Shown: piece after piece, positions 1 through 60,293 of the stretch
How the letters are laid out: the number at the start of each line of letters is the position of its first letter
Position numbering within the stretch: the stretch's first letter is position 1
Virus record (IMG/VR): IMGVR_UViG_3300034082_001764
Location: 1 to 60,293 of that record
Direction: 5' to 3' (one strand)
Origin: a virus
DNA: 60,293 nt
Translations under genes and position numbers: made by a program
Notes under the pieces: generated by a model
The model's database searches: none
Seen by the model: the letters and a program-made list of their open reading frames with translations, nothing else
Told to the model about the DNA's origin: nothing

Positions 1-107
1 TCAGTATCTCCGAACAGGAGACTGTAAGGTCAGGTCCTAGTGTACCCCCTGGTCTATCGTTACAGGGACGCTATTTCGTTAACGTAGAAATAGTAAGACG
101 GGGTCTG
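1..107. other. Left-edge stretch without a recognised gene
   Basis: No open frame, tRNA or promoter could be supported here. Two small foldable elements are visible: a hairpin with stem CTCC/GGAG extended by CAGT/ACTG (positions 2-24), and a CTATTTC/GAAATAG stem at about 71-93. Neither is followed by a T-tract on the minus strand, so neither is called as a terminator of the next gene. Confidence 0.4.
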
Positions 108-680
108 TTAGATCAGGCCTTCTGCTTGTAGCACACGTTCAGATTCGGTGCTCAACTCAATTGTGGTACGCACATTGAGTTCCAGTAACTCGTCTTGTAG
201 ACGTTGCTTGGCTTTCTTGGCCAAAGTTACCACAGTTTTAAACCCATCAATGTCACTGTTAGTCAACACAGATGTCTCAACACTCTCGCCCATGCCATAC
301 AAACTTGCACGACTGTCTTCTTTGCGATTGCGAATCTTGTCCAATTTACCAGACAACACTTCTGTGGCCAGTCTCTCAGACTTTGACACAAACACTGTGT
401 AGAAGTTTACTTCTTTCTCAAGTCGAGCAATTTCGGCCAACTTGCGATCAACTCCGGCAGCACTGTTGGCTTGTCCAACTGCCTGGCGAATTTGATACAA
501 TACAGTGGTCAACGCATCGCGCCGTCCAATGTTTGTTTTCAACTTGGTCACAGCTTTGAGAACTTCTTGTTCAGCATCCTGAAATTCGTTGATGCTGATC
601 TCGGTAGTCACATCAATATTCTTCACAGCATCATTGATGGCATTTTGCAATGTATTGGCTTTACGTAGTGTAATATTCAT
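108..680 (-). CDS. Conserved phage hypothetical protein, coiled-coil
   Basis: This 190-residue protein is of unknown function. It is almost entirely helical and charged, with heptad-like Leu/Ile/Val spacing through residues 40-110 and 150-190, so a coiled-coil or scaffold-like fold is likely. It has no signal peptide or membrane segment. The start is supported by an AAGGAAA ribosome site just upstream of the ATG at 680. It resembles the small anonymous helical proteins of T4-like phages, but no specific role can be read from it. Confidence 0.7.
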   Translation of the reverse strand: MNITLRKANTLQNAINDAVKNIDVTTEISINEFQDAEQEVLKAVTKLKTNIGRRDALTTVLYQIRQAVGQANSAAGVDRKLAEIARLEKEVNFYTVFVSKSERLATEVLSGKLDKIRNRKEDSRASLYGMGESVETSVLTNSDIDGFKTVVTLAKKAKQRLQDELLELNVRTTIELSTESERVLQAEGLI

Positions 681-974
681 TTGATTTCCTTTTCAACAAC
701 TTCACAACAAAATAAAAACAGAGTCAAGAAGGCAAGTGACAGACTGGACAAAAAACATGGTAATTAGTTACCAAGCAAGTCACAATGCACAAAGCACAGA
801 GACCTGCATATTCCCAGGGGCAAGACACAAAATTGTCACATCTGGAGCATGCAAGCACGTTCAGTTGTTTAGACTGAATGCCAGAGTTGATTTCATTAAC
901 TTTGAAGGTTAATGGATGTCCGCTCTCTTCTCCCTCTCTTCTCCGGGTAGTTCGCTTGCGCTACTACCAAAACT
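681..974. other. Gene-poor gap with a cryptic Cys-rich frame
   Basis: No convincing gene is found in these 294 bases. On the minus strand a frame ending at 724 encodes a cysteine-rich tail with CxxC pairs, but it has no ATG and only a weak GTG (858) without a ribosome site. A purine-rich run (GGAGAAGAGAGGGAGAAGAG) lies at about 920-945 on the minus strand. The stretch separates the tRNA-Leu gene from the coding region to its left. Confidence 0.4.
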
Positions 975-1058
975 TGGTGCCCCAGGGGAGACTCGAACTC
1001 CCACGCCTCTCGACACTGGCTTCTAAGACCAGCGTGTCTACCATTCCACCACCAGGGC
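975..1058 (-). tRNA. tRNA-Leu (anticodon UAG)
   Basis: A complete cloverleaf can be drawn on the minus strand. The seven-pair acceptor stem starts GCCCTGG, the anticodon loop is CTTAGAA (anticodon UAG, reading CUA), and there is a long variable arm as expected for leucine. The T-loop is TTCGAGT and the 3' CCA is encoded. A sigma70-type promoter lies directly upstream. Confidence 0.93.
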
Positions 1059-1079
1059 AATATCTCTTACTAAGCATGT

Positions 1080-1108
1080 ATTATAACAACAATTCTGTTA
1101 TAGGTCAA
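1080..1108 (-). promoter_or_regulatory. Sigma70-type promoter for tRNA-Leu
   Basis: On the minus strand, TTGACC (1108-1103) and TATAAT (1085-1080) are separated by exactly 17 bases. The predicted start of transcription is about 15 bases upstream of the tRNA-Leu 5' end. This looks like a promoter read by unmodified host RNA polymerase. Confidence 0.8.
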
Positions 1109-1136
1109 TTATTCTGAGCATCAATGTAAATAATAC

Positions 1137-1328
1137 ATGTTGCCAGAAGCCGACCTAGTAGAAAAACTCTTAGCATTGCAGATGAAGCAAATGCATAAAT
1201 TTGATTCAGTCAAGGATCTCATGATCTACCAACGCGGTTTTTTGACCGGATTGCTAAGCCAGTTGGCCCATGATGACACTTATGTTAAACAAGTAATCAT
1301 TCATCGAATCAAATGTCTTGAAAAATAA
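1137..1328 (+). CDS. Small hypothetical protein (plus strand)
   Basis: This 63-residue helical protein is one of very few plus-strand candidates. It has an acidic/hydrophobic N-terminus, a central YQRGFLTGLL segment and a basic C-terminus. The composition looks protein-like, and similar 'YQRGF' small proteins occur in T4-like phages from memory. No good ribosome site is visible before the ATG, and it sits head-to-head with the tRNA-Leu promoter and between tRNA genes on the other strand, so it could still be spurious. Confidence 0.5.
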   Translation: MLPEADLVEKLLALQMKQMHKFDSVKDLMIYQRGFLTGLLSQLAHDDTYVKQVIIHRIKCLEK

Positions 1329-1329
1329 T

Positions 1330-1405
1330 TGGTGCAACCTCCAGGGATCGAACCTGGTTCAATGGCTCTTCAGACCACCGCTATGACCACATCAGCTAAA
1401 GTTGC
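1330..1405 (-). tRNA. tRNA-Phe (anticodon GAA)
   Basis: A 76-base cloverleaf on the minus strand. The acceptor stem is GCAACTT/AGGTTGC, the anticodon loop is CTGAAGA (anticodon GAA), the T-arm is CCAGG-TTCGATC-CCTGG, and CCA is encoded. It lies six bases downstream of the tRNA-Glu gene, so the two are probably cotranscribed. Confidence 0.92.
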
Positions 1406-1410
1406 ATGTT

Positions 1411-1485
1411 TGGAGTCGCATACGGGTTACGATCCCGTCTGGTCACCTTGAAAGGGTGATGACCTCACCAGAAGTCTAATGCGAC
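1411..1485 (-). tRNA. tRNA-Glu (anticodon UUC)
   Basis: A 75-base cloverleaf on the minus strand. The fully paired acceptor stem is GTCGCAT/ATGCGAC, the anticodon stem-loop is TCACC-CTTTCAA-GGTGA (anticodon UUC), and CCA is encoded. The T-loop (GATCGTA) is slightly atypical. About 75 bases of non-coding, partly GC-rich spacer separate it from tRNA-Tyr. Confidence 0.88.
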
Positions 1486-1559
1486 ATATCCATATAGAAA
1501 CACACTAGCATAGTACCTAATGCTAACGGGCCCCGGTGGGGGTCTAGTATGTTTTTATA

Positions 1560-1649
1560 TGGTGGGACAGGAGGGATTCGAACCCCCAACGGTTCCTAAG
1601 TAACGGATTTACAGTCCGCCGCGACACTAACCATATTCGCCTCTGGCCC
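1560..1649 (-). tRNA. tRNA-Tyr (anticodon GUA)
   Basis: A 90-base gene on the minus strand. The anticodon loop is CTGTAAA (anticodon GUA), with a long type-II variable arm, a GGTTCGAATCC T-arm and encoded CCA. The acceptor stem GGGCCAG/CTGTCCC holds one C-U mismatch at the fourth pair, which is the only irregularity. Confidence 0.9.
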
Positions 1650-1669
1650 ATATATGTTGAGACCTTCTC

Positions 1670-1933
1670 TCAACTGCCAATTTTACTGCCTACGTTTTCG
1701 CCGTAAGTGTCATCCTGGACTCCGCCCATTTGGAACTTTTTATTGTGGGTTCCAAGCTCGCGTTGCTTTTTGATACCACTGTGCTGATCGTCAAACTTTT
1801 TGTGAGCTATGTAAAAATTTTGTGCCCTTTGAAACTTATTGGCAAGCAATTCTTTAAATGTTGTCGGGCATAATGTATTGCCCTGCTCTTCAATCCTCTG
1901 ACGGAGTTTTTGCTCTCGTATGTCTAAATCCAT
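1670..1933 (-). CDS. Small hypothetical protein
   Basis: This 87-residue protein is highly charged, with a helical N-terminal half and a glycine-rich C-terminus. It is not recognised. An AAAGGGAAAA ribosome site precedes the ATG. It begins just past an intrinsic terminator and ends 20 bases before the tRNA-Tyr gene, so it may share a transcript with the tRNAs. Confidence 0.65.
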   Translation of the reverse strand: MDLDIREQKLRQRIEEQGNTLCPTTFKELLANKFQRAQNFYIAHKKFDDQHSGIKKQRELGTHNKKFQMGGVQDDTYGENVGSKIGS

Positions 1934-1945
1934 TTTTCCCTTTAT

Positions 1946-1980
1946 AAAACAAAAAACCCTGGATGTTTAAGTCCAGGGTT
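1946..1980 (-). terminator. Intrinsic terminator
   Basis: On the minus strand, AACCCTGGA - eight-base loop - TCCAGGGTT is a nine-pair stem followed by TTTTTTGTTTT. It would stop transcripts coming from groEL and from the small unit at 2009-2170. On the plus strand the stem is flanked by fewer Ts, so the main direction is minus. Confidence 0.85.
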
Positions 1981-2008
1981 CTAAAAATGTGTAGTACACA
2001 GATATTAT

Positions 2009-2131
2009 TTAGAAATCCCTGAAATCATGATACTCAAATGCAAACTCATAGAGTGAGCTCAACAGATGTGCGCATGGCACGCCTGATGTGCGTTCTAGTT
2101 TTGCAGGTATCAATGATGTTGTTCTTTGCAT
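2009..2131 (-). CDS. Small 40-residue protein or leader of a small RNA unit
   Basis: An ATG-to-TAA frame of 40 codons sits between groEL and the terminator. It ends in an aromatic/acidic tail (LYEFAFEYHDF). The ATG lies about four bases downstream of the predicted start of a perfect sigma70 promoter, so the message would be leaderless or nearly so. No ribosome site is possible in that layout. The alternative reading is a roughly 170-190 base non-coding RNA from the same promoter to the terminator. Confidence 0.45.
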   Translation of the reverse strand: MQRTTSLIPAKLERTSGVPCAHLLSSLYEFAFEYHDFRDF

Positions 2132-2141
2132 GATAGTATCT

Positions 2142-2170
2142 ATTATATACGTTTATTTATACCTTGTCAA
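2142..2170 (-). promoter_or_regulatory. Consensus sigma70 promoter with embedded late-type box
   Basis: On the minus strand TTGACA (2170-2165), 17 bases, then TATAAT (2147-2142) is a perfect consensus promoter. Inside the spacer sits TATAAATA (about 2161-2154), the T4 late-promoter box. The site could therefore be read both by host polymerase early and by the phage-modified late polymerase. Confidence 0.8.
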
Positions 2171-2227
2171 CCTTAATTTCTTAAGAAAGACAAGATTTTT
2201 TGCCAGAAAGTTTTTAACACTTCCTGT

Positions 2228-4143
<1,916 letters not shown>

Positions 4144-4216
4144 TTTTGCTCTCTCCTTTAAGTTTAAAATAAGCAAGAAAGTTTGCGTAATCCCGGTATG
4201 GGCCTTACGCAAACAA

Positions 4217-4224
4217 TATTTATA
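4217..4224 (-). promoter_or_regulatory. T4-type late promoter of groES-groEL
   Basis: The minus strand reads TATAAATA here, the exact consensus of T4-type late promoters (cyanophages use NATAAATA). It lies about 75 bases upstream of the groES start, with no -35 box, as expected for late promoters served by the gp55/gp33/clamp system. Confidence 0.6.
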
Positions 4225-4241
4225 GTGCCGATATCATGTGC

Positions 4242-4595
4242 TCAAGATTTTTTGGCAGTTGAATCGTTTTCTAGACACAGCAATCTCATGACCTCAAACT
4301 TTTCCCATGCGTCTTTGAGACCCGGGTGCGTTTCCATCAAAGTTCTGATCCTTGAGTCTTCGTTACGCTTTTCTCGTGCCCAGTCTAGCAGTGCTTCGGC
4401 TTCGCTAGTAAGTCCAACTGATGTATGGCTAGAAGTTTCTTTCCAGCAGGCACCATCATACACTTCCATGTTATTGGTGTTGGTATTCCATCTGATCATG
4501 CCAGCTCCTACAGCACCGGGACTGAAGTAAACTCCCACGCCATGACCGCCGGATACCGATATGTATCTTCCTGTTGGAGTTATTTGCTTGATCAT
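4242..4595 (-). CDS. Conserved phage hypothetical protein
   Basis: This 117-residue protein has two parts. The N-terminal half is beta-rich with PGAVGAGMIRWN followed by a NMEVYDGACW segment, a pattern seen in phage fibre/baseplate-type proteins. The C-terminal half is helical and ends in an AWEKFEV segment that resembles the end of the protein at 7225-7674. Function is unknown. The start overlaps the stop of the upstream gene by four bases (ATGA). Confidence 0.7.
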   Translation of the reverse strand: MIKQITPTGRYISVSGGHGVGVYFSPGAVGAGMIRWNTNTNNMEVYDGACWKETSSHTSVGLTSEAEALLDWAREKRNEDSRIRTLMETHPGLKDAWEKFEVMRLLCLENDSTAKKS

Positions 4596-4888
4596 CCTCG
4601 CATGCTCTCCAGCGTGATCATTTTACCCAGTTCACGTTCAAAATCCAATTCTTCGGGAATTATATACAACTTGTGTGTGCTTCGATCAGTGCGAGAATCG
4701 TAGTGCCTAAAAGTAATAATCTTGCCACCAACGGCAGTGCGAACTGTTATGTTCAATCCGTTTTCAGTATCAACGTCTGAGGTGTGGATCAGTCGCGAAA
4801 TTTTTCTATTAGAAACAGAAGGAGAAGCTAGTTCGTTGTAGTTTGAGTCGTCAAGCCTGTTTTTTAGCCATCTATAAAACCAATTCAT
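4592..4888 (-). CDS. Conserved phage hypothetical protein
   Basis: This 98-residue protein has an amphipathic, tryptophan-containing N-terminus and a beta-rich middle. It is not assigned to a family. It is the first gene behind the promoter at 4917-4945 and is translationally coupled to the gene at 4242-4595, so the two probably act together. Confidence 0.7.
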   Translation of the reverse strand: MNWFYRWLKNRLDDSNYNELASPSVSNRKISRLIHTSDVDTENGLNITVRTAVGGKIITFRHYDSRTDRSTHKLYIIPEELDFERELGKMITLESMRG

Positions 4889-4916
4889 AATATTCCATCT
4901 AGTTCAGTTATACTTG

Positions 4917-4945
4917 ATTATAGACAACTGTGCATACCTAGTCAA
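4917..4945 (-). promoter_or_regulatory. Sigma70-type promoter
   Basis: TTGACT (4945-4940) and TATAAT (4922-4917) are separated by 17 bases on the minus strand. It drives the gene pair 4888-4242. Confidence 0.75.
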
Positions 4946-4959
4946 GTGATTTGGTAAGT

Positions 4960-5526
4960 TCAGTTGTCTTCCCACTCAACGGGAGTCCAACCTAATTTTT
5001 TTAAATCTTCTCGTATTTCGTCTGTGACCACACCTTCGCCCACAAAGTTTTTTTTGTACCAGTGATGCCGTTCCTGTTGTTCCACAGACATTTTTGCCAG
5101 TTCCTCTTCAGAAATTTCCCCTTGTATGCCTGAGCAGTACCAGTCCATGTAGTCGCCCTTGCCGCACATGTCTGCCACAATGCCGCCGGCATAACGCCAA
5201 CTGGCACTCCAGCGTTCATTCTTTAAAATAGGCCAAACATCAATCTTTTGAAACTGCATGTTGCACATGGCTGCATACAAGTTCTGAGCATAAGAGTCGC
5301 TGGTACGAACTTTTTCCAGGATCCAGTCAGTACTACGAAGATCATATTCCATATTGTCCTTTTGCCAGGCAGAATCCAAGATTTGTTCTGCTGCTTGTTC
5401 TTGCCAAGAGTCATACATTTTAACATAGTCAGGATTGGGCTCTTCGCCATACTCCTTGCAACGTTTAATGTAACTTTCTTTTTGAAAGGTGTGCCGATCA
5501 GGGCTTGAGCTTATTTTGTTTGACAT
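4960..5526 (-). CDS. Conserved phage hypothetical protein
   Basis: This 188-residue protein is soluble, rich in Trp, Tyr and acidic residues, with a central GGIVADMCGKGDYMDWYCSG segment. That segment is a recurring anonymous signature in T4-like phages, from memory. No enzymatic motif is recognised. The ATG at 5526 is preferred over the longer frame because the extra residues overlap the upstream MBL-fold gene; a 16-base overlap remains. Confidence 0.7.
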   Translation of the reverse strand: MSNKISSSPDRHTFQKESYIKRCKEYGEEPNPDYVKMYDSWQEQAAEQILDSAWQKDNMEYDLRSTDWILEKVRTSDSYAQNLYAAMCNMQFQKIDVWPILKNERWSASWRYAGGIVADMCGKGDYMDWYCSGIQGEISEEELAKMSVEQQERHHWYKKNFVGEGVVTDEIREDLKKLGWTPVEWEDN

Positions 5527-6851
5527 ACTTGTTGAACGTATTTGGTTGCTAGATGCTTTTGCCAAACATACCCAAACATACTGAGCCATCTAACAGCATG
5601 CCCGTTATTTTTCAATGCAGGGTTTGATGAAAAAGTTCCAAGCCCACCAATATAAGAAGCTTCAAAATTGATCACTCCGCCAAGGATCAAGTCGGCAATG
5701 CGTGGCTCCCAGATCACTGCAAGATCAACTCTGTTAGGTTCGGCAAAATTGTCAAAGCTAACGGATCTCTGGTAAGAATCAATCGCAAATTCAAAATTTG
5801 ATTCTAATATTTCCATACGAAACTGTTTGGCTTCTGCGGCCTGGGGCACGTATGCCAAGAACTTATCTATAAAAATATCCATGAGTTGGTTACGTTGTGC
5901 AACAGTAAACTCTAACTCAAGATCTCGGTATCGCAACTCGCCGTACTCATTCCAAAAGTTCACAGATGCTTGCTTGATGCCATCTTCAGTGTAGTGCTTT
6001 CTACCAATACCTTGCACAACTTGACCGTGCTCAAAGTAATCGCCTGGCAACATATCAAGTAAATTAACAGACAACTGTTCTTGTGCCAATGTTTGATTTA
6101 CAAACTCTCGACTGACAAAGCCTGACATTTCGTTGGCCCGAACATTGGTTGAAAATGTTTTTAGATGTGCCGCATAATGTAAAAAATATGTTGCATCTAA
6201 GTTGATAAAGTTTTTTGCACCCGACACAATCTGTGTTCTAGTTCGAGCACTCTGTAACTGTGTTTTTTCTTCATCTGTAAAGCAATTGTATCCACCGGGA
6301 AAACTATCAGCAACACCAATTTGACTGGCCAATAACGATGTTGGGCGTAACCTCTCTTTAAGAGTAGCCAAGTGATTATCTGGTAGTGGCCACCAACAAT
6401 CGTTGGCGTGTATCACGCTCAAATCTGGAGCATTGATCAACTGCAACGAATCATCTAACGAGTAGCTAGAATTAATAAACCCACTGAGTTCAAATACTCC
6501 GCATTGTGTGGGTGTGGTGTCAATCTCAATGACGTCAACAAAGCCGGCTCGCTTGAGTCGATTGACCACACTGGGTGATTGAAACTTTGTGGTCACAATC
6601 TTGCAATGTGCAAACAATTTCAACAGTCGATCATCAATATGGTCGTCATGCCCGTGGCTGATCAGTATGTAAAAATCAGCAGAAGATTTTGACAGTGCCA
6701 AAAGATAAGCTGGGTGCACTGACATGGGAGGTGATGACAGCATGGTTTCAAATGCTGTTGACGAAAACAATGGGTCGGTCCAGATGTAACTATCTCCGTG
6801 ATTGATCAACAATGACGAATGATTTATAAAATGAACCTTGGTCACAGTCAT
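5511..6851 (-). CDS. Metallo-beta-lactamase-fold hydrolase
   Basis: This 446-residue protein carries the metallo-beta-lactamase zinc signature SHGHDDH at residues 65-71 after an N-terminal HSSLLI...WTDPLF segment typical of UlaG-like lactonases/phosphodiesterases. The long C-terminal half is not recognised and exceeds the usual 250-350 residues of the superfamily. Substrate is unknown; nucleotide or sugar-phosphate ester hydrolysis are possible. It follows the 83-residue gene at 6853 with one base between them, so they are likely in one operon. Confidence 0.8.
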   Translation of the reverse strand: MTVTKVHFINHSSLLINHGDSYIWTDPLFSSTAFETMLSSPPMSVHPAYLLALSKSSADFYILISHGHDDHIDDRLLKLFAHCKIVTTKFQSPSVVNRLKRAGFVDVIEIDTTPTQCGVFELSGFINSSYSLDDSLQLINAPDLSVIHANDCWWPLPDNHLATLKERLRPTSLLASQIGVADSFPGGYNCFTDEEKTQLQSARTRTQIVSGAKNFINLDATYFLHYAAHLKTFSTNVRANEMSGFVSREFVNQTLAQEQLSVNLLDMLPGDYFEHGQVVQGIGRKHYTEDGIKQASVNFWNEYGELRYRDLELEFTVAQRNQLMDIFIDKFLAYVPQAAEAKQFRMEILESNFEFAIDSYQRSVSFDNFAEPNRVDLAVIWEPRIADLILGGVINFEASYIGGLGTFSSNPALKNNGHAVRWLSMFGYVWQKHLATKYVQQVCQTK

Positions 6852-6852
6852 G

Positions 6853-7104
6853 TCAGTTTAGATTTTTTTTGGTAGATCCTTCAGACACATGCTCAAGAGC
6901 ACTGGAGATGATTTCTCTTTCCTCGTCTGATAACTGTTCCCAGGCATCGTCATCAACTGGCGTTGAATTTTCCTCCAGCTGACCGCTCTGTGCCAACTGT
7001 GTGATTTCAGCTACCAGTGCGTCAAGTTCTTCTTGTGTGCCATCGAAGTTGTCAAAACATCCAGGGGCAAATTCAACTTTAATTGTCTTGGGGGTATCAG
7101 TCAT
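6853..7104 (-). CDS. Small acidic conserved phage protein
   Basis: This 83-residue, strongly acidic protein contains an EELDALVAEI helix and a ...WEQLSDEEREIISSAL helix. The arrangement is common among anonymous proteins of T4-like phages. No function can be given. It lies downstream of the tRNA-CAU gene and immediately upstream of the MBL-fold gene. Confidence 0.7.
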   Translation of the reverse strand: MTDTPKTIKVEFAPGCFDNFDGTQEELDALVAEITQLAQSGQLEENSTPVDDDAWEQLSDEEREIISSALEHVSEGSTKKNLN

Positions 7105-7123
7105 TGTTGTCTTTCAAAATAAA

Positions 7124-7201
7124 TGGTGGGCCGTCTGTGAGTCGAACACAGCACCAATGGATTATGAGTCCACTGCTCTAACCAGCATGAGCTAACGGCC
7201 C
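7124..7201 (-). tRNA. tRNA with CAU anticodon (Met, or Ile2)
   Basis: A 78-base cloverleaf on the minus strand. The perfect acceptor stem is GGGCCGT/ACGGCCC, the anticodon loop is CTCATAA (CAU), the T-arm is CTGTG-TTCGACT-CACAG, and CCA is encoded. Elongator Met and lysidine-modified Ile2 share this loop; the paired first base excludes an initiator tRNA. Which of the two it is cannot be decided by eye. Confidence 0.92.
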
Positions 7202-7210
7202 GTTGTTTGT

Positions 7211-7239
7211 ATTTTACACTAGAATTATTGTTTTGTCAA
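7211..7239 (-). promoter_or_regulatory. Sigma70-type promoter for tRNA-CAU
   Basis: TTGACA (7239-7234) and TAAAAT (7216-7211) with a 17-base spacer on the minus strand. The -35 lies inside the last codons of the upstream gene. Transcription would begin about three bases before the mature tRNA 5' end. Confidence 0.75.
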
Positions 7240-7674
7240 TTGGCACACAAGGTGAAACTGCTCCCAGGCTTGCCGAACTGCAGGATTGGATAGTAGTTTG
7301 TCGGCTTCTTCTTGCATGGCACTGACGCCGGCTTCGGCACAGTCACGGATGCTGAGTCCCTGTAGGGTGCAAAGCTCGTCTCCAAATGCTTCTGCCAATG
7401 CATTCCATGCTTTCTTTTGTTTTGCAGTAATTGGGGTTCTTGGTGGTCGAAGTTCTGCAGCCTTGCCGATGGCTTTGCACATGGCATCTTCTGCCACACG
7501 ACCGGCGGCAATCATGGGACCATACGCTGGATCAATATTGTATCGTCGACTCTGCCCACCAGGGTAGCTCATGACAATGTGTGTGCCTTTGTGGAAACTA
7601 TCCAACAGATCACTGTCATATTCTGCCACCGGAACATATTTTCTGCCTTCTTTAACATAGTATATTTTCTTCAT
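7225..7674 (-). CDS. Conserved phage hypothetical protein
   Basis: This 149-residue protein starts with a beta-rich, tyrosine-containing segment and continues as a helical domain with an NPAVRQAWEQF motif near the end, similar to the tail of the protein at 4242-4595. Function is unknown. It sits three bases downstream of the radical SAM gene and is probably cotranscribed with it. Confidence 0.7.
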   Translation of the reverse strand: MKKIYYVKEGRKYVPVAEYDSDLLDSFHKGTHIVMSYPGGQSRRYNIDPAYGPMIAAGRVAEDAMCKAIGKAAELRPPRTPITAKQKKAWNALAEAFGDELCTLQGLSIRDCAEAGVSAMQEEADKLLSNPAVRQAWEQFHLVCQLTKQ

Positions 7675-7677
7675 GTC

Positions 7678-8796
7678 TTACTCGTACTTGATAAATTTTC
7701 GATGATCGTTTCCGCGGATTGAATCACGCTGGCTGATATAGGCAACAAACTCAGACCACAACACTTTGTCATGCTCGGACACTGCCAGTGTCACAATACA
7801 ATTCTGTACCAACTCGTCAACATGACTTGGGTATCCTTGATTGACTAATTCGCCCAGTTTTGAAATTGTTTCAAATCTAGTTAGATCCGGCAAATTGGTA
7901 ATTTGCAAATAACTGGGCTGGTGCAACATATCACACATGTGATAAATGTTTTGTTCAACACACCACTTGATAATATCACCAAGATGTGCAACATTCAAAT
8001 TCTGAACAACTGTGTAAACCAGTGGTTTGACATTTTTCATTTTAGAGATTTCTAAAATATTTTGTTTTGTCTGCTCCCACACGCCCGGAAATCGAATGTA
8101 CTCGTACAAATCGCTCACTCCATCAACACTGAACATCATGCGAACCAGTTTGAATCTTTCCAATGCCGCTTGCCACTTGACATTCCATATAGTGGCATTG
8201 GTGCTGATGTGCAATACCATGTTTTGTGCCTGGTGGTCAGAAATAGAATTAATCAGTTCCAACAACTGTTTGTTGTAAAAAGGTTCGCCGCCGCGTATGT
8301 TCAATACCTTGGGTCCTTGCTTGACCAAATTGGTTAAATTTGCAAAAGCTTGATCGTTCCATTTCAATTCCAGCTGTGATATTGTATTGATGCCCAACTG
8401 AATATTCTCAGACAAAATGGCACTGCTGTTGAATTCATTGCACATCAAGCATTTTAGATTGCACAGATTTCCAAGGTTGACCTCAACATTGGTTGTGACT
8501 GGTTGCTGTGTGTCAATGCCCAACAACTGATACTCGCTGGCAGTGCGAGTTCGCATACTTTCAAAGCCTTGATCTTCTTGTGCCCAGCAGTTTTCACATC
8601 CAGCATGTCGTTGATCTTGTTCAAATGCGGATCGAACCTGTGCAACATAGGCACTGCCCTGCCATTCGTCTACTGTGGAACTTTTAATATTACAGTGTTG
8701 ATCCGCAGGTGCTTGGTGCTGACAACAGATATTATATCTGCCGTTGGGCTCGATCATGACATGATGAAACGGTAGTGCGCAAAAATTACTGGACAT
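7678..8796 (-). CDS. Radical SAM protein with N-terminal Cys-rich domain
   Basis: This 372-residue protein has the radical SAM cluster motif CNLKCLMC (Cys112, Cys116, Cys119), which binds a [4Fe-4S] cluster and cleaves S-adenosylmethionine to start radical chemistry. A separate N-terminal region with Cys6, Cys24, Cys25, Cys67 and Cys70 resembles the twitch/SPASM auxiliary-cluster modules found in peptide- and protein-modifying members. The RGGEPF segment is the expected SAM-binding strand. Substrate is unknown. It overlaps the 8796-9023 gene by one base. Confidence 0.88.
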   Translation of the reverse strand: MSSNFCALPFHHVMIEPNGRYNICCQHQAPADQHCNIKSSTVDEWQGSAYVAQVRSAFEQDQRHAGCENCWAQEDQGFESMRTRTASEYQLLGIDTQQPVTTNVEVNLGNLCNLKCLMCNEFNSSAILSENIQLGINTISQLELKWNDQAFANLTNLVKQGPKVLNIRGGEPFYNKQLLELINSISDHQAQNMVLHISTNATIWNVKWQAALERFKLVRMMFSVDGVSDLYEYIRFPGVWEQTKQNILEISKMKNVKPLVYTVVQNLNVAHLGDIIKWCVEQNIYHMCDMLHQPSYLQITNLPDLTRFETISKLGELVNQGYPSHVDELVQNCIVTLAVSEHDKVLWSEFVAYISQRDSIRGNDHRKFIKYE

Positions 8797-9023
8797 TAGA
8801 GTTGTTTGATACGATTGATCACTGCATTGGCAAGCGACAAGTCTTCAACTTCCGCATTGTCAATTACCTCTGCAATGATCATCTGCATCATCACAGTGGC
8901 CTCGATACGCAAAGGCTTGGGCAGGCTCGACAACCACTCAATCACGTCTTCTTGAGTGTTCAAGCTCCAGATATGATTGCACAGTTCAACTTGAAGAGGG
9001 GTAAGTCCAGAAAGCTTAATCAT
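8796..9023 (-). CDS. Small conserved phage protein
   Basis: This 75-residue helical protein contains LTPLQVELCNHIW and an LPKPLRIEA segment, the pattern of an anonymous small protein of T4-like phages. The ATG at 9023 is taken as start because the frame upstream is already used by the gene at 9016-9165. It overlaps both neighbours slightly, indicating translational coupling. Confidence 0.7.
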   Translation of the reverse strand: MIKLSGLTPLQVELCNHIWSLNTQEDVIEWLSSLPKPLRIEATVMMQMIIAEVIDNAEVEDLSLANAVINRIKQL

Positions 9024-9165
9024 TGTATATGCCCTTGGTGGGATGTTTGTCTTTGCGTTGATACTGTGTCTTGAGTTCAACACGTTTGGGTTTAAAAGGC
9101 GTGCCTGCACAAAACAACACAAAATGTTGTCGAGTCTTGCGTGTGACCTTGATAGCCGTCTTCAT
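9016..9165 (-). CDS. Small basic conserved phage protein
   Basis: This 49-residue, very basic protein (MKTAIKVTRKTRQ... ending KDKHPTKGIYND) has an excellent AGGAGG ribosome site six bases before the ATG. The composition would suit an RNA- or DNA-binding peptide, but no family can be named. Its stop overlaps the start of the next gene by eight bases. Confidence 0.75.
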   Translation of the reverse strand: MKTAIKVTRKTRQHFVLFCAGTPFKPKRVELKTQYQRKDKHPTKGIYND

Positions 9166-9191
9166 GATTGACCTCCTGGATACTATTTACT

Positions 9192-9365
9192 CTAATAAGT
9201 TTCTTTTACAAACTGGTATTGGTCATTGGGATACTTTTCCCGTAGTGTTTCGTCTTTAAGAAATTCATTCAAGCTTTTGGCTTCAAAAAATTGCTTGTGC
9301 AATACAGTCTTGTGAGTTTTGCGATCCACAATACTCAAATACAACGATTTTGCTTTGCCTGCCAT
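9192..9365 (-). CDS. Small conserved phage protein
   Basis: This 57-residue protein opens MAGKAKSLYLSIVDRKTHK and continues KQFFEAKSLNEFL. The pattern of two strands plus a helix is one I recognise from anonymous small proteins of T4-like phages. An AAGGACAT site precedes the ATG. Function is unknown. It lies between an inverted repeat (9388-9408) and the 49-residue gene. Confidence 0.75.
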   Translation of the reverse strand: MAGKAKSLYLSIVDRKTHKTVLHKQFFEAKSLNEFLKDETLREKYPNDQYQFVKETY

Positions 9366-9387
9366 GATATGTCCTTAAAAAGTTTCA

Positions 9388-9408
9388 ATTGACTCAAATT
9401 GAGTCAAT
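9388..9408 (-). terminator. Inverted repeat, probable weak terminator
   Basis: ATTGACTCAA-A-TTGAGTCAAT is a perfect 10-base inverted repeat with one central base. On the minus strand it is followed after a few bases by CTTTTT, so it may end the transcript of the gene at 9416-9841. The one-base loop makes it equally plausible as a protein-binding operator. Confidence 0.5.
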
Positions 9409-9415
9409 CGATTTG

Positions 9416-9841
9416 TTAATATGCTTCTTCGTCTTCTACGTCTTCTTCTTCATCATAGTCAGCATCTGTGTTGATATCCACATGTCCAAACCTCAGCAGG
9501 CCTAGACTTACTTTTCTGACTTCAAATGGTTGTTCAAATTCTACAATAGCACCCAATTGCTCAAGGTTATTGTATGTAGTATCGCAAATATCTTCAACAC
9601 GGATACAGCCAATAGAGCCCGAGTCTACCATGTGTTCGGTACCAATGTTGCTATTGTATGTGCCATCACCCCAGGCTGTTCCAAAGCTGGCAAAACGACG
9701 ACCATCCTTTAATGTAAACTCACCTTCAACACCGCGCCCGGGTGCACCTGGTGGGAAGAAAAGTTCGCAAACTTCTTGCCATTCAGGGTGCGTGACATAG
9801 CACAAATCACCAATGTAATAACGTCCAGCAGGCATGGTCAT
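9416..9841 (-). CDS. Conserved phage hypothetical protein, acidic tail
   Basis: This 141-residue protein starts GRYYIGDLCYV, a motif common to a beta-rich family of unknown function found in phages and some bacteria. It ends in a run of Asp/Glu (residues 125-141). The ATG at 9841 follows a weak AAGGAATTGC site. No catalytic residues are evident; the family may be structural or regulatory. Confidence 0.7.
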   Translation of the reverse strand: MTMPAGRYYIGDLCYVTHPEWQEVCELFFPPGAPGRGVEGEFTLKDGRRFASFGTAWGDGTYNSNIGTEHMVDSGSIGCIRVEDICDTTYNNLEQLGAIVEFEQPFEVRKVSLGLLRFGHVDINTDADYDEEEDVEDEEAY

Positions 9842-9850
9842 AGCAATTCC

Positions 9851-10024
9851 TTAACTGTTGATGGTTTCAAAAGGACTGAGTTCTTCACTGTCTGTATCCA
9901 CAGTGTCTGAAGTTTCGTATACCCAGCTCACCGGGATTTCCAAATTTCTAGCAATAGTCACCGGCAAGTAACCAGCTTCCAGCATGTCGGCAATTTCAAA
10001 AGATAGTTCGCTCATCTTGCTCAT
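9851..10024 (-). CDS. Small protein with helix-turn-helix-like segment
   Basis: This 57-residue protein contains AGYLPVTIARNLEIPVSWVYE, which fits the spacing of a small helix-turn-helix (residues 16-36), followed by an acidic tail. Small conserved proteins of this kind are common in T4-like phages; a DNA-binding role is an inference only. The ATG at 10024 is preferred because it follows GGAATTGAT and starts one base after the upstream stop. Confidence 0.65.
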   Translation of the reverse strand: MSKMSELSFEIADMLEAGYLPVTIARNLEIPVSWVYETSDTVDTDSEELSPFETINS

Positions 10025-10025
10025 A

Positions 10026-10259
10026 TCAATTCCAATCTTTTTTGTCGCCACGAGCTTCGTTGTCACGATAGCCTGCGGTGTATGCCACGATTTCTTCAGC
10101 TGACATATCAGCCAATTCAATGCGAGGACTATTGTAACTGTCACTCTCAAAATAATGAGGGCTGTACTCACGACCGTAGTAGCTGTCTGCTTGACCACGA
10201 TCATACGGACTGCCGTGTCTTTCATTGTAGTAACTGGATTGTGTGTGTTCTTTTAACAT
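10026..10259 (-). CDS. Small Tyr/Asp-rich conserved phage protein
   Basis: This 77-residue protein carries the signature RHGSPYDRGQADSYYGR followed by a helical MSAEEIVAYTAGYRDNE and a terminal KKDWN. This is a recurrent small protein in T4-like phages; its job is unknown. It is the first gene behind the promoter at 10289-10317. Confidence 0.8.
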   Translation of the reverse strand: MLKEHTQSSYYNERHGSPYDRGQADSYYGREYSPHYFESDSYNSPRIELADMSAEEIVAYTAGYRDNEARGDKKDWN

Positions 10260-10288
10260 AAATGATCCTTGTTTCTTACTATGCTTCT

Positions 10289-10317
10289 ATTATAGCAAAA
10301 TACCAATTTCTGGTCAA
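10289..10317 (-). promoter_or_regulatory. Sigma70-type promoter
   Basis: TTGACC (10317-10312), 17 bases, TATAAT (10294-10289) on the minus strand. The base run after the -35 hexamer (AGAAATT) resembles those at 11152-11180 and 11545-11573, but only a half of the inverted repeat is present here. Confidence 0.8.
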
Positions 10318-10318
10318 G

Positions 10319-10735
10319 TCATTTGGTCAATGCGTAGGGACGATCCCAGCGACCAATGTTCAACTCGTAGTAGTATGCGGTGTTAAAGTAATCAGTCATT
10401 GCGTCTGATTCATCGTAGTAGTCAGCGGCCTTGAGCGCCACAAATGCTTCAGTTAAGAAAGCCTTGGCATCACCATCATAATGGTCTTGAAACCAGTAAG
10501 GGTTTACTTGATCGTAACTAGTATCGTTAGGACGAAATCCACGAGCCACCTGATAGTGATCGTTACCACAGACACGATTGCTGTTGGCAATAAAATCAAT
10601 AGGTCCTGATTTTAGAGTCAGGGAAATTGTCATGTGATTGCGAACTGACAAAGTTCCTTTGATACCATACTTGGCAAGCACAGGCTTGAGTGCAGTTGCG
10701 ATTTTTGCTTTGCGTTCTTGATTCATGTATGCCAT
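10319..10735 (-). CDS. Conserved hypothetical protein
   Basis: This 138-residue protein begins MAYMNQERKAKIA and contains KYGIKGTLSVRNHMTISLTLKSG. It belongs to a well-spread phage/plasmid family with no known biochemical role. The ATG at 10735 follows a good AAGGAGACC ribosome site; the longer upstream frame overlaps the preceding gene and was rejected. Confidence 0.8.
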   Translation of the reverse strand: MAYMNQERKAKIATALKPVLAKYGIKGTLSVRNHMTISLTLKSGPIDFIANSNRVCGNDHYQVARGFRPNDTSYDQVNPYWFQDHYDGDAKAFLTEAFVALKAADYYDESDAMTDYFNTAYYYELNIGRWDRPYALTK

Positions 10736-10745
10736 TGTGGTCTCC

Positions 10746-11120
10746 TTAGGCTGCTTTGCGAAAATATTGATAGGGCAAGCCCAGAGTCCAAGCAAGGTAA
10801 TCATTGTCACCATTTGTCTCTTCGGCTTCGTGAATCCAGCGCATGGCCATTTCGTAGTCTTTGGCGCCAGTGTTAATTAATTCAGCAACACGGCGCTCAA
10901 ATGCTTCCACAGCCGATACTTCTGCGGCTTTGCGAGCAATTTCTTCACGCTCAATGACTTGACCAAGAACTCTGAACTCTGCTTCAAAGTCCTCAAGAGT
11001 CCAGGTGCTAGTATCAATGCCACGGGGACGAACGCCATATGCATCTTTGTACATATCCCAGAACATGCATTGGGCTTGTTCCAGAGCACTCATGTCTTCC
11101 CAAGTTGTCATTGTTTCCAT
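10746..11120 (-). CDS. Conserved phage hypothetical protein
   Basis: This 124-residue acidic helical protein begins with several Met/Thr/Trp residues (METMTTWEDMSALEQ). An AAAGGAG site lies before the first ATG. It has no recognised domain. It forms a two-gene unit with 10319-10735 behind the promoter at 11152-11180. Confidence 0.72.
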   Translation of the reverse strand: METMTTWEDMSALEQAQCMFWDMYKDAYGVRPRGIDTSTWTLEDFEAEFRVLGQVIEREEIARKAAEVSAVEAFERRVAELINTGAKDYEMAMRWIHEAEETNGDNDYLAWTLGLPYQYFRKAA

Positions 11121-11151
11121 TTCTAGCTCCTTTGTTGCTTACTATACTTCT

Positions 11152-11180
11152 ATTATACGAAATTACCCAATTCTGGTCAA
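11152..11180 (-). promoter_or_regulatory. Sigma70-type promoter with dyad over the -35
   Basis: TTGACC (11180-11175), 17 bases, TATAAT (11157-11152) on the minus strand. The -35 is the centre of the inverted repeat TTCTGG-TCAA-CCAGAA (about 11171-11186), which also occurs at 11545-11573. A repressor or activator bound there would directly control the promoter. Confidence 0.8.
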
Positions 11181-11199
11181 CCAGAATCTAGTGTTGTTT

Positions 11200-11538
11200 T
11201 TAAGCAACACCACGCACATCAGTGTTCAAATTGGGCTTGAGCTCACGAATCAAAGCACGTTCTGCGGTGTGTGCTTCTGTTTTACCACGCACCACTGCAA
11301 CAATACGAAACTGAAAAGCACCTGTGCCACGCTCACGAATTGCTTCGTACAGAGCCCAGCTCTTGTCTTCGCTACGTGAGCGATAGATGTGCTTGTTGAT
11401 ACGTGTTTTCACACTCTTTAGAACAGTGCTTTCTGTCTTGGCAGTGACGCCAATGTAGAAGTCTGCACCGCTCTCAATGCGGTAAATGATGTGAGTGCGA
11501 TCTGCACGTTTTTTTCGGGTTGCTTTTTTAATTTCCAT
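11200..11538 (-). CDS. GIY-YIG-fold nuclease-like protein
   Basis: This 112-residue protein shows the GIY-YIG pattern as IIY (17-19) and YIG (28-30), followed by [10 protein letters not shown] and an [15 protein letters not shown] end, as in small stand-alone GIY-YIG endonuclease-like proteins. It could cut DNA, as homing or exclusion nucleases do. It has a strongly basic N-terminus. Its ATG (11538) falls at the predicted transcription start, so the message may be leaderless. Confidence 0.75.
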
Positions 11539-11544
11539 ACTAGT

Positions 11545-11573
11545 ATTATAACCGATCTTGCAATTCTGGTCAA
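11545..11573 (-). promoter_or_regulatory. Sigma70-type promoter with dyad over the -35
   Basis: TTGACC (11573-11568), 17 bases, TATAAT (11550-11545) on the minus strand. The same TTCTGGTCAACCAGAA dyad as at 11171-11186 covers the -35. The predicted transcript starts at or within a base or two of the ATG of the GIY-YIG gene. Confidence 0.8.
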
Positions 11574-11584
11574 CCAGAATCAAC

Positions 11585-11611
11585 AAAAACCCCAGATTTC
11601 TGGGGTTTTTT
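11585..11611. terminator. Bidirectional intrinsic terminator
   Basis: AAAAACCCCAGA-TTT-TCTGGGGTTTTTT forms a strong GC stem flanked by A-run and T-run. It can end transcripts in both directions; on the minus strand it insulates the GIY-YIG unit from the upstream gene. Confidence 0.85.
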
Positions 11612-11642
11612 GATGTTGTATTTCTGCAACATTGTCGGGATA

Positions 11643-11660
11643 ATCGATAATATTATCGAT
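11643..11660. repeat. Perfect 18-base palindrome
   Basis: ATCGATAATATTATCGAT reads identically on both strands. It lies just past the stop of the gene at 11667-11933 and before the bidirectional terminator. It is AT-rich and lacks a loop, so it looks more like a protein-binding site than a terminator. Confidence 0.6.
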
Positions 11661-11666
11661 AATCAA

Positions 11667-11933
11667 TTATACAAACTCAATATTATCGGTGCGCAAACGT
11701 TGTTTAGCTTGTCCAATAATGCGTAGTTTATCATTTTCGATAGTATCATATGAAATATCTCCCGAAACAAAATCGCATTTTGCTTGTGTGGGAAACGGAT
11801 ATACTATATCTCCGCGATCATTTTCTCGGGGATACACATTAAATGCAACAATGATTTTGTAGGTTTCTTTGTTTTTATTGTAGATAATCTTTGCTCGTGC
11901 AATATTAGCAACAAGAATTTGTGCGTTTGACAT
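11667..11933 (-). CDS. Small hypothetical protein
   Basis: This 88-residue protein is basic in its first half with IIVAFNVYPRENDRG in the middle and a C-terminal helix. It is not recognised. An AGGAG ribosome site precedes the ATG. A TATAAT box occurs about 20 bases upstream (about 11961) but lacks a convincing -35. Confidence 0.65.
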   Translation of the reverse strand: MSNAQILVANIARAKIIYNKNKETYKIIVAFNVYPRENDRGDIVYPFPTQAKCDFVSGDISYDTIENDKLRIIGQAKQRLRTDNIEFV

Positions 11934-11986
11934 GCTGGCTCCTTTGTTGTTGAACTACCATTATAACACAGGTCTCAATAACAGTC

Positions 11987-12012
11987 ACAAAAACCCCTAC
12001 GTGTTGTAGGGT
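11987..12012 (-). terminator. Intrinsic terminator
   Basis: On the minus strand CCCTAC-AACAC-GTAGGG is followed by GTTTTTG. It ends the unit containing the gene at 12020-12211. Confidence 0.75.
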
Positions 12013-12019
12013 CAAAGTG

Positions 12020-12211
12020 TTAGCTTACTTTTTGAATTTCTGCTCTCCAGTAGCACTCACGACTACCACCTGTTTCCCAGTGTGCCTTGTAGGCCTTGGC
12101 TTCTTCCAGTGTGGTATAAAAGCAAGTGTCATTGGGGTCAACTCGTTGTACACCACATTCATATTCGGTCACTGTGACTTTGTACAGTCCGGAAAGTTTG
12201 ACTTCTGCCAT
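12020..12211 (-). CDS. Small conserved phage protein
   Basis: This 63-residue protein has the pattern LYKVTVTEYECGVQRVD followed by LEEAKAYKAHWE and CYWRAEIQ, a beta-alpha-beta arrangement I recognise from anonymous T4-like phage genes. It is a monocistronic unit with its own promoter (12250-12278) and terminator (11987-12012). An AAAGGAG site precedes the ATG. Confidence 0.75.
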   Translation of the reverse strand: MAEVKLSGLYKVTVTEYECGVQRVDPNDTCFYTTLEEAKAYKAHWETGGSRECYWRAEIQKVS

Positions 12212-12249
12212 TTTGGGCTCCTTTCTTGATTGCTTTTTACTGTAATTAC

Positions 12250-12278
12250 AGTATAAGCGATCTGGATTTTTAAGTCAA
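12250..12278 (-). promoter_or_regulatory. Sigma70-type promoter
   Basis: TTGACT (12278-12273), 17 bases, TATACT (12255-12250) on the minus strand. It faces away from the plus-strand gene pair that starts at 12373, forming a divergent control region. Confidence 0.75.
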
Positions 12279-12285
12279 CCAAAAA

Positions 12286-12345
12286 TCAGTAGAAACCATG
12301 AGTCGTGTTGCAGTGCAACATAAATACTCAGTAGAAACCATGAGT
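12286..12345 (+). repeat. 18-base direct repeat flanking a late-type box
   Basis: TCAGTAGAAACCATGAGT occurs twice (12286-12303 and 12328-12345), 42 bases apart start to start. Between them the plus strand reads CATAAATA (12319-12326), which fits the NATAAATA late promoter used by T4-like cyanophages. It lies just upstream of the only clear plus-strand genes of the window. Confidence 0.65.
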
Positions 12346-12372
12346 GTCTACATCAAAAAGGAAAAACACACA

Positions 12373-12549
12373 ATGAAAACTTTATCTGATTTTATGTTGG
12401 GAATTTTGGAACGCTTGTCCGAGATGTTTTCCGGTAGCAGTTACCAAAGCCGTTTAGATGCGTATCTAAGCACCAAAGGCATTACCGATGCCGCACAATT
12501 GGAAAACTATGTTCGACAATTCAATTCTCGCAAGGAACAGTATCTATGA
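12373..12549 (+). CDS. Small hypothetical protein (plus strand)
   Basis: This 58-residue protein has an amphipathic first half (LSDFMLGILERLSEMF) and a second half (LDAYLSTKGITDAAQLENYVRQF) that resembles small phage proteins paired with short DUF-type peptides. The ATG at 12373 follows AAAAGGAAAA; an earlier in-frame ATG without ribosome site was rejected. It overlaps the next gene by ATGA. Confidence 0.75.
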   Translation: MKTLSDFMLGILERLSEMFSGSSYQSRLDAYLSTKGITDAAQLENYVRQFNSRKEQYL

Positions 12550-12647
12550 TCAAGAAATTAGCAAAATCCGTATGGGACCTATTGATTGAGGTTGGCAAAG
12601 CCAAGCAAGCTAGATACGACCGCACCGGGTATAGCATGTGGTATTAA
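12546..12647 (+). CDS. 33-residue conserved-looking peptide (plus strand)
   Basis: This 33-residue basic peptide (ending RYDRTGYSMWY) is coupled by ATGA to the preceding gene. Short proteins of the form KKL..xxW..L.E.GKAK.AR...GY are frequent in phages and bacteria and usually follow a gene like its neighbour here. Its TAA overlaps the stop of the converging minus-strand gene by a few bases. Function is unknown. Confidence 0.7.
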   Translation: MIKKLAKSVWDLLIEVGKAKQARYDRTGYSMWY

Positions 12648-13024
12648 CCCACTGCCAACCAAGCTTTTAAATCGCCGTACAAGGAAGCCATCATAGCTTC
12701 CTTGCTTGAAAAGAAAACAACTTTTTTCTTGCCAACTGCAATGTAGTATGGCCAGTCAAGTTTCTTGTCCATGGCCAGAATCACTTTCTTTGAAAGTGTA
12801 TTTTTGGGAGTTGATATGTCTACACTCCAGGATTCTATATCAAGAACATTGTGCATGATTTTGTATCCGTGGTCGGTCAATCTCAAGCCGCCTGTGTCAC
12901 GCAGATTCATCCACCATGTTATCATGGCCTGATCTACTGTTTCTCGAATGGCTTCGGGCACAGTAGGCAATAGCCCAGTTACAATATTAAGTTTTCGTGT
13001 GGACACCGGGATAAACAGTTTCAC
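12644..13024 (-). CDS. Conserved phage hypothetical protein
   Basis: Up to 126 residues if started at the GTG at 13024; the first in-frame ATG would be at 12925. The GTG frame is kept because VSTRKLNIVTG in the extra residues looks protein-like, but it overlaps the upstream gene by 38 bases. The core has ITWWMNLRDTGGLRLTDHGY and KLDWPYYI, and ends with an AMMASLYGDLKAWL helix. No function is known. Confidence 0.68.
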   Translation of the reverse strand: MKLFIPVSTRKLNIVTGLLPTVPEAIRETVDQAMITWWMNLRDTGGLRLTDHGYKIMHNVLDIESWSVDISTPKNTLSKKVILAMDKKLDWPYYIAVGKKKVVFFSSKEAMMASLYGDLKAWLAVG

Positions 13025-13292
13025 CTTTGTTGAGCAAAACCACGGTGAATTTATCAGATTTAAACTGTGTGTTGAGTTTACGTGCTAGATTGATTGCATG
13101 TCCGGAATTGCTAAAACTCACCTTGCGATACTTGGGCCCTGGATAGTTAACCAACATGTTTGTGGTTTTTAAATTGATAGGTGCACCATCAAAGAAAACC
13201 GCCCATATGCCATCGGCGGCCAGCACCTGTTGACTACAATAGGTAGTGCGATCAGTTACTTCTACTATAACGTGTGGTTTAGGTCTGCTCAT
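12987..13292 (-). CDS. Conserved phage hypothetical protein
   Basis: This 101-residue protein is beta-rich, with an ADGIWAVFFDGAPINL segment and a basic C-terminal third containing NSGHAINLARKLN. The start at 13292 follows GGAGAAGAGAAC. A NATAAATA late-type box (GATAAATA) and a hairpin lie 20-30 bases upstream. Function is unknown. Confidence 0.68.
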   Translation of the reverse strand: MSRPKPHVIVEVTDRTTYCSQQVLAADGIWAVFFDGAPINLKTTNMLVNYPGPKYRKVSFSNSGHAINLARKLNTQFKSDKFTVVLLNKGETVYPGVHTKT

Positions 13293-13308
13293 TCTGTTCT
13301 CTTCTCCA

Positions 13309-13328
13309 AGTTTATTTATCAATAAACT
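13309..13328 (-). other. Hairpin containing a late-type promoter box
   Basis: AGTTTATT-GATA-AATAAACT is a perfect eight-pair AT-rich hairpin on the minus strand. It contains GATAAATA (13320-13313), matching the NATAAATA late promoter. It lies between the stop of the upstream gene (13338) and the ribosome site of the gene starting at 13292. No T-tract follows, so termination is unlikely. Confidence 0.4.
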
Positions 13329-13337
13329 GAGTAGTTT

Positions 13338-13550
13338 TTAGAATGATCCACCGTGTAATTCAACAGTTACTGCGGTGTCTGCACTACTAGTCTTAGCTGA
13401 GTTTTCTTGCAAGGCAGATACCAACACCAGCAGTTTTGTGATATCTGCATGCAAGTCTCTGGCTTCGGTAATGCTCAACATCAAGTCGCGTTGATTACGA
13501 CTTTCAGCTGCCTTGATGCGATCAACAAATTTAGTGATATGCAAGCTCAT
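13338..13550 (-). CDS. Small helical conserved phage protein
   Basis: This 70-residue protein has two helices (ITKFVDRIKAAESRNQRD and ARDLHADITKLLVLVSAL) and a polar tail. It resembles anonymous T4-like phage proteins. The ATG at 13550 overlaps the upstream stop as ATGA; the longer frame would run antiphase through that gene and was rejected. Confidence 0.7.
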   Translation of the reverse strand: MSLHITKFVDRIKAAESRNQRDLMLSITEARDLHADITKLLVLVSALQENSAKTSSADTAVTVELHGGSF

Positions 13551-13996
13551 TTGACCACTGCCTCTGCTTTGCTGGTAAACGGACCTTTGTAGTCGTGCCG
13601 GTCCAACATGATTAACTTGGGGCAAAACATCACTTTCCATCCTCGGTGTTGCCTGACTTGATACCATCCTGCGGCAAACCAAGACTTGGATCTTTCTTCT
13701 TGAGTGTACAATGGTAGATGGCGTTGCACATTCCACACACCGTTAAATGCCACACAATCTGTAGGATAACCGTGTACCAAGTGCGTGGGTTGCTCTGTTG
13801 GCAACTCTTGAGCCTGTTGAAAGTTCACGTGTGCACGTTGCTGGATCATGTCAAGGGTTTTAAACCTTGTGACATTGTCATTGATACGCACAGAGTATCC
13901 TTGATCGTCGGCCTGGATGTTTCCGATTTTTTCATCATGTACCGGATCTCTCAAGATCCAATACTGGTCAGGTACTACTGGTTTTGCAATTAACAT
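13547..13996 (-). CDS. Conserved phage hypothetical protein
   Basis: This 149-residue protein has an N-terminal beta domain (YWILRDPVHDEKIGNI...YSVRINDNVTRF) and a C-terminal part with HLPLYTQEERSKSWFAAGWY. The latter segment recurs in T4-like phages next to the RNase H gene. No biochemical function is known. It overlaps the exonuclease/RNase H stop by 29 bases. Confidence 0.72.
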   Translation of the reverse strand: MLIAKPVVPDQYWILRDPVHDEKIGNIQADDQGYSVRINDNVTRFKTLDMIQQRAHVNFQQAQELPTEQPTHLVHGYPTDCVAFNGVWNVQRHLPLYTQEERSKSWFAAGWYQVRQHRGWKVMFCPKLIMLDRHDYKGPFTSKAEAVVK

Positions 13997-14990
13997 CTAA
14001 TACTCCTTCGTACGTTTTATTCAACCACCGAGCAGTTTGCTCAGCAGATTCTGACAGACGTGTCAAATCAAACTTGGCACAAAATCTCATGAATTTTACA
14101 CCAACTTGCCCAACGTCCTTGTGGCTGATCATTTCTTTTATAGCAGTGTCCACTAGATTTTTAATCTCTTCTGGTTGCGCAGTTAAATCAACCAAAGTGA
14201 CATTGCGTGTGTAATCGTCAAGCACACGATGTTCTTCGCCATTATGGTCGGACCAACGTTGCAACATGAGATTGTTCCAATTGAATCCTTTTTTCTCTCG
14301 ATCTTCGTAGGCCTCTAACAAGCCAACTTTGTTTTTTGTACCCTTGGTTCTCACCCCCGGATATGCACTAAACACATTGTCACTGGGATCGCCACGCATG
14401 CACTTTTCAAATAGTAACCATTTGGGATCGGGCACAGTCTTGGGCAACTTTGTTTTCTTGTCAATAATCACTGTGCCTTTGTCGTTGAATATGCCCTTGA
14501 TGGTGTGCAACTCGTCAGTGATGCCATTGTACTGATCTACATTTTCTGCCAACAATTGTATAAAATCTGTATCACTTGAAATGATTGTGTGTTGGTCTTG
14601 GGGGTGCAATGCAATCCAGCGGGCAATGACATCATCCGCTTCTGCACGTTCATGTCGGATAACTGAACAGTTTGATTGCTCGCTGAGATATTTGGTCAAC
14701 TCGTCATACGTTTCCCAAAACATTTTATCTTCTTCAGCTTCGGATTCTGTCAAGGCAGCTCGGGCAACTGCTCGATTTGCTTTGTATGGTTTGTAAAAAT
14801 CTTTACGCCAGCTACGCCCCTCTAGTGCGAACACCACATGGTCTGCATTGAATTTGCGCACCACTTTGTTAATTGAGCTCAGGGTAATGTGCAGTGCATA
14901 CCCAACCTTTTCCCAAGGATCAGACGCACGAAAAGCCACGTGCCGTGCTCGAAAAAACATATTTGAAGTATCAATCAGTAGATATCGCAT
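13968..14990 (-). CDS. rnh: 5'-3' exonuclease / RNase H (FEN-like, T4 Rnh type)
   Basis: This 340-residue protein belongs to the FEN/5'-3' exonuclease family. It would remove RNA primers from lagging-strand fragments, as T4 RNase H does. The N-terminus LLIDTSNMFFRA places the first metal-binding Asp, VFALEGRSWRKDFY is the helical-arch region with its basic residues, AEADDVIARW and SSDTDFIQLL supply further acidic ligands, and RGDPSDNV begins the helix-hairpin-helix DNA-binding part. The ATG at 14990 was chosen because the longer frame adds 31 unrelated residues inside the upstream gene. It works with the polymerase and clamp encoded at 47.6-51.9 kb. Confidence 0.88.
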   Translation of the reverse strand: MRYLLIDTSNMFFRARHVAFRASDPWEKVGYALHITLSSINKVVRKFNADHVVFALEGRSWRKDFYKPYKANRAVARAALTESEAEEDKMFWETYDELTKYLSEQSNCSVIRHERAEADDVIARWIALHPQDQHTIISSDTDFIQLLAENVDQYNGITDELHTIKGIFNDKGTVIIDKKTKLPKTVPDPKWLLFEKCMRGDPSDNVFSAYPGVRTKGTKNKVGLLEAYEDREKKGFNWNNLMLQRWSDHNGEEHRVLDDYTRNVTLVDLTAQPEEIKNLVDTAIKEMISHKDVGQVGVKFMRFCAKFDLTRLSESAEQTARWLNKTYEGVLDVNCKTSST

Positions 14991-14991
14991 G

Positions 14992-15693
14992 TTATACCAG
15001 GTTGTGTTTGTTAATGTATTGTAACAGATATTCCGACCAAAAGCAATGGGCATTGGCATCAAAATGCCAAGATTCTGGCGCAACTGGTTGAAAACCGTTG
15101 TTTCTCAGCACACTATTGTATGTGCCTTGCTCAGAATACGGATCCATGTAGTTTGCACCCCAGTTGTATTCTGGTAGTCCAGCAAAGTGATTGTTACCAT
15201 TAAACATGACATACCGGACACCCGATTGTTTTAGTTCGGTATGAAATTCCCAGATATCGTTGTGTGCTTGTTCTTTGCATTGATTCCAGTCTATGTTGGC
15301 AACAAACTGTTTGTATTGATCTTGTAGCTCAACAGGCACATGATCAATGCCACTAGCATTGACTTGGAAGTCGTGACCGTTGTGCCACCATTCCTCTCGT
15401 TCCCAAGTGCTCCATTGAATTACCATGAATGTGTCTTTGAGTTGACTTTGATTGCGATCAATCCACTCGCGAGTGGTACGCATAATTCGAGTATTCGAGC
15501 ACCCAGCTTGCGCATCGCACCATAACACAGCATGATAATGATTGGCCAATTCACACCCAAAGCTGGCACGTTCGTTGTCGGGGTGTGGCCGCTTGCCCAT
15601 GCCCCAAAACAATCCGTCATCTTGTGCCCATGAAAATGAATTTACCGCTTCAGCAGCAGCGGCATGGCTGTCCCCGTTTACATAGATTATCAT
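14992..15693 (-). CDS. SGNH/GDSL-like hydrolase family protein
   Basis: This 233-residue protein has the SGNH block I motif NGDSH (residues 6-10) and a late HFDANAHCFW segment where the catalytic Asp/His pair is expected; GNNHF at about residue 165 could be block III. Family members hydrolyse esters on lipids or sugars, and some modify carbohydrate acetylation. One of five such genes in this window. It overlaps the upstream gene by ATGA and is one base from the exonuclease start. Confidence 0.7.
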   Translation of the reverse strand: MIIYVNGDSHAAAAEAVNSFSWAQDDGLFWGMGKRPHPDNERASFGCELANHYHAVLWCDAQAGCSNTRIMRTTREWIDRNQSQLKDTFMVIQWSTWEREEWWHNGHDFQVNASGIDHVPVELQDQYKQFVANIDWNQCKEQAHNDIWEFHTELKQSGVRYVMFNGNNHFAGLPEYNWGANYMDPYSEQGTYNSVLRNNGFQPVAPESWHFDANAHCFWSEYLLQYINKHNLV

Positions 15694-15884
15694 TTTAGTT
15701 TTAATAAAAAGTAAGTTAGCATTTTTGCATCACGAAGCTTGACAGTTGTACCATTGTTTGACTTTACCACTTCCCAATCATCGCCGCCCACGCGATTGTG
15801 TAGCCAGTAACGACGAGCACCGACAGTTTGTTCCAAAATGCTGACTGCTCGATCCAGTCCAAAATTAACTTTGATTTCTGTCAT
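15690..15884 (-). CDS. Small conserved phage protein
   Basis: This 64-residue protein has RRYWLHNRVGGDDWEV and ends KLRDAKMLTYFLLKLK. The final pattern (polar residues, then L/M-x-x-F-x-L-K) is shared with the small proteins at 16589, 16861 and 17109, suggesting a paralogous set. Function is unknown. Coupled by ATGA to both neighbours. Confidence 0.7.
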   Translation of the reverse strand: MTEIKVNFGLDRAVSILEQTVGARRYWLHNRVGGDDWEVVKSNNGTTVKLRDAKMLTYFLLKLK

Positions 15885-16123
15885 TCGTGATAGGCTGGAT
15901 TGGGAACTTCAAGTTCAAACACAAGATAGTTGGACTTTGGAGTAGCAGTGTCCTTGAGAAATTCCAGCGTTCTGCTGTGTTCAGCTTCGTCTCTTGTGGC
16001 ATAAAAACCTGGGCCATATTGCACATGGCCAGTGCCGGCTACGTACACATAGTTCATCAACAGTCCAGTCTGCTTGATCAGTGAATAGACCTTGAAGGTC
16101 TTAGGAGGCTTGAGTGGTTCCAT
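15881..16123 (-). CDS. Small conserved phage protein
   Basis: This 80-residue protein contains YVYVAGTGHVQYGPGFYATRDEAEHSRT, a beta hairpin followed by a helix, and ends VPNPAYHE. Not assigned to a family. It overlaps the nucleotidyltransferase gene by 23 bases at its 5' end. Confidence 0.68.
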   Translation of the reverse strand: MEPLKPPKTFKVYSLIKQTGLLMNYVYVAGTGHVQYGPGFYATRDEAEHSRTLEFLKDTATPKSNYLVFELEVPNPAYHE

Positions 16124-16592
16124 CTTTCAACACCTTGAATGTTTCTGCAGCCACCACACGTTTGCGTAGACTACTAGAACTAAAACTATGGTCACGTCCA
16201 TTGAACACAATCTCAATACCCCGTTCTCCACCTTCCCATCGTCCAGAGAACTCTTTGTCGGCATATTCCACACCCAAGATACGCACATCCAAGGGAAGGA
16301 TTAACAACAAGTCCACCAAATCCTGTTCAGTTTGGTAAACCACAACTTCATCAACGTAGCGACAGGCCGACAATTGAATCTGGCGTTCAACAATACTTTG
16401 AACGGGCTTGTTCTTGGTGTCTGGTCGATCAATTGTGGGATCAGTTTGCAATCCACAAATCAAGTAATCGCAATGATTCTTGGCTTCGCTTAACATGGCA
16501 ATGTGCCCTGCATGTAGCATGTCGAACGTGCTGAATGTGATGCCAATTTTCTTGCCATCGGCTTTGAGTTGTTTGATGTGATTGAATATCAT
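16101..16592 (-). CDS. Nucleotidyltransferase (glycerol-3-phosphate cytidylyltransferase type)
   Basis: This 163-residue protein has the nucleotidyltransferase signature FSTFDMLHAGH (HxGH) at about residues 20-30 and a SSSSLRKR motif near the end that positions the nucleotide. It would couple a phosphorylated sugar, alcohol or cofactor precursor to CMP or AMP. Length suits TagD/RfaE-C-type enzymes. A CDP-sugar role would match the RfbH-like gene at 38430, but it is 20 kb away and this link is inference. Start at 16592 chosen by family alignment. Confidence 0.85.
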   Translation of the reverse strand: MIFNHIKQLKADGKKIGITFSTFDMLHAGHIAMLSEAKNHCDYLICGLQTDPTIDRPDTKNKPVQSIVERQIQLSACRYVDEVVVYQTEQDLVDLLLILPLDVRILGVEYADKEFSGRWEGGERGIEIVFNGRDHSFSSSSLRKRVVAAETFKVLKDGTTQAS

Positions 16593-16864
16593 GTGTTTTT
16601 TAATGTCCAAAAAGTTGCGGCACTTTCGGCCAGCCAAACATAGCGTCTGCTACGTTCAACCCACCACATGCCTTGATACTGAGGCATACCATATGCCTCA
16701 GTTAGTGTTGTGCAATCTCGCTCAACCTCGGATTGAGTATTTCTGTAATATCGTATAAAACGTTTGGTCACAAATTCTTGTCTGGCATCATCCCATATTT
16801 GCTTTTTTACATTGACTACTGCGCCTGGTTGGTATTCAACTTCTTCAATAATATTGTACATCAT
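16589..16864 (-). CDS. Small conserved phage protein
   Basis: This 91-residue protein is aromatic and basic (RFIRYYRNTQSEVERD, YQGMWWVERSRRYVWL). It forms an ATGA-coupled chain with 16861-17112 and 17109-17327, all of which share short aromatic motifs and lengths. A role for the set is unknown. Confidence 0.68.
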   Translation of the reverse strand: MMYNIIEEVEYQPGAVVNVKKQIWDDARQEFVTKRFIRYYRNTQSEVERDCTTLTEAYGMPQYQGMWWVERSRRYVWLAESAATFWTLKNT

Positions 16865-17112
16865 GCCCACCTCAATACAAACATTGTGAGATCTTTCTCG
16901 TTGCGAAACCAGAACTTTGCATTATTAACATACCACCGTGAGTTCGGAGTCCATACACCGTCATCAGGTGTAGGGCCATACACTTCAACACACCATTCTA
17001 CCATAGCATCCCACTCCTTGCGAAACCATGTTTGTGTATCTGCTACGAAGTCGGGCTTTACTGTATGGTATCGTGCACCGTATACATGTCCTTGAGAAAA
17101 AACTAGATTCAT
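16861..17112 (-). CDS. Small conserved phage protein
   Basis: This 83-residue protein contains MVEWCVEVYGPTPDDGVWTPNSRWYVNN and ends FRNEKDLTMFVLRWA, like its neighbours. The ATG at 17112 is used because it overlaps the upstream stop (ATGA). Function is unknown. Confidence 0.7.
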   Translation of the reverse strand: MNLVFSQGHVYGARYHTVKPDFVADTQTWFRKEWDAMVEWCVEVYGPTPDDGVWTPNSRWYVNNAKFWFRNEKDLTMFVLRWA

Positions 17113-17327
17113 GATGGATGATATTTTAAAGAAAACCAACTGGCATGAGTCGGGTTGTTAAACTCAAATTCAACACGTTTAGGAATTTCACCAATCATTT
17201 CATCCCACCGACTCTGGTGCCAAGCAAAATCAAAATCTGTTCCTTGCACCAATCCCTGTGCACGTAAATCATACACAATATCCAGCGCCTGAACCGGGGT
17301 TAGATCATTGATGGTTACCAGAGTCAT
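17109..17327 (-). CDS. Small conserved phage protein
   Basis: This 72-residue protein has FAWHQSRWDEMIGEIPKRVEFEF followed by HASWFSLKYHPS. The W-x-x-x-I-x-x-(R/K)-(V/F)-x-F-x-F ... W-F-x-L-(K/R) layout is typical of a small T4-like phage family and matches the two preceding genes. Function is unknown. Confidence 0.72.
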   Translation of the reverse strand: MTLVTINDLTPVQALDIVYDLRAQGLVQGTDFDFAWHQSRWDEMIGEIPKRVEFEFNNPTHASWFSLKYHPS

Positions 17328-17998
17328 TGAAATAACTGGCTGAGTGGTTCACCTGGCGCAACAAACTTGTCAAGGCTCATTCGAAGTATGCCGGGTTCCA
17401 AGTTGTCGTTGATGTACCTTGCAAGCACAGCATGATTTGCCGCAGTGATATGACCCTGTCTTAAATCCCGATATTGTTCCCAGACCTTTGATAATGATTG
17501 ATTGGGAAAATAGCACTGAGATTCCATCTCACTAACAGACATCAATGAAAACTCGGTATGCAACGGATTAGGGAAGCAAGGCAGTATTAAAATATTTTGA
17601 TGTGTAGTCATCATGCTGTTTACTATACATTGAGCCCCAAAGTCAGCATCTTTCCTGCTGAACAAATATTTCATGTAATCCTGATACACAGCATGAAACT
17701 TACCAATTGGTAATTCATCGCTGACCTTGAGCAAAATACTTGGTGCCGACGAACCCGGCAACAACGGAATAATTCTTGAACCAACTTGCAGTGTGTGCCG
17801 ATCTGATTCAGTCAGTGCCCATATAACCAAGTCAAACTGGCTGGCATAGATATCAACTAGCTTGGCACTGTACATAATGCTAGTACCACCCAGCCCAAAG
17901 GATTTTACAGTATGCCCGTGGTCACTGGCCAGCAAATTAAACCAACAATCAGTAAGTTTTGCATCAGCAAAGCTGTCCCCAAACACACCAATCTTCAT
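17324..17998 (-). CDS. SGNH/GDSL-like hydrolase family protein
   Basis: This 224-residue protein begins MKIGVFGDSFADAK with the block I GDS motif at residues 7-9 and GLGGTSIM as a probable block II. ITAANHAVLARYI near the end would hold the catalytic His. It is related in layout to the proteins at 14992, 23111, 42676 and 44649. Substrate unknown. The longer frame upstream overlaps the next gene and was rejected. Confidence 0.72.
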   Translation of the reverse strand: MKIGVFGDSFADAKLTDCWFNLLASDHGHTVKSFGLGGTSIMYSAKLVDIYASQFDLVIWALTESDRHTLQVGSRIIPLLPGSSAPSILLKVSDELPIGKFHAVYQDYMKYLFSRKDADFGAQCIVNSMMTTHQNILILPCFPNPLHTEFSLMSVSEMESQCYFPNQSLSKVWEQYRDLRQGHITAANHAVLARYINDNLEPGILRMSLDKFVAPGEPLSQLFQ

Positions 17999-17999
17999 G

Positions 18000-18416
18000 T
18001 CAGCTGACTTCTCTACGCCCGTTACCAATATCCTTGCTACGAGTATATCGTTGAGGACTTGGATTCATTGCTTGTTCCTGTTCCCATGTTTCCATGACCA
18101 CATGTCTGCAAACATTCTGGAACCACAAATCTACAATGTCAGCATCGGTCTTGCCTTGATAACCGGCTCTTACCAAGTTGGCAACAAACTTGTCGTTCCA
18201 GTCAAGATCAAACGCACCCTGATGCAGATTGTCTGGATCAACCTCCATGCTGAGAATAGCCACGTATGGTTCTCCTGATTCGTCAGCCAGTTCCTTGGCT
18301 GTCTTTTCGGGTGCTTTTTTCTTAGGCGGAGCAGGCGGTGTCTCGGGCTTGGATTGTGTGGGTTCAGGATTCACGTTGTGTCCTGTGCCAAACCAACCTT
18401 TGAGTTTATCAAACAT
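18000..18416 (-). CDS. Conserved phage hypothetical protein
   Basis: This 138-residue protein has a short N-terminal amphipathic segment, then a Pro/Lys/Glu-rich disordered linker (residues 15-42), then a domain with EPYVAILSMEVDPDNLHQGAFDLDWN. The domain is one I recognise as recurrent in T4-like phages without known function. It lies downstream of metK by nine bases. Confidence 0.72.
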   Translation of the reverse strand: MFDKLKGWFGTGHNVNPEPTQSKPETPPAPPKKKAPEKTAKELADESGEPYVAILSMEVDPDNLHQGAFDLDWNDKFVANLVRAGYQGKTDADIVDLWFQNVCRHVVMETWEQEQAMNPSPQRYTRSKDIGNGRREVS

Positions 18417-18425
18417 AATCAGTCC

Positions 18426-19526
18426 TTAAAATAAGTCTACAGTTTCCCAAGGCAAGTGATCCTTACCAAAGTGTCCGTAGTTTGTTGTAGTGCCATAAAT
18501 TGGGCGATATAGGTCAAATCGCTCAATGATACCTCGAGGTGTCAAATCAACATTGTCTTGTATCCATTTAGTCAATTCACGACTTTGTGGCTTATGGTCA
18601 GTCTCAACATAAAAACTCATGGGTTGCGCCAACCCAATGGCATAACTGATCTGCACAGTGGCCCAATCAGCTCGACCGCTGGCCACAATGTTCTTGGCAA
18701 GGTATCGCATCATGTAAGCGGCACTGCGATCCACTTTAGTAGGATCTTTGCCTGAGAAGGCTCCACCACCATGAGGAGCATAGCCACCGTAAGTATCAAC
18801 AATAATCTTACGGCCAGTAAGCCCAGTATCGCCATCAGGACCACCGATAACAAATCTACCAGTAGGGTTAATAAAGAATTCAGTTTCATTATCAATGTAT
18901 TTCTCCGGCAACACTCCGCGAATAATATTTTCTACCACCATTCGAACTTGGTCAATGCCTATGTTTTCTGCGTGTTGTGTACTACAAACAACTTTGGCAA
19001 TACGCCGGGGTGTGCCGTCATCGTTGTATTCAAATGTGACTTGACTCTTGGCATCTGGTTCTAGCCAAGTCACTGTGCCTGCTTTGCGGATTTTGGCCAA
19101 CTCTTCAACAATGCGATGGCTCCAGTAAATTGCACTGGGCATGTGCGCTGTGGTTTCGTTGCAGGCATACCCAAACATCAAGCCCTGATCGCCAGCCCCA
19201 AATGTGTCTGTTCCCAGGGCAATGTCGGCACTCTGACCGTGTAACAAATTGGTAATTTCCACTGTGCGCCAGTCAAATCCTGATTGTTCGTAGCCAACAT
19301 CACGTATGACCCTGCGAACAGCACTGTCGATGGCTTCGTCGGAGATCAGTCCCTTGAATTCCCCGGCAATGACCACACGATTGGTTGTGACCAGTGTTTC
19401 GCATGCACAACGTAGTGCAGGGTTCTTCTGTGCCATAAACAAATCTAGCACAGCATCGCTGATGGCATCTGCAATTTTATCTGGGTGTCCTTCTGACACA
19501 CTCTCACTTGTAAACAAATAACTCAT
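18426..19526 (-). CDS. metK: S-adenosylmethionine synthetase
   Basis: This 366-residue enzyme makes S-adenosylmethionine from methionine and ATP. EGHPDKIADAISDAVLD at residues 10-26 holds the ATP-binding His and metal Asp, FGAGDQGLMFGYA is the central signature and GGGAFSGKDPTKVDRSAAY the P-loop-like signature. It is about 15-20 residues shorter than E. coli MetK at the C-terminus but keeps all motifs. In a phage it is unusual; here it accompanies ahcY and several SAM-using enzymes. It is coupled to the upstream gene by ATGA. Confidence 0.96.
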   Translation of the reverse strand: MSYLFTSESVSEGHPDKIADAISDAVLDLFMAQKNPALRCACETLVTTNRVVIAGEFKGLISDEAIDSAVRRVIRDVGYEQSGFDWRTVEITNLLHGQSADIALGTDTFGAGDQGLMFGYACNETTAHMPSAIYWSHRIVEELAKIRKAGTVTWLEPDAKSQVTFEYNDDGTPRRIAKVVCSTQHAENIGIDQVRMVVENIIRGVLPEKYIDNETEFFINPTGRFVIGGPDGDTGLTGRKIIVDTYGGYAPHGGGAFSGKDPTKVDRSAAYMMRYLAKNIVASGRADWATVQISYAIGLAQPMSFYVETDHKPQSRELTKWIQDNVDLTPRGIIERFDLYRPIYGTTTNYGHFGKDHLPWETVDLF

Positions 19527-19756
19527 ACTGTTCCCTTTATTCTTTCAATTAAGAAATCTTGTTTGTTGTACCATCGATACTCAAATATTGGCTCACCTGG
19601 TCCTAATATCATTGATGTTTGTTTGTAAGCTGTCACAAACCACAATATTTTGCCGGTGAAATAACATTCTCTTGGCATTATTGTAAATTTAAGCTCGGTG
19701 CCAATACACCTGCGCTTAAACCAGTAGTCTTTCTGAGAACCTGGATCAAATGCCAT
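19523..19756 (-). CDS. Small hypothetical protein
   Basis: This 77-residue basic, aromatic protein (KDYWFKRRCIGTELKFTIMPRECYFTGK) is not recognised. The ATG at 19756 overlaps the TAA of the upstream gene by one base. It is probably cotranscribed with metK. Confidence 0.65.
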   Translation of the reverse strand: MAFDPGSQKDYWFKRRCIGTELKFTIMPRECYFTGKILWFVTAYKQTSMILGPGEPIFEYRWYNKQDFLIERIKGTV

Positions 19757-19947
19757 TACCAACTAGACACATCGGTGATGTCAAGTTTGACTGTACTCTT
19801 GGGATCAAACTCGATAGTCGTCACTGCACCGATGCCAGCACCTTTACTTGCATCTTCAGTAAGGATTATGCGATCCATACTGTCGTACATTTCAAACACT
19901 TCTCTTATTTTTTCATACTGGGCACGAGTAATTACAACTCTAATCAT
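19756..19947 (-). CDS. Small hypothetical protein
   Basis: This 63-residue protein begins MIRVVITRAQYEKIREVFEMYDSMDRI and ends in a beta-rich FDPKSTVKLDITDVSSW. Similar short 'ITRAQ' proteins occur in phages, from memory, but the role is unknown. Coupled by ATGA to the upstream gene. Confidence 0.65.
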   Translation of the reverse strand: MIRVVITRAQYEKIREVFEMYDSMDRIILTEDASKGAGIGAVTTIEFDPKSTVKLDITDVSSW

Positions 19948-20138
19948 TCTCCAACTCCGAAACGCTTCAAAATCTTGTCTCCAATCAAGTGACCGTATTC
20001 AAGTTCCTCTGTATCAGGAGTATGATACCACGCAACCTTGGCACATTCACGCACAATTAACTCGGCGAACTTTTCGTGATCAAAGTTGCTGTAAGGATTG
20101 TAGCACTCTAAGGCTAGTTCTTTAATTCGCTGGTTCAT
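19944..20138 (-). CDS. Small conserved phage protein
   Basis: This 64-residue protein has the widely seen pattern MNQRIKELA...(F)xxEKFAELIVRECAKV...GDKILKRFGV. The family is common in T4-like phages and has no known function. The ATG at 20138 overlaps the queE stop (ATGA); the eight residues before it in frame were dropped. Confidence 0.8.
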   Translation of the reverse strand: MNQRIKELALECYNPYSNFDHEKFAELIVRECAKVAWYHTPDTEELEYGHLIGDKILKRFGVGE

Positions 20139-21022
20139 CAAGTGCCCCAGGCATTGCGCCAAATGTCCACCTGCAGTCTTGGGCTGTATCGGTATCCACG
20201 ATCCATGGCCAGCTTGGCAACTTGTTGTGTGTTTAAGTTGTATACCTGCGGCACGCCACCTGCTGGCATCAAATAGATTGGTCCACCAAAGCCAGCCTTG
20301 CGATACAGTTCAACAGCGGCATCAGCGTCGGCAACGTCTTGTTCAGTGGCCACAACAAACTTCAAATACGTGTGGCCAATGTCTTGATAACTTACCACAT
20401 GCTCGGGCTTGATGGCAGTGTCCCAAGGCTCGCCACTGCATGGCAATTTAGGACTCACACTAAATGTCAGCTTGTCGTAATCTCGCCCATGTCGTGTAAA
20501 CTCTTCAAACAAGTATTCGCGCACTTCGGGATACAATGCTTGAGTTCCATTGGTTTCAAAAGTAAGGTCTCTCAAGCCCTGTGCTCGACATGCCTCAAGT
20601 AGCTCAGGATACAACTTTTGATATCCCAACAATGGTTCGCCACCAGTGATCACCAAGTGTGCTTCATTGTTGCGTCCAGCAGTGTCCCAGCGATTGCCGG
20701 GAATCATGGCATGTATTTTATCAGCAATGACCCCAACTTCATCTTGTTCGTTGAAACGTTTGAATTCAGGGTAGATACTAGCATACGTATCGCAACCAGA
20801 ACTCACCAAAGGCAAATCTTTGAACTCTCGATACTGATCAATGTCTTTGATGATCTGGATCACTTCTGGGTTGTGCCCGTCAATGACTTCATCTCGATCA
20901 CGCCCAAACTTGCGACAACGGAAGTTGCACCCGTATGTACGAAAGAAAACACTAGGCACACCGGCCCAGCGTCCTTCACCTTGTACACTATAAAATATCT
21001 CTGTGTAAGTAATTTTTTCCAT
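20138..21022 (-). CDS. queE: 7-carboxy-7-deazaguanine synthase (QueE-like radical SAM)
   Basis: This 294-residue protein is a QueE homologue, which rearranges carboxytetrahydropterin to 7-carboxy-7-deazaguanine on the way to preQ0. [25 protein letters not shown] and VITGGEPLL are clear family motifs. The third cluster cysteine expected two residues after Cys36 is absent (Phe39); Cys77, inside a SSGCDTYAS segment, may replace it. Similar CxxxCxxF variants are known to me from T4-like phages. The protein is about 70 residues longer than bacterial QueE. It works with folE (29170), queD (26177) and the DpdA-like gene (46043). Confidence 0.88.
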
Positions 21023-21027
21023 GTTTT

Positions 21028-21056
21028 ATTGTAACAGTTTATATCTAGATATGCAA
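21028..21056 (-). promoter_or_regulatory. Sigma70-type promoter for queE
   Basis: TTGCAT (21056-21051), 17 bases, TACAAT (21033-21028) on the minus strand, directly before the queE start. The transcript leader would be extremely short. Confidence 0.6.
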
Positions 21057-21079
21057 GTGTTTCTTGCTCAATTTTGAAT

Positions 21080-21565
21080 TTAGGTGGTTGGAAATGGCCA
21101 AGTACTACCTGGGTCGTGGCGAGATTTTAGTTTTATGTTTTCTTCAATAACCGTGCCATCTTCCTCACACAGGTCAATTTGATACGGTGCAATAATATGA
21201 ACAGCAGTATCTTCTTCAGACCAACTGTGATCGCCATCAAACAGCCATGCAGCACCACCTTGGTAATATGATTTTTTGATTTGTTGTTGTTCTACTGCTG
21301 TGATGTCATCACTGAATTCCCATTCAATGCTAACACTGTCATCGAACTCACAGCCCCACCCTGCATCTGCTCTAGCATAGGCAACAGGATCACCTTTCCA
21401 GGGAAGATTGCAGTCAAGATCTTCTTCGATGAAACCTTGACCCCAGCGATAAGTTTCGTCGATATTGAACCAACCAACACTGCCGTCTGGATTATTACGA
21501 TACATTTCTACATGATAGACGATGCTTTTCTTTTCCAGAGGTTTGATAAGATAAACTTTACTCAT
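21080..21565 (-). CDS. Conserved phage hypothetical protein, tandem paralogue A
   Basis: This 161-residue acidic protein contains YRWGQGFIEED, VSIEWEFSDDITAVEQQQIKKSY and a terminal IDLCEEDGTVIEEN. The order of motifs is the same as in the adjacent protein at 21558-21977, so the pair looks like an old tandem duplication. Function is unknown. The ATG at 21565 is used instead of an upstream GTG. Confidence 0.68.
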   Translation of the reverse strand: MSKVYLIKPLEKKSIVYHVEMYRNNPDGSVGWFNIDETYRWGQGFIEEDLDCNLPWKGDPVAYARADAGWGCEFDDSVSIEWEFSDDITAVEQQQIKKSYYQGGAAWLFDGDHSWSEEDTAVHIIAPYQIDLCEEDGTVIEENIKLKSRHDPGSTWPFPTT

Positions 21566-21977
21566 TATTGCCACCTTGTGCTACTACAATACCATCTTCA
21601 TCTGACAATTCTAATGGGCCTTGTAGAATATATTCTGTGTCGTCATTGCGCCAACCCAGTTCTTCCATGCCTTCAAAGTACTCTTCTTCCCAAGCTGCTT
21701 CAATCTCTGCCTGTTCTTCCTCGGACATATCTTCGGGGAAGGTCCAGTCAGCCCAACAGCCGTCATCAAGACTGGTCAGTTCCCAATCGTAGTCGCTTTC
21801 GCTTAGATTATAGCCGTTGGCATTGTCTAGATCAATCTCTGGTTGTTCGTCACTTTCGCAATAGAACTCACCCCAGCGATAGCCTTCCTCGCGAATAACA
21901 ACTTTGCCGTCTTTGTACCAGAACTGTTGTTCAACGGCAGACTTTTTATGTAATGTTTTTAATGTCCATATTGTCAT
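21558..21977 (-). CDS. Conserved phage hypothetical protein, tandem paralogue B
   Basis: This 139-residue strongly acidic protein contains GYRWGEFYCESDE, WADWTFPEDMSEEEQAEIEAAW and LQGPLELSDEDG. The W-x-F-P-x-x-(M/I)-(S/T)-x-x-E-Q-x-x-I-x-x-x-(W/Y) core recurs in T4-like phages. Function is unknown. It overlaps paralogue A by a few bases and the upstream gene by ATGA. Confidence 0.7.
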   Translation of the reverse strand: MTIWTLKTLHKKSAVEQQFWYKDGKVVIREEGYRWGEFYCESDEQPEIDLDNANGYNLSESDYDWELTSLDDGCWADWTFPEDMSEEEQAEIEAAWEEEYFEGMEELGWRNDDTEYILQGPLELSDEDGIVVAQGGNNE

Positions 21978-22180
21978 GATTTGGCTCCTTTACTTAGCGA
22001 TGTGAGCGCCCAGGCAATGTAGCCACCATTGGTTTCGCTCCAGGGGCAATGTTGTTCCCATAGTGTTTTTGCTTCTGCAACATCAGTATGAGACTTCATC
22101 AACTGATCCAGTTGCGGTCTTGTTGCATAACCATCTAAACTCCAGTCATGCGACTCTAACACTGTTACTAGATCAGTCAC
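21974..22180 (-). CDS. Small conserved hypothetical protein
   Basis: This 68-residue protein has HDWSLDGYATRPQLDQLMKSHTDVAEAKTLWEQHCPW followed by GGYIAWA. Not recognised. It lies two bases downstream of the BI-1-like gene and is coupled to paralogue B. Confidence 0.65.
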   Translation of the reverse strand: MTDLVTVLESHDWSLDGYATRPQLDQLMKSHTDVAEAKTLWEQHCPWSETNGGYIAWALTSLSKGAKS

Positions 22181-22182
22181 AA

Positions 22183-22869
22183 TTACTTCCTATCACCAAA
22201 AATTTGTAACAAGTTGATAAACAAGTTGATAAAGTCCATGTACAGAGTTAGTGCACCACGCACTTCTGCGCTATCACTAGTTTCCATACTGAGCTCCTCA
22301 CGGATCTTTTGTGTGTCGTAGGCAGTTAATCCAAGGAAGATAATAATAGCCAATGCTGAAATCACCATCTGCATCACGGTGCTGCCAATAAAGATATTGA
22401 CAATACTGGCAATAACAATAGCAACCAAGCCCACAAACATAAACTTGCCCATGCTATCCAGGCTCTGCTTGGTAAAGTAGCCATAACCACTCATGACACC
22501 AAACAGGATGGCCGCACCCATGAAAGCACTAACAATTGACCCCATGGTGAACACAGCAAAGATAGTGGCAAAACTCAAACCCATCAGGGCCGCAAAACTA
22601 TGTAAAAATATCTGAAGTCCTGTTTTGCTAAACTTGTCACTGGCCACACTAAAAGCTAAAATCAGTATGAGGGGTGCAAAAATTACAACCCATTTCAATA
22701 CCCCAGTAAAAAAGAATGCCAGCAGCTCGGGACTAGTACCCACAAAGTAACTCACCAGCATTGATACAATCACTGCTAGACTCATGTGTCCGTACACACG
22801 ACTCATTGCTGAGTTAATTTCGCTGGCAGAACGATATGCAATTCCGCTTGTGTAAGTTGTTTCAACCAT
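22183..22869 (-). CDS. Bax inhibitor-1/YccA-family membrane protein
   Basis: This 228-residue protein has about seven hydrophobic membrane segments and the BI-1 layout: an N-terminal soluble stretch ending in a YGHMSLAVIVSML helix, GLTAYDTQKIREE late in the protein (the conserved AYDTQ motif), and a final ALTLYMDFINLFINLLQIFG segment. Cellular relatives (YbhL, YccA) are inner-membrane proteins; YccA inhibits the FtsH protease and BI-1 proteins can leak calcium or protons. A phage copy might shield phage proteins from FtsH or change membrane state; this is inference. The ATG at 22869 follows AAGGAGAAAA. Confidence 0.88.
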   Translation of the reverse strand: MVETTYTSGIAYRSASEINSAMSRVYGHMSLAVIVSMLVSYFVGTSPELLAFFFTGVLKWVVIFAPLILILAFSVASDKFSKTGLQIFLHSFAALMGLSFATIFAVFTMGSIVSAFMGAAILFGVMSGYGYFTKQSLDSMGKFMFVGLVAIVIASIVNIFIGSTVMQMVISALAIIIFLGLTAYDTQKIREELSMETSDSAEVRGALTLYMDFINLFINLLQIFGDRK

Positions 22870-22879
22870 GATTTTCTCC

Positions 22880-23092
22880 TTAATTATCCAATTCCATTTC
22901 GCCAGCTTCCTTGACCAGAGCCAGCACCTCGTCCAAGGTGTTGCACAAGATCTTGGCAGTGACGTAGTCACCTTTCTTGTTGCGCCCACCGGCTTCTACC
23001 ATGAAGCCATTGTCATACCGATTAATGGTATACGACTCGTTGATTTTTGTCAGCTTGTCGCCAAACGATTTTACTGATTTTGCTGTTGCCAT
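22880..23092 (-). CDS. Small conserved phage protein
   Basis: This 70-residue protein contains VKSFGDKLTKINESYTINRYDNGFMVEAGGRNKKGDY, a beta-sheet pattern with an acidic end (EAGEMELDN). It is a recurring small protein in T4-like phages without known role. It precedes the BI-1-like gene by ten bases. Confidence 0.7.
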   Translation of the reverse strand: MATAKSVKSFGDKLTKINESYTINRYDNGFMVEAGGRNKKGDYVTAKILCNTLDEVLALVKEAGEMELDN

Positions 23093-23110
23093 AATGTTAC
23101 CTTTCAGTTG

Positions 23111-23806
23111 TTAAATGTTAAGAGCCTGTTTATAATCTTCATACCAAAAGTCTGACGCCGCCTCATGGGCAGACTCTAGTGGGTGCATACCCGGCGCTGG
23201 GGTAACTGCATGATTATTTAAGTGACACCATTCAAGAAAAGTATTTCCTTCCCAAGTTTGAATTTCACGTGATACTAATTTTTGCAAGGTTTGAACATAA
23301 TCTGGTGCATGGTATTCAGTTTCAAACAGCATGTTATCCATGTGTGTTTGTATGTTCACCACGCCCATGTCATGCATGTAGCTTTGCACAGCATAAATGG
23401 CTTGCAAACTACGATACCTATTCCATAAAATACTATGCCCAGCAAACTGCTGATACACCCAAATCAATTCACTAGCCTGATCAATCGGCAGTTGATTTTT
23501 TAGCTTGTCCGGTACACATGTTGGTCCCAGTGTAATCCAAGATTCGCTACTGGTTAGATAAAAATCCCAACGGCCACCCCAGGTCCAATTGATAACTGCT
23601 AGAGTATCCTGAACTGGGTTGTTTGAAAAATATGAGTACACTTGTCTAGCAATGTGTTCATTACCACAACCGGGAACAGACATGGTTTGATAATCAACAC
23701 CTAGTTTTTTGGCTGCTAGGCCTGCCCAACTCTTGGAACCATCGTGATTGTTGCCAAGCTCGCTGCCAAAAACAAAACTATCACCAAATGATACAATTTT
23801 TTTCAT
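23111..23806 (-). CDS. SGNH/GDSL-like hydrolase family protein
   Basis: This 231-residue protein begins MKKIVSFGDSFVFG; GDS is at residues 8-10, SVPGCGNEHIA at about 43-53 is a good block II glycine, and GMHPLESAHEAASDFW near the end has the catalytic His region. It is one of five related genes. A carbohydrate or lipid esterase role is the family expectation; no signal peptide is present, so it would act in the cytoplasm or the virion. Confidence 0.75.
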   Translation of the reverse strand: MKKIVSFGDSFVFGSELGNNHDGSKSWAGLAAKKLGVDYQTMSVPGCGNEHIARQVYSYFSNNPVQDTLAVINWTWGGRWDFYLTSSESWITLGPTCVPDKLKNQLPIDQASELIWVYQQFAGHSILWNRYRSLQAIYAVQSYMHDMGVVNIQTHMDNMLFETEYHAPDYVQTLQKLVSREIQTWEGNTFLEWCHLNNHAVTPAPGMHPLESAHEAASDFWYEDYKQALNI

Positions 23807-23824
23807 AACTTATCAATTTTTATC

Positions 23825-24199
23825 TTATGCACGACTCTTGACAAACTGAGATAATTCAGGTGCTGTCCAGCCCAGTGGCTTTAGTACTTTGCCATCTTCA
23901 CGCTTGCGAACCTTGCCTGTTTCGTGATCAATCTTGGCAAAGTTAGTTCGCATAACTTCCTTCCAGCCGCCTTCGGCATCCATACCTGCTGAGTGAATAG
24001 CGCCGATTGTTACAACAAGAATGTCTAGCAATGCATCTAAGATTTCTTCATCATCGTTGTCTGCTAGTGCTTGTTTGAGTTCTTTGTGCTCTTCTTCGAT
24101 CAACGCACAATACATGTCGAACTGTGTGCCATTGAACTTGTCAACCGTTTGGTCGCAAGCCCGCATAAACTTTTCTTGGTCTCTAAATGGATTTGTCAT
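23825..24199 (-). CDS. MazG-like nucleotide pyrophosphohydrolase
   Basis: This 124-residue all-helical protein shows the MazG/dUTPase-like metal site: EEEHKELKQAL (E-x-x-E-like) and EEILDALLDILVV (E-x-x-D). Such enzymes hydrolyse NTPs or dNTPs to monophosphates and pyrophosphate; phage copies may adjust nucleotide pools or signals. The C-terminal KVLKPLGWTAPELSQFV tail is typical of phage members. Start at 24199 is chosen because the residues before it are not family-like. Confidence 0.82.
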   Translation of the reverse strand: MTNPFRDQEKFMRACDQTVDKFNGTQFDMYCALIEEEHKELKQALADNDDEEILDALLDILVVTIGAIHSAGMDAEGGWKEVMRTNFAKIDHETGKVRKREDGKVLKPLGWTAPELSQFVKSRA

Positions 24200-24213
24200 A
24201 TTTTGTCCTTGCA

Positions 24214-25017
24214 TTAAAATCTCATCATGTGCTTGTTGACATCAGATTTTATCATGATAGCCCAGGGGTCACGCTTGCCGGATTTAACTTCTTCCCACAC
24301 GCTCATATCATATCCTTGACTCTTCAAGTATGTTGATATTTTTTCTGCATCTTCATATCTAGCCCGGCGTTGTGTGATGTAATTAAAATCCAATGGATTG
24401 TTTGGATTGCCTTCGTGAATCTTGCGCTCTTGAAACGTGGCATCTAAATTTTTCCCAGTCAAGTCAAATCTGTTGTGAGAAACATTAACAGGGATTCGAA
24501 CCATGATATCCAACATCCAGGCAATCTGACTAATGTATGCATCATTCAGTTGATGCTGGCTCAAGTATCCCAATTGATCATACCACTCCCTTGGCACAAT
24601 TGGAAAAATACTGTATGGATGCTTGTTGTGTGTTTCAAATGCTTGAATGCAAAACTTATTGCCATGGGATAAAATCACAGTGTCCCATCCCGAGTCCTCC
24701 ATTACTGCATCATCATTCCAAAACACCCACCAAGGTGCCTTGGCATGTGCGGCTAGTTTGTTCACATACTGATGCAGATTTTCGTAGCCCATGCGCTGGA
24801 ACTCCAGCACTGAAAAAGTTGCACCCGCTGCCTCCAACGATGGAACAATATCTGAAATAAAATAAGATGACGACTTGATGTCGTCGTTGTCAAAGCCCAA
24901 TAAAAATTCAATTGTATCTGGGCGATCAGCTTTGGCAATCAAACTTTCGATACTGCTTTTTAGCATATCAGTTCTAGCCCTACTGGGTAGCAATATTGAA
25001 ATATTGGGAGTGGTCAT
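24214..25017 (-). CDS. Glycosyltransferase-like protein (GT-A fold)
   Basis: This 267-residue protein begins ISILLPSRARTDMLKSSIESLI, as GT2-type enzymes do, and has WWVFWNDDAVMEDSGWD, where NDDA resembles the metal-binding DxD region. It probably transfers a sugar, or binds a nucleotide sugar. Target unknown. It is coupled by ATGA to dadA, outside the main glycan cluster. The first 15 residues of the longer frame lie within dadA and were dropped. Confidence 0.7.
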   Translation of the reverse strand: MTTPNISILLPSRARTDMLKSSIESLIAKADRPDTIEFLLGFDNDDIKSSSYFISDIVPSLEAAGATFSVLEFQRMGYENLHQYVNKLAAHAKAPWWVFWNDDAVMEDSGWDTVILSHGNKFCIQAFETHNKHPYSIFPIVPREWYDQLGYLSQHQLNDAYISQIAWMLDIMVRIPVNVSHNRFDLTGKNLDATFQERKIHEGNPNNPLDFNYITQRRARYEDAEKISTYLKSQGYDMSVWEEVKSGKRDPWAIMIKSDVNKHMMRF

Positions 25018-26180
25018 ATTTTTTCTGCGATTAATTTTGCTGTGTACGGAGCCAATGTCCAACCAAGGTGCCCGTGTCCTGTATTATAGTACACTTTTTT
25101 ATTCTTGTCACTTTGTTTGGTAATAGGCATCATGTTGGGAGTCATTGGTCTTAGACATGCCCAACTACTATAGTCACTGGTGTCCATATCGGGGAAGTTT
25201 GTTCTTACCCAATCAAGCAACGGCTTTACTCTATCGTATCTGATATCATAGTTTTCGCCTGTGAGTTCAGCAGTGCCCGCAACTCGAAACCGATTACCCA
25301 AACTACTTGTAACAATCTTGGCCTGGTCATCTAGTAAACTAACAACAGGCAAGTGTTTCCGATCTACGTTGTTGATAGTGATGCTATAACCTTTAACTGG
25401 ATAAACATCAATAGTGTCGCCCACGGTCTTTGCCAATGCTGGACTGCCCACCCCATTAGAAATAATCACAGCGTCATAGAATGAAACATCCTCAATGTGT
25501 TTGATTTCCCAATTGTAATTGAATGTAACACCATACTTGGTTTTTAGGATTTTTTCAAGTTCAATACAGAATTTATGAATGTCACCAGTCCAGTCACTTG
25601 ATGTCCATGCACCACCAACAATGCCCTTGACATGTTCTAATTTGCTTTCTAGTTCCTTGACTTGCTGTGAGTTAACTATGTCCCACTCACAACCGTTCCT
25701 ACGATAGATACCTTGTGCTTGTTTTGCAGCCTTGAAGTATGTTTCATCTTTGTAGAAGTGAAGAATACCCGATGGAGATTGATCAAATGATAAGTGTTCG
25801 GTATACATAATTTCTTTGTATAACTTACTAGCTTCTAGTCCCATCTTGATTGTTTCACCAGTGTTCTTCTTGTACTGTGTTGTTGCAGTAGCATACAAGA
25901 ACTTGGCAATCCATCTCCACTGCTTAAAGTCCAATCGAGGTCGAATCAGTAGCGGAGCATCCTTCTTGAACATCCACCGGATGCCCTTCTTGACATTGCC
26001 CCATGTGGTCCAGACTTCACTGTTGCTAACACTGACTTGCCCGCCATTGGCAAAACTAGTTCGCATTGCAGGACAAGGTTCTTGTTCGTAAACCGTTACC
26101 TTGTGTCCTGCTTTTGCCAAGTAGTATGCTGTTGTGATACCGGTAATACCGGCACCAATAACTGCTACATTTTTACTCAT
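25014..26180 (-). CDS. dadA: D-amino-acid dehydrogenase (DadA-like FAD oxidoreductase)
   Basis: This 388-residue flavoprotein begins with the FAD-binding Rossmann motif VIGAGITGITTAYYLAKAG and follows E. coli DadA along its length: KWMF-like segment, YPVKGYSITI, a CLRPMTPNMMPI stretch and NTGHGHLGWTLA near the C-terminus. DadA oxidises D-alanine and other D-amino acids to keto acids, feeding electrons to quinones. A phage copy is rare. It could divert D-alanine away from peptidoglycan synthesis or supply pyruvate. It overlaps queD by ATGA, so it sits in the queD operon. Confidence 0.88.
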   Translation of the reverse strand: MSKNVAVIGAGITGITTAYYLAKAGHKVTVYEQEPCPAMRTSFANGGQVSVSNSEVWTTWGNVKKGIRWMFKKDAPLLIRPRLDFKQWRWIAKFLYATATTQYKKNTGETIKMGLEASKLYKEIMYTEHLSFDQSPSGILHFYKDETYFKAAKQAQGIYRRNGCEWDIVNSQQVKELESKLEHVKGIVGGAWTSSDWTGDIHKFCIELEKILKTKYGVTFNYNWEIKHIEDVSFYDAVIISNGVGSPALAKTVGDTIDVYPVKGYSITINNVDRKHLPVVSLLDDQAKIVTSSLGNRFRVAGTAELTGENYDIRYDRVKPLLDWVRTNFPDMDTSDYSSWACLRPMTPNMMPITKQSDKNKKVYYNTGHGHLGWTLAPYTAKLIAEKI

Positions 26181-26683
26181 TCAAATAGGTTCTCATTCCA
26201 TTCGCGATGACCTTCACGGAAAGCCATATTGCTTTGTGTCTCACGCACTTCCACACGATAGCACCAAAGGCGCTCTGCTTCGCCTGGCCCCCACATTTCG
26301 GGAATGTAAACACCATTCACATACTTGTACAGCATGTCACTGAGTCCTTCGCAACCTAGCTTAGGCAACACTACAATTTTTGCCATGTTCCGCTCTTGCA
26401 ACATTTTAAATGTTTCCATTTCGGGATCATCTGCGGCAACAATAAGTGTATGATCAAACTGGTCTTCTAGTGTTTTCTTTAGTTCTTTAAGTCCACCATA
26501 ATCGGCTGCCCAATTGCGAACGTCTAGATTGTTGGTGCCAAAGTAAAATTTCATACTAAATGAATAGCCATGAATCAAGTTGCAATGGCTATCGGCTCTC
26601 CACTGTCTGTACGCACACGGAAATGCGTCGTGGTACTCTTTGGTGCTGGTGTACTTGTATACTACGGGATTTAATGTTGACAT
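26177..26683 (-). CDS. queD: 6-carboxytetrahydropterin synthase (QueD-like)
   Basis: This 168-residue protein resembles QueD, which converts dihydroneopterin triphosphate to 6-carboxytetrahydropterin. Cys34 in SHCNLIHGYS is the catalytic-cysteine position, His33/His38 are metal-ligand candidates, DHTL (77-80) and RET (147-149) match the His-Asp and Glu sites. The usual HGH is HGY here, a substitution seen in phage/long QueD forms as I recall. It is about 40 residues longer than E. coli QueD. First gene behind the promoter at 26702-26731. Confidence 0.85.
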   Translation of the reverse strand: MSTLNPVVYKYTSTKEYHDAFPCAYRQWRADSHCNLIHGYSFSMKFYFGTNNLDVRNWAADYGGLKELKKTLEDQFDHTLIVAADDPEMETFKMLQERNMAKIVVLPKLGCEGLSDMLYKYVNGVYIPEMWGPGEAERLWCYRVEVRETQSNMAFREGHREWNENLFE

Positions 26684-26701
26684 GCTTTTTCTCCTATGTT
26701 A

Positions 26702-26731
26702 ATTATAGCATAGGCTTGCAGAGTTTGTAAA
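26702..26731 (-). promoter_or_regulatory. Sigma70-type promoter for queD-dadA
   Basis: TTTACA (26731-26726), 18 bases, TATAAT (26707-26702) on the minus strand. An AATAAATA late-type box occurs about 60 bases further upstream (about 26767-26774). Confidence 0.65.
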
Positions 26732-26773
26732 GCGGGATGAATGCCAGAAAGACCGCTGTAGGATCATTATTTA

Positions 26774-28789
26774 TTAGAGCAAGTTTATACGCTCACTAAG
26801 TCTGCTCACATACATTCGTGTGACCGACTGGTAATAGTATTGCTTTTTCTGTTGTAATGAATCTTTTGGGTAAGTGTGCCAATTTGGTAGCTCACTGGTA
26901 TTTTTATGTGGGTTGATGATCAAGGTAGTATCGCTTGTTTGATACGTGTAGTCTCCAGCTGTTAATTTGGAGGCATTGACAAAGTAGTCATGCCAATTAT
27001 ATTTGGTTTTGAACACACGACCATGATCAAAATTATACGCCACATCCATCAATCGATGACTAATGTAGTGTCCTAAATCAATCACACGATCATCACCAAA
27101 CTGATCTGCAATGGCTGTGCAAATTTCTTGATAAAATTCCTGCGCATTTAGTCCAATCACAAAAGGTATGTACGTGTGCGGTGGCATCAAGAGTGGAAAG
27201 TCTGGATGGTAATCAATTGCACTTTGTTGGAAATTGGGCTCGTGCACAAATCTTTTCAGTGTGGTAACTGCATTGCCAAAGTTGGCAGCAAGATCTTTGG
27301 TTTTGAAATTCTCATAATTGAGAACAAACCGCTTGTAGATAAAGTCAACCAACACAGATGCTTTGATGTTGTGCTCACGTGAAAAATAACTCCACAGTTG
27401 ATCAAGACCAGTTGCAGTACCAGCACTGGCCAGTGCATTAACAATGAACATGTCAACAAAATCATCAACGCTGTAGCTGTAAGTGCCAACCACATACTCA
27501 ACTCGATTGCTGTTGGTTTCTTGGAAGTAATTGACTCCGGGATCCGGCAATGCATTGTTTTTCAAAATTAGCGGCGTAGACAAAAACAATTTTTTAACAG
27601 TTTTTAGCTGAAATTTCTCTCGCATCTCAGGACTGTACGCCGGAGCTTCTGGTAGCAATGCCCACACTTCAGATTTGCACACAGGAATATTGTTGTCTGC
27701 ATGTCGATCAATCTGATCAAGAGTCAGCTGGTAACTATCGCCCGGCATGCCTATGATGGTTTCAATCTTGACCGAAATATCTTTATACTTGTTTCTTAGA
27801 TAATTCAAGGACTTGATTTGCTCATCAAACGGGATGTCAATGCGTTCAATGTTGTTCTTGATATTTTCATCAACTGCTTGCACTGCAATTTTATAAAAAT
27901 ATGCAAGTTTGTTTTCTAAAAATTTCTCATAAATTTTCACTGTACGGTCTAGATGATTCTTGGCAGACTCTGTGGTAACACCTTCCGGATAACCGTACTT
28001 GCGCTTCATGTCCACAATGTGGTCGGTGATTGCCAAGTCAATCTCCATAATTCCAAAATTGGCATCGGCTATACTGATATTCTTGATCTTGTGAGAAGCC
28101 ATCCACTCCCACTCGTCTAGCACAGTGGTAAAAGGCTTCTTGGAAATTTTACTGTATGTTCCACCACCCCAGTCACAGTAGATACATTTGTAAGGGCACC
28201 CACGAGTGGTCTCGTAGATGGCAACATCTATTGGGTGTTGCTCAAGTGTGGATTCTTGTGCTTTAAATATATTGTTAGGCCAGACAAATGATCGTTTTTC
28301 AATTTCGGTTGTGCTGAACAACTTTTCGCGTTGTTGGTTGGTGTAATACACATACGGGATATTATTAAAGTTCTCCACTGGATGTTGGTCCAGTAGTGCT
28401 GTGATAATGATTTCACCGTACCCATCACTGGGGCAAACAACATCAACCCAGGGATTGTTAACAAAGTAATCATCTGAGTACTTGATATCAACTTGTGGAC
28501 CACCAAACACCACCAGACAATTGGGGTATTGTTGTTTGACTCGTTGAGCAAGTTCTTCCATGAAGTCAACGTTCCACACATACACACTACAGCCCAATAT
28601 GTCGGGTGGTGCATCTGCGCAGACTTCTAGAATTTCATCAACAGTGCAATCGTTAGCCAACCAAGGATCCGACCAAGTCCACTCGTTGACCCGTTTGCCG
28701 TGTTCTTCGTAGTAAGTTTTAGCCGAGCACCAAAGTACCGGCATCATTCTGTTCTTCAAAGAATCCTTGGTGACCAAGTAAAAGTTCAT
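26774..28789 (-). CDS. Cobalamin-type radical SAM protein
   Basis: This 671-residue protein has an N-terminal B12-binding-like domain (residues 1-150; DILGCSVYVWNVDFMEEL and FGGPQVDIKY) and a radical SAM domain with TRGCPYKCIYCDWGG (Cys198, Cys202, Cys205). B12 radical SAM enzymes perform methylations and rearrangements on unactivated carbons in antibiotic, lipid or RNA pathways. The C-terminal 250 residues are not recognised. Overlap of four bases with the HIT gene places it in the folE-HIT operon. Substrate unknown. Confidence 0.87.
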   Translation of the reverse strand: MNFYLVTKDSLKNRMMPVLWCSAKTYYEEHGKRVNEWTWSDPWLANDCTVDEILEVCADAPPDILGCSVYVWNVDFMEELAQRVKQQYPNCLVVFGGPQVDIKYSDDYFVNNPWVDVVCPSDGYGEIIITALLDQHPVENFNNIPYVYYTNQQREKLFSTTEIEKRSFVWPNNIFKAQESTLEQHPIDVAIYETTRGCPYKCIYCDWGGGTYSKISKKPFTTVLDEWEWMASHKIKNISIADANFGIMEIDLAITDHIVDMKRKYGYPEGVTTESAKNHLDRTVKIYEKFLENKLAYFYKIAVQAVDENIKNNIERIDIPFDEQIKSLNYLRNKYKDISVKIETIIGMPGDSYQLTLDQIDRHADNNIPVCKSEVWALLPEAPAYSPEMREKFQLKTVKKLFLSTPLILKNNALPDPGVNYFQETNSNRVEYVVGTYSYSVDDFVDMFIVNALASAGTATGLDQLWSYFSREHNIKASVLVDFIYKRFVLNYENFKTKDLAANFGNAVTTLKRFVHEPNFQQSAIDYHPDFPLLMPPHTYIPFVIGLNAQEFYQEICTAIADQFGDDRVIDLGHYISHRLMDVAYNFDHGRVFKTKYNWHDYFVNASKLTAGDYTYQTSDTTLIINPHKNTSELPNWHTYPKDSLQQKKQYYYQSVTRMYVSRLSERINLL

Positions 28790-29160
28790 TTTTTATAATT
28801 GCCCTTGCCCGGTATGGTATTCCGAACGCCGCCCACAGGATCTTCAACATCGCCTTTGCGTCTAGGCATCAGGTGTATGTGCGGATACATAACTGTTTGT
28901 CCAGCTTCAACACCACAGTTAAATCCAATGTTGAATGCGTCACATTCGTTGTTGGCTACCATTGTGCAACCATGGCGATAAGCAGAATCAAATGCATCAA
29001 GCACAACGCTGGGTGTGTTGTATCTTGGAACGAACAACAAGTGCCCAGATGTTACAGGATAACGATCACGAAACACAGCCACATGAAAGTCACTATGCTC
29101 AACAACATAATCATCCCATGGTGCAATCTTGTTTGCTTGCGCCTGTTCTAGATCAGTCAT
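28786..29160 (-). CDS. HIT-family nucleotide hydrolase/transferase
   Basis: This 124-residue protein shows the histidine-triad signature as YPHIHLMPRRKGD, in which the first His of HxHxHxx is Tyr but the catalytic His is kept. GHLLFVPRYN and GQTVMYPH match the family. HIT enzymes hydrolyse AMP- or GMP-linked substrates or act as nucleotidyltransferases. Phage members are common; the partner substrate is unknown. Lies nine bases downstream of folE. Confidence 0.85.
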   Translation of the reverse strand: MTDLEQAQANKIAPWDDYVVEHSDFHVAVFRDRYPVTSGHLLFVPRYNTPSVVLDAFDSAYRHGCTMVANNECDAFNIGFNCGVEAGQTVMYPHIHLMPRRKGDVEDPVGGVRNTIPGKGNYKK

Positions 29161-29169
29161 GCTTACTCC

Positions 29170-29847
29170 TTAGCGGCAGCTATTGACAATGTTCATGAAT
29201 TCGCTACGAACACTGTGATCAGTTTTGAATACGCCGCCTAATTTGCTTGTGACTGTGCTTGAGCCTGTGTCTTCTACACCACGCGATTTTACACAATAGT
29301 GTTGTGCATCAATCACAACGCCGATATTGTCTGTCTCAAGAATGTATTGCAAGGCATGATACACTTGCTCGGTCAAGCGTTCCTGAATTTGTGGACGCTT
29401 GCTGAAATATTCAACTATGCGATTGATTTTGCTTAGTCCAAGAACTTTTTGTTTGGGAATATACCCCACAGTTGCCAAGCCGTCGATCACAACAAAGTGG
29501 TGTTCGCAATTGCTTTGCACGTTGACATTGCGTTCAACTACCATTTCGTCGTACTTCATTTTGTTGTCTACCGTGGTGCATTTGGGAAACGCTTCGTAGT
29601 CAAGTCCCCAGAAGATTTCATTCACATACATCTTGGCCACACGCTTGGGTGTATCCATTAGACTATCGTCGTTCAAGTCCAATCCCAAGACTTCCATGAT
29701 GTGCTTGAAGTCTTTTTCAATCAAGTCGATCTTGTCTTTGCGATCAACACTGTGCTGAAATGTTGGAGTTTCAACACCACACTTGACCAAGTGTTCGTGT
29801 ACACGTTGACCCAAATCAGGGTCGCATTTTGTTTTGTTGTATGACAT
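29170..29847 (-). CDS. folE: GTP cyclohydrolase I
   Basis: This 225-residue enzyme converts GTP to dihydroneopterin triphosphate, the first step toward both folate and 7-deazaguanine. The zinc site CEHH and the later HYCVKSRG motif with its Cys/Arg residues are intact, as is LGLSKINRIVEYFSKRPQIQERLT. With queD and queE present, the likely product use is 7-deazaguanine made for DNA modification. The C-terminus is slightly longer than in E. coli FolE. Confidence 0.95.
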   Translation of the reverse strand: MSYNKTKCDPDLGQRVHEHLVKCGVETPTFQHSVDRKDKIDLIEKDFKHIMEVLGLDLNDDSLMDTPKRVAKMYVNEIFWGLDYEAFPKCTTVDNKMKYDEMVVERNVNVQSNCEHHFVVIDGLATVGYIPKQKVLGLSKINRIVEYFSKRPQIQERLTEQVYHALQYILETDNIGVVIDAQHYCVKSRGVEDTGSSTVTSKLGGVFKTDHSVRSEFMNIVNSCR

Positions 29848-29913
29848 TTTTGATATCCTTCCTTAAGCGGATGTTAGTTTTGAAAAGTTGTCACCTTTGT
29901 GTGACAAATGTAT

Positions 29914-30744
29914 TTATGCTACTAGATCACCTAGATTGCTTTTGGCTATCCAGAAACTGTGCATTTTTCTCAGCAGATCCTTGTCAATTGGCTGTCCAAA
30001 GTAATTGCTTAATTTTTCCATACCAGCCACATAGGAATCAGTCTTGACAAGATCAGCAAACGTGATGCTTAGTATACAACTTGGATCTGGTTCAACATTT
30101 AAAAACGGTGCCACCCAATGTTGTTTTAGAAAATAGTTGTAGAAAAAATCATCATAGTCTTTAAACTCGTTGAACTCATACTGATTATTAAATTTCAATG
30201 CATTGTTTTGTGTTCTTGTATCCCATGCATACACAGGGTGATCCAATGTTGATATTATAGCATTGTTTTCTGGATTATGCAAATACAATTTGCTCTTAAC
30301 ACAGTGCTTGTATGGTTCCAGACTTGGTTTGTCTAACAAGATTTCTATCCACTTGGCATTGCTAAAAAATGCTGGAACAAATCGTTTGTGCCAGTGATCT
30401 GCAATCAACAGGCCTTGATTCCAGCACTGATGAAAGTATTCGCTGCCTTCAAGTTTGGTTCTCAAATTAAATTCATCAACCGGCAGGTCATTGTTTCGCA
30501 TCATGCGACGACTGTAAAATCCTATGCCCCAGGGATGATTGGGCTCTTCAGATGCCCACTGTCTAATGTCAATGGGCCATGCATGGTTAAAAAACCAATC
30601 ATCCCGTGTTTGTTTTTTGTTTTGAACATCTGGACACCAGTGTGCAACTTGATCAAACTGAAATAAACTAGTGATTAAAAATTTTCCACCTGCGCCGTTT
30701 GGATACCGAACTTGTAAAAATTGACTGGTATTATAATTTTCCAT
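29914..30744 (-). CDS. Phage hypothetical protein with glycine-rich N-terminal loop
   Basis: This 276-residue protein begins with a strand-loop-helix (VRYPNGAGGKFLITSLF, residues 12-28) reminiscent of nucleotide/PAPS-binding loops of sulfotransferase-like proteins. The rest is rich in Trp, Asn and Tyr, with a terminal helical region. The proteins at 45385 and 57798 share this layout, so they may be one family. The function, possibly sulfate or phosphate-group transfer, is inference. First or last member of the sugar cluster. Confidence 0.65.
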   Translation of the reverse strand: MENYNTSQFLQVRYPNGAGGKFLITSLFQFDQVAHWCPDVQNKKQTRDDWFFNHAWPIDIRQWASEEPNHPWGIGFYSRRMMRNNDLPVDEFNLRTKLEGSEYFHQCWNQGLLIADHWHKRFVPAFFSNAKWIEILLDKPSLEPYKHCVKSKLYLHNPENNAIISTLDHPVYAWDTRTQNNALKFNNQYEFNEFKDYDDFFYNYFLKQHWVAPFLNVEPDPSCILSITFADLVKTDSYVAGMEKLSNYFGQPIDKDLLRKMHSFWIAKSNLGDLVA

Positions 30745-31469
30745 TATTTGTTTTCTTTTTGATCGTGCGGTCCAGCATCGTCGAACCAGTACAGGCTTCG
30801 ATGTGGTGGGCTCAGTGGTGAGGCGTTGCTAGTAAAGTAAAACAGTCTTAATCCGTCACGGCTAGCATCAGGTGGGCATGTGATTGGATTAGGATGTCCA
30901 TGGACCAGTCGTTCGTCATAGTTCCACAGCAACAATCGATTGGGGCGCGGCTCAATGCGGTGCAGGCATTTTGTACGATCAAAATCCCAAAATTCAAGAT
31001 TACCTCCCCAGGTTGGATCCCAGTCTTTGCCAAGGTACAGAATCGCACTCAATGAACGATTTAGGTGCAACTGTTCATTCCAGTTAAAGTCGGTGTGCAG
31101 TTTCAAGCTATCGCCGTTGTAGCATCGCATTAGTCCAGCGCCAATCAGCAAAGGATCAGGTATCAATTTTTTAATGCCAGTGATGTTTTCAAGCCACCCC
31201 AGGAATTCTCCACTATTTAGATTCAGCACTAGATCTCGGATCAATGGAGAATAACGCATGTTGTTACACTCCTTCATGTTGCTGCCGTTTCTAGTAAAAT
31301 TGCTCCAAAGATGTTTGGGAATATTTTCTATGTCTTGTTGCACAGCTTCCAGCAGTTCCCTGGGCAAGAAGTCATCAAAGTACAGCCAGGGCACTGGCAC
31401 ACCATGACTGTAATCAATGGCGTAGTCTTTGGGATCGTACTTGTTGGTAATTAAGTCAATGTCAATCAT
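30744..31469 (-). CDS. Fe(II)/2-oxoglutarate-dependent oxygenase (prolyl-4-hydroxylase type)
   Basis: This 241-residue protein has the double-stranded beta-helix iron site: LKLHTDFNW supplies His and Asp, DERLVHGHPNPI the distal His, and RDGLRLFYF the 2-oxoglutarate-binding Arg. It likely hydroxylates a protein, sugar or small molecule. The ATG at 31469 was preferred because it follows GGAACTTTACC; an ATG five codons upstream is also possible. Overlaps the PLP gene by eight bases. Confidence 0.85.
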   Translation of the reverse strand: MIDIDLITNKYDPKDYAIDYSHGVPVPWLYFDDFLPRELLEAVQQDIENIPKHLWSNFTRNGSNMKECNNMRYSPLIRDLVLNLNSGEFLGWLENITGIKKLIPDPLLIGAGLMRCYNGDSLKLHTDFNWNEQLHLNRSLSAILYLGKDWDPTWGGNLEFWDFDRTKCLHRIEPRPNRLLLWNYDERLVHGHPNPITCPPDASRDGLRLFYFTSNASPLSPPHRSLYWFDDAGPHDQKENK

Positions 31470-32373
31470 TTGGTAAAGTTCCATTAGCCAAATATCTAGC
31501 CAAGCACAACCGACTTGTGGTGCCCCCTCGATTGTATTGGGAGTATTTTCCAGTTGTGTCTATGCCAAATAACACACTGGGGCTGGGCGTAATGCCCAAC
31601 TGTGTGCACAACAACTCTTGTGTTTTGCGCCATGTTTTGTAGTTATGATCAGGTCCCCAGCGCCGAATCAATTCTAGACCTAATCCGCACCCAAGTCGAT
31701 TTATATACTTGGTTTTGTGATGCACAAGCAAACTATCGTCATCGTCTTCTCGAGTCAGCCGCATGCCCACACGCACATGGCTAACTGGGAATGTTTTGCT
31801 CAGACTGAAAGTGATGTCAGTTATGCAATCATGATCAAAATCAAATGTCACACCCCCGCATGTGCCGTAAAATGCAGCATCTGCAAGAACCGGCACACCA
31901 AGACGTGTGCATTCGATTAGCACTTCTGTCATGCGAGAGTGAATATCGCCAGTGTCGCTAAACGGCACACTGATTACTACAGCATCGTTTTCAGCAATTG
32001 GCTCATCCTCAATCCAGCGCCAATCTGGAAAGTAGTTTCTCCAGCTTGCTGCATGGTACATGTACTCTCCGCGAAAACATCTAAATCGACGTGTGCGATT
32101 CTTTAGATAAAATTTGTCAAACGATTCTGTGGTGCCCAAACTTGCAGCCATGACTGGAAACAAATCAAGACCTTTCAAGTTGTTTAACTTACTGCTGGTT
32201 ATCCAGGAACGATATTGATCAACAAACCTATTGTGAATATCAACATCAGTTAACCAAGTGTCAACTGGTGCAGTTTTTAACATGGTTGCAACGTCAATCA
32301 ACATTGCAGGATCTTCAACTGCACTGGCACCACCATAGGGTAGAGTTTTTAAATTTGGCAATGTTGCCTTCAT
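31462..32373 (-). CDS. PLP-dependent aminotransferase-fold enzyme
   Basis: This 303-residue protein shows a fold-type-I PLP core: GVPVLADAAFYGTCGG (the Asp binding the pyridine nitrogen), SLSKTFPVSHVRVGMRL (Lys that forms the Schiff base) and a late SRLCLARYL Arg. It is shorter than typical aspartate aminotransferases (about 390), lacking much of the N-terminal part. It is sandwiched between two iron/2-oxoglutarate oxygenase genes, suggesting a short amino-acid or amino-sugar tailoring route. Confidence 0.75.
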   Translation of the reverse strand: MKATLPNLKTLPYGGASAVEDPAMLIDVATMLKTAPVDTWLTDVDIHNRFVDQYRSWITSSKLNNLKGLDLFPVMAASLGTTESFDKFYLKNRTRRFRCFRGEYMYHAASWRNYFPDWRWIEDEPIAENDAVVISVPFSDTGDIHSRMTEVLIECTRLGVPVLADAAFYGTCGGVTFDFDHDCITDITFSLSKTFPVSHVRVGMRLTREDDDDSLLVHHKTKYINRLGCGLGLELIRRWGPDHNYKTWRKTQELLCTQLGITPSPSVLFGIDTTGKYSQYNRGGTTSRLCLARYLANGTLPND

Positions 32374-32897
32374 GATATAATTCCTGTGATTTGCAATGTG
32401 TATCTTGGCACACGACTTAAATTACCAGCCATGTGCAATGTACCAGCACGCCAACAAACAAATGTTCCAGCTTGGTAATGACTAAAGCTTTTGCCGCCGG
32501 CTTCAAACAAGAATCCTGGCTGCCAATCTTGTAAAAAAACAATGATACGAGAAACGTCCTGTTGCTCTAGCCCGTGAAATTTGCAGTATTGTGTGTATGA
32601 GTCTGAGTGCTCGGGAATGATGTCACCGGGCAACATTCTAAACCAGGCACAACCTTCGTGTTGTATGCTGTACCCCTGCTGACGTAATACATCGAGTATC
32701 TGCGATTGACAATCTGGTTGCCGGCGTTTGTGGTCAACTTTCATGCCAACTTTAAATTCACGACCAAAAGTATTTCGCCAATCTTCAACCACAACAGGAT
32801 CTTGAAATTCACCAGACCCGTCAAAATAATAATCTAATTTGGATATTTCTTCAAGATCCCAGATTGGATCTATATGCCCGGTGTACAGCTGAGTCAT
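32370..32897 (-). CDS. Fe(II)/2-oxoglutarate-type dioxygenase or aspartyl-hydroxylase-like cupin
   Basis: This 175-residue protein has IIPEHSDSYTQY (His-x-Asp) and RAGTLHMAGNLSRVPRYTLQITG (distal His and Arg), fitting a small double-stranded beta-helix oxygenase. The CKFH...RIIVFLQDW spacing is like aspartyl/asparaginyl hydroxylase relatives. It overlaps both neighbours by four bases. Substrate unknown. Confidence 0.75.
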   Translation of the reverse strand: MTQLYTGHIDPIWDLEEISKLDYYFDGSGEFQDPVVVEDWRNTFGREFKVGMKVDHKRRQPDCQSQILDVLRQQGYSIQHEGCAWFRMLPGDIIPEHSDSYTQYCKFHGLEQQDVSRIIVFLQDWQPGFLFEAGGKSFSHYQAGTFVCWRAGTLHMAGNLSRVPRYTLQITGIIS

Positions 32898-33853
32898 TTA
32901 TTATACCAAGCCCAGGCATGCGTAATCATGTCACGCAAACTGTGTTGACGCCAGTCCTGGGCCAATAAACTAAATTTGGCTGCACTTGCAGTAAGCTCAG
33001 CTGGATCTCCTGACCTTGGCTGATCTTCAATTACCTGTATGTCCTTGTTGGTAATCTCACGTGCCAGTGCAATGATATCTCTGTTGCTTGATCCATTGTT
33101 GCTACCAAGGTTATAGGCATCAATTGGAATGGATCGATCAATTGCCAAGATGTGTGCTCTAGCAATATCTTCAACGTGCACATAGTCCCTTATACAAGTG
33201 CCATCGGGTGTGGGATATGATGTGCCATACAGCACAAAGGGTTCATTGTTGCGAGCACTTTCTAGCACCCTTGCAATGATATGTGTGGCATTTGGCCTCT
33301 GTCCATGTCTGCCTAGGCGGTCTGCGCCGCATGCATTAAAATATCTAAAAGTTACAAAATCTAGACCATATGCTTGATGATAGCTCTTCAACATCATCTC
33401 AACCATGAGTTTACTGTCACCGTAAGGGCTAAGTGGCATGGGAGGATCTTCTTCTTGGCAGGGAGTCATGATTGGCTCGCCATACACTGACGCAGAACTA
33501 CTAAATATCACTCGAATTTTGTTTTGTAATTTGTTTGCTATAATATAATCAAGCAAGATTTTTGTTCTAACAAAGTTGTTTTGATAATACAGTTCAGGGT
33601 CACGCATGCTGGGACCAACCAAGCTAGTGCCGGCACAATGAATTATTGCACTGGTGTCATAATTGGAAATTACATTCAATGCAACATCGCTTGAAAAATT
33701 ACCTTGATAAAATTCATCAAATGCAGATGCTAGTTCTGGCGTGGCTGGTTGAAGGTCAATACCCACCACATGATATCCTGCAGATTTCAACTGCAATGCA
33801 GTCTGTCCACCAATAAATCCAGAAGCCCCGGTTACAATAATTGTTTTTGTCAT
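32894..33853 (-). CDS. NAD-dependent epimerase (UDP-glucose 4-epimerase-like)
   Basis: This 319-residue short-chain dehydrogenase/reductase has GASGFIGGQTALQL (NAD binding), SSSASVYG with the catalytic Ser region and SPYGDSK (YxxxK). YFNACGADRLGRHG is typical of GalE. It would interconvert UDP-sugars, feeding the glycan cluster. Length is normal. Followed immediately by the oxygenase gene at 32370. Confidence 0.9.
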   Translation of the reverse strand: MTKTIIVTGASGFIGGQTALQLKSAGYHVVGIDLQPATPELASAFDEFYQGNFSSDVALNVISNYDTSAIIHCAGTSLVGPSMRDPELYYQNNFVRTKILLDYIIANKLQNKIRVIFSSSASVYGEPIMTPCQEEDPPMPLSPYGDSKLMVEMMLKSYHQAYGLDFVTFRYFNACGADRLGRHGQRPNATHIIARVLESARNNEPFVLYGTSYPTPDGTCIRDYVHVEDIARAHILAIDRSIPIDAYNLGSNNGSSNRDIIALAREITNKDIQVIEDQPRSGDPAELTASAAKFSLLAQDWRQHSLRDMITHAWAWYNK

Positions 33854-33903
33854 AATTTCCTTAGATGTGTATTTTTAAATTATACAATATAATTTTAAAA
33901 AAG

Positions 33904-34836
33904 TCAAACCCAATTGGGGTTTTCTAAATACCAGTTGACAGTCTGCAACAATCGTTGCTCAAACGACATTGTCTCTGTCCAACCTAGATCATACAGTTTA
34001 CTGGGATCTACAGAAAAACATAAATCATGACCAGGTCGGTCAATCGGCACCAGGCGATACTTCAACTCTTTGCCCATGGCTTGTGCAATCAACTGTGCAA
34101 AGTCTAGATTGTTTATAAACTTCCGGCCGGCACTGTTCCATTTTTCACACCGAGCAGTCTGTGTGTTCAAAATAAATCTTGTATGGCTGGCTACATCTCC
34201 AGCATAGAACCAACGCCTACCACCAACTAATTTGCCAGGGCCCACATGTATATCTAAAGTTTCGTTGTTGAGTAATTTGCGTATAATGATCACGGGTAAC
34301 CGATTACTCTGGCAACGTGGACCAAAGGTATTGTTGATGTGTATGATACTTGCAGGAACATTGAATGAATTGGCATAGGCCATGCACAGTTCTTCACCGG
34401 CTGCTTTGCCAGCCGCATAGGGACTATTACTGTTGTAGGCATCGTTGGGCTGACTGTCTTGACCAATGGGTATAGGTCCAAATACTTCGGCACTGCTGTA
34501 ATACACAAATCTTTCAACTCCGGTGTGGCGGGCATGTTCCAACAAGTTCAGTGTGCCCAACACATTGTCCATGACAGATGCAGTGGGGTCACTCAAGCTG
34601 TCGGCTGAACTGGGATTAGCGCCAGCGTGTAATATAATATCTGCCGCTGGCAAGTGTTTACAAGGATTTTTAATGTCGTGCTCGATTACCGTGACACGAT
34701 CAAGCATGTGATTGATACGTTCCATATTGGTTGAACCAGGTCGTACCACACAGATCACACGGTGATCTTTTAAAAATTCTTCTACTAAGTAGTGACCAAT
34801 GAATCCATTGGCTCCGGTAATCAGTGCTGTTTTCAT
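33904..34836 (-). CDS. NAD-dependent sugar-nucleotide epimerase/dehydratase
   Basis: This 310-residue SDR enzyme has GANGFIGHYLVEEF at the N-terminus, YYSSAEVFG and SPYAAGK as the active-site Ser and YxxxK, and NTFGPRCQ. It resembles GDP-mannose 4,6-dehydratase/UDP-glucuronate decarboxylase-type proteins but the exact substrate cannot be assigned. A 50-base AT-rich gap separates it from the GalE-like gene; it overlaps the FkbM gene by ATGA. Confidence 0.88.
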   Translation of the reverse strand: MKTALITGANGFIGHYLVEEFLKDHRVICVVRPGSTNMERINHMLDRVTVIEHDIKNPCKHLPAADIILHAGANPSSADSLSDPTASVMDNVLGTLNLLEHARHTGVERFVYYSSAEVFGPIPIGQDSQPNDAYNSNSPYAAGKAAGEELCMAYANSFNVPASIIHINNTFGPRCQSNRLPVIIIRKLLNNETLDIHVGPGKLVGGRRWFYAGDVASHTRFILNTQTARCEKWNSAGRKFINNLDFAQLIAQAMGKELKYRLVPIDRPGHDLCFSVDPSKLYDLGWTETMSFEQRLLQTVNWYLENPNWV

Positions 34837-35516
34837 GGTTGATATTTGTAAACGATATCAGATTTGTGACTTAAAATTTTACTGTATCCTACATTGTTTA
34901 AAAAATTGTCAAGCATGGTTTTATTTGTGCCGTATCTTTGAGCCCAGGGCTCGTACCATTCTATCATAAGTAGAGGATAATATTTTTCAATAGTACGTTG
35001 TGCGCCTTGCAACGCAAAAAGTTCATAGCCTTCAATGTCTAATTGTATCAAATCACAGGCTGGCAAATTTAGGTCATCAATGATCACTGTGGGTATATTA
35101 CCCGTACCGCTTACATGAATAGCGCCAGAATCATGCCTTCTGTCTAGATTTACAAATTTTCTTTCATTGCCTACACAGGCCTGTGTTTTTATTACATTGG
35201 CACCGCAATTCAAAGTCAAACATAAAAAATTTATTGGATCTGGCTCAAATGTGTACACAGTATCAAATCGTTGACTGAACTGTCTTACATACTGTCCACA
35301 GTTGCCGCCGGCTTGCACTACAATAGCATTGCCAGTGACATGTGTCATTAGTTGATCAAAAAATTCTGGGAGTATTCGAAACTGATGCATGTAATTCCAC
35401 ATGCCTTGATCGTACCGAGGCCACCACAGATTTTTTAATTCGTCGTAGGGCGAATTGTCTCTGAATTCAATTGAGTTTTCTAGCCCTGGAATCTTTTGGT
35501 ATAAGGAATTTGGCAT
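34833..35516 (-). CDS. FkbM-family methyltransferase
   Basis: This 227-residue SAM-dependent methyltransferase has VVQAGGNCGQYVRQF (SAM-binding glycine loop), TVYTFEPDPINF (acidic residue binding the ribose) and CDLIQLDIEGYELFALQGA, the FkbM signature. Such enzymes O-methylate sugars or polyketides. In this cluster it probably methylates a sugar hydroxyl. It would use the SAM supply backed by metK/ahcY. Confidence 0.88.
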   Translation of the reverse strand: MPNSLYQKIPGLENSIEFRDNSPYDELKNLWWPRYDQGMWNYMHQFRILPEFFDQLMTHVTGNAIVVQAGGNCGQYVRQFSQRFDTVYTFEPDPINFLCLTLNCGANVIKTQACVGNERKFVNLDRRHDSGAIHVSGTGNIPTVIIDDLNLPACDLIQLDIEGYELFALQGAQRTIEKYYPLLMIEWYEPWAQRYGTNKTMLDNFLNNVGYSKILSHKSDIVYKYQP

Positions 35517-35522
35517 GATATT

Positions 35523-36266
35523 TTATATTCTAACAATCATTTCCTGTGCTAGTACTTCATCTGGCAGGAATGGTGTTAGATCGTGTAAGCCTGCTTGCTT
35601 TCCATTTTTTAATGCTTGGGCTGGTAATATTTCTTGCTGGCCAAGACATTGGCAGTCTATAATGACTGGGCCTTTTTCCTTAAGGGCATTGGGAAAATGA
35701 AGACGCAGATCTTCTTTTGTTCTGATATCCACACAAGGCATGCCAAATGCTACCGCAATATTTTTAAAGCTAGGAAACCACAGGCCACTTTCAGCACTGG
35801 TTCCATGCACCCTTCCTTCAAAGTATTTTGTCTGTGTATTTTTAATACTTAGGTAACCGTTGTTATTGAGAATAACAAACTTGATATTCAACTCGTGTTG
35901 TTTAACTGTTGCTAATTCTTGAATGTTACTCATAAAACTACCATCGCCGATGATACTGATAACCTGTTGATTGCTAGCCATACTTACACCAATGGCTGCA
36001 GGTAACGCCCACCCCATATCTGCTTGTGCAGGACTAAAAATAAATCTTTGTCCGTGTTTGGCATTTAATGCAACAGGACCTGCATAGCTAATGCTGCCAG
36101 CATCGCCCATTAAAATGTCATCGGCTAAACTATGCTGATTGATCGCATCAAGTATGGCATAGATGTTTAACTGAAAATCATTTTCAGCTGGACGATATTC
36201 TTCTTGCATTACCGGCCATTTGGACCTCCAGTGATTGCATTTTTCAATCCATTCTTGTCTTGTCAT
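35523..36266 (-). CDS. ThDP-dependent enzyme, pyrophosphate-binding (C-terminal) subunit
   Basis: This 247-residue protein is the PP domain of an acetolactate-synthase-like enzyme. The thiamine-diphosphate/Mg site is GDGSF (107-111) ... NNNGY (134-138). GDAGSISYAGP and GWALPAAIGVSMA match the family. The other half is the separate gene at 36263-37270; together they give about 582 residues, the length of one full enzyme. Start overlaps the partner stop by four bases, so the halves are translated together. Confidence 0.88.
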   Translation of the reverse strand: MTRQEWIEKCNHWRSKWPVMQEEYRPAENDFQLNIYAILDAINQHSLADDILMGDAGSISYAGPVALNAKHGQRFIFSPAQADMGWALPAAIGVSMASNQQVISIIGDGSFMSNIQELATVKQHELNIKFVILNNNGYLSIKNTQTKYFEGRVHGTSAESGLWFPSFKNIAVAFGMPCVDIRTKEDLRLHFPNALKEKGPVIIDCQCLGQQEILPAQALKNGKQAGLHDLTPFLPDEVLAQEMIVRI

Positions 36267-37270
36267 GCCAAACTCCTAAAAAACTTTTCTAAATCAACAT
36301 TGTATTTTTCATCAACTTCAACAATGTCTTTCTTTAACTCGTTGATATCAAAGTCGACAACAATCTTATAACTGTCTGGACTAAACTGTTTAGGGTCATA
36401 ACCAATAACACTAGCGCCTAAACTACTGCCCAACACAATAAGTAAATCGGCATTTTGCATGGCAAAGTTTCCGGCGCGACTTCCTTTGATGCCAACTGCT
36501 CCAATACTTAGAGGATGGTTGGCAGTAGTATAATCTCTTGCACCATAGGTGCTAACATATGGAATTTGATATTGTTCGATAAATTTAACAAACTGGTCAA
36601 CAGTATTGCTTTGACGAATACCGTATCCTGCCAACACAACGGGTCGTTCAGCCCGGGCAATGGCTTGTTTTACACCGTTGTAGTCTGACAGTGTATCGGC
36701 CAAGTCGGTGGCAACATATTCTCTGTAATTCTCAGGCATCTGCGCTGTTTGAATGTCACCTGGAATATCAATCCATACAGGACCGGGACGTCCTGTTGTT
36801 GCCAAGTGTACTGCATATTGTATTGTGTATGCTACGTCTTGTACATTGTCAACAAAGCAACTCAATTTGGTCATGGTCTTGTAGGTGTCAACAACATGGT
36901 GTTCTTGAATGCCATACTTACGAACATTGATGTTGTTCTTTTTGTTAATGTATCCGCTACAGGTTGCCAATCTAACATTGCCTGACAGAAACAAAACAGG
37001 TACACTGTCTTGCCATGCATTTAAAACCGATGTTGCACAGTTGGTACCTGCGCAACCTGTTGTAGGATTGACCACTGCAAGTTTACCTGTAAATTTACTT
37101 TCGCCAATTGCAGAATGCCCTGCGCCCTGTTCGTTATGATAGCAGATATAGGACATACCTTGCTTAATAAATCCGTCATTAAGACCGCTGGCTCCCCCAC
37201 CCATAATTCCGTGTACACGTTCAACGCCAATTGATTTTAAGTAATCGGCTATCCAGTCACATACTCTCAT
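36263..37270 (-). CDS. ThDP-dependent enzyme, pyrimidine-binding (N-terminal) subunit
   Basis: This 335-residue protein holds the PYR domain with the catalytic Glu (Glu47 in YICYHNEQGAGHSA), and the central domain (RPVVLAGYGIRQS, LLIVLGSSLGASVIG). GCAGTNCATSVLNAWQDSVPVLFLSG matches acetolactate synthase-like enzymes. With the adjacent PP subunit it would perform pyruvate-derived two-carbon transfer. Next to an RfbH-like dehydrase this points to YerE-like branching of a 3,6-dideoxysugar, an inference. Confidence 0.88.
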   Translation of the reverse strand: MRVCDWIADYLKSIGVERVHGIMGGGASGLNDGFIKQGMSYICYHNEQGAGHSAIGESKFTGKLAVVNPTTGCAGTNCATSVLNAWQDSVPVLFLSGNVRLATCSGYINKKNNINVRKYGIQEHHVVDTYKTMTKLSCFVDNVQDVAYTIQYAVHLATTGRPGPVWIDIPGDIQTAQMPENYREYVATDLADTLSDYNGVKQAIARAERPVVLAGYGIRQSNTVDQFVKFIEQYQIPYVSTYGARDYTTANHPLSIGAVGIKGSRAGNFAMQNADLLIVLGSSLGASVIGYDPKQFSPDSYKIVVDFDINELKKDIVEVDEKYNVDLEKFFRSLA

Positions 37271-38433
37271 TTTGTTCCTAACGCTTTGTAAATTCTATTC
37301 AGGCCTTCTTGAATGTTTTCACGACTGGTTGCATAACACAATCTAATATAGCCTTCGCCGTGTTCTCCAAAGCAATGCCCAGGCAAAGTCACTACTCCAG
37401 CATCCATTAACTTTTCAACAACTTGGTCACTTGATAATCCTGTTGCCGTGATGTTAGGAAATACATAAAATGCACCGCCCGGCTTAAGGCACTTGAATCC
37501 TTTAACACGATTGAGCCCGTCAACTAGCAGATCTCTACGTGCCCGATATTCTGCCATCATGTTTGTGACTGTTTCTTGACTGCCGCGAATGGCTTCAATG
37601 CCAGCACGTTGAACAAATGTACTGACACAACTTGCAGTGGTTTGTAGCAGGGCTGCTATGCGTTCAATAATATTGGCAGGTCCAATCAGTGTGCCCAATC
37701 TCCAACCAGTCATGGCAAATGCTTTACTAAAACCATTGCTAAGGATAACATGTTCCTTGCAATGATCGTAAATGCTAGGACTTGCAAAGCCAATTGGTTC
37801 GTAGTTCATACGTGCATAAATCTCATCACTGTAAATGTAGATATCATGCTTCTTGGCAATTTCATAAATGCGTTTGACTTCATCGGTGGTAAGCACACTG
37901 CCTGTGGGATTTTGCGGACTGTTGATAATAATTAGTCGTGTCTTGTCTGTGATAGCCGCTTCAATGTCGTCCGGACTCATACGGAATTCGTTTTCTTCTT
38001 TAAGTGGCACCCGTACAGGAACAGCACCACACATTTTGATGTTGCTGTAATATGTGCTGAAGCCGGGGTCTGGCACAATAACTTCGCATCCAGGATCAAC
38101 CAAACAGAATACCGCATAGTAGATGGCAATGTTGGCACCCGGAGTAATCAACACTTGATCTAGATCAGGACGAAATCCTCTGCTACGTTCTGTGGCAAAC
38201 TGCACAGCCTCTCTAAATTCTTGTAACCCAAAACTACTACCGTAGTGTGTTTCCCCGTTGGATAAAGATTGAACAGCAGCCCAAGTAACATTCTTAGGTG
38301 TGTCAAAGTCTGGCTCACCTATCTCCATGTGTATAAGATGTCGGCCTTTGGCTTCTAAAACCTTGGCCATGTCTAGATATTTGAACATTGGCTGTCCATC
38401 AATCTTAGACGTTACCTGGCTTAGACTTTTCAT
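37267..38433 (-). CDS. Class I/II PLP-dependent aminotransferase
   Basis: This 388-residue enzyme has all type-I aminotransferase marks: NSPQNPTG (Asn that contacts PLP), IYSDEIYARMNY (Asp and Tyr), SNGFSKAFAMTGWRLG (Schiff-base Lys), and a C-terminal YIRLCYATS with the carboxylate-binding Arg. Length is normal. It could supply a keto acid (for example pyruvate) for the ThDP enzyme encoded next to it, or make an amino donor. Coupled by ATGA to both neighbours. Confidence 0.92.
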   Translation of the reverse strand: MKSLSQVTSKIDGQPMFKYLDMAKVLEAKGRHLIHMEIGEPDFDTPKNVTWAAVQSLSNGETHYGSSFGLQEFREAVQFATERSRGFRPDLDQVLITPGANIAIYYAVFCLVDPGCEVIVPDPGFSTYYSNIKMCGAVPVRVPLKEENEFRMSPDDIEAAITDKTRLIIINSPQNPTGSVLTTDEVKRIYEIAKKHDIYIYSDEIYARMNYEPIGFASPSIYDHCKEHVILSNGFSKAFAMTGWRLGTLIGPANIIERIAALLQTTASCVSTFVQRAGIEAIRGSQETVTNMMAEYRARRDLLVDGLNRVKGFKCLKPGGAFYVFPNITATGLSSDQVVEKLMDAGVVTLPGHCFGEHGEGYIRLCYATSRENIQEGLNRIYKALGTK

Positions 38434-39749
38434 AGGTACAAACTCATAAAGCCGTCAACCTTTTCTCCAATGTAGGCAATCTGCTCTGGAGTGATAACTG
38501 GACTGCATCCATGGAAGTAGGTATTTTTCATAGTAAATGTGGCCACAGGATAGTTGTCACGTGCATCTGCAGGATTCATTAAATGACTGTATGCAGGTTG
38601 CAACATGATATTACCAGCAAAGTAGGGACGTGTTTGAATTAAATTTTCTTCCAAATAATCAACAATGTCCATGCGGGTAAACGGGGCACCTTCACGGATA
38701 GTTAATGGAAACGCAAACCAACTAACATCGGCTTTATCTCTAGCACGTGGCAAGTGAAAAAATTCTTCATACTTTTTATAGATAGCAAACAGTAGATCGT
38801 AGTTGCGTTGACGCAAGGAATGTATCTCTGGCAATTTTTTAAGTTGCTCTAGTCCCATTGCCGCTTGTAGTTCAATTGGCTTTAGATTGTAACCAATTTC
38901 GTCGTATACATACTTGTGATCAAAAATCTGATCAGGCATTTCTGGAATCCATTCATTGAATCGCTTGCCACAAGTGCCACATTTTAACTTGTTGGCCTCG
39001 GGTCCTACACAATAGCAACCACGTCCCCATTCACGCAAACTGCGTACAATAATCTCTTGCTGTGGATCGTTCATGGCAACAAAACCGCCTTCGCCCATGG
39101 TCATGTGGTGTGCTGGATAAAAACTACAGCTGGCCATTTCTCCAAAGCTACCCAACGGCTTGCCATCATAAGTTGTGCCAAGTCCATCACAACAATCTTC
39201 CAATAAGATTAGATTGTACTGGTTTACCAGTTCCATTACTCGATCCATGTTAGGCGGATTGCCTAGTACATGAGCAAACGTAATAATTTTAATTTCTGGA
39301 TCTGCCGCGAGCAAACGTTCTGCGTGATCTAGATCGATGTTTAGTGTATCAATTTCAATATCACAAAACACAGGCGTGAAGCCGTTTTGAATAGTAGGAT
39401 TAAGTGTTGTTGGGAATCCAGCAATAGGCATCAATACCTTGGTGCCGGGTGGAAAGTTGTGTCCACGCTTGGACTTCATAGCTGTCATCATAAGCAAGTT
39501 AGCACTACTGCCCGAATTGGTCAACACTCCACGAGTTTTACCAAATTCTTTTGGAAATTTTTGTTCAAATCGTAGACTTTTATTGCCCATTACCAGCCAA
39601 CCGTTTAACAATGCTTCCGCGGCTGCTACATATTCATCTGAGTCAAAATGCGGACCTGCATAGTTTACAAAGTCCTTGCCGGCTACCCAAGTCTTGGCAG
39701 CGTGTTTAGCATCAATGTATTTTTTAATATCTTCTAATATTTGTTTCAT
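38430..39749 (-). CDS. rfbH: RfbH-like CDP-4-keto-6-deoxyglucose 3-dehydrase
   Basis: This 439-residue DegT-family protein matches the E1 dehydrase of 3,6-dideoxyhexose synthesis. FYPAHHMTMGEGG (about 210-222) has His where aminotransferases have the PLP Lys, the hallmark of the dehydrase. Cys245, Cys247, Cys257 and Cys260 fit the [2Fe-2S] cluster of E1, although spaced a little differently from the bacterial enzyme. TNSGSSANLL and GFPTTLNPTIQNG are conserved. The needed E3 reductase was not seen in the window; host reductases may serve. Confidence 0.9.
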   Translation of the reverse strand: MKQILEDIKKYIDAKHAAKTWVAGKDFVNYAGPHFDSDEYVAAAEALLNGWLVMGNKSLRFEQKFPKEFGKTRGVLTNSGSSANLLMMTAMKSKRGHNFPPGTKVLMPIAGFPTTLNPTIQNGFTPVFCDIEIDTLNIDLDHAERLLAADPEIKIITFAHVLGNPPNMDRVMELVNQYNLILLEDCCDGLGTTYDGKPLGSFGEMASCSFYPAHHMTMGEGGFVAMNDPQQEIIVRSLREWGRGCYCVGPEANKLKCGTCGKRFNEWIPEMPDQIFDHKYVYDEIGYNLKPIELQAAMGLEQLKKLPEIHSLRQRNYDLLFAIYKKYEEFFHLPRARDKADVSWFAFPLTIREGAPFTRMDIVDYLEENLIQTRPYFAGNIMLQPAYSHLMNPADARDNYPVATFTMKNTYFHGCSPVITPEQIAYIGEKVDGFMSLYL

Positions 39750-40471
39750 AATTTAATCCCAAGTTGATTAGAAATTTTTCTCATAATGTTTATTACTTCC
39801 TGACTACCGCGACTGCCGTGAAAATGCAATATGTGTGCCTGATTTATGGATATACGGTTCCATTCATTGTGCCAGGTTATTGCATTTTGATCCAAGGATC
39901 TTAAACGCATTGCTTGATAGGCCATCTCTGGATGTAATCGATCAGACTCATCAATGTCTTGGTTCCAAAACATAGCATTATGCCTTAACTGATCAAATCC
40001 CCAATTACGGTCTGGGTGAGTTTCTCTTTGTTCCAACCAGTCTTCTCCAAGTTTCCATACATGATCCAACATGGTATGTGGATAATATTGTATATCATCG
40101 TTGAAATGGTGTATACACTCATTATGACTTTTTGGATCAGTATAATTAAACAATCGGTATTCGGGGAATCTGTCAGAAAACAATTCTGTAGGCCGTATCA
40201 TAAGTGTGTCGGCACCTGCCCAAAATATATTGCAGGGTTCTCGGTGCCACAAATCTTTAATATCTAACCAATTTTGATATGCACAAGTATCGCCGTTGGT
40301 GGCAGGATCCGTCCACAGTATTGTTTCAAATGGTTCTTTTACAAAATGTTGAAAACTGGCTAGTCTTAAACGATACATTTCTTGATAGTCTAAATATAAT
40401 TGTGAACTATCATTGCCCATCCAATTTTCTGATATAGGACGCACTGAACATACCAAATAATTTTTTACCAT
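39746..40471 (-). CDS. Putative glycosyltransferase (GT-A-like)
   Basis: This 241-residue protein has an early FETILWTDPATNG strand, IFWAGADTLMIRP where a nucleotide-sugar-binding Asp pair would lie, and a final ILHFHGSRG, a layout like small GT-A glycosyltransferases in capsule clusters. No classical DxD is clear, so this is tentative. Its ATGA coupling to the RfbH-like gene and overlap with the dehydratase gene support a sugar role. Confidence 0.55.
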   Translation of the reverse strand: MVKNYLVCSVRPISENWMGNDSSQLYLDYQEMYRLRLASFQHFVKEPFETILWTDPATNGDTCAYQNWLDIKDLWHREPCNIFWAGADTLMIRPTELFSDRFPEYRLFNYTDPKSHNECIHHFNDDIQYYPHTMLDHVWKLGEDWLEQRETHPDRNWGFDQLRHNAMFWNQDIDESDRLHPEMAYQAMRLRSLDQNAITWHNEWNRISINQAHILHFHGSRGSQEVINIMRKISNQLGIKL

Positions 40472-41412
40472 ACAAAATTATTCCTGTAGTGTTTAACTAC
40501 TTGGGCTAATTCTTGATCAAAGTCAGCAGTTGCAGTCCAACCCAATTGTTTTAATTTGCTATCATTGATGGCATATCTTACGTCCTGACCTTGTCTAGAA
40601 CTAGGAGTAACAAAAGATTCCCAGTCATGGTCATGATCGACATCAAAATAGTAAGACAATATTTTTTTTATCACTTCTCGATTTGGCATTTCAGCATTGC
40701 CGCTTATGTTGTAGATCTCACCAGTGACACCTTGGTCAATGATGTGTATTACAGCACGGGCAGTGTCGCCGGCATGCAACCATACTCGACTTGGGTTTCC
40801 ATTATCATGCAAATCAATTTTGCGATTCAACGACAAAAATTTAATTGATTTTGGAATTAGTTTTTCCACATATTGCCCAATACCATAATTGTTTGTGGGT
40901 CTAACAATTACATAGCGAATGTTGTGAGTACGTGCCCAGGCCAAAACCAACATGTCGGCTGCGGCCTTGCTGGCACTGTACGGATTGCTTGGTGTTAAGA
41001 TATCCTGCTCGGTATGACTACCGTCAACAATATCTCCATAAACTTCGTCTGTGCTAAAATGCAAAAAAATTGGTCTGCGCACAGGCGGCATTGCTCGAAT
41101 CAACTCAAGTAGATGATGCACCCCATTGATATTGCTTCTCAAAAACACATCGCTACTCATGATGCTGTTGTCCACATGAGATTCGGCAGCTGTGTTAATC
41201 ACATAATCGCAATCATAAAGTAATTCAAGATCATTGATGTCTTGTTGTAAAAATTTAAAGTTTGGATTTGCACCAAACTCATCTAATAGATCTGAATTAC
41301 TAGCATAAGTTTTTTTGTCCACGCCCATAACACGCCAGCCACGTTCAAGACATTGCCTTGTCACGTGACCACCAATAAATCCCAAACATCCAGTAACATA
41401 AACTATTTTCAA
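40465..41412 (-). CDS. NDP-glucose 4,6-dehydratase
   Basis: This 315-residue SDR enzyme carries GCLGFIGGHVTRQCLERGWRV for NAD binding, AAESHVDNSI, FSTDEVYGD (Thr-Asp-Glu of the active site), NPYSASKAAADM (YxxxK) and RPTNNYGIGQY: an RmlB/RfbG-type dehydratase. It would make the 4-keto-6-deoxy sugar that the RfbH-like enzyme uses. The nucleotide (dTDP, CDP) cannot be told by eye; it is about 40 residues shorter than RmlB. Confidence 0.92.
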   Translation of the reverse strand: MKIVYVTGCLGFIGGHVTRQCLERGWRVMGVDKKTYASNSDLLDEFGANPNFKFLQQDINDLELLYDCDYVINTAAESHVDNSIMSSDVFLRSNINGVHHLLELIRAMPPVRRPIFLHFSTDEVYGDIVDGSHTEQDILTPSNPYSASKAAADMLVLAWARTHNIRYVIVRPTNNYGIGQYVEKLIPKSIKFLSLNRKIDLHDNGNPSRVWLHAGDTARAVIHIIDQGVTGEIYNISGNAEMPNREVIKKILSYYFDVDHDHDWESFVTPSSRQGQDVRYAINDSKLKQLGWTATADFDQELAQVVKHYRNNFVW

Positions 41413-42647
41413 GTTTCAATCCTTTTCACATGATACTTAGCTTCACTAACGCTGTCGCGATATCTATTTCCACCACGATACCATTTAGTAGCCTTGCATC
41501 CAGGCCCAGCTTCGGCTATGGTGCCAGCAGTTTCCATTATGTCGATTGTACGGTCAATTGTGCCGTTGTTCCAGTCACTAATAAGACCCATATTGTGATG
41601 AGGATCTGCTAGCAAGTTGTCAAGTTTGGTGCATGCATCATCTATGCTCCAAGGAATGTAGAGTCGGTTGGGATCGTTTGCAAAAGTCTCGGGGAAACTA
41701 CGATATGCAGGATACAGTACATTACATCCTAATGTATCCGCTTCACTAACTGTGTTACTAACCCAATCTTGAAGGGCACAATTAAACAGCACACGAGTAT
41801 CATTAAGCAGATTATAGTAATCATTTTTCTTTAGGTTTTCGTAGATTTTGAGTTTGCCCTGAGCTTCTAACTGCCTAGCACGTTTGACATACTTGGGATT
41901 ATTACTACGTAGTGGTCCGCCCTGGAAGATAGCAAACTCTATTTGTGTCTGATACCCTTGGGCAAGGTACATCTCAATCAAGTCCATGTAAAAATCAGGT
42001 TGTTTCTCTTGATCAAATCTTGCGGCAAATCCCACACGCATTGTTCGTTGATCAAATGGTCGGATGTTTCCTGCACCACCAACACGCTCTAACACTTCTT
42101 CCTTGCCAAATGCTAGGCCACTAATATTATATATAGGAGCACGCCATCCAGCAATGCGCATATGAGCAACCATCTCTTCGTTTGTTGCGAGAACCCCATC
42201 CACGAACTCATTAACCATTTGTTCGTAAAGTCCCATCCATTTTGCCATACCCCATACATGTACGAAGTCATCAGGATCAATGGACTGAGCAAGACACCTA
42301 ACAAAAACACGGGGACGCTGACTAGCAGGGATCTGATCAAATATGTAAGGAAGGGATTCAATGCCGGGTTGAAACATGTCTTCAAAGTAGATAACATCTT
42401 CATTTGTAACTTCTCCATTCTTCATCAATTGAACCAAGTTCATAATTTGACTCATGCCAAAATAACTGCGGCCATGTGCGTCCAGCACTTGCCCCACACT
42501 GATTGCTTTTGTATTGTCTAGTGTAGTGCCTGGTACATATACCACATCAAGGCCGCGCTGATCAAATACTCGGCGATTCCATTCAGTTAGTTGTAGTGTG
42601 TACCGGGCTTCGTAACTTTCAAGCCCCATGTAATATAGTTTTCTCAT
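41409..42647 (-). CDS. Glycosyltransferase group 1-like protein
   Basis: This 412-residue protein has RTMRVGFAARFDQEKQPDFYMDLIEMYL, then a YNLLNDTRVLFNCALQDWVSNTVSEADTLGCNVLYPAYRSFPE segment with the E-x7-E-like site of GT4/GT-B enzymes. It is expected to transfer a sugar to the phage's target. The ATG at 42647 follows CCAAGGTACAACA; residues before it in frame overlap the SGNH gene. Coupled by ATGA to the dehydratase. Confidence 0.8.
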   Translation of the reverse strand: MRKLYYMGLESYEARYTLQLTEWNRRVFDQRGLDVVYVPGTTLDNTKAISVGQVLDAHGRSYFGMSQIMNLVQLMKNGEVTNEDVIYFEDMFQPGIESLPYIFDQIPASQRPRVFVRCLAQSIDPDDFVHVWGMAKWMGLYEQMVNEFVDGVLATNEEMVAHMRIAGWRAPIYNISGLAFGKEEVLERVGGAGNIRPFDQRTMRVGFAARFDQEKQPDFYMDLIEMYLAQGYQTQIEFAIFQGGPLRSNNPKYVKRARQLEAQGKLKIYENLKKNDYYNLLNDTRVLFNCALQDWVSNTVSEADTLGCNVLYPAYRSFPETFANDPNRLYIPWSIDDACTKLDNLLADPHHNMGLISDWNNGTIDRTIDIMETAGTIAEAGPGCKATKWYRGGNRYRDSVSEAKYHVKRIET

Positions 42648-42675
42648 TGTTGTACCTTGGTAGTTTATTTGTGTA

Positions 42676-43398
42676 TTATACACGATTGAGTATGTGATTA
42701 GCAAACACTTGATGTCCTAATCTACTGGGGTGAAAATCACCGTGTGCGGGTCCAAACAGATTGGTCTCTAGCATTTCTTGCAATCCCAGAAAATGTTGAT
42801 CGCTGTAGTCAGAAATTTGTCTGCAAAGATCATAACGGTTGTGTTGTTTGGCAGTGGAGAAAAAGTTTGGATCAATTCTCAAGGGAATGATGCTGGGCAC
42901 GTGTCGTTGGTCTAACAACTGTATCCAACTTGTGCAAACTGGAACTAGTTTGGTAAAACTTGGCAAAATTCCAGTATGTAAATCAGTAACACCGCCCGAC
43001 AACCAAATGTCTGTGTCAAACTGCTGTGCAATACCATCAAGCTTGATGTAAAACAGTTCAATCAGTTGTTCGTACAAATGAAACAAACTTGTTGACTGCG
43101 AGTAAACGCTGTCTAGATCAATATCGTATCGTTCATGCAGTAACGGACGAAATGCGTCGGTCTGCAAGACTAATATTTTAAGTTCAGAATCATCTACTCG
43201 TGTGTCCAAGTAGTTCCAAAGAGCATAGCAAGTCTGCCAGTGACTGCTATACCCCCTGCTTAGATTCACAACCTTGAAATGTTTGCCAAGGTACTCTTCC
43301 ATGCCAGGATGATTGAGCACCAGTTGGTGGTCGCCGTTGTGGTCCCATTCACCGCAACCCCAACTGTCGCCTACAATTAGCAACGTTGGTTGTGTCAT
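42676..43398 (-). CDS. SGNH/GDSL-like hydrolase family protein
   Basis: This 240-residue protein has LLIVGDSWGCGEWDHNG (GDS at residues 10-12), a WLSGGVTDLH segment that may hold block III, and HGDFHPSRLGHQVFANHIL, a classical D-x-x-H end. It sits at the 5' end of the glycan cluster, so a sugar O-acetyl esterase or acyl-modifying role is plausible. Confidence 0.78.
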   Translation of the reverse strand: MTQPTLLIVGDSWGCGEWDHNGDHQLVLNHPGMEEYLGKHFKVVNLSRGYSSHWQTCYALWNYLDTRVDDSELKILVLQTDAFRPLLHERYDIDLDSVYSQSTSLFHLYEQLIELFYIKLDGIAQQFDTDIWLSGGVTDLHTGILPSFTKLVPVCTSWIQLLDQRHVPSIIPLRIDPNFFSTAKQHNRYDLCRQISDYSDQHFLGLQEMLETNLFGPAHGDFHPSRLGHQVFANHILNRV

Positions 43399-43399
43399 T

Positions 43400-43606
43400 T
43401 CAACGACGTCTATCTACGATCCACATGTCTTTGGCAAATTTGCCTTGTGCGAATTTGCTGTACTGCTGGTAAGCATAGCTTTTCCAGTTGTACAAATCGC
43501 TTTCGTTAAACCGATATCCAAAATCTTGACAGAACTCGCAGTAACGTTCGAGATCCTCAAAAATAGTGTGTACTTTTGGATTGGGGGTAAATGTCATCTT
43601 GGCCAT
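43400..43606 (-). CDS. Small conserved phage protein
   Basis: This 68-residue protein contains NPKVHTIFEDLERYCEFCQDFGYRFNESDLYNW followed by YQQYSKFAQGK, a pattern I recognise from T4-like phages near que/dpdA-type genes. Function is unknown. The ATG at 43606 was chosen since the longer frame overlaps the upstream gene; it is one base from the SGNH start. Confidence 0.78.
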   Translation of the reverse strand: MAKMTFTPNPKVHTIFEDLERYCEFCQDFGYRFNESDLYNWKSYAYQQYSKFAQGKFAKDMWIVDRRR

Positions 43607-43619
43607 TTGATTTGCCTTA

Positions 43620-44063
43620 TTAAATTTTAACTGAGAGGTTGGCTTGTTGGGTTTCATACTTGATTAAAGCTCCGTTCTCACCGTCTTCGGAAACTTCAAT
43701 CCATATGGCACGGTCGGGATATCGACTTGCTATATGTATATATAGGTCATCTGCCATCATCTCGCAACTTTTAAAGTCTAGAGTGAGCACAGCATCTTTG
43801 TAAAGATTTTCCAACCAGCGTTTGAACTGGATGAACTCGATATCTCGATCGTTGTGTAAAACATCAATCCAGACTTGGAAGTGAAAGATATGTCTATGTG
43901 GGTATCCAAGAAAACTTACATCATACTCATCTCCAGTGGCAAGGGTAGGGTCAGTTAATGCAGCCGGATATTTGTGAATCCCTTCTTTTCGAAAGGTAAC
44001 CCAAATTTTACGTTCGGCCTTGAGTTTGATACGTTCTGCTTGTTCTCTGAGTGCTTGGTTCAT
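43620..44063 (-). CDS. Pterin-synthase-fold-like phage protein (QueD paralogue?)
   Basis: This 147-residue protein contains YPHRHIFHFQVWIDV, IEFIQFKRWLENLY, DFKSCEMMADDLYIHIA and AIWIEVSEDGENGA. The order (H-x-H strand, D/E-F helix, helix ending in Leu/Tyr, E-V-x-E strand) parallels 6-pyruvoyltetrahydropterin synthases, but the catalytic Cys/His arrangement is incomplete. It may be a divergent QueD-like protein or a non-catalytic subunit. The same gene type occurs in many T4-like cyanophages. It is in the dpdA neighbourhood. Confidence 0.6.
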   Translation of the reverse strand: MNQALREQAERIKLKAERKIWVTFRKEGIHKYPAALTDPTLATGDEYDVSFLGYPHRHIFHFQVWIDVLHNDRDIEFIQFKRWLENLYKDAVLTLDFKSCEMMADDLYIHIASRYPDRAIWIEVSEDGENGALIKYETQQANLSVKI

Positions 44064-44103
44064 ATTTGATAGGTATTAAAAATTTGTAAATACATGATAC
44101 TTA

Positions 44104-44640
44104 TTATGCAAGTGGGTCGTCCTTGGTATATTCATTCCACTTAGTAAACACTGATCGACGCATTAGTGCGTGTACGCTGTGACACCAGACACCAGGGTTG
44201 GTAGCATCAAAGTCTTTGTCGTCTAGCTTGATTGTAGCATTATATCCTAGCTGTTGTATATAGGGCAATTTGACCGAAATCATGGGAATGAAGTTGTTGT
44301 TCTCGCACAATCCAGATTCTAACAATCCCTCTACACAACTAGAATCAATATCCAATGTGCATACATAACCTTTATCCAAGAATGACTTGATCATGTTCTC
44401 CCAGTCTAGCCAACCACGAGCATTGGTGTCGTATTTGGGAAAACTCATGTTGGCACCAAAATAAATGTGTTCAACGTGTTTGGATTTGTCTTCATATGAA
44501 GCAAAGTCGTCAAGCCAATCTTGTATTTCTTCAACAGGCTGAACTCCTACCACAAACAAAGTCTGTTTGTTAAATGCTGGAGTTTTCTCAATTTCGATCC
44601 CAGTAAAAAATCTCACACCGTCATGGTTTTCTCTAATCAT
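44104..44640 (-). CDS. Conserved phage hypothetical protein
   Basis: This 178-residue protein begins MIRENHDGVRFFTGIEIEKTPAFNKQTLFVVGVQP and contains HIYFGANMSFP, TLDIDSSCVEGLLESGL and NATIKLDDKDFDATNPGVWCH. I recognise it as a conserved companion of the preceding type of gene in T4-like cyanophages; no activity is known. The linked position suggests a shared pathway, perhaps deazaguanine handling. Confidence 0.72.
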   Translation of the reverse strand: MIRENHDGVRFFTGIEIEKTPAFNKQTLFVVGVQPVEEIQDWLDDFASYEDKSKHVEHIYFGANMSFPKYDTNARGWLDWENMIKSFLDKGYVCTLDIDSSCVEGLLESGLCENNNFIPMISVKLPYIQQLGYNATIKLDDKDFDATNPGVWCHSVHALMRRSVFTKWNEYTKDDPLA

Positions 44641-44648
44641 TCTGGTCC

Positions 44649-45398
44649 TTACGGGTTAATAATTTTTGCCCATATGCTAGATCGATCAATGTCATATGGT
44701 ATCCAGTTTTGATTATACATTCTTTTTGTTAATACGTCAAGCCATTCTGGATCAACGTTGATTTGCAAGGTGGGCAAAAGCATTTGCTTTATCCATTCCA
44801 AGTGAACAATTGGATGCGGCTGCACTTCTTTGGTAAGGAATTTGGCCAATTCCGGTGACTGGGAGAACGAAGTCATGTCGGGGTGCAGTTGACAGAGAGC
44901 CTGTTGCGAATCAGTGAGAAACCGAAATCTATAACTGCTAAACATGTAATTTTGTGTGTGCTTGAGCAATTGATTTGCAGTCCAAATGTAGTTAAACGTT
45001 CTTAACTGAGCCTGCTCAACTTGCACGTACTCTGCGTGATATTTTTGTATTTGCGGCAGTTGACTTGCACTTGATAACCACCAGGTGTTACCATCTGTGG
45101 TTTGAAAATTCTTGGAATATGCTGGGTCCTGTTGAATAACTGGATCCCAGGAAGAGTCTTGAATAAGTTTATCAAATCTGGTTGTGCCGGCCCATTGTGC
45201 AACATAAATGGCGGTTGGGTTTTGAATTAATTTATTTACTAAATTACTGAATATAAATTCATTACCAGCACCAATGCCAGAACAATTTACAATTTGATAA
45301 TCGGGCAACAGAGCCGCTAGTATTTGCGGCCATTCAGGCCAGATATGCCCATGGGCAAACCCATCACCAAAAGTGTAAATTGTATTACTGGAACTCAT
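44649..45398 (-). CDS. SGNH-like protein with altered nucleophile motif
   Basis: This 249-residue protein has the family layout, but block I reads TFGDGFAHG: the nucleophile Ser of GDS is Gly. GIGAGNEFIFSNL matches block II and HPIVHLEW sits where the catalytic His is expected. The loss of the Ser suggests it may be inactive or use another residue. It overlaps the next gene at its 5' end. Confidence 0.65.
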   Translation of the reverse strand: MSSSNTIYTFGDGFAHGHIWPEWPQILAALLPDYQIVNCSGIGAGNEFIFSNLVNKLIQNPTAIYVAQWAGTTRFDKLIQDSSWDPVIQQDPAYSKNFQTTDGNTWWLSSASQLPQIQKYHAEYVQVEQAQLRTFNYIWTANQLLKHTQNYMFSSYRFRFLTDSQQALCQLHPDMTSFSQSPELAKFLTKEVQPHPIVHLEWIKQMLLPTLQINVDPEWLDVLTKRMYNQNWIPYDIDRSSIWAKIINP

Positions 45399-46080
45399 AT
45401 GCCTGCTGGGTGCTGATCTCGTACTCGGCCTGCATAAAGAATTCGTATTCTTTGGTGCTGGTAAAATTGGTTAAAAAACTATTGTGTTCTAGCCACTGGT
45501 CAACTTTGGTCAAATCACAGTTGCCGGCTAGATGACGGCATAGTCTTGTGAACCTGGGAGTTTTTTCCACAATGTCGCTAAACTCTAGATTGAAAGCATT
45601 AGAATAATTGCACTGGTAAAATGGCAATAGATAACTTTTTGCTGTGGATCTCATTTTGTCATCATGCTGTGCCCGAGACAATTGCGCCCATCTCTGTGCA
45701 AAATATAAATTGTACACACGAATCCATCTATAGAGTTTGCTTTTTATAGAAGCAGTTGTGATAGATAATATTGACTCAAACATGGCTTGATCCAATAACT
45801 TGGGATGGCAGTGCGTGCCTTGCCAGGGCAGCAAACTATCTCGGCCAAGCAATGCTTGGTATTTTTTATTGAACGCCTCCACAGAGTATTCATCAAACAC
45901 ATCATCGCTGTCACCAATGAATAGTTCGTGCTCGCCATGACCCAACAACGTTGCGGATGTTATGTTGGTGTTGGGCTGATTGTTGAGTATATTACAAACC
46001 AGCCCGCCGGCAGCATAGTGTGGATAGCACACAAGATTCACGTCAAACACTGCCTTCCAGTTGATCAAGCAATCCTTCAT
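45385..46080 (-). CDS. Phage hypothetical protein with glycine-rich N-terminal loop
   Basis: This 231-residue protein starts with a strand-loop (VNLVCYPHYAAGGLVCNIL) that resembles the start of the proteins at 29914 and 57798. Later IEKTPRF-type and DLTKVDQWLEHN segments are helical. The ATG at 46080, inside the end of the DpdA-like gene, gives this family-like start and is preferred over a longer frame. A sulfotransferase-like fold is possible but unproven. Confidence 0.62.
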   Translation of the reverse strand: MKDCLINWKAVFDVNLVCYPHYAAGGLVCNILNNQPNTNITSATLLGHGEHELFIGDSDDVFDEYSVEAFNKKYQALLGRDSLLPWQGTHCHPKLLDQAMFESILSITTASIKSKLYRWIRVYNLYFAQRWAQLSRAQHDDKMRSTAKSYLLPFYQCNYSNAFNLEFSDIVEKTPRFTRLCRHLAGNCDLTKVDQWLEHNSFLTNFTSTKEYEFFMQAEYEISTQQAYEFQ

Positions 46081-47569
46081 CAAGTGATTCTTCTGCGTCA
46101 ACCTCGGCAGTGGATCCAGTGTCAAACAAGTTGTTAAACATACTGAGTGAGTTAAATGCTCGTTTGCCAGTGTACCCACGTGTGCCAATCACTCGTTCCC
46201 AAATGCTGGCATGATCATCAATAATCTGCAGACTCTTTTGTCTGTCGCGAGCAGCAAACACACGTTCAATCACACTTCTAAAGTCATACCATTTGTCATG
46301 TGGATGCATCAACATGCCAGGACCCTGACCTGAATCGTACACTCGATTGGCACGTTGCACAGCTTCAATGTGAGTCCACACGTTGTGACCCATAAGCAAT
46401 GCATAACTGAAACTATCCCAACTGGTTTTGCCTTCTTTGCCAATCTTGTTCAAGTCACCTGGTTTGTAGACACAGATATCTGAAACTTTCAACCGACTGG
46501 AAATGGGACTGTCTTCAAAATTATTATGTATCTTGTCTTGTCTTACTGCATCACCGAACAATCGATTATCCAGCGAGTACTTTTTGTCATCCACAGTGGA
46601 ACTCATGCGATAACTCCACTTGTCACGATTCTCGGTCACAATACTGTGATACAATTGTCCATTGGCAGTGGCCAGGAAAGGACTAGCACAATCAAAGCTG
46701 ATGGTAAAATTGGGATTATGATAATGTCTAACAGCACGTTGGATGTCAGTTAGCAACACCGCCCATTCCAATTTACTAGTTCCCAAAAAGTGCATCCAGT
46801 CATGTTGACCTTTTTCCAACAAGCCATCGTGTATCAATGACACCAGCCGACGAAGCACAAGATGAACATCGCACATGTTCTGACCACCCATGCCCCAACC
46901 GTCAAATGGTCGCTGATGTTTGTCAGCGTTGCAATAGTCTTTCATAACCTCGTACCAGTTGTCGGCATCGGCATGATTGGCTCCTTGCAATACATTTAGA
47001 ATCTTAACATTGCCATGACGGTTTGCCATCCAGTATTCATTATTGTATTTGGTTGCCTTGACTGCATCATCATAACTGTAGATACCTGCCGCAGCCGCCC
47101 ATTCTGGATTGGTACATGTCCATGTGGGTATATCCATGGTCATTCCATATGTGGCAATACCACACTGCCACTCCAACACTGCTCTGCGCTTTTTCTCAGC
47201 TTCTTTGTCAGTGGGGTCAGCCCAACGGCCGGGCCAGACACCTTTGGCAATTTGGAACCCACCCGAATCGGCAATCATAAAACTGTTGGGGTCACGATTG
47301 CGAATCATGTCCTCTTTGGGATTATGTTTTGTAAGATCTAAGTTGGCATGTCCTGCACTGTACAAACTCCACTTGTAAGGAAACAGCCCTTTTTGTGGAT
47401 TAAGCCAATTCAGTTGTTCCATGTCGGGAATGCCTTGTGGCATCCTGGTTGGAGGAATATATGGGTCAAATCTTTGTTTGCCTATATATGTGGAATAAAA
47501 GCTCGACACCGCAGGTAAAAACACTGCGTAGTCTTTTTGAGCTGCGGTTAGATCGTGTTGTTCAATCAC
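46043..47569 (-). CDS. dpdA: DpdA-like DNA transglycosylase (TGT superfamily)
   Basis: This 508-residue protein belongs to the tRNA-guanine transglycosylase superfamily, in the phage DpdA branch that exchanges guanine in DNA for a 7-deazaguanine. DSGGFQ (101-106) supplies the catalytic general acid/base Asp, TMDIP (144-148) and WGMGGQ (225-230) bind the base, HFLGTS (260-265) and SFDCASP (291-297) hold the nucleophile Asp293. With folE, queD and queE nearby this strongly suggests modified phage DNA that resists host restriction. It precedes the clamp gene by overlap of four bases. Confidence 0.88.
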   Translation of the reverse strand: MIEQHDLTAAQKDYAVFLPAVSSFYSTYIGKQRFDPYIPPTRMPQGIPDMEQLNWLNPQKGLFPYKWSLYSAGHANLDLTKHNPKEDMIRNRDPNSFMIADSGGFQIAKGVWPGRWADPTDKEAEKKRRAVLEWQCGIATYGMTMDIPTWTCTNPEWAAAAGIYSYDDAVKATKYNNEYWMANRHGNVKILNVLQGANHADADNWYEVMKDYCNADKHQRPFDGWGMGGQNMCDVHLVLRRLVSLIHDGLLEKGQHDWMHFLGTSKLEWAVLLTDIQRAVRHYHNPNFTISFDCASPFLATANGQLYHSIVTENRDKWSYRMSSTVDDKKYSLDNRLFGDAVRQDKIHNNFEDSPISSRLKVSDICVYKPGDLNKIGKEGKTSWDSFSYALLMGHNVWTHIEAVQRANRVYDSGQGPGMLMHPHDKWYDFRSVIERVFAARDRQKSLQIIDDHASIWERVIGTRGYTGKRAFNSLSMFNNLFDTGSTAEVDAEESLDEGLLDQLEGSV

Positions 47570-48297
47570 TTGCTTTGTGCAGGTAAAGTGTATGTGTATT
47601 CGGCTAGTCCTGAATCCACTGTGATTTGCATAGCACCATCTTCGGCAATGCGCATAACCTTGTCGCCAACTAGATCAAGTATGCTGATTACTTGCTTAAC
47701 TGGCCAAGCCCACACATGCTTGAGCGTGCCAGAAACGCCTGGGTGAAACACAAACTCCCCAGCGTGTGTGCTGTGGTCTCCAAAGTTAAACTTTAGATTG
47801 CCAGATTCCACTCGAACTTTGAAATTGGGTTCTTCGGCATTGGCCTGCGCCTGCATCTTGAGTCGCTGAATACTGGCATTGGTCGGCTCAAATTCAATGT
47901 TCCAATTAACACCTCGCATCACAGCAGTTTTGAGTTTCTCTGCAACCACTTCCGATGTCATGAATCGGAAATCGTTTTTAAAGTCACCAACCTTGTTCTC
48001 AAATTGCAATCCCACCGGAACATCAACTCCGTTACGGCTCTGGCGAGTAACACTGATGTTGGCATTCTCTCGATACTCTTGAATGTTCAAAAGAATTTTT
48101 AATTTATCCAAGTTTGGCATACCAAACATACCAACAAAGTCACCAACTGGCACATGGTACTTGGCCTGAAGCACAACTGACCGGTCTTCGGCCATGCCAT
48201 CTACTTCGGTAGTATCGGCTGTGCCAGTGACTTTGATAAGTCCAATGCAACCCAGGTCGTGTGTGTGACCTACTAAATCTAACAAATGATCTCTCAT
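47566..48297 (-). CDS. Sliding clamp (T4 gp45-like)
   Basis: This 243-residue protein resembles the trimeric DNA clamp that tethers polymerase and, in T4-like phages, activates late transcription. MPNLDKLKILLN (about 75-86), FRFMTSEVVAEKL, and a C-terminal VWAWPVKQVISILDLVGDKVMRIAEDGAMQI are typical of the T4/cyanophage gp45 type. The ATG at 48297 follows CAGGAGAAAAAT. Late promoters seen elsewhere (TATAAATA) fit clamp-dependent transcription. Confidence 0.85.
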   Translation of the reverse strand: MRDHLLDLVGHTHDLGCIGLIKVTGTADTTEVDGMAEDRSVVLQAKYHVPVGDFVGMFGMPNLDKLKILLNIQEYRENANISVTRQSRNGVDVPVGLQFENKVGDFKNDFRFMTSEVVAEKLKTAVMRGVNWNIEFEPTNASIQRLKMQAQANAEEPNFKVRVESGNLKFNFGDHSTHAGEFVFHPGVSGTLKHVWAWPVKQVISILDLVGDKVMRIAEDGAMQITVDSGLAEYTYTLPAQSK

Positions 48298-48334
48298 ATT
48301 TTTCTCCTGTAATGAGTATAGTATATAGGCAATT

Positions 48335-49279
48335 TCAATTACTAGCAACGATTTTGGCTAGAGCTTGACCACCTTTGATGCTGGTTAATTGACCTGGCTT
48401 GTGTAATTCAATCCAGGTAACTGCCGCATCAATATCGTATCTGTGGGCAACTACAAATCCCAGAGTATTAATTATGTTCATAACACGAGACTCGGGGGTA
48501 TAACAAGCAAAACTTCGCTCGGCTAGATCTACCCCGGCTGCCCGGTCACAGTTGTTGAAGGTCATTGCCAGGCAGCCACCGGGCCGCAACTTGGTAAACA
48601 ATGTGGACAGGTATTGCGCTATCAATTCAATGGGCTTGAAATTAAAATAGTTATATACCAGCATAAACCCAATTTGGTTATCAGGCAACTCATGCAACAT
48701 GCTTTCTCGTTCGTTATACTCGTCCACTAGATATCGTCTTAGCCGTCTAGTGTATTCGTTTACAAATCTTGAAGTTGCTGGCGCCATTAGATCAAAATTT
48801 TGATCCACTAGGTACAATGGATCCAGTGCAACCAAGTGTGTTATCCAGTCGTCTAGGCCAGGCCTGATGATCAAGCCAGGGTAACGCCAATCAGTATACT
48901 TGAAAATCCTTGCCAATATGAAATCAGTTGCTTCTTGAGTCAGCACAAGTCGTCGATTCAAAATCCATTCCACACTGTCATTGCGCATTTCCCTGTCGTG
49001 CAAAAACGTACTATTTGTATAGTAGTCCCCTTCCTGTAGGTCAATACGTGCTTGAACAGCAGACCGTACTGATTCAACTGTGGATTTGAAACAATCAATC
49101 TCGTTTAGCACACTAGCAAAATTTCTACTCAACTGATTTGTCAACTCAGGAAATTGCAATTCATGTGAGTTCACACTATGCATTATTGGCGCAAGTTGCT
49201 GAGTTTGAGCGATTGTTGCTGACTCGGAATCCCACGAGTCAAGATGATTCACATAGGATACCAACTGACTGAGTTTCAT
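48335..49279 (-). CDS. Putative SAM-dependent methyltransferase
   Basis: This 314-residue protein has a helical N-terminal half and, from residue 140, a Rossmann-like methyltransferase pattern: THLVALDPLYLVDQNFDL (SAM ribose Asp region), ELPDNQIGFMLVYNYFNFKPIEL and LRPGGCLAMTFNNCD (the post-core LxPGG turn). The first glycine-rich loop is weak. It is a recurrent neighbour of polymerase genes in T4-like phages. Overlaps the polymerase gene by ATGA. Confidence 0.62.
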   Translation of the reverse strand: MKLSQLVSYVNHLDSWDSESATIAQTQQLAPIMHSVNSHELQFPELTNQLSRNFASVLNEIDCFKSTVESVRSAVQARIDLQEGDYYTNSTFLHDREMRNDSVEWILNRRLVLTQEATDFILARIFKYTDWRYPGLIIRPGLDDWITHLVALDPLYLVDQNFDLMAPATSRFVNEYTRRLRRYLVDEYNERESMLHELPDNQIGFMLVYNYFNFKPIELIAQYLSTLFTKLRPGGCLAMTFNNCDRAAGVDLAERSFACYTPESRVMNIINTLGFVVAHRYDIDAAVTWIELHKPGQLTSIKGGQALAKIVASN

Positions 49280-51945
49280 TTAAAACTAAACAATGATGTA
49301 AATGTGTTTTCTGTGTTGGTAGATGATGCTAGATCCCAGTCCAGCACACCCAACAAGTTGTCCACCTTTTGGTCCACAACAGTTGCCTCCATGGCTAGAT
49401 CATCAAACGGCAATTCCTTAAACCATTGTGGCAAGTGCATCTCGTCAGTGGGATATCCAATTGACGACCAGCCCAGGGGATTGCTCTTGAGCTTGCACAC
49501 AATGACTTTCATGCCATCAACTACTGACATAGAGTAATTGTCAGAATTCATACGTCGAAGTGTGTTCCAGTTCATGCCTGCGCGAACATGCCCGGGCATG
49601 TTGGTCTTGCCCTGAGCAGACTCGGCGGCACTGTACTTGGTCAAGTTGTTAACCCTCTTGGGAGAACCTTTTTCCCAGGCCGGCCGTTCCATAAAGATAT
49701 ATTTGAAATCTCGAATTTTTTCAATAATACTTTTTCTTGTGGCACCAGTCAACACTTCATTCAGAATCTCACTTAGAAATTCTTGAATGACTTTTGGAGT
49801 ATCACTACGCTTCAAGTCCAAGCCCATGGCCTTGACCTTGCCTGGTTTGCCATTGACATCAGTGCGCTTGCCTTCTTTGTCTATGATCATTACCGCATAA
49901 CGCTTCTTGGTAATAAACAATCCTTTACTGGCAACCACCTCACGACCACCCTTGATCACACTGCCCATTTCTCTTGGGCAGTGAAACGCCTGCTCCATGA
50001 ACCCTGGAAAACTGTTGTTGACCTGGTCAGCAATTGAATCATACAATGCAATACAAGTTTCATTGCTCCATTCCATGCGTCCAGCTTCAACTTCGGCTTT
50101 GAGTACAGGCCATGCACTGAAGTAGCAAGAGTCTGTGTCGCCATAAATGATACTTTCGCCAGTATGGTCATATTTGCCAGTAATGCATTCGTTTACGTGT
50201 GCATCCATGTGTTTGGCAATAGCTCGGCCTGTTAGTGTAGTTGACTGTCCAATACGTTTGTCATAGAAGCGACAATGTGGGTTAAGAATAGCACCATACA
50301 AACTGTTCAAGTTAATCTTCTTGACCAACTGACGCTTGTCCCAGTACTCTTCAGCAACCTTGTCCCCAGAGTTGATACACTCTTTGAGCTTGGCCTGCAT
50401 CTCTTTGCGTTCTGCATACCAACGTTTGAGCAAGCCAGGAATCACTCCTTCTTTCTCATAGGTGAAAATTGTACCGTTGGCACTCAGCATCCAGGGTTGG
50501 TTGCTGTCAAATATCATTGGCCAGACTTCGGCTGCACTGTGCACAGTTGATGATCCATCTTTCCAGTCAATGGTGATTTCAGTTCCTCGTTGACGCTCCA
50601 GTACTGATTCGTATTCTAATGATCCAAACAATCCTTCCCATGCACCAGCAAAACTTGATCCACCCTGCATCTTTTCTTTGATGTAGTGGTCAGTCATTAC
50701 TGGTCGGAGTTGACCAATAATTGTTTCCGGTCCCATATTGAGCGCACGAATAGCCGAGGGATAGAGCGAGTTGATGTCGATACTACCAATGTATTCGTGG
50801 ATTCCTTTTTTGGGCGTAGCAACGTAGGCACCTGCGGCTTGAGTGTCTTCATCTGTGAATCTTTCTTTACGGTTAGGAACTACCATCCCACGTTCGTGGG
50901 CTTCATTAATGATTGCTTGCTCAGTAACTGCTACTGCGCCCATTGTGGTGGGCAACAACACAGTATTTTCATGCGCCAGTGTATTGGCTAGATCAAGGAA
51001 CCGAAGTTTCTTGTCAATCTTGGCCAATAACACTGTGTCCTGTCGATTGTATTCAATAAATGTTTTGAAGTTTTGATTATACAACTGATCTAGTGTGCCT
51101 TCAAATGCTGTCTTTGATCCCAGTTCTTCATATTCACCAATGGCATCCAAACTGTAGCTGTGGCGTTCTTCGTATGTGTATTTGCGATACAACTGCATAT
51201 AGTCCATGTGAACACGACCAATTAAATCGTATGTTTGATTTTCAGCGCCAAATCTCTCAAACATACGCATCTTGGGCAACTGTCCCCAGAGACAGAATCT
51301 GCGAGTATCATCTTTACTCAACACTCGAGTCACACGATTAACAGTGTACGGAATATCATATCCTTCTGAATTCCAGCCACTGAGCACATCAGCATCTTCA
51401 ATTACATTTAGAAATGTATTCAACAAATCAGCTTCAGACTCAAACACAAAACAATCGGGAAAAACTGCGCTGATTTCCTTGGCTGTTTCCATACTCATAC
51501 CCTTGGGAGGAATCACTAGAGTCACTAGTTTATCAATCCAGTCTAGGTATATCGAAATAGCAGTTATGGGATTGAACGGATCGTCAGGGCGACTGAATCC
51601 TCGTTCAGGATCAAAGTCAACTTCAATGTCAAAGAATGCTGTGTGAAGCTTGGGCCCATCTTGTCCTTTGTAGTTGTCCTCAAGACATCTAAAGATGGGA
51701 TTGATGTCTGACTCGTAAATTTGTTTGCTAGAATGTGAGCTAACTTCTTTTCGAAACTCTTTATTACTGCGGCTGGTAAATCTGCTTACTGGATTGCCGT
51801 ATATGCTACGAAACTTTCCTTTTGGATCATCATAATACAGCACATAGTTAGCAGGATACTCGCGGTATTCTCTGGCGCCATCTCGTCGTTCAACAACATG
51901 GATACGATCTTTTGATCGATCAAATAATGCATCAATATAACTCAT
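49276..51945 (-). CDS. Family B DNA polymerase (T4 gp43-like)
   Basis: This 889-residue replicative polymerase has a proofreading exonuclease with FFDIEVD (Asp106/Glu108), SGWNSEGYDIPY (189-200) and YNRQDTVLL (299-307), then polymerase motif A SLYPS (393-397), motif B KKINLNSLYG (542-551) and motif C YGDTDS (601-606). The length matches T4 gp43 (898). It replicates the phage genome together with the clamp encoded just downstream. All catalytic residues are intact. No split or intein is seen. Confidence 0.97.
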   Translation of the reverse strand: MSYIDALFDRSKDRIHVVERRDGAREYREYPANYVLYYDDPKGKFRSIYGNPVSRFTSRSNKEFRKEVSSHSSKQIYESDINPIFRCLEDNYKGQDGPKLHTAFFDIEVDFDPERGFSRPDDPFNPITAISIYLDWIDKLVTLVIPPKGMSMETAKEISAVFPDCFVFESEADLLNTFLNVIEDADVLSGWNSEGYDIPYTVNRVTRVLSKDDTRRFCLWGQLPKMRMFERFGAENQTYDLIGRVHMDYMQLYRKYTYEERHSYSLDAIGEYEELGSKTAFEGTLDQLYNQNFKTFIEYNRQDTVLLAKIDKKLRFLDLANTLAHENTVLLPTTMGAVAVTEQAIINEAHERGMVVPNRKERFTDEDTQAAGAYVATPKKGIHEYIGSIDINSLYPSAIRALNMGPETIIGQLRPVMTDHYIKEKMQGGSSFAGAWEGLFGSLEYESVLERQRGTEITIDWKDGSSTVHSAAEVWPMIFDSNQPWMLSANGTIFTYEKEGVIPGLLKRWYAERKEMQAKLKECINSGDKVAEEYWDKRQLVKKINLNSLYGAILNPHCRFYDKRIGQSTTLTGRAIAKHMDAHVNECITGKYDHTGESIIYGDTDSCYFSAWPVLKAEVEAGRMEWSNETCIALYDSIADQVNNSFPGFMEQAFHCPREMGSVIKGGREVVASKGLFITKKRYAVMIIDKEGKRTDVNGKPGKVKAMGLDLKRSDTPKVIQEFLSEILNEVLTGATRKSIIEKIRDFKYIFMERPAWEKGSPKRVNNLTKYSAAESAQGKTNMPGHVRAGMNWNTLRRMNSDNYSMSVVDGMKVIVCKLKSNPLGWSSIGYPTDEMHLPQWFKELPFDDLAMEATVVDQKVDNLLGVLDWDLASSTNTENTFTSLFSFK

Positions 51946-51978
51946 TAGTTCCTTTGTGGGTTATGATACCACATGCAT

Positions 51979-52239
51979 TTACAAAGTTTTGCCAACAGTT
52001 TCCAAAATAGTTTCTAGCAATTCATGGTCTTGCTTTGCTTGCCCAAAGCTGGCTTTATGTGCCATGCTGATAGCTTTTTTTAACACAGCAGGTTTGATTT
52101 CCAATTCTTCAGCCACTGCCTTGATAGTGTCAGCAAGACCACCTTGCAATGTGTCAACTTCGTGCATGACCTGCATGCCTTCGTTGATGATTTGAGTCAA
52201 TTTAATTTTTTGTTCGCCGTTAAAGGTTTTAGTTTCCAT
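51979..52239 (-). CDS. DsbA-like small DNA-binding protein (tentative)
   Basis: This 86-residue helical protein (METKTFNGEQKIKLTQIINEG... LADTIKAVAEELEIKPAVLKKAI) resembles the T4 DsbA double-strand DNA-binding protein family as it occurs in cyanophages: an N-terminal helix, a loop with ELxIKPAxLxKAI, and a short C-terminal helix. T4 DsbA binds near late promoters. The identification is from pattern only. It has its own perfect promoter (52262-52290). Confidence 0.6.
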   Translation of the reverse strand: METKTFNGEQKIKLTQIINEGMQVMHEVDTLQGGLADTIKAVAEELEIKPAVLKKAISMAHKASFGQAKQDHELLETILETVGKTL

Positions 52240-52261
52240 GAGTTTTCCTAGTTAGTAAATT

Positions 52262-52290
52262 ATTATAACACACCAAGTGACAGATGTCAA
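52262..52290 (-). promoter_or_regulatory. Consensus sigma70 promoter
   Basis: TTGACA (52290-52285), 17 bases, TATAAT (52267-52262) on the minus strand, a perfect match. The -35 lies in the last codons of ahcY. It drives the DsbA-like gene and possibly the polymerase and clamp further downstream. Confidence 0.85.
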
Positions 52291-53588
52291 TAGCGATAAG
52301 TGTCGGGTTTGAACGGTCCGGCAACATCTACTCCAATATAGTCTGCTTGGCGCTGGTCCAATGTGGTCAACATTGCACCAACCTTTTCCAAGTGAAGTCG
52401 TGCCACTTGCTCATCAAGATGCTTGGGCAACAAATAAATTTTTCCAGTTTCATATTGATCGGTGTTGTTGAACATCTCGATCTGAGCCAACACCTGATTG
52501 GTAAAGCTGTTGCTCATAACAAAGCTGGGGTGACCTGTGCCACAACCCAAGTTCACCAAGCGTCCTTTGGCTAGTACAACAATCTTGCGACCGTTAACAA
52601 GTGTAACATGATCTACCAAGGGTTTGATTTCGTCCCACTTGGCATCCTGAATACCAGCAATATCAATTTCGCTGTCAAAGTGGCCAATGTTGCAAACAAT
52701 GGCATTTTCCTTCATGCACAACATGTGCTCACGTGTGATAACACCAATGTTGCCTGTGGCGGTAACAAAAATATCAGCTTTGTCCTTGGCATAATCCATT
52801 GTGACCACTCGGTAACCTTCCATGGCAGCTTGCAGTGCACAAATAGGATCAACTTCTGTAACCCAAACTTGTGCGCTGAGTGCTCGCAAGGCCTGTGCCG
52901 AACCTTTGCCCACATCGCCGTAACCGGCCACCACAGCAACTTTGCCGGCAATCATAACATCAGTGGCACGTTTGATAGCATCAACTAGGCTTTCACGGCA
53001 ACCATACAAGTTGTCAAACTTGGTCTTGGTCACCGAGTCGTTTACGTTGATAGCAGGCAACCGCAGTGTACCAGCGGCAATGCGTTCCAATAATTTGTGG
53101 ATACCTGTTGTGGTTTCTTCTGTAACACCCTTGATACCGGGAATCAGGTCAGGGTGTTTGTCGTGAATGTAGCCAGTTAAGTCGTGCCCATCATCAAGTA
53201 TCATGTTGGGTGTCCAACCGTCTGGTCCACGCACAGTTTGTTCAATGCACCACCAGTATTCCTCTTCCGTCTCGCCCTTCCAGGCAAATACAGGAATACC
53301 CAGATCGGCAATGGCAGCGGCAGCCTGATCTTGTGTGCTAAAGATATTACACGAGCTCCAGCGTACACTTGCACCCAAGGCCACCAGCACCTTGATCAGT
53401 ACAGCAGTTTGAATTGTCATGTGCAAACTGCCCACAATACGTGCACCCTTTAGTGGTTGTTTGTTTTTGTATTGTTCTAATACAGCGTGTAAGCCAGGCA
53501 TTTCGTGCTCGGCAATTGCAATTTCTTTGTGTCCCCAGGGAGCCAGAGAAATGTCGGCGATTTTATAGTCGTTTAAAGGTGTAGTCAT
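52287..53588 (-). CDS. ahcY: Adenosylhomocysteinase
   Basis: This 433-residue enzyme splits S-adenosylhomocysteine, the product inhibitor of methyltransferases, into adenosine and homocysteine. The NAD-binding loop [28 protein letters not shown] with the active-site Lys/Asp/Asn, and the C-terminal KPDTYRY that reaches the neighbouring subunit are all present. Length is normal for the bacterial/archaeal short form. It and metK together complete a SAM cycle in the phage apart from methionine synthase. Rare in phages. Confidence 0.97.
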
Positions 53589-53594
53589 GATTGT

Positions 53595-53623
53595 ATTATA
53601 TAGTGATTGATGTGAAAATACAA
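53595..53623 (-). promoter_or_regulatory. Probable promoter for ahcY
   Basis: TTGTAT (53623-53618), 17 bases, TATAAT (53600-53595) on the minus strand, just before the ahcY start. The -35 matches four of six consensus bases. The leader would be only a few bases. Confidence 0.55.
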
Positions 53624-53705
53624 GAAGTATTTGCTCACTTTACAGATATCCAGGTAGCGAAACCGATTCTGTTAGGCAGCAGCCGCCCTTACATCCCTAG
53701 TGGAC
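53624..53705. other. Intergenic segment with coding-like traces on both strands
   Basis: On the minus strand the frame of the upstream gene continues after two TAG codons as GCKGGCCLTESVSLPGYL before a TAA. On the plus strand a GTG-started frame (53603-53740) reads ...DIQVAKPILLGSSRPYIPSG. Neither has a convincing start. A terminator is not visible. The segment may be a conserved element or an eroded gene end. Confidence 0.3.
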
Positions 53706-53999
53706 CTAGGATTGTTTCTTTAGATGATAGTAAATTTTAACACGTTCCAGCAGTTCGGCCATGCCAGCATCGTTTTCCGACATTCGACGAATATTGCCCC
53801 AGAGTTTGTCTTCCTGTATCTGATCCATGAGACTCTTGGCTCGGGTATTTTGTCCAATCATCACACGCTCAGTACTGCCAGCTTCTCTAGCGTACACTGT
53901 GTCGCCGCCATCAGGACTTTCGTAAATGTAAGTTGCGCCAGATTTAAGATTTCCCATTGATCCAAGTGCCGCCGTGTTGTTGATACCATTTATTGGCAT
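53706..53999 (-). CDS. Conserved phage protein
   Basis: This 97-residue protein begins MPINGINNTAALGSMGNLKSGATYIYE and continues with a charged helical part ending MAELLERVKIYYHLKKQS. The NTAAxGSMGNLxSGxTYIYE segment is a strong family signature in T4-like phages; the role is unknown but the block suggests a virion link. The ATG at 53999 lies inside the end of the 714-residue gene and gives the family start. Confidence 0.78.
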   Translation of the reverse strand: MPINGINNTAALGSMGNLKSGATYIYESPDGGDTVYAREAGSTERVMIGQNTRAKSLMDQIQEDKLWGNIRRMSENDAGMAELLERVKIYYHLKKQS

Positions 54000-56088
54000 A
54001 AATGTTTGCTTGCTTGCTAGGATACACGTTAAACTTGCTTTCTGCAACAATTTTGGCACGATTCCACAAATTTAAATCGCTGGGTGTTGTACGGCCTTCT
54101 GCAACACCTTCTTGCATGTTTTTTAACAGTTCTTGTGCTTTTTCAACACTGATCATGTATCTACCAAAACGATTTGGATCTGCGGCTTTTTGTAGATATT
54201 CTTTGCTAAAACCTTTTGGTGCTTCTGCTGCTGGTTTGTTGTCTGATGGGGCGGTCATTGTTGCAGTTGGCTTTAACCCACCGGTATAGCCACCTTGACC
54301 GTCAGGAGTAACTCTAGCATTGGCGCCTGCTGAACCAAGTGCCATGGCCCCGGCAAGACTTAGTCCTGCCAACTTGGAGCCTAGGCCTTCTGCTAGTCCT
54401 GCTTTTGCTTTGGCTTCTTCTCTGCTGGGACTGAATCCCTGTGACATTGCTGACTGTACTTGGTTAGGATACACTGTTACTTTGAACATTTTACCATCCT
54501 TAACAATGTACCATTCTGTTGGATCTAGGTCGTGACGTTCATCGTTGCCGCCGCCATCTTGTTGATAAGCATATGATTGACGTTTGCCCATACCTGCCAC
54601 ACTACTATCGTAATCTCTTTGATAAGCATCTCTACGATCACGCATTTCATCCAAGCTTTCATTGTAGTTGTCATGCCGGTCGCGAATGGCATCTAAAGTC
54701 TTTTCACTAGCGCCTTCACGACCTGCCTTGGCCAGGGCCTGCATGCCTGCTTTGCCATACTTCTCATAGCCCTTGGCAGCACGGCTCATGCCTTGCTCGC
54801 CTTCCGCCACACCTTCCTGCATGTTGCCCAACATTTGCTCTACATGGCGAACCCAACCACTTACATCACTACTGCCAATTTCTTCTACATCACCTACAAA
54901 GTCAGCAACTTCGTCAATTGCGGCTGTTACTTTTTCTGGACCGTACTTAGATAATAAGTCGGTGCGTTGCATTAATATTCTGCGAGTAATAGCACCGGCC
55001 ACTGGACTGTCTCCTACGCCTTCATTTACGCCTTGTTGACCATACATGTCGATGATTTGTTTAACATAGAAATTATAAAAGCCACGACGGCTATTGTATT
55101 CTCTATCTCCCAGCACAGTCTTTAATGCTTGTACAGCATCATTTAATTTTGGGCCTTGCATTATTTTTAATGCGTCAGTGACCAGTGAATCAACTTGTTG
55201 TGAGCCTTCCGCCACACCTTGCTTTTGCAAACTGAAGTAATTAGACACAACGTCGCCGGAAAAGTCTTCATCATAGTTGAACATATAACGAGCAGATTTT
55301 TGGCCTTGATCATTTGCCACAATGTGGTATGCTTGATTCAACACTTCTTCTTCAGAACTGATATCTTGACGCTTGTCAAAGATTTGTTGTGCCACTTGCT
55401 CGCTGTAGTAGGCGCCAAACTCTGCGCCTTCTGCAACACCTTGCTTGGCCATTCGGCGCTGTTTTAATCGGTCAAACACTTGTTTGGGAGTAAGTTCGCG
55501 ACTGCGACCCATGTCAATGTTTGCTGCCGCAGTGGCAGAAGCTTGTTTGGCTTTGCGAATTTCTTCTGGGCTTGCTGGCAACGTGTTGGGAGACACAGTT
55601 GGTACAGGTGTCATACTGTCTTGTGCTGCCTTGGCTGCGGCAGCACGGCGAGCTGCAAATGCATCTGGAGCCTTGCGGGCAGGCAACGATTGAGTGCTAG
55701 CAGAAGTAGCAACTGCTGGTGTTTGTTGTGCTTGTGCAGGTTGGTTTGATGCTTTGCCAGCATTGTAACCAGCAACGCCACGACCAGCAACTTTGCCCAT
55801 ACCATATCCAGCTTTGTATGCTAGATCTCCAACAATGCCCTCATCAACGTCTTTGGGCCCAACATAGTGATGGTCTTGAACCCGATATCCTTGCTTTTTG
55901 TAAAAGTTAATAGCTGAATCAATTGCACTGTTGCGATCCACAGCTGACACCACAGCACGGCGTTGAATTGGCTCTTTGCGTTGAGTCACTACTGTGCCTT
56001 GCGGATCAGTCACGGTTACCATGACAATGTGTTTGGTACGATCTGGACGAGAGTCTGCACTCTCTTGGAATAGGTTATTGATAATCAT
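53944..56088 (-). CDS. Modular 714-residue phage protein with six G(V/L)xEG motifs
   Basis: This protein has an N-terminal segment MIINNLFQES, an Ala/Pro/Gln-rich linker (100-190) and then modules separated by the pentapeptide G(V/L)(A/N)EG ending at residues 221, 295, 357, 430, 568 and 665. The intervals are about 74, 62, 73, 138 and 97 residues. VxE/G and LxE/G fit the (L/I)xE cleavage rule of T4-type prohead proteases, so it may be cut into pieces inside the head. The last module (NRAKIVAESKFNVYPSKQAN...) is a recurring T4-like phage domain. The GGYTGGLKP region resembles a glycine-rich linker. Function unknown; virion polyprotein is inference. Confidence 0.7.
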   Translation of the reverse strand: MIINNLFQESADSRPDRTKHIVMVTVTDPQGTVVTQRKEPIQRRAVVSAVDRNSAIDSAINFYKKQGYRVQDHHYVGPKDVDEGIVGDLAYKAGYGMGKVAGRGVAGYNAGKASNQPAQAQQTPAVATSASTQSLPARKAPDAFAARRAAAAKAAQDSMTPVPTVSPNTLPASPEEIRKAKQASATAAANIDMGRSRELTPKQVFDRLKQRRMAKQGVAEGAEFGAYYSEQVAQQIFDKRQDISSEEEVLNQAYHIVANDQGQKSARYMFNYDEDFSGDVVSNYFSLQKQGVAEGSQQVDSLVTDALKIMQGPKLNDAVQALKTVLGDREYNSRRGFYNFYVKQIIDMYGQQGVNEGVGDSPVAGAITRRILMQRTDLLSKYGPEKVTAAIDEVADFVGDVEEIGSSDVSGWVRHVEQMLGNMQEGVAEGEQGMSRAAKGYEKYGKAGMQALAKAGREGASEKTLDAIRDRHDNYNESLDEMRDRRDAYQRDYDSSVAGMGKRQSYAYQQDGGGNDERHDLDPTEWYIVKDGKMFKVTVYPNQVQSAMSQGFSPSREEAKAKAGLAEGLGSKLAGLSLAGAMALGSAGANARVTPDGQGGYTGGLKPTATMTAPSDNKPAAEAPKGFSKEYLQKAADPNRFGRYMISVEKAQELLKNMQEGVAEGRTTPSDLNLWNRAKIVAESKFNVYPSKQANIYANKWYQQHGGTWINGKS
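54094..55440 (-). repeat. Dispersed repeat encoding G(V/L)xEG, six copies
   Basis: Copies lie at 54094-54108, 54385-54399, 54799-54813, 55018-55032, 55204-55218 and 55426-55440. Four read GVAEG, one GVNEG, one GLAEG. The residue before is usually Q or E and the flanking DNA (AAGGTGTTGCAGAAGG on the minus strand) is partly conserved in the copies at 55426, 55204, 54799 and 54094. Spacing is irregular, so this is a motif placed between modules, not a simple tandem repeat. Confidence 0.8.
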
Positions 56089-56692
56089 TTTTTTCTTCTA
56101 CGTAGTCTTGGGTTTCAACTGGTTGTTGACGTCGGCGATTGCAAAACATTTCGCATGCTATTACTGCATGATCTAGATTTTCAAATTTTGATTTTGATGG
56201 CTTGTTCTTGATAGTGATCCTGAATCCGTCATCTTCATTGCCATGAATTTTAATTTCGTGACCATCATCTGTGGTCAATGTTTTGACAACTGGGCCCACG
56301 TGATCAATGTTGGTGTTGACCTTGTCTTTGAGGTCAGGGTCTGTTCGTATCTCATCCTCAATAGTCTTGAGATAATCACCTAGCTTTTTCTTTACTGCAC
56401 TGATTACATCTTCGGCTACTGGGTGCACAGGATCCAACTCCAGTTGCTTGGCGTCAAGATCAAGCTCATGCCCAAACGAACTTGTGTCTTCTTCCACATC
56501 GTCGTCAATGCTTTCACCGCCTACAAAATAACCCTTCATTGGATTTTTGGGATCAGTTTTGCTGCCAAGTACTGGACTGATATCTTTGGGTTTGAACAAT
56601 GCCGGCAGTTGCTTGACACTGGTTTGATTGGCGTCGAGCCCCTCTTCCACTTGCTTGAAGCGATTTAAAATATCTCTAATGTCGTTGCTCAT
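56075..56692 (-). CDS. Phage protein with possible head-leader, hypothetical
   Basis: This 205-residue acidic protein begins MSNDIRDILNRFKQVEEGLD; VEE/G at residues 15-17 would fit a prohead-protease site. A long polar/acidic stretch (60-110) is followed by a beta-rich TTDDGHEIKIHGNEDDGFRITIKN domain and a final helix. It overlaps the 714-residue gene by 14 bases. Function is unknown; it shares the structural block. Confidence 0.7.
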   Translation of the reverse strand: MSNDIRDILNRFKQVEEGLDANQTSVKQLPALFKPKDISPVLGSKTDPKNPMKGYFVGGESIDDDVEEDTSSFGHELDLDAKQLELDPVHPVAEDVISAVKKKLGDYLKTIEDEIRTDPDLKDKVNTNIDHVGPVVKTLTTDDGHEIKIHGNEDDGFRITIKNKPSKSKFENLDHAVIACEMFCNRRRQQPVETQDYVEEKNDYQ

Positions 56693-57129
56693 GCTCGATC
56701 ATCCTTTAGAAAACTGCGCAACATCCAGCCGTTCTTGCCATGCGCATCAAGACGTTCGGCTATAAAGTTGGCAATACCTTGATTGTTTTCTTGTTCAGCA
56801 GATGCAAAACATTGATTCAATAAATCAATCATGGTGTTGTTATTTTCGAGTAATTCTTCAATCATGAGCCGAGCTCTGGGAATTTTAGTCTGTCCAGGAA
56901 TTACGCTGAGTTCCTGAAATCGTTCAAATGATCCTGGGCTATATTCCTGCAGAGTTCTCACATACTCAGCAATTTTATCAACTGCACTGTATACTTCTTC
57001 ATAAAAGTTGGCAAAGAAGTCATGGTATTGAGCAAAGTCGGGACCTTCTACATTCCAGTGAAAGTTTTGAGCCTTGACACTCAATGCATATTGTGAGGCC
57101 AGTAGCGTTTTTAAATCATTTGCGAGCAT
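56689..57129 (-). CDS. Dps/ferritin-like DNA-protection protein
   Basis: This 146-residue four-helix protein matches the Dps family: NFHWNVEGPDFAQYHDFFANFYEEVYSAVDKIAEYVR carries the inter-subunit ferroxidase His (about 24 and 36), Asp and Glu residues. Dps proteins oxidise iron, remove peroxide and bind DNA. Phage Dps-like proteins are known. Its place between head-type proteins suggests packaging or protection of phage DNA. It lacks the basic N-terminal tail used for DNA binding in E. coli Dps. Confidence 0.85.
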   Translation of the reverse strand: MLANDLKTLLASQYALSVKAQNFHWNVEGPDFAQYHDFFANFYEEVYSAVDKIAEYVRTLQEYSPGSFERFQELSVIPGQTKIPRARLMIEELLENNNTMIDLLNQCFASAEQENNQGIANFIAERLDAHGKNGWMLRSFLKDDRA

Positions 57130-57295
57130 TTTTTAATTTCCTTTGTACCCAGGGTTTTTTATAGGCATTTGCATATTTAGTTTTGAAATTGTCAAACTGT
57201 CTAGATATTACTTCACCCATGGGTACTGCCATTGTGGCTATATTACCCGAGCAGGTGGCCCCAGAGTCTTCGTTAATAAATTCACGTGCTCTCAT
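57116..57295 (-). CDS. Small leader-bearing phage protein
   Basis: This 59-residue protein begins MRAREFINED, then GATCSGNIATMAVPMGEVISRQ and a basic C-terminus. The first residues match the leader shared by 57586, 58738 and 59208. The SGNIAxxAxPMG segment recurs in T4-like phages. INE/D would be the cleavage position by analogy with T4 internal proteins. Start at 57295; two extra residues upstream are not family-like. Confidence 0.72.
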   Translation of the reverse strand: MRAREFINEDSGATCSGNIATMAVPMGEVISRQFDNFKTKYANAYKKPWVQRKLKNARK

Positions 57296-57578
57296 GTTCA
57301 ATCACCAATCTATTGTCAATCCAACGTCCGGTGCCATGCTCAATGGTGTACCCATCGGTTATGAACTCAGCAGTGGTTTTGCCCACAGGACAAACTTCAA
57401 TTTTGTATTCGCCAGGCGGTGCTTGTATTTGTAGCATTTGATTCAAATGAATAGAATTGTCCCAGGCCCATTCACGTTCAGTAAACATTTCATCGTTTAC
57501 ATAAACACGAAACACAGGTGGTTTTTCTGCCCATTGACAGCGTATGTTAAAGGTGGCCAGTACAAATTGAGTTTTCAC
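57282..57578 (-). CDS. Beta-rich conserved phage protein
   Basis: This 98-residue beta-sandwich-like protein has VFRVYVNDEMFTEREWAW and APPGEYKIEVCPVG, a pattern known from anonymous T4-like phage proteins. It starts with GTG (57578); no ATG is available near the family start. No leader is present. It overlaps the 57116 gene by a few bases. Confidence 0.7.
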   Translation of the reverse strand: MKTQFVLATFNIRCQWAEKPPVFRVYVNDEMFTEREWAWDNSIHLNQMLQIQAPPGEYKIEVCPVGKTTAEFITDGYTIEHGTGRWIDNRLVIEHEST

Positions 57579-57585
57579 CCGATAT

Positions 57586-57789
57586 TTAGCGAGATTTTAT
57601 CTCTTTGGGCTGTCCCACAATGACCTGAGAATTGTTGTATTGTGCACGGATAATCTTGCGTGCCATTTCATGAGTACGAGCCTGCACCGTGGTATCAATA
57701 ATGTTGGTATAGCCAGGCTGCTTCAATTTGACCTTGACAATGTATGTTTTTAGTCCTTGTACAGTCTTGATAAAATCTTGTGCTCGCAT
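57586..57789 (-). CDS. Small leader-bearing phage protein
   Basis: This 67-residue protein begins MRAQDFIKTVQGLKTYIVKVKLKQ, then a beta-rich TVQARTHEMARKIIRAQYN. The first residues match the MRAxEFI leader but the Glu expected at the cleavage site is missing, so it may stay uncut. A CATAAATA late-type box lies directly before the ATG (about 57791-57798). Confidence 0.72.
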   Translation of the reverse strand: MRAQDFIKTVQGLKTYIVKVKLKQPGYTNIIDTTVQARTHEMARKIIRAQYNNSQVIVGQPKEIKSR

Positions 57790-57797
57790 GTGAATAT

Positions 57798-58712
57798 TTA
57801 TGATTTATTGCTGTACAACAGTCCGCGCAACTGATCACTGGAGCTAGGGAATTCATCAAGACCATCACAGTGAATATCAAACCCCAATTCTCGCAACGTT
57901 GCTTGTATCCATACTTGACTGGCCATTGGCAATGGCTCCCAGGTGATGTCAAAAGCTGTGTCACATACTGAATTGATAATATCTTTACAGAGTTGATCCT
58001 GGCCAATGTTGAGCTGCAAGCCAATCATTTGCTCATGATATGGTATCAGTTGATCAACTGACTTAACCCAGGGCTTGTTCCAAAATTTCTGTATACGATC
58101 AATGGTGTTGGGGAAGTCAAACAACAACTCATCAACATACACTATCAAGCATTGATCATGATGCCAGGTGTTGTCAAGCCCCCATTCAATTTGATCGTGC
58201 CAAGCCGGAAGCAAATAGTGACTTAGAAACTCTCGACGTATCCAAGCCGGTGTCTGTTCTATAGGAATACCGGCCATTGTGGGCCAATTATCATAAACTT
58301 TTGCTGGATCAATATGCCCTTCAAGAAATTGGGCTGCCCACCAATCTTTGTCTATTTTTTGAAAATAATTGTTTATGCACAGCAATTCTGTTGACTTGCT
58401 AGGGTATAACAGTATGGCCCGAGTGCAGTGATCAAGCATGTGCTCAATATTACCTATTAGGCTTTCTGTAGATTTTGTTTTGGGATGAATCCTTGCTGTC
58501 AATCGAGTATCTGCAGCAGACATGTATTGAACAAATCCGTCCATGTTCACTAGATGCCATGTCAGCTCAGTGTTGTGACTATTACCTTGCATTGGGCCCG
58601 TTACTTCAAATGGCGGAATTATCTCAACATCTGTGGCCAGTGTGGTCAATACCCATTCCAGGTAAGATCCGTATGTACCTCCAGCAAACGCTATTACAAG
58701 TGTGTCTTTCAT
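57798..58712 (-). CDS. Phage hypothetical protein with glycine-rich N-terminal loop
   Basis: This 304-residue protein begins with strand-loop-helix LVIAFAGGTYGSYLEWVLTTL (residues 5-25), similar in layout to proteins at 29914 and 45385. It includes CLIVYVDELLFDFPNTIDRIQKFWNKP, which resembles the late sulfotransferase pattern (a strand, then RIxxFxxxP). A sulfotransferase-like fold is possible; no leader is present although it lies in the structural block. Confidence 0.62.
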   Translation of the reverse strand: MKDTLVIAFAGGTYGSYLEWVLTTLATDVEIIPPFEVTGPMQGNSHNTELTWHLVNMDGFVQYMSAADTRLTARIHPKTKSTESLIGNIEHMLDHCTRAILLYPSKSTELLCINNYFQKIDKDWWAAQFLEGHIDPAKVYDNWPTMAGIPIEQTPAWIRREFLSHYLLPAWHDQIEWGLDNTWHHDQCLIVYVDELLFDFPNTIDRIQKFWNKPWVKSVDQLIPYHEQMIGLQLNIGQDQLCKDIINSVCDTAFDITWEPLPMASQVWIQATLRELGFDIHCDGLDEFPSSSDQLRGLLYSNKS

Positions 58713-58737
58713 CACTTGTAATTATCACATGGGCGTG

Positions 58738-59211
58738 CTATAGTCCAATTTTTGCAGGGTACATTGGTCCAGACTCGACTCTTTCGCCACCATCAAAATA
58801 GCTGATTTCCACGGGCAAGGAATCCCAACCCAATCTATATGCAGCCATGATACGATGATTGCCTTCGTTGACCCATGCGCTGCCATCATAGGCCACATTG
58901 ATAAAAGGCTTGTATTCTTCGCCAGTGTGGCCATGTAGTGGTAGCTTGCCAGTGTCCTTCATTATTTTCATAATGGCTGCTAAGTCTGCTTGACGTACAT
59001 TTTGTTGTTCATTACGCATGCCGGGTATTCTGGCCAGCTTGGTTACAGGAACTTCTACTTGCCTAACAGTAGCAGTGGTCTTGCCCATGTAAGGTAATCC
59101 GCGACGATCAGGGCTATGTTCCTTGGCATACTCAATGGCATTATTCAGCCACTCTTCATTGGGCACATCTACATTCAGTGTGCCTTCTATTATGAATTCA
59201 CATGCTCTCAT
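58738..59211 (-). CDS. Leader-bearing ParB/sulfiredoxin-like phage protein
   Basis: This 157-residue protein starts with leader MRACEFIIEG (IIE/G). The rest fits a ParB-like/Srx fold: VEVPVTKLARIPGM, a helical QQNVRQADLAAIMKIM, FINVAYDGSAWVNEGNHRIMAAYRLGWDSLPVEI with the EGNHR motif that binds nucleotide in ParB-type proteins. It could be a nuclease, nucleotide-dependent switch or DNA-binding factor delivered with the head. The ATG at 59211 overlaps the next gene's stop (ATGA). Confidence 0.75.
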   Translation of the reverse strand: MRACEFIIEGTLNVDVPNEEWLNNAIEYAKEHSPDRRGLPYMGKTTATVRQVEVPVTKLARIPGMRNEQQNVRQADLAAIMKIMKDTGKLPLHGHTGEEYKPFINVAYDGSAWVNEGNHRIMAAYRLGWDSLPVEISYFDGGERVESGPMYPAKIGL

Positions 59212-59585
59212 TTGTTTCGTCCTGATTTCATATTGGCGCACCAGTGATACATTTTGGCACGTTCGCCCGATGCATTCTTTGCTCGTTGTCTTAGGTCAGT
59301 AACTGAACCATTGCAGCTGGCACCAGCACGTTTTACACGACCTGGTCGGCTTTTGCCTTTTACCTTGCCGTCTGCAAAGTTTTCTGCTATGCTGTCTTTG
59401 ACCCACTCGTCTGGGGTCATGTTATATTTTTTTACAAAAAGATCATGCAGTCTCTTGGCAGTGATATTTGACTTGTCTGCAATGGTCTGCATCATATGAT
59501 CTATTGCATCATAGCTATGAGGATTTTTTAAATCTTTTATCAAATCCTCAACAGCACCTTCTGTTACAAATTCTTGTGCTCGCAT
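59208..59585 (-). CDS. Leader-bearing phage protein, basic C-terminus
   Basis: This 125-residue protein begins MRAQEFVTEG (VTE/G), has a central helical region (LHDLFVKKYNMTPDEWVKDSI) and a basic end KGKSRPGRVKRAGASCNGSVTDLR...MYHWCANMKSGRNK. The last part recurs in T4-like phages. A head-internal or DNA-binding role is inference. The ATG at 59585 gives the leader; the longer upstream frame lies inside the next gene. Confidence 0.75.
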   Translation of the reverse strand: MRAQEFVTEGAVEDLIKDLKNPHSYDAIDHMMQTIADKSNITAKRLHDLFVKKYNMTPDEWVKDSIAENFADGKVKGKSRPGRVKRAGASCNGSVTDLRQRAKNASGERAKMYHWCANMKSGRNK

Positions 59586-59586
59586 A

Positions 59587-60293
59587 CTAGCAATTCCATT
59601 TGCGCAATGCCAATGCTTTTCTAGTAGGGTCACCGTTGGGTTTCTTCATGGGGCCTTTTACTCCGCCCATTCTAGCACAGAATGATTTGCGGCGCTTGGC
59701 TGCTTTGCTACCGGGCTTTAGTTTACTTGGCTTTGTGGTCACGGCCATTTGCAGTTTGCTACCAGGATTCTCTCTGCGATAACTGGCCACACCCTTGGCA
59801 TTCAGGCCGCCTTTTTTGCTCTTGCCTTCTTTTCTGCGCCAGGCCGCTGTTTCGTACAGCACATGGTCTGGCAAGGCTTCAAAACTTTCCCACACTTGAT
59901 CAACATCAACACCATCTCGCTGAGCCACTTCTTCAGCCAACTGGTCCATGGCTTCAAACATGGCGTCAATTTCAGGATCTACCTCGTCAGAAGATTCTTC
60001 ACTATACATATAGTCCCACACACTTACCAACATTGATTTGGCCACAGCAATCTTTTCTTGACACCATTCAGGCAAGTTATCACCTGATTGAATTAGGTCA
60101 TCGATGCCTCGAACCGCACGTTCCAGCGTTTCAAGATTGTTTTCAGCCATGCCTGCTTCGTCATCGTACTCGGGGTTGTAGTTTTCCGCCATACTTTTCT
60201 TTTTGTCGGCAATTTGTTTTTCAAGTTCACGGATGCGAGCTTGTGTTGCGGCTTGGTCTCGCAGTGGTGCTTTTTTCTGTGCATTTTGACGTA
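59587..60293 (-). CDS. Partial phage protein (5' end beyond window)
   Basis: The frame stays open to the right edge, so the first residues are missing. The visible 235 residues start with a Lys/Gln/Glu coiled-coil (RIRELEKQIADKKK), then MAENYNPEYDDEAGMAENN..., an acidic domain, AWRRKEGKSKKGGLNAKGVASYRRENPGS and a basic end with ARMGGVKGPMKKPNGDPTRKALALRKWNC. The C-terminal region is a recurring phage domain with conserved Cys. The internal ATG at 60192 is not the likely start. Structural or DNA-binding role is inference. Confidence 0.75.
   Translation of the reverse strand, partial: RQNAQKKAPLRDQAATQARIRELEKQIADKKKSMAENYNPEYDDEAGMAENNLETLERAVRGIDDLIQSGDNLPEWCQEKIAVAKSMLVSVWDYMYSEESSDEVDPEIDAMFEAMDQLAEEVAQRDGVDVDQVWESFEALPDHVLYETAAWRRKEGKSKKGGLNAKGVASYRRENPGSKLQMAVTTKPSKLKPGSKAAKRRKSFCARMGGVKGPMKKPNGDPTRKALALRKWNC

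Follow-up and report, generated by a model that had tools for sequence, protein, structure and literature searches.

A mosaic gene of uncultured T4-type phages with short conserved joints, a candidate head-cargo polyprotein

The modular gene and its locus

The window analyzed in this study is the whole stretch of 60,293 nucleotides of the IMG/VR record IMGVR_UViG_3300034082_001764, which carries on its minus strand an open reading frame (ORF) at positions 53944-56088 that encodes a protein of 714 amino acids. The six G(V/L)(A/N)EG sites reported for this protein in the initial annotation were confirmed at residues 217-221, 291-295, 353-357, 426-430, 564-568, and 661-665. When the 714-residue protein was shuffled 20,000 times the motif G[VL][AN]EG occurred with a mean of 0.007 and a maximum of one copy as compared to the six observed, and a pure chance motif was therefore rejected; the five-residue motif was absent from every other ORF of the window. 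The sites had been described as regularly placed, which is loose wording because their spacing spans 62-138 residues. The segments between them had been described as unlike in sequence, and each was indeed found to match its own set of relatives (residues 216-295, 289-356, 351-432, 484-563, and 567-665).

The features of the locus are listed below, where motif copies are termed joints, the segments that they bound are termed modules, a slash marks a putative cut, and L numbers denote related viral loci.

53944..56088, minus strand: modular protein of 714 residues, proposed head-cargo polyprotein; 35 other viral loci share individual modules with it
56062..56088, minus strand: candidate capsid-targeting propeptide MIINNLFQE (residues 1-9), followed by S; putative cut after FQE, based on a pattern match
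55840..56061, minus strand: module 1 (residues 10-83), ending VDE/G; homologous segments in L063, L153, L211, and L236
55429..55839, minus strand: low-complexity linker after module 1 (residues 84-220)
55426..55440, minus strand: joint 1, GVAEG (residues 217-221), DNA GGTGTTGCAGAAGGC
55207..55428, minus strand: module 2 (residues 221-294), matching modules between joints in L010 (88% identity) and L011 (84% identity)
55204..55218, minus strand: joint 2, GVAEG (residues 291-295), DNA GGTGTGGCGGAAGGC, the consensus joint
55021..55206, minus strand: module 3 (residues 295-356), of a family with 7 different right and 11 different left neighbors
55018..55032, minus strand: joint 3, GVNEG (residues 353-357)
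54802..55020, minus strand: module 4 (residues 357-429), homologs in L003, L069, L070, L121, and L235
54799..54822, minus strand: joint 4, tandem sites MQE/GVAE/G (residues 423-430)
54388..54801, minus strand: module 5 (residues 430-567), 89% identity to L008 over residues 481-563
54385..54399, minus strand: joint 5, GLAEG (residues 564-568), the sole strict (L/I)xE fit of the six
54097..54387, minus strand: module 6 (residues 568-664), 74% identity to L015; also in L153, L185, and L204
54094..54117, minus strand: joint 6, tandem sites MQE/GVAE/G (residues 658-665)
53947..54096, minus strand: module 7 (residues 665-714), about 40% identity to cyanophage proteins P-TIM68 AIR93437 and S-BM3 SBM3_00185
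56075..56692, minus strand: gene directly upstream of the modular gene; placement kept in L005, L069, L070, L152, L153, and L156
58738..59211, minus strand: stand-alone ParB-like module with the targeting-like N-terminus MRACEFIIE/G
59208..59585, minus strand: stand-alone module with the targeting-like N-terminus MRAQEFVTE/G; the same domain is fused in the multi-joint protein of L170
59587..60192, minus strand: second modular protein with a C-terminal DUF6321 (PF19846)

The Pfam search of the window protein returned no match, the PHROG match was marginal only, and Foldseek of the full model against the PDB returned no match at E <= 0.001; no function of the window modules was recognizable from these three sources. 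The AlphaFold model had low overall confidence (pLDDT 61, pTM 0.32). Within it module 1 forms a small alpha/beta domain that is confident around residues 21-80, the joints at 426, 564, and 661 lie in moderately confident predicted helices and not in clear loops, and those at 217, 291, and 353 lie in low-confidence regions. Since the full-length alignments A1 and A2 put some fragments in the wrong place, the structure model was treated as weak evidence only.

Homologs of residues 484-563 of module 5 were found alone, and in the module 3 family VAE, MNE, or VEE also precede the module in place of GVAE. The P-TIM68 and S-BM3 relatives of module 7 adjoin terminase. The protein at 59587..60192 has the degenerate joint SMAEN where L108 and L147 align with QGVAEDYN. 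No match to the T4-type late-promoter consensus TATAAATA was found near the modular gene, and there was no signal upstream of the CTS-type genes.

Several neighboring genes were recorded in passing. The gene at 56689-57129, directly upstream in the modular locus, is Dps/ferritin-like (Pfam Ferritin, E-value 1.6e-23), and a similar gene adjoins the modular gene of the relative G002 (L060 6873-7316). In L105 (5338-8178) the counterpart of the window gene 56075-56692 is apparently split, its N-terminal part, the modular array, and its C-terminal part forming a single ORF of 947 amino acids. Inspection by eye indicated a GroEL and GroES chaperonin pair from N-terminal resemblance (2231-3847 and 3859-4143), a likely methyl-cycle pair of S-adenosylmethionine synthetase and S-adenosylhomocysteine hydrolase (18429-19526 and 52287-53588), and a QueE-like radical SAM start (20141-21022). 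The latter, together with a GTP cyclohydrolase (29170-29847, PHROG match), suggests a deazaguanine DNA-modification pathway.

Mosaic relatives

A protein-based search of IMG/VR with the window protein retrieved 37 loci, two of which encode the identical protein and 35 of which match parts of it only. Residues 216-295 match L010 and L011, residues 289-356 match L070 and L153, residues 351-432 match L005, L069, and L121, residues 481-563 match L008, residues 567-658 match L015, and residues 648-711 match cyanophage P-TIM68. The motif, on whose presence in homologs the earlier cut-site proposal depended, was present between their modules, and most relatives carry it as QGVAEG, which parts unrelated modules in more than 100 proteins of uncultured T4-type phages. 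Among the matches listed, 99 of the 174 proteins caught by the joint DNA have at least two motifs and up to seven, mostly spaced by 40-200 residues.

Local alignments between modular proteins ended within three residues of a motif in 24% of cases as compared to 4% for random positions. The 269 fully bounded modules that were sampled fell into 161 families, the largest of which have 7-11 different neighbors each. Enzyme-like modules in the relatives comprise GNAT, ParB_N, HD, cytidine deaminase, cytidylyltransferase-like, GH19, LysM, and NT5C domains. Module shuffling among related phages is well supported.

Gains and losses of modules run from joint to joint. A 301-bp module of L136, with AAAGGTGTGGCGGAAGGC and CAAGGTGTGGCGGAAGGC as its two boundaries, is missing from L173, which retains a single joint and has flanks that are 91-97% identical. 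A 923-bp block of L015 bounded by CAAGGTGT joints is missing in L022, L024, and L027, a 189-bp module with joint boundaries sets L005 and L006 apart from L069, and L165 has an exact 201-bp tandem duplication of one module plus one joint.

The joint as a DNA element

The joint DNA AAGCAAGGTGTGGCGGAAGGC, of about 18-20 bp, is conserved at synonymous positions. Its Val codon is GTG in 79% of copies as compared to 24% in the remainder of the proteins that carry it, and its Ala codon is GCG in 78% as compared to 11%, both counted outside the search seeds. Loci fetched by protein similarity alone have the same joint codon bias, and other synonymous spellings of the joint were found in eight and two multi-joint proteins versus at least 130 matches for the favored spelling. 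A sampling artifact of the exact-DNA search was thus rejected as the source of the bias since protein-fetched loci and non-seed copies agree, and the synonymous-spelling controls also count against it. Beyond about 20 bp conservation is at background level, in a set that was mostly found via a 17-mer and is for this reason biased in its inner part.

At least 120 stretches of viral contigs contain this 17-mer, CAAGGTGTGGCGGAAGG, and none was found with its letters in reverse order. Among the matches listed, 230 of the 235 to the two commonest joint spellings are read as QGVAEG within a long ORF, and a DNA-only repeat that is blind to frame was rejected on this count. Matches in 50,697 cultured phage records were at chance level only. 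Bacterial genomes yielded 26 exact 18-mers in 257 Gb, about the chance expectation, and none of those inspected lay within a recognizable multi-joint modular protein. The initial annotation missed both this conservation of the joint at the DNA level and its place as the seam along which modules are exchanged.

In their direct orientation and in the joint-to-joint indels of modules, the 18-20 bp joints are reminiscent of an integron-like cassette array, and joint plus module could be a selfish intragenic cassette whose movement depends on a dedicated recombinase with the joint as its recognition site. A directly repeated DNA site, sharp bounds, and the precise presence or absence of modules would suit such an element, but visual inspection revealed no palindrome in the joint, a non-systematic look found no recombinase, and joint identity is only partial in some exchanges, as homologous recombination would give. 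The reading frame is moreover almost always kept, which argues for selection on the protein. We regard a mobile element of this kind as very improbable.

GVAEG could also be the mere translation of a DNA homology patch, a recombination seam and linker within an uncut multidomain ('polyvalent') head or injected protein. Conservation of the joint DNA, joint-to-joint indels, and duplication account for GVAEG without a protease, and phages are known to encode polyvalent proteins with many domains (PMC5512222). The evidence that bears against this explanation comes from module starts and N-termini, which are considered in the next two sections.

The joint as a putative protease site

The prohead protease gp21 of T4 cuts after (L/I)xE (PMC9026906). 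This strict consensus is matched by LAE567 only among the six sites of the window protein, the P3 residue being Val and not Leu or Ile in the other five. The initial annotation had proposed a fit to a relaxed form of the gp21 rule, and the relaxed form [LIVMF]xE[GSADN] was in excess in the window protein, with 11 copies versus 3.3 in shuffles (P about 3e-4). Strict (L/I)xE was not in excess (3 versus 3.3 in shuffles).

Modules that are elsewhere preceded by GVAE/G were examined at the 308 places where they start without GVAEG. At 47% of these the start matches [LIVMF]xE[GSADN], compared to 5.7% at shifted control positions. Glu stands at P1 in 117 of the 183 distinct upstream contexts without GVAEG, and in 82% of those 117 sites P3 is hydrophobic as compared to a background of 21% (p about 1e-44); P2, P4, and P5 have no hydrophobic preference. 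After possible worn-down GVAEG copies were dropped, P3 was hydrophobic in 56 of 73 sites (77%, p about 6e-24). Related sequences in these statistics are not fully independent, so that both p-values overstate the significance. The ParB-like module illustrates the pattern, being preceded by FIIE/G in the stand-alone gene of the window (58738-59211) and, within fused proteins, by GVAE/G in L170, LTE/S in L131, MTE/S in L122, and VTE/G in L184. Judged by its residue preferences, the hydrophobic-x-E at module starts has the form of the T4 gp21 rule (L/I)-x-E, loosened at P3. A hydrophobic-x-E ahead of homologous modules that have no GVAEG is not predicted if the joint is a seam and linker only.

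No gp21-type protease and no gp23 capsid gene were recognized in the window, a 60-kb fragment, nor was gp21 (peptidase S77) recovered from its twin contig. The three joint-bearing relatives G001-G003 encode both gp23 and a gp21 of the peptidase S77 type; among them, G002 has the same order of Dps, modular gene, small gene, and PolB as the window and G003 has the modular gene, small gene, and PolB part of it.

Targeting-like N-termini and resemblance to gp23

Internal proteins of T4 carry propeptides of 10-19 residues that direct entry into the head and are then removed by gp21 (PMC9026906). Genes near the modular genes begin with MRAxEFIxE, MKIxEIIxE, MxxNDLFE, and similar sequences. The pattern M-x(2-4)-[EDN]-[FLI]-[FLIVY] was matched by 221 of 2017 N-termini as compared to 30 in shuffles. 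Targeting-like N-termini left unconstrained at the cut site have a hydrophobic residue at position 7 in 81% of cases and Glu at position 9 in 57%, and [LIVMF]xE stands at positions 7-9 in 69 of 86 MRAx[ED]F starts. The codons of MRAxEFIxE vary freely (GAA/GAG 39/25, TTT/TTC 49/21), unlike those of the joint, as would be expected of a peptide conserved only as protein. The start of the window protein, MIINNLFQE/S, fits the pattern with Phe at P3; MRAQEFVTE/G and MRACEFIIE/G of the neighboring stand-alone genes are nearer to a targeting peptide ending in (L/I)xE. Nor would a joint that serves as seam and linker alone predict such N-termini on stand-alone modules, where they end in the same motif as the joints; we consider this explanation rather unlikely.

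In the three joint-bearing relatives the likely cut sites of gp23, assigned by similarity, are YLKE/NASAGSTSAGNIA, YLAE/SATSGATSAGNIA, and YLGE/SATAGATSTGNIA. Small proteins of the targeting type have the starts MKIRDILE/SATAGATSAGNIA (L139) and MKIREIILDE/SATAGATSTANIG (L182), and the modular proteins of G002 and G003 begin with the related YTLE/SASAGATGAGAIA and YTLE/SMTAGATGSGSVA. The context of the gp23 maturation site, LxE/SATAGATSAGNIA, is thus reused at the N-termini of targeting-type and modular proteins. We noted (L/I)E/SATAGATSAGNIA as an N-terminal motif kept in L060 7690-9117, L061 5068-7758, and L139 9778-10035 and common to the cleavage region of the gp23 propeptide; it is a candidate signature of prohead-protease substrates in joint-bearing phages. 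Some targeting-peptide genes and modules (L086 1316-2602, L067, and L170) have YHFTG- or YHATM-like starts that by eye appear ADP-ribosyltransferase-like, recalling T4 Alt, which is itself head cargo.

Comparison with known systems

The internal head proteins of T4 (IPI, IPII, IPIII, and Alt) are similar in being small variable accessory proteins with a short N-terminal peptide that ends in hydrophobic-x-E, and gp21 and gp23 are present in the joint-bearing relatives. They differ in being encoded by separate genes with one main N-terminal cut, whereas the window system strings many modules into one chain whose internal sites recur and mostly have Val at P3, unlike those of the T4 internal proteins.

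Short conserved DNA at module borders serves as a recombination seam in the boundary sequences of lambdoid phages and in the mobile PeSL cassettes of T4-type phages. These seams lie between genes, whereas that of the window lies in frame inside one ORF, where it probably also encodes a protease site.

The polyvalent proteins encoded by phages and conjugative elements join disparate modules, including ParB-like and peptidoglycan-acting ones, and are thought to be injected with the DNA; Iyer et al. (2017) likened them to polyproteins, with embedded peptidase domains as the presumed means of release (PMC5512222). The relatives of the window protein likewise have disparate domains on one chain (GNAT, ParB, HD, deaminase, and GH19), the modules of the window protein itself being unannotated. 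They differ in their small modules and in having as joints a repeated, DNA-conserved site that fits the maturation protease of the phage. An embedded peptidase domain, which is a polyvalent trait, was absent from the window protein and from the families listed for 50 relatives.

The cyanophage proteins encoded between gp16 and gp17 (S-B43 QDH50481, a 'structural protein'; P-TIM68 AIR93437; S-BM3 SBM3_00185) share modules with the window system, namely a DUF6321-type C-terminus, CW..GMKKKGG, and the last module of the window protein. Some of their modules are separated by hxE[GSA] (VxE/G-type). Those examined are shorter and without QGVAEG joints.

A putative head-cargo polyprotein

The gene is probably a cassette array of a T4-type phage that encodes a head-cargo polyprotein, cut by a gp21-type protease and recombining at its joints. 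This reading builds on the observed mosaicism, joint-to-joint indels and duplication, joint DNA conservation, hydrophobic-x-E rule, and capsid-targeting-like N-termini of stand-alone genes. The initial annotation had proposed a head polyprotein cut at the motif sites and released as several peptides. The site rule, the targeting-like N-termini, and the likeness to the gp23 site support this in part, and we infer the cleavage and presence in the virion, as well as packaging, injection, and module functions; several folded modules is a better reading than several peptides.

The N-terminal targeting peptide would probably bring the polyprotein into the prohead core, where a gp21-type prohead protease would cut after Glu at the hydrophobic-x-E/G sites. 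The predicted pieces are residues 1-9, 10-83, 84-220, 221-294, 295-356, 357-429, 430-567, 568-664, and 665-714. The freed modules (about 50-140 amino acids) would be packaged alongside the DNA and would probably enter the host by injection. The near-fixed 18-20 bp of joint DNA would double as homology for recombination, by which modules would be gained, lost, duplicated, and traded in frame with the cut site kept.

A gp21 substrate could alternatively be a core or scaffold protein like T4 gp22 and gp67, mostly expelled at maturation, with modules that are not effectors. In T4 the core proteins are processed to several fragments (PMC9026906), and the window protein is variable and partly of low complexity. 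Genes that by position and composition are gp22-, gp67-, and gp68-like are, however, separate in the relatives, where they lie beside gp21 and gp23; module content is freely variable and includes enzyme families, and modules are also found as stand-alone genes. We consider a core or scaffold role improbable, and the enzyme-like modules of the relatives would suit head cargo better than a scaffold.

Under the preferred head-cargo reading, the locus may tentatively represent a previously undescribed single-gene cassette system, a proposal that we put at somewhat less than even, in which one 18-20 bp joint is both the in-frame seam of module exchange and the codons of a maturation-protease site. 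Any module acquired at such a joint would therefore be packaged, released, and delivered automatically. In the open-licence literature we found neither the joint nor a head polyprotein of a T4-type phage described, and no relevant paper that mentions GVAEG; they may have been mentioned earlier elsewhere.

T4-type phages rank among the most abundant aquatic viruses, and a known role is lacking for most of their accessory proteins. Should the modules that follow hydrophobic-x-E joints prove to be head cargo, a large catalog of candidate injected proteins would follow from a simple sequence rule, given the 161 module families, many of them unannotated, in a small sample. If true, this would also show how a phage keeps an arsenal of anti-host modules interchangeable.
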